From NCBI GenBank assembly GCA_030650265.1, contig JAUSEJ010000215.1:1-6753 (forward strand): a stretch of 6,753 bases of DNA. Reading direction: 5' to 3'. Below are positions 1 to 6,753 of the stretch, one piece after another; positions within the stretch are counted from its first letter, which is position 1, and every line of letters begins with the position of its first letter. The notes under the pieces are model-generated. The model saw only the letters and a list, made by a program, of their open reading frames with translations, was not told the origin of the DNA and searched no databases. Both the position numbers and the translations under genes were made by a program. This DNA is from Dehalococcoidia bacterium (GTDB lineage Bacteria > Chloroflexota > Dehalococcoidia > JACPQF01).

Positions 1-738
1 GACGCGACAAGCGGTGTCCTTTTCCAAATGCGCCCAGACGTAGCTGCCCACCCGCCCGGCTACGAGCACTTCGGCGAGCGGGTCGGTGAGATGCAACATA
101 GCGGCCCGCAAGCGGCTGACGTCCAGTGTCAGGGTGCTGAGGAACTCCCGAGTATGGCGGCCGGCTCGCTGGTGAACTTTCAGGACCAGCAGATCGGCAG
201 GAGTGTCCACATCGAATTGCGTGGCGGCGTTCCGTTCTAGCTGCAAGTCCTCCAGTTCCGCCTGTCTTCGCAAGAGCTGTGCGAGGGAATTGTCGATGTC
301 GGGCAGCTCGATGCGGTCGATGGCGCTAGCGGGGGTGAAGGCGACCATGTCGGCGGAGAACAGGTTATTGGTGATAACGGCGTTCTTGGCCGACATCAAC
401 TGACCGGCTATGGCGGCAAGGTCTTCGGCGGTGAACAGGGCGCCCGCCCCACCGCCGATGTAGAAGGGGAGCGTCACATCATAGCCGACGATCAACTCGC
501 GCAGTCGCCTACCGAAGTGAAATGGCCCCGAGTCTAGCTCCACGGTGACCGAGGGGCCGACTCGCCCGGCCAATGCTGTAGAGTCGGTAGCCACGATAAT
601 ACGGTCGAAGGCGCCAGTTGCCTCCGCCCGTTCGATCGTGTCGAGGGTGATGGCATGCTGCGCTCCAGCGACCATCTGCTCGGCCTGACTATCGCCCTGT
701 CCGCCAACAAATATGATGAGGGTAGGGTATGATGACAT
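1..738 (-). CDS. Nucleotidyltransferase-like protein (MobA/CofC-like fold), partial, 3' end beyond the window
   Basis: An uninterrupted frame of 246 codons runs from an ATG at 738 to the window edge, so the C-terminus is missing. The pattern resembles GT-A fold nucleotidyltransferases of the MobA/CofC type: a hydrophobic first strand (PTLIIFVGG, residues 5-13), a helix and strand ending in FDRIIVATDS (44-53), a central LPFYIGGGAGALFTAEDL stretch (about 90-107) in the place where such enzymes have GGD-P-L-T-x-x-D, and FDVDTPADLLVL (about 175-186), very like the DxDTPxDL motif of those families. The usual N-terminal GGxSxRMGxxK nucleotide-binding loop is not present: after GG comes QGDSQAEQM. 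The substrate therefore cannot be assigned and activity may be altered or lost. Residues after about 190 form a further, mostly helical segment I do not recognise. The gene begins 6 nt after the kinase stop codon, so it is almost certainly co-transcribed as the third gene of the hpf operon. The ribosome site is modest (AGGTG, 2 nt before ATG). Confidence 0.75.
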   Translation of the reverse strand, partial: MSSYPTLIIFVGGQGDSQAEQMVAGAQHAITLDTIERAEATGAFDRIIVATDSTALAGRVGPSVTVELDSGPFHFGRRLRELIVGYDVTLPFYIGGGAGALFTAEDLAAIAGQLMSAKNAVITNNLFSADMVAFTPASAIDRIELPDIDNSLAQLLRRQAELEDLQLERNAATQFDVDTPADLLVLKVHQRAGRHTREFLSTLTLDVSRLRAAMLHLTDPLAEVLVAGRVGSYVWAHLEKDTACRV

Positions 739-744
739 GGGCAC

Positions 745-1716
745 CTATCCCAAAGATGCGCCCCTGTGGGAGGCGTAGGTTTCATCTGACAAGGGTATGA
801 TCTGCACCTGGGGGATGAGGCGGTCCACATCCTCCTTCTTGCATAACTGGGTGCCGGGGGCAAGGGCCGTCGCCGCCCCTGCCGCGGTGCCCAGGCGCAG
901 GCCTTCGACGAATGGCTTGCCCCCGGCGAGGCTGAGAACAATCCCGGCCACCAGTGAATCACCGGCGCCAGTGGTGCTGACGACCTTGATCTGAGGCGAA
1001 ATCACCTTCCATTTCCCCTCGTTGCAGATGGCGATGCTGCCTTGCTTGCCCATGGAGACCACTACGTATTCTATTCCCCGCTCATGAAGGTTCATGGCAG
1101 CGGTAAAGACGTCTGCCTCATCTGCTATGAGGCGACCGACCAGGGCTTCCAGCTCACGCCAATTAGGTTTTATCATCGTCGGTCCGGCGGCAACGCCCAA
1201 TACCAGCGGCGTGCCGTCGGCATCGAGGATGGTGTTAGCGCCGAGTTTCTTGGCGAAATCGATGAATCCGGCGTAGACATCCGGCTCGATCCCGGGAGGA
1301 ACGCTGCCGGCGACCACAAGCCAACTGCCAAAGGTCAGATGGGCGTGGAGGCGGGCCCGGAGCGCCTTGACGAACTTTGGATCGGTCGTAGGGCCGGTAT
1401 CGTTTATGTTGGTAGTGACGCCCCGCCCTTGCTCGACTATTTCGATGTTGGTCCGCGTTTGTCCAGGCGTGTGAATGAAGTCGTCGAAGATGCCCCGATC
1501 ATTCAGAGCATGCTCCACGAATCTGCCCACAGATCCGGAGACAAACCCCATGGCCAGGCTTTCCTGCCCCAACTCGCGAATCACTCGCGAGACGTTGATG
1601 CCCTTTCCCCCCGGGTCGATCAGGGACTCTTTGGCCCGGTTAACCTCGCCGACGACCAACCTGTCGAGAAAAACCGTTTTGTCCATGGCCGGATTGAGGG
1701 TTAGGGTGATTATCAC
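745..1716 (-). CDS. fruK: 1-phosphofructokinase-family sugar kinase (PfkB/ribokinase superfamily)
   Basis: A 323-residue protein, close to the usual length for FruK/LacC-type kinases. Visible family signatures are LTLNPAMDK at residues 5-13, the sugar-binding GGKGINVSRV at 36-45, TRTNI at 87-91, GSVPPG at 137-142, KPNWRELE at 183-190, and the ATP-site/catalytic TTGAGDS at 248-254, with Asp253 as the expected catalytic base. These enzymes phosphorylate a phosphosugar such as fructose 1-phosphate, tagatose 6-phosphate or fructose 6-phosphate in the cytoplasm. No PTS component or FruR-like regulator is in the window, so the substrate is not settled; the symbol reflects family resemblance only. 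The start is GTG, preceded by GGAG about 10 nt upstream. It lies 25 nt after hpf and 6 nt before the nucleotidyltransferase-like gene, implying one operon. No frameshift or missing key residue is seen. Confidence 0.9.
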   Translation of the reverse strand: MIITLTLNPAMDKTVFLDRLVVGEVNRAKESLIDPGGKGINVSRVIRELGQESLAMGFVSGSVGRFVEHALNDRGIFDDFIHTPGQTRTNIEIVEQGRGVTTNINDTGPTTDPKFVKALRARLHAHLTFGSWLVVAGSVPPGIEPDVYAGFIDFAKKLGANTILDADGTPLVLGVAAGPTMIKPNWRELEALVGRLIADEADVFTAAMNLHERGIEYVVVSMGKQGSIAICNEGKWKVISPQIKVVSTTGAGDSLVAGIVLSLAGGKPFVEGLRLGTAAGAATALAPGTQLCKKEDVDRLIPQVQIIPLSDETYASHRGASLG

Positions 1717-1741
1717 GGCGGTCTTGCTCCGACTACGATCG

Positions 1742-2305
1742 CTATGGGCGCTCCGGCTCGATCATGCCGTACTGCCCATCTCCCCGGCGGTAAACGACGC
1801 TGTACCGGTCTGTGGAGGCGTTAAAGAACAGGAAGAAACTGTGTCCTAGCAACTCCATCTGCTCGGTGGCCTCTTCCGGATACATCGGCTTGATGGGGAA
1901 GCGCTTGACCCTCATAAGTATGCCGGCCTCGGTTTCGTCTTGATCTTCGTCTGCTGGATCGGGGGTATCTTGCTCGATGTCCCTGATCGCGAGCCCGGAT
2001 CTTCCTCTCCGAGAGGACTTTCCCTTGAAACGCTTGATCTGCTGAATTATGGAGTGGGACACGGCGTCCACGGCAGCGCGCATGTCGGCGTCTCTCTCCT
2101 CGGCCCGGAGGATCGTGCCATCGGCGATTGCCGTCACCTGTACAACAAAGCGGTCTCCCTGACTCTTCGTCTTCTCCTCGGCGACCTCAACCTCCGTCTG
2201 GACGAGATGCTCGAGGTAATGATCCAGTTTGCCGATCTTCTTCTCTATATAATCTCGGGCGACATCGGGAATCTCCGTGTTTCTCCCTTTGATTATCAAT
2301 TCCAT
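1742..2305 (-). CDS. hpf: Ribosome hibernation promoting factor, long form (HPF/RaiA family)
   Basis: A 187-residue protein with both domains of long HPF. Residues 1-95 match the N-terminal S30AE domain that binds the 30S decoding region (MELIIKGRNTEI, then EVEVAEEK, the strand FVVQVTAIADG, and the basic helix ending QIKRFKGKSSRRGR). Residues about 100-128 are a charged acidic linker. Residues 129-185 are the C-terminal dimerisation domain, with VKRFPIKPMYPEEATEQMELLGHSFF split over 133-158 and YSVVYRRGDGQYGMIEP at 168-184. Long HPF pairs two 70S ribosomes into inactive 100S dimers in stationary phase or stress. The ATG is preceded by GGAG with a 10-nt spacing. It is the first gene of a minus-strand operon with the sugar kinase and nucleotidyltransferase-like genes, which is unusual company, and has its own recognisable promoter. 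The identification is secure. Confidence 0.96.
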   Translation of the reverse strand: MELIIKGRNTEIPDVARDYIEKKIGKLDHYLEHLVQTEVEVAEEKTKSQGDRFVVQVTAIADGTILRAEERDADMRAAVDAVSHSIIQQIKRFKGKSSRRGRSGLAIRDIEQDTPDPADEDQDETEAGILMRVKRFPIKPMYPEEATEQMELLGHSFFLFFNASTDRYSVVYRRGDGQYGMIEPERP

Positions 2306-2370
2306 AAGTCTATATCTCCAATCCTACGTTGCTGCGATGCGATCTAAACAGCCAAGGCTGATAGACTTAT
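2304..2370. repeat. Perfect 10-bp inverted repeat spanning the hpf leader
   Basis: ATAAGTCTAT at 2304-2313 and its exact reverse complement ATAGACTTAT at 2361-2370 are separated by 47 nt. One arm overlaps the last bases of the predicted hpf -10 box and the start site; the other overlaps the first bases of the hpf start codon. A second dyad, CAGCC-AA-GGCTG at 2349-2360, directly abuts the upstream arm. The arms could be paired operator sites. They could also fold the leader RNA over the start codon if transcription begins upstream of 2370, which the predicted promoter does not support. Arms this AT-rich may also arise by chance. Confidence 0.5.
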
Positions 2371-2397
2371 TCTAGTCGAAATCAGCCCTTATTACAA
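2369..2397 (-). promoter_or_regulatory. Predicted sigma70-type promoter of the hpf operon
   Basis: Read on the minus strand, TTGTAA (2397-2392) and TAGAAT (2374-2369) are separated by 17 nt, with four and five of six matches to the -35 and -10 consensus. The start of transcription would fall near 2362, giving an hpf leader of about 57 nt. It lies back to back with the promoter of the divergent DUF362 gene, about 20 nt between the two -35 boxes. This is a pattern match only. Confidence 0.55.
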
Positions 2398-2417
2398 ATC
2401 GAAGGAAAAAGGACGAT

Positions 2418-2446
2418 TTGACGTCTCTAGCCGCTTTCGGTATGAT
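2418..2446 (+). promoter_or_regulatory. Predicted strong sigma70-type promoter of the DUF362 gene
   Basis: TTGACG (2418-2423) and TATGAT (2441-2446) are each five of six matches to consensus and have the optimal 17-nt spacing. Transcription would start near 2453. That is only about 12 nt before the ATG at 2465 and within the GGGAGG ribosome site, so the leader would be extremely short. Confidence 0.65.
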
Positions 2447-2451
2447 TAAGT

Positions 2452-2457
2452 GGGAGG
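2452..2457 (+). promoter_or_regulatory. Ribosome binding site that sets the DUF362 start
   Basis: GGGAGG lies 7 nt before the ATG at 2465, ideal spacing. It argues against the in-frame GTG at 2450, which would overlap the ribosome site itself and lie upstream of the predicted transcript start. Confidence 0.8.
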
Positions 2458-2464
2458 ACTTTCG

Positions 2465-3577
2465 ATGGCAACAAAAGCAACTGTGGCAATACTTCGCACC
2501 CGCCCTGAGACAGTTTTGGCCGACTACGAGCGATTACTCGATCTGGCAAACGTCGGGAAGGCTCTCGATCCGTCGGCGACGACTATACTCAAGGATAACA
2601 TTTCCTGGCATTATCCTTTTCCAGGGGCCAATACGACGCCATGGCAAATGGAAGGAACGATCGTGGCGCTGCGAAAAGCAGGCTACAAGGATCTGACCTG
2701 TGTGCAAAACAGGACCGTTGTAACTAACGCTTTCAAGGGCACGGATCTCAACGGCTACTGGCCGATATGCCGGACGTACGACATTCCGGTACTGTTCAAC
2801 TTCCGCCCGGGCGATATGAACTGGATCGAGTACAAGCCAAAGGCAAAGATGCTGGTCCTCGATCGAATCTTCAATGATAACATCAAGATTCCGGATTATT
2901 TCTTCGGCAAGAATGTCGTTCATCTTCCCACCGTCAAGTGCCATATCTACACGACAACAACCGGCGCCATGAAGAACGCGTTCGGCGGACTACTCAGCGA
3001 AAAGCGACATTACACTCACTCGTGGATTCACGAGACCCTCGTCGACCTGCTGGCGATTCAGAAGGAGATTCATCCTGGTATCTTCGCCATCATGGATGGC
3101 ACGACTGCTGGCAATGGGGCAGGCCCCCGCATTATGAAGCCGGAAACGAAGGATGTGATCCTCGCTAGCGCCGATCAGGTGGCCATCGACGCGGTTGCGG
3201 CCAAACTCATGGGGTTCGATCCTCTCTCTATTCCCTACATCCGGCTGGCGCATGAGGCTGGCCTGGGTGTGGGAGACCCGCGTGAGATCGAGGTGCTCGG
3301 CGATACCGAAGTGGCGAAAGAAAGCTGGGGCTTCAAAGTTGGCCAGACCTTTCTGAAGAGACTTGGCTGGCTTGCCTGGTATGGCCCGACTAAAGTGTTT
3401 CAGAACCTCGTCCTGCACACCCCTATCGCCCATGGCGCCTTCCTCACCTCCGAGATCTACCACGACTACTACCGCTGGAAGTTCATCGAGAAGAAGGTTT
3501 ACGAAGACTGGCGAAAGACGTCGCATTGGGGCGAGATGTTCATCCAGTATGAAAAGTCCGGTGTTATGGCCAAGTAG
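2465..3577 (+). CDS. DUF362 domain-containing protein
   Basis: A 370-residue protein from the ATG at 2465 that resembles the DUF362 family (PF04015). The family's typical core is visible: VVHLPTVKCHIYTTTTGAMKN at about 151-171 (written here across the segments VVHLPTVKCH and IYTTTTGAMKN), followed by AFGGLL (172-177), then AIMDGTTAGNGAGPR at 208-222 and ASADQVAIDAVAAKLMGFDP at 234-253. Some DUF362 proteins carry a ferredoxin-like CxxCxxC cluster domain; none is seen here, and only three cysteines occur. No signal peptide or membrane segment is evident, so a cytoplasmic location is inferred. The biochemical role of the family is not established, so no function is given. The C-terminal 80 residues are rich in aromatic residues (repeated W, Y and F). 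The gene is a single plus-strand unit with its own strong promoter, divergent from hpf and convergent with the MerT/HMA gene. Confidence 0.88.
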   Translation: MATKATVAILRTRPETVLADYERLLDLANVGKALDPSATTILKDNISWHYPFPGANTTPWQMEGTIVALRKAGYKDLTCVQNRTVVTNAFKGTDLNGYWPICRTYDIPVLFNFRPGDMNWIEYKPKAKMLVLDRIFNDNIKIPDYFFGKNVVHLPTVKCHIYTTTTGAMKNAFGGLLSEKRHYTHSWIHETLVDLLAIQKEIHPGIFAIMDGTTAGNGAGPRIMKPETKDVILASADQVAIDAVAAKLMGFDPLSIPYIRLAHEAGLGVGDPREIEVLGDTEVAKESWGFKVGQTFLKRLGWLAWYGPTKVFQNLVLHTPIAHGAFLTSEIYHDYYRWKFIEKKVYEDWRKTSHWGEMFIQYEKSGVMAK

Positions 3578-3626
3578 GGGACTTCCGAGGAATTATTTGG
3601 CAACTTCGTAAGAAGCCCGGCCATTG

Positions 3627-3645
3627 GATCTACAACCGCTAGATC
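3627..3645. repeat. Small dyad in the convergent intergenic gap (3578-3754)
   Basis: GATCTA (3627-3632) and TAGATC (3640-3645) form a perfect 6-bp stem around a 7-nt loop. It sits between two genes whose ends face each other, where a bidirectional terminator would be expected. The stem has only two GC pairs and no T-tract follows on either strand, so a terminator role is weakly supported. I see no other gene, RNA or strong hairpin in the 177-nt gap. Confidence 0.3.
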
Positions 3646-3754
3646 GGCGTCGTTAACCCGTACACCGACACAAACCGCTATATGTCGCCAGCGAAGGCCA
3701 AAACTAAAACTAGGTTCGTAGCTGATGTACAAGGGCGATCAACTGCTGAGCCGG

Positions 3755-4420
3755 TCAGGGCATGGGCCGATCCGAGACTATGGCGGTTTTGTACTTTGTC
3801 TTCTCGTTGATAATCTTCACCACGGCTTCGGCCGAGGTCTTGTTGCTATCATAGACTAGGACGCCGGTGCCCTCGGGAAAATGGGCCTCGATGAGCGTGA
3901 CTCCGGGCTGTGACACGACAGCCCCTTCGACCGAAGTCGCTCAGCCAGCTCAGGTCATGCCCGAGATCGAGAGATCGGCCCGGCGCACGCCGAACATTCT
4001 CGGCTGTGCAGGAGAAGCCTGGCCGGATGCGGCGGCTGATCTGCCTGCTGCTGCCGCTACGCTGGCGATGTGTTGGCCGGCCACTGGCGCTAGAATGGGC
4101 GAGACCACCTGAGTGAGCAGGATGTACAGGGCGCCGGCCGTCCCCGACAAAACGAGAGGAAACAGCCATTTGTTGCGCTTTGTTTCCTCGACAGAGCAGA
4201 CGGTGGCCTGTCGGCGGCGGGCGTATAGAAGCCCCCCCACCAACAACAGCCCGCCCAACACATAGAATAGTGGGCTGTATGAGGTGGCGGCAACGAGGAA
4301 CGAGGCACTCGAAAGGCCGAGAAGGATGGCCAGGGGCGGTCCTACACAGCAGATGCTGGCGATTAATCCGCCGCCCAGGCCCCAGTGGACGACGCGCATC
4401 TTCCAAAGGCGATGTAGCAT
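3755..4420 (-). CDS. MerT-type mercury transporter fused to an HMA domain, predicted double-selenocysteine (UxxU) protein
   Basis: The frame is 221 codons long if two in-frame TGA codons (3950-3952 and 3941-3943) are decoded. Residues 1-110 resemble MerT: a first membrane segment with the vicinal pair SICCVGPP (Cys24-Cys25), a second at about 50-66, a cytoplasmic loop with Cys75 (ATVCSVEE), and a third at about 84-108. An Ala/Ser/Gly-rich linker (115-145) leads to DLSISGMT (149-156). The next four codons are TGA-Ala-Gly-TGA (157-160). The frame continues ATSVEGAVVSQPGV, HFPEGTGVLVYD and SAEAVVKIINEK, then KYKTAIV, matching MerP/HMA domains through the last strand. Both Cys of the metal-binding GMTCxxC are therefore TGA, and all other Cys are TGC or TGT. 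A SECIS-like hairpin follows. The likely role is Hg(II) capture and uptake across the inner membrane. The ATG at 4420 is chosen for its AGGAGGT site; in-frame ATGs at 4423, 4444 and 4459 are alternatives. The final stop is TGA at 3755-3757. No merR or merA is in the window. A double-nonsense pseudogene is the main alternative. Confidence 0.82.
3905..3924 (-). promoter_or_regulatory. Predicted bacterial SECIS hairpin
   Basis: On the mRNA, GGGCUGU (3924-3918) pairs perfectly with ACAGCCC (3911-3905) around the loop CGUGUC. The 7-bp GC-rich stem has a G in the second loop position. The loop begins 23 nt after the second UGA and 32 nt after the first, both inside the roughly 16-37 nt window I recall for bacterial SECIS elements. 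One hairpin could thus serve both codons. Immediately upstream, CUUC-GGUC-GAAG (3936-3925) is a smaller stem with GG opening its loop, 17 nt after the first UGA; it may be a second, weaker element or an extension. SelB binding is inferred. Confidence 0.7.
3941..3952 (-). other. Two in-frame TGA codons replacing both cysteines of the HMA CxxC
   Basis: The minus-strand codons are TGA-GCT-GGC-TGA, directly after GGC-ATG-ACC (Gly-Met-Thr). In HMA domains GMT is followed by Cys-x-x-Cys, so both TGA codons fall exactly on the two metal ligands. Each is one substitution away from TGC or TGT. This is the classical signature of selenocysteine replacing cysteine. Confidence 0.85.
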
Positions 4421-4424
4421 CATT

Positions 4425-4431
4425 ACCTCCT
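4425..4431 (-). promoter_or_regulatory. Ribosome binding site of the MerT/HMA gene
   Basis: AGGAGGT read on the minus strand lies 5 nt (counting from AGGAGG) before the ATG at 4420 and only 2 nt before the adjacent ATG at 4423. It favours 4420 as the start over the longer frame from 4459, which would overlap the end of the upstream propeller gene. Confidence 0.75.
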
Positions 4432-4446
4432 CAATATGTTTCATGG

Positions 4447-5502
4447 TCAATGGGCCCATGAGGGAAACTCGCCAATGGCCAGGATCAGCGGAATGCCGGA
4501 TCCGTCGACTGTCACTCTTATAAGCACTGGTTCGTCTCCACGCTGTTGTTCTGCCGACACCATCGTCTTGGCGCTATCCGCAGACCAGACGGGCGTCGTG
4601 AGATTGTAGGCTAGAAGCAGATCTCTTGGCCTCCCTCCCGCAAGCGGGGGAAGGATAGCCAGGGTTTTCTGCTCGCCATCCTTTAGCACAAGAGCAATCA
4701 TCTTGCCATCAGGCGACCAAGAGGGTGACCAACTGCCACTGGCCACGCCGACGGCAAGCCTCACCGCCTTGCCGCTCCTAACCTCGACTAGGAGCAATTC
4801 CTCATCGCTATCTTTGGGCATTGAGCGGACAGCAAGCTGATCCGAGCGCGGTGACCATGTCAGTTCGCCGAACCTACCCTCAATCAGCAGTCGGGGGTTT
4901 GCGCCGTCAGCTTGGACGAGGAAGACGCCGCCGGTGGTGGGTGTCTTGTTGAAGCTGAAAGCGATTGTAGCGCCATCCGGTGACCATGCAGGCGTGTTGA
5001 TATTACCTTCGTAGATGCGTTGGAGTTCGCTCCCATCTACGTTCACCGTGTAGAGTCCCTGCCGATCCTTCGAGGAATCGCGAAAGGCGAGACGTTTTCC
5101 GTCGGGCGACCAGGTTGGTCTGCTGTAGAGGCCGGTGGCAGGGGCGACCTTATGCTCGCCTGTTCCGTCCGCTCTAGCCACAAAGACGCCTACCCGGTCC
5201 GGCGCATTCAGGGCGATGAAGGCGATGTTAGCGCCGTCGGGCGACCATACCGGCGTGGTATCGATGGGTCCTTGGGTGATGAAGGTGGGTGCGCCGCCGT
5301 TGCCAGTTGCCTTGGCAATTTTCCCTCCCTGGGAGAACACTATGTGGCCTTCGACCTTAGCGGATGATTCAGCGCTGCCAGACGACGCCTGCGGGTAAGC
5401 CGAGACAAAGGACATGAGGTCGCGCCCGATGAAGATAGCGGCTACTACCGTGAAAAGCACGAGGATTGCAACAATCAAGGCGTTGAACAGGCGAAGAATC
5501 AT
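4447..5502 (-). CDS. Membrane-anchored PD40 (TolB-like) beta-propeller protein
   Basis: A 351-residue protein. Residues 5-25 form one strong hydrophobic segment after a short N-terminus with a single Arg, consistent with a signal anchor, followed by a Ser/Ala-rich spacer (about 38-49). The rest is a run of PD40/WD40-like blades, each with the W-S-P-D-G core: PVWSPDGANIAF (84-95), PTWSPDGKRLAF (129-140), PAWSPDGATIAF (171-182), LTWSPRSDQLAV (214-225), PSWSPDGKMIAL (260-271) and the degenerate PVWSADSAKTMV (304-315), ending FPSWAH. Six blades are therefore visible, as in TolB, though it lacks the TolB N-terminal domain. It probably lies outside the membrane as a protein-binding scaffold; the partner is unknown. 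A ribosome site AAGGA lies 8 nt before the ATG. The gene stops with TGA, 26 nt before the MerT/HMA start, so the two are likely co-transcribed. That TGA is followed in frame by another TGA and a TAA within nine codons, so it acts as a normal stop. Confidence 0.85.
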   Translation of the reverse strand: MILRLFNALIVAILVLFTVVAAIFIGRDLMSFVSAYPQASSGSAESSAKVEGHIVFSQGGKIAKATGNGGAPTFITQGPIDTTPVWSPDGANIAFIALNAPDRVGVFVARADGTGEHKVAPATGLYSRPTWSPDGKRLAFRDSSKDRQGLYTVNVDGSELQRIYEGNINTPAWSPDGATIAFSFNKTPTTGGVFLVQADGANPRLLIEGRFGELTWSPRSDQLAVRSMPKDSDEELLLVEVRSGKAVRLAVGVASGSWSPSWSPDGKMIALVLKDGEQKTLAILPPLAGGRPRDLLLAYNLTTPVWSADSAKTMVSAEQQRGDEPVLIRVTVDGSGIPLILAIGEFPSWAH

Positions 5503-5520
5503 GCAGTTCTTCCTTCATAG

Positions 5521-5553
5521 CCAAATATCCGAATGGAAGGATATGATATTTGG
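5521..5553. promoter_or_regulatory. Predicted operator dyad over the -10 region
   Basis: CCAAATATC (5521-5529) and GATATTTGG (5545-5553) are perfect inverted 9-mers with a 15-nt spacer. Inside, ATATCC (5525-5530) and GGATAT (5539-5544) form a second perfect dyad with an 8-nt spacer, so the two registers overlap. The element covers the promoter spacer, the -10 box and the start site, the usual place for a repressor site. AT-rich imperfect dyads like this suit ArsR/SmtB-type metal sensors, but no regulator is encoded in the window. A terminator for the upstream gene is less likely because no U-tract follows. Confidence 0.55.
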
Positions 5554-5566
5554 GCAAAGATGTCAA
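5538..5566 (-). promoter_or_regulatory. Predicted promoter of the propeller-MerT/HMA operon
   Basis: On the minus strand a perfect TTGACA (5566-5561) is followed after 17 nt by TATCCT (5543-5538), four of six matches to the -10 consensus. Transcription would start near 5531, leaving a leader of about 29 nt. A weak -10 with a perfect -35 and an overlapping dyad suits a regulated promoter. Confidence 0.6.
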
Positions 5567-5593
5567 TAGTCTTTTCTCTTGACTTACTCTGGT

Positions 5594-6481
5594 CTACTGA
5601 GCGGCGTTCCAGGCCTGGGCTAACTGATCCGAGGTCAACTCGCCCATGGTTGTGTGGCGAAGTACAACAGGCCGATCAAGGTCGATGATGACGGCGAACA
5701 TGACCTTTATGCGTTGACCCGGGTTGACTGAGATTGTGCGGCCCACGCGACAGGCAAAGTTACCGGTTACTTTTGGCGCTTCGTGGATGTGGCCGTGGAG
5801 GGTGAGGAGTGGCTGATGTTTGGTGATGGCCGCTCTGATCGCCTTGCTTCCTACGTCGAGTCCTTCCGCGGTGCGGTCCAAACCCGTGCGGAAGGGAGGC
5901 GAATGCATGATGCAAATGCACTTTTCGGCGTCCGGCGTCCCGATGCCCAGGTTTTCTATCTCCTCTTCGATGCTCGGACGTTGGGAAAGGTAAGTGCCAA
6001 TATCGGCCTGCCTGATTTCACCGGCTTCTGAGTAGAAGACCGGGTTTGGCTCACCGGGGCAAGGTTCAATCGCCAAATCACGCCGGTCAAAGTCCTTCAT
6101 GCCAAACGGTGTGGGTGGTACGAAGGGCATCGTTAGCAAGACGTAGCCCCCGGCAATTCCGATTCTTTCTGGCTTGGCGCTGGCTACTAGTCCCGCCAAA
6201 TCCAGCTTCGCCAGGTCCAGAAACGCATCATGCCAGTCGTTATTGCCTGGCATCAGGTAGATTGGACAACCACCCAAAGCTCTGTGACTCAGCAACAAGG
6301 CCGGGAGAATCTCCCGAGCGAATTGCTTCTGCACACGGAGCATTTCTTCGTAGGGCCTGGCGATGGGGAAGAGATCGCCGCCGACGATGGCCATATCGAC
6401 ACGTTCATTCCTCGTGTGGTCGAGGAACTGGGAGTAGTGTTTTTGGCTTCCGTGGAAATCTGTTGCGAAGGCTAATCGCAC
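5594..6481 (-). CDS. Calcineurin-like metallophosphoesterase
   Basis: A 295-residue protein with all the metal-ligand motifs of the superfamily in order: D-x-H in FATDFHGS (Asp8, His10), GD in IVGGDLF (Asp36), the GN(N)D box in MPGNNDWHD (Asn80), a lone His in CIMHSPPF (His193) and the closing GHxH in LHGHIHEAP (His231, His233). These bind a dinuclear metal centre and hydrolyse phosphoesters; the substrate cannot be read from sequence. No signal peptide is seen, so a cytoplasmic location is likely. The GTG at 6481 is chosen because GGAGGA lies 9 nt upstream and the protein then begins MRLAFATDFHG, placing the first motif near the N-terminus as usual. An ATG at 6523 would overlap queA and add 14 unneeded residues. 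It follows queA by 16 nt and is probably co-transcribed with it. Confidence 0.9.
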   Translation of the reverse strand: MRLAFATDFHGSQKHYSQFLDHTRNERVDMAIVGGDLFPIARPYEEMLRVQKQFAREILPALLLSHRALGGCPIYLMPGNNDWHDAFLDLAKLDLAGLVASAKPERIGIAGGYVLLTMPFVPPTPFGMKDFDRRDLAIEPCPGEPNPVFYSEAGEIRQADIGTYLSQRPSIEEEIENLGIGTPDAEKCICIMHSPPFRTGLDRTAEGLDVGSKAIRAAITKHQPLLTLHGHIHEAPKVTGNFACRVGRTISVNPGQRIKVMFAVIIDLDRPVVLRHTTMGELTSDQLAQAWNAAQ

Positions 6482-6490
6482 TTGTTCTGC

Positions 6491-6496
6491 TCCTCC
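6491..6496 (-). promoter_or_regulatory. Ribosome binding site that sets the metallophosphoesterase GTG start
   Basis: GGAGGA on the minus strand begins just after the queA stop codon and ends 9 nt before GTG at 6481. No comparable site precedes the in-frame ATG at 6523, which lies within queA. Confidence 0.7.
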
Positions 6497-6497
6497 G

Positions 6498-6753
6498 TTA
6501 GAGAATAAGCATCGCGTCGCCAAAACTGTAAAACCGGTACTCCTGACGAATCGCTTCCTCGTAAGCGCCTAATATCTTCTCCCGTCCGGCGAAGGCGCTG
6601 ACGAGCATGAGCAAAGTGGAGCGGGGCAGGTGGAAGTTGGTAATAAGTGCGTCGACTACCTTGAACTCGAAACCAGGAAGCATGAATAGACTGGTCGGAC
6701 CAGAACATGGGTTGAGGGTTGTGGGACGAGGGTTGAGGGCGGAGGGTGGAGGG
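6498..6753 (-). CDS. queA: S-adenosylmethionine:tRNA ribosyltransferase-isomerase, C-terminal part
   Basis: Only the last 84 residues are in the window. They match the QueA C-terminus closely: a segment [20 protein letters not shown] (start through about 6690 to 6650), then [40 protein letters not shown] and the terminal [10 protein letters not shown]. QueA transfers and isomerises the ribosyl moiety of SAM onto 7-aminomethyl-7-deazaguanine in tRNA to form epoxyqueuosine. The stop is TAA. Upstream of PCSG the frame remains open but reads as a Pro-rich stretch ([14 protein letters not shown]) encoded entirely by the heptamer repeat at 6709-6753. This lies where QueA proteins vary in a surface loop, so the repeat seems to be an in-frame insertion. 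I cannot see whether the frame continues correctly beyond the edge. The queA frame leads into the metallophosphoesterase gene after 16 nt. Confidence 0.92.
6709..6753 (+). repeat. Heptanucleotide GGGTTGA tandem repeat, G-quadruplex-capable, inside queA
   Basis: GGG runs occur at 6709, 6716, 6723, 6730, 6737, 6744 and 6751, an exact 7-nt period. Units read GGGTTGA, GGGTTGT, GGGACGA, GGGTTGA, GGGCGGA and GGGTGGA, with a seventh GGG at the window end, so the array may continue. Seven G-triplets with 4-nt loops meet the usual G-quadruplex pattern on the plus strand, the template strand for queA. Degeneracy between units suggests it is not freshly expanded. Confidence 0.85.

What the first reader, a model, noticed from the sequence alone, without database searches (positions are those of the whole stretch)
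3755..4420. A MerT-HMA mercury transporter with a UxxU double-selenocysteine metal site
Seen: the frame is interrupted by exactly two TGA codons that fall on both cysteines of the HMA GMT-CxxC motif, with an intact HMA domain continuing in the same frame to a stop at 3755-3757. Cys24, Cys25 and Cys75 use TGC or TGT. Known: HMA/MerP domains bind Hg(II) or Cu(I) through the CxxC pair, and selenocysteine typically replaces catalytic or metal-binding cysteine. I recall Sec-containing mercury-transport-like proteins in selenoprotein surveys, but cannot confirm it, and paired Sec residues are rare. Inferred: a diselenol site would bind Hg(II) very tightly because of the strong Se-Hg bond, perhaps delivering it to the MerT membrane Cys pair. 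Standard annotation would truncate the protein at residue 156 and lose the metal-binding domain.
Basis: partly seen in the sequence, partly recalled or inferred. Interest (0 to 1): 0.95.

Follow-up and report, generated by a model that had tools for sequence, protein, structure and literature searches.

The report
Double-selenocysteine MerT-HMA mercury transporter
A gene from a likely Chloroflexota bacterium has two in-frame TGA codons exactly where relatives have the two metal-binding cysteines of an attached domain, so it likely makes a membrane mercury-uptake protein that would grip the metal with two selenocysteines instead of two cysteines.

Summary
Confirmed and extended. The minus-strand frame 4420-3755 has 221 sense codons with TGA at codons 157 and 160: both cysteines of an HMA GMT-CxxC site, behind a MerT-like membrane part. 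It is not a decayed gene. Two metagenome proteins (79%, 71% identical) stop at the same residue, and contigs of equal lengths encode the same HMA tail. Two genomes related to a Chloroflexota MAG, about 50% identical here, carry the same TGA pair (MTUAGU); a third has UxxC. The 28 Cys-type relatives aligned have CxxC. A hairpin meeting published bacterial SECIS rules lies 23 and 32 nt after the UGAs, in the same place in both UxxU genomes, though weaker in one. Both genomes have SelA, SelB, SelD and tRNA-Sec; the window's own genome is not held. Mercury handling is inferred from MerT-like cysteines, ArsR/MerA neighbours and MerA in all three Sec-bearing genomes. A Cys-less beta-propeller gene directly upstream accompanies all three UxxU genes. 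Sec-containing MerT proteins and UxxU metal-binding proteins are already named kinds; this is a divergent double-Sec MerT-HMA variant.

The parts
3755..4420 (-). MerT-HMA selenoprotein gene, 221 sense codons plus stop; TGA at codons 157 and 160
3950..3952 (-). first Sec-UGA (U157), first Cys position of GMT-CxxC
3941..3943 (-). second Sec-UGA (U160), second Cys position
3905..3924 (-). SECIS-like hairpin GGGCUGU-CGUGUC-ACAGCCC (7 bp, 6-nt loop, -11.1 kcal/mol); loop starts 23 nt after UGA160 and 32 nt after UGA157
   Evidence: rule from PMC13188914 Fig 2 legend
3928..3939 (-). small hairpin CGAC/GUCG between the UGA pair and the main hairpin; its stem is unchanged in three lineages
3758..3976 (-). 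HMA domain (beta-alpha-beta-beta-alpha-beta, pLDDT about 81-94); nearest solved folds include MerP
4088..4387 (-). MerT-like membrane part with Cys24-Cys25 in TM1 and Cys75 in a basic loop
4426..4430 (-). Shine-Dalgarno-like GGAGG
   Evidence: by eye
4447..5502 (-). TolB-like PD40 beta-propeller gene with an N-terminal hydrophobic stretch (by eye) and no Cys; conserved partner directly upstream; ends in TGA used as a stop

Best explanation
This gene likely encodes a membrane mercury-uptake protein in which two in-frame TGA codons, sitting where relatives have the two cysteines of the HMA metal site, are predicted to be read as selenocysteine (UxxU). Shown: the TGA pair, its conservation in diverged relatives, the Cys columns it replaces, the conserved reading frame after it, a hairpin that fits the bacterial SECIS model for both UGAs, and Sec machinery in the two other genomes that carry the same TGA pair. 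Inferred: one SECIS hairpin serves both UGAs; the HMA domain lies outside the membrane (basic Cys75 loop inside, HMA after the last membrane helix); U157/U160 capture Hg(II) as MerP Cys33/Cys36 do and pass it to Cys24/Cys25 in TM1, then to Cys75 and to MerA. The beta-propeller protein encoded directly upstream is probably an envelope partner of unknown role.
For: TGA pair and intact HMA frame. P0003 and P0004 end at the same SISGMT, and tails P0007/P0008 (79 and 81% identical) come from contigs of the same lengths, 2209 and 1217. G446 and G456 homologs read MTUAGU with exactly two TGAs; G418 reads MTUDGC with one. 28 of 28 Cys-type relatives have Cys at both columns. Window versus L168 after the UGA: dN 0.37, dS 1.26. 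The hairpin is matched by 6 of 2000 synonymous draws (window), 14 of 2000 (L168), 44 of 2000 (L170, UxxC) and 315 of 2000 (L169); two stem pairs changed on both sides. SelB over cut-off in 6 of 6 genomes, SelD 6 of 6, SelA 5 of 6, tRNA-Sec 4 of 6, both UxxU genomes having all four. MerA in 18 of 119 relatives, including 3 of 3 with the Sec gene. In G418 MerA is directly next to the UxxC gene with an ArsR/SmtB gene nearby; in G456 an ArsR/SmtB gene follows the UxxU gene. The relay MerP Cys33/36 to MerT Cys24/25 to Cys76/82 is described in PMC5715351 (passages).
Against: No genome of the window is held and no reads were available, so its own Sec machinery is unseen. The L169 hairpin is weaker (-6.7 kcal/mol, one mismatch, 315 of 2000 draws as good), and the window's 68-nt region as a whole is not unusually stable (z -1.08; 30 of 200 shuffles as good). 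Covariation rests on three sequences (50 of 500 shuffles reach it). tRNA-Sec in G418, the UxxC genome, is below the gathering score (43.1 of 47). The Pfam MerT score is under its cut-off, as are all three NCBIfam models named. The second cytoplasmic Cys of MerT (Cys82) is absent. No mer gene was recognised elsewhere in the window, and in G446/G456 MerA lies on other contigs. DNA of P0003/P0004 could not be read, so their stops are known only by position.
Confidence: 0.8

Rival explanations
1. A real UxxU selenoprotein, but for Cu(I), Ag(I) or another soft metal rather than Hg(II).
For: HMA domains of copper ATPases and chaperones score as well as or better than MerP in sequence and fold searches. 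The linkers of P0009 and P0010 are rich in Met, His and Asp, which suggests Cu(I)/Ag(I) ligands. The two neighbouring ArsR genes hit the general metalloregulator model over cut-off and no Hg-specific model; the Cd/Pb regulator CmtR is hit only below cut-off.
Against: Over its whole length the protein matches MerTP fusions best. Cys24-Cys25 are invariant in 32 of 32 aligned. MerA is present in 3 of 3 Sec-bearing genomes against 18 of 119 overall and sits beside the UxxC member. The window's own linker lacks the Met/His motif.
Confidence: 0.2
2. A decayed or mis-sequenced gene: two chance nonsense changes in an ordinary MerT-HMA gene.
For: Two in-frame stops in a single contig with no reads available.
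Against: Both stops are TGA, fall on the CxxC cysteines, and recur in two genomes about 50% identical with otherwise intact frames; the downstream frame is under purifying selection.
Confidence: 0.02
3. Two separate products: a MerT stopping at residue 156 and a 53-residue HMA tail restarted at the GTG at 3916-3914.
Against: The tail would lack the metal site; of the 13 codons from U157 to the GTG, 10 of 13 are identical in residue to L168 and to L169, and 13 of 13 between L168 and L169, more than in the rest of the protein.
Confidence: 0.03
4. TGA reassigned to an ordinary amino acid in this organism.
For: None beyond the open frame.
Against: The upstream propeller gene uses TGA as its stop, and its product ends at the same place as its orthologs. 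The UxxU relatives carry SelA/SelB/SelD/tRNA-Sec. (Absence of in-frame TGA from the other frames listed is true by the way those frames were called and proves nothing.)
Confidence: 0.01

Closest known systems
NCBIfam NF045683 MerT_CopZ_Se (MerT/CopZ fusion-like heavy metal transport selenoprotein)
   Same: MerT-like membrane part fused to an HMA/CopZ domain; named a selenoprotein
   Different: 42.2 bits against a cut-off of 375, so outside that model. Whether its members are UxxU was not seen; the 2026 review lists the mercuric transport selenoprotein as C/SxxU with one Sec
NCBIfam NF041115 UxxU_metal_bind (metal-binding (seleno)protein)
   Same: HMA-type domain with a UxxU metal site, two Sec
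   Different: 74-position model, too short for a MerT part; 39.4 bits against a cut-off of 95
NF033556 MerTP fusion mercuric transport protein
   Same: MerT plus C-terminal HMA architecture (match 18-212 of the protein to 6-185 of 186); best whole-length model hit (63.6 bits)
   Different: Both HMA cysteines replaced by TGA; under the cut-off of 180
MerP (PDB 1osd, 1afi)
   Same: Fold of the HMA domain (TM-score by target 0.91 and 0.85)
   Different: Separate protein with a Cys pair, not UxxU

Membership tests
Bacterial selenoprotein gene | In-frame TGA aligned to Cys in homologs | tested here: met
   both TGAs; 28 of 28 Cys-type relatives have Cys there
[quoted passage not shown]
   G446 and G456 with UxxU, G418 with UxxC, out of 119 relatives searched
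Bacterial selenoprotein gene | SECIS hairpin: 3-9 nt loop, 4-16 bp stem, G in first two loop positions, 16-37 nt spacing, MFE at or below -7.5 | tested here: met
   window, L168 and, for its single Sec, L170 meet all by the energy of the hairpin alone; L169 misses the energy limit at -6.7 (rule)
Bacterial selenoprotein gene | Sec machinery in the host | tested here: inconclusive
   host genome not held; present in both UxxU relatives and in the neighbour-gene relative G001
Bacterial selenoprotein gene | Se in the full-length protein | not testable with these tools
   needs Se-75 or mass spectrometry
NF045683 MerT_CopZ_Se | Curated score cut-off 375 | tested here: not met
   42.2 bits
NF041115 UxxU_metal_bind | Curated score cut-off 95 | tested here: not met
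   39.4 bits
NF041115 UxxU_metal_bind | UxxU motif | tested here: met
   U157-A-G-U160
NF033556 MerTP fusion | Curated score cut-off 180 | tested here: not met
   63.6 bits
MerT (PF02411) | Pfam gathering score 32.9 | tested here: not met
   17.7 bits
MerT (PF02411) | Cys pair in the first membrane helix | tested here: met
   Cys24-Cys25, invariant in 32 of 32, inside the first hydrophobic segment
MerT (PF02411) | Hg(II) transport | not tested
   inference from cysteine layout and gene company
HMA (PF00403) | Pfam gathering score 24.8 | tested here: met
   39.2 bits

The most novel reading that the evidence does not exclude
A two-gene envelope mercury-capture system: a dedicated Cys-less beta-propeller protein plus a MerT-HMA transporter whose external site is a diselenol (UxxU), with a single SECIS hairpin decoding two UGAs nine nucleotides apart.
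Probability: 0.5. Interest if true: 0.75.

Novelty: new variant of a known kind. Interest (0 to 1): 0.62.

Why it matters
Most predicted prokaryotic selenoproteins are thought to be redox proteins (PMC9312934, abstract). A transporter that replaces both ligands of a metal site by selenocysteine would test whether Sec can be selected for metal affinity rather than catalysis. How a cell releases Hg(II) from a diselenol, expected to be a very tight Hg ligand, is then a direct question. The gene also shows one hairpin placed so that it could serve two closely spaced UGAs, with a naturally occurring UxxC relative whose hairpin sits closer to its single UGA as a built-in comparison. It adds members from relatives of a Chloroflexota MAG that gene callers would cut into pieces.

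Tried and rejected
A search with P0001 in genome contigs found no relative; its patterns fell on peptides that later proved poorly conserved. The neighbour DUF362 protein was used instead to place the window near Chloroflexota. L001, the best match (83%), is syntenic with window 1-3580, but its contig carries other frames where MerT-HMA would lie, and its genome has only one weak match (E 0.013). NF045683 in 400 genomes of the phylum gave no hit over cut-off (166 with weaker matches). Its best row, G210, gives a MerT and a separate MerP-like HMA protein with CxxC in the translation; its TGAs look like ordinary stops. L083 (G271, one TGA) is a MerT without the HMA tail; its TGA looks like its stop. 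Rfam gave only three weak snoRNA-type matches in the window, all under their gathering scores. The protein has no match on the plasmids searched. One search printed no frames because its motif pattern missed them; (output cut in part) and 34 repeated the reading. A tree (31 of 32 proteins; P0039 dropped) puts the three UxxU proteins together (100/99), but the UxxC protein is on a long branch, so one or two origins of Sec cannot be told. Structure models are confident only for the HMA domain (pTM 0.39 both times). A 2007 paper that I recall as describing such selenoproteins is not held.

Full report
WHAT IS THERE. The minus-strand frame 4420-3755 is as described: 221 sense codons with TGA at codons 157 and 160 in GMT-U-AG-U, then an open HMA domain and a TGA stop. 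Cys24, Cys25 and Cys75 are TGC, TGT and TGC. Pfam gives HMA 39.2 bits over its cut-off and MerT 17.7 bits under its cut-off. NCBIfam's best model is MerTP_fusion (63.6 bits, cut-off 180), then MerT_CopZ_Se (42.2, cut-off 375); UxxU_metal_bind scores 39.4 (cut-off 95). The propeller gene directly upstream ends in TGA at the same place as its orthologs, so TGA is also a normal stop here. The other frames hold no in-frame TGA, but that follows from how they were called.

WHERE IT COMES FROM. No genome is held. The DUF362 neighbour is 83% identical to that of the Chloroflexi MAG NC_groundwater_646 (L001); the nine best of the 80 matches kept (of 181) are Chloroflexota-type records, with Bacteroidota, Myxococcota and others further down. 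L001 is syntenic with window 1-3580 but lacks the MerT-HMA gene. The window is therefore likely Chloroflexota; this is an inference from one region.

CONSERVATION OF THE TWO TGAs. A search of 5.8 billion proteins (7996 candidates scored) found four: the window's own, P0003 (79%) and P0004 (71%), both ending at the same SISGMT, and the CxxC protein P0005 (33%). Searching with the tail found the window's own tail and two 53-residue proteins, P0007 and P0008, 79 and 81% identical, on contigs of the same lengths (2209 and 1217) as P0003 and P0004; that they are the same contigs is inferred. In 119 relatives of L001's genome, 17 had a match, and three hold full-length homologs with TGA inside: G446 (51%, two TGAs), G456 (54% and 48% in two pieces, two TGAs) and G418 (38%, one TGA). 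Translated, G446 and G456 read DKMT-U-AG-U-ATAVE and G418 reads GMT-U-DG-C. Among 294 relatives of G446 no further one was found at E 1e-12. In 400 genomes drawn from the phylum, 28 had a match; apart from G063 (full length, CxxC) and MerT-like partial matches (for example G271, G170 and G122), most rows match only the HMA part, many inside frames of about 800 residues or more. A profile search gave 31 proteins: the window's own, P0003, P0004 and 28 Cys-type relatives. In an alignment of 32 full-length proteins (28 Cys-type, 4 Sec-type) both columns are Cys in all 32, U being written C in the Sec-type ones.

SELECTION AFTER THE UGA. Downstream of the UGA, window versus L168 has dN 0.37 and dS 1.26, and window versus L169 dN 0.34 and dS 0.79, similar to the upstream part (0.49/1.40 and 0.43/1.31); the synonymous values are large and so rough. 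The 13 codons from U157 on are 77% identical in residue to each, and identical between L168 and L169. The HMA domain is therefore, by inference, translated in this frame.

SECIS. The 2026 review gives the bacterial model: 3-9 nt loop, 4-16 bp stem, G in the first two loop positions, 16-37 nt from UGA to loop, MFE at most -7.5 kcal/mol (PMC13188914, Fig 2 legend, passage seen). The window's hairpin GGGCUGU-CGUGUC-ACAGCCC (-11.1 for the hairpin alone) meets it for both UGAs, 32 and 23 nt away. By the scan's own, slightly wider rule, 1.2% of 13356 positions and 3.6% of 195 TGAs in the window (these two included) do as well. L168 has the same hairpin (-12.4) with the same loop CGUGUC; L169 has it with one mismatch (-6.7, missing the energy limit), and its best whole fold is another; the UxxC protein has a different hairpin (-8.8) 17 nt after its single UGA; the CxxC gene L171 has none better than -0.5. 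Keeping the protein and drawing codons at random, 6, 14, 315 and 44 of 2000 draws do as well for window, L168, L169 and L170. Two stem pairs changed on both sides, one cell is unpaired, and 50 of 500 shuffles reach the covariation: supportive but thin with three sequences. The 68-nt region as a whole is not unusually stable (z -1.08, 30 of 200 shuffles as good).

SEC MACHINERY IN RELATIVES. Among six genomes, SelB over cut-off in 6, SelD in 6, SelA in 5 (none in G271), tRNA-Sec over cut-off in 4 (G446, G456, G001, G271; not G418 or G063). SelB over cut-off is present in 31 of 60 relatives of G001, so Sec decoding is common around this clade.

MECHANISM. The accepted relay is MerP Cys33/Cys36 to MerT Cys24/Cys25 in TM1 to Cys76/Cys82 at the cytoplasmic face to MerA (PMC5715351, passages seen). 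Here U157/U160 take the place of the MerP pair, Cys24/Cys25 are invariant (32 of 32) and Cys75 is present in 31 of 32; the second cytoplasmic Cys is absent in the window protein. Hydropathy gives membrane segments around 18-36, 43-67 and 85-113 with a basic loop holding Cys75, so by the positive-inside rule (established knowledge) the HMA domain would be outside. AlphaFold folds the HMA domain well (pLDDT about 81-94) and the membrane part poorly; Foldseek matches copper HMA domains and MerP 1osd (TM by target 0.91, third rank). MerA over cut-off is in 18 of 119 relatives and in 3 of 3 with the Sec gene (hypergeometric 0.003, not corrected for kinship). In G418 MerA lies next to the UxxC gene with an ArsR/SmtB gene nearby; in G456 an ArsR/SmtB gene follows the UxxU gene. 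In G446 and G456 MerA is on other contigs.

CONSTANT PARTNER. Directly upstream lies a TolB-like PD40 beta-propeller gene without cysteines. Its ortholog (43-47%) occurs at E 1e-40 in 2 of 119 relatives, exactly G446 and G456, and there too directly upstream of the UxxU gene. The UxxC gene in G418 has MerA there instead. Its role is unknown; an envelope partner is the simplest guess.

AGAINST KNOWN KINDS. Reviews list a Sec-containing mercuric transport protein (PF02411; C/SxxU, one Sec, in the 2026 one) and a UxxU metal-binding protein (NF041115, two Sec) (PMC9312934 and PMC13188914, passages seen); the GOS survey lists Sec-containing MerP and mercuric transport proteins (PMC2398784, passages). 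The listings of searches showed no title or abstract on a MerT-HMA fusion with UxxU, in this open-licence library only. The window protein is therefore a new, divergent variant that combines the two known kinds, not a new category. I could not see whether NF045683 members are UxxU.

Noticed in passing
L168 and L169, proteins P0009 and P0010, linker between TM3 and HMA: The linker is rich in Met, His and Asp (for example MPGMDHGAM), unlike the window's; this could bind Cu(I) or Ag(I).
   Followed up: no
L157 (G446:C142): MerA over cut-off next to a small HMA protein with GMTCEGC: the same genome keeps a Cys-type HMA protein beside MerA and the UxxU protein elsewhere.
   Followed up: partly
L190-L195 (SelD matches in six genomes): Each best SelD match contains one in-frame TGA (6 of 6); possibly SelD is itself a selenoprotein here. 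Position not inspected.
   Followed up: no
L170, 6830-7222 minus: A small DUF2442-like frame (name recalled, not searched) lies downstream of the UxxC gene.
   Followed up: no
window 1-3577 and 5594-6752: The other genes (1-phosphofructokinase, HPF, DUF362, metallophosphoesterase, QueA tail) match ordinary families; 1-744 had no Pfam match. The stretch 1-3580 is syntenic with L001 5485-9131.
   Followed up: partly
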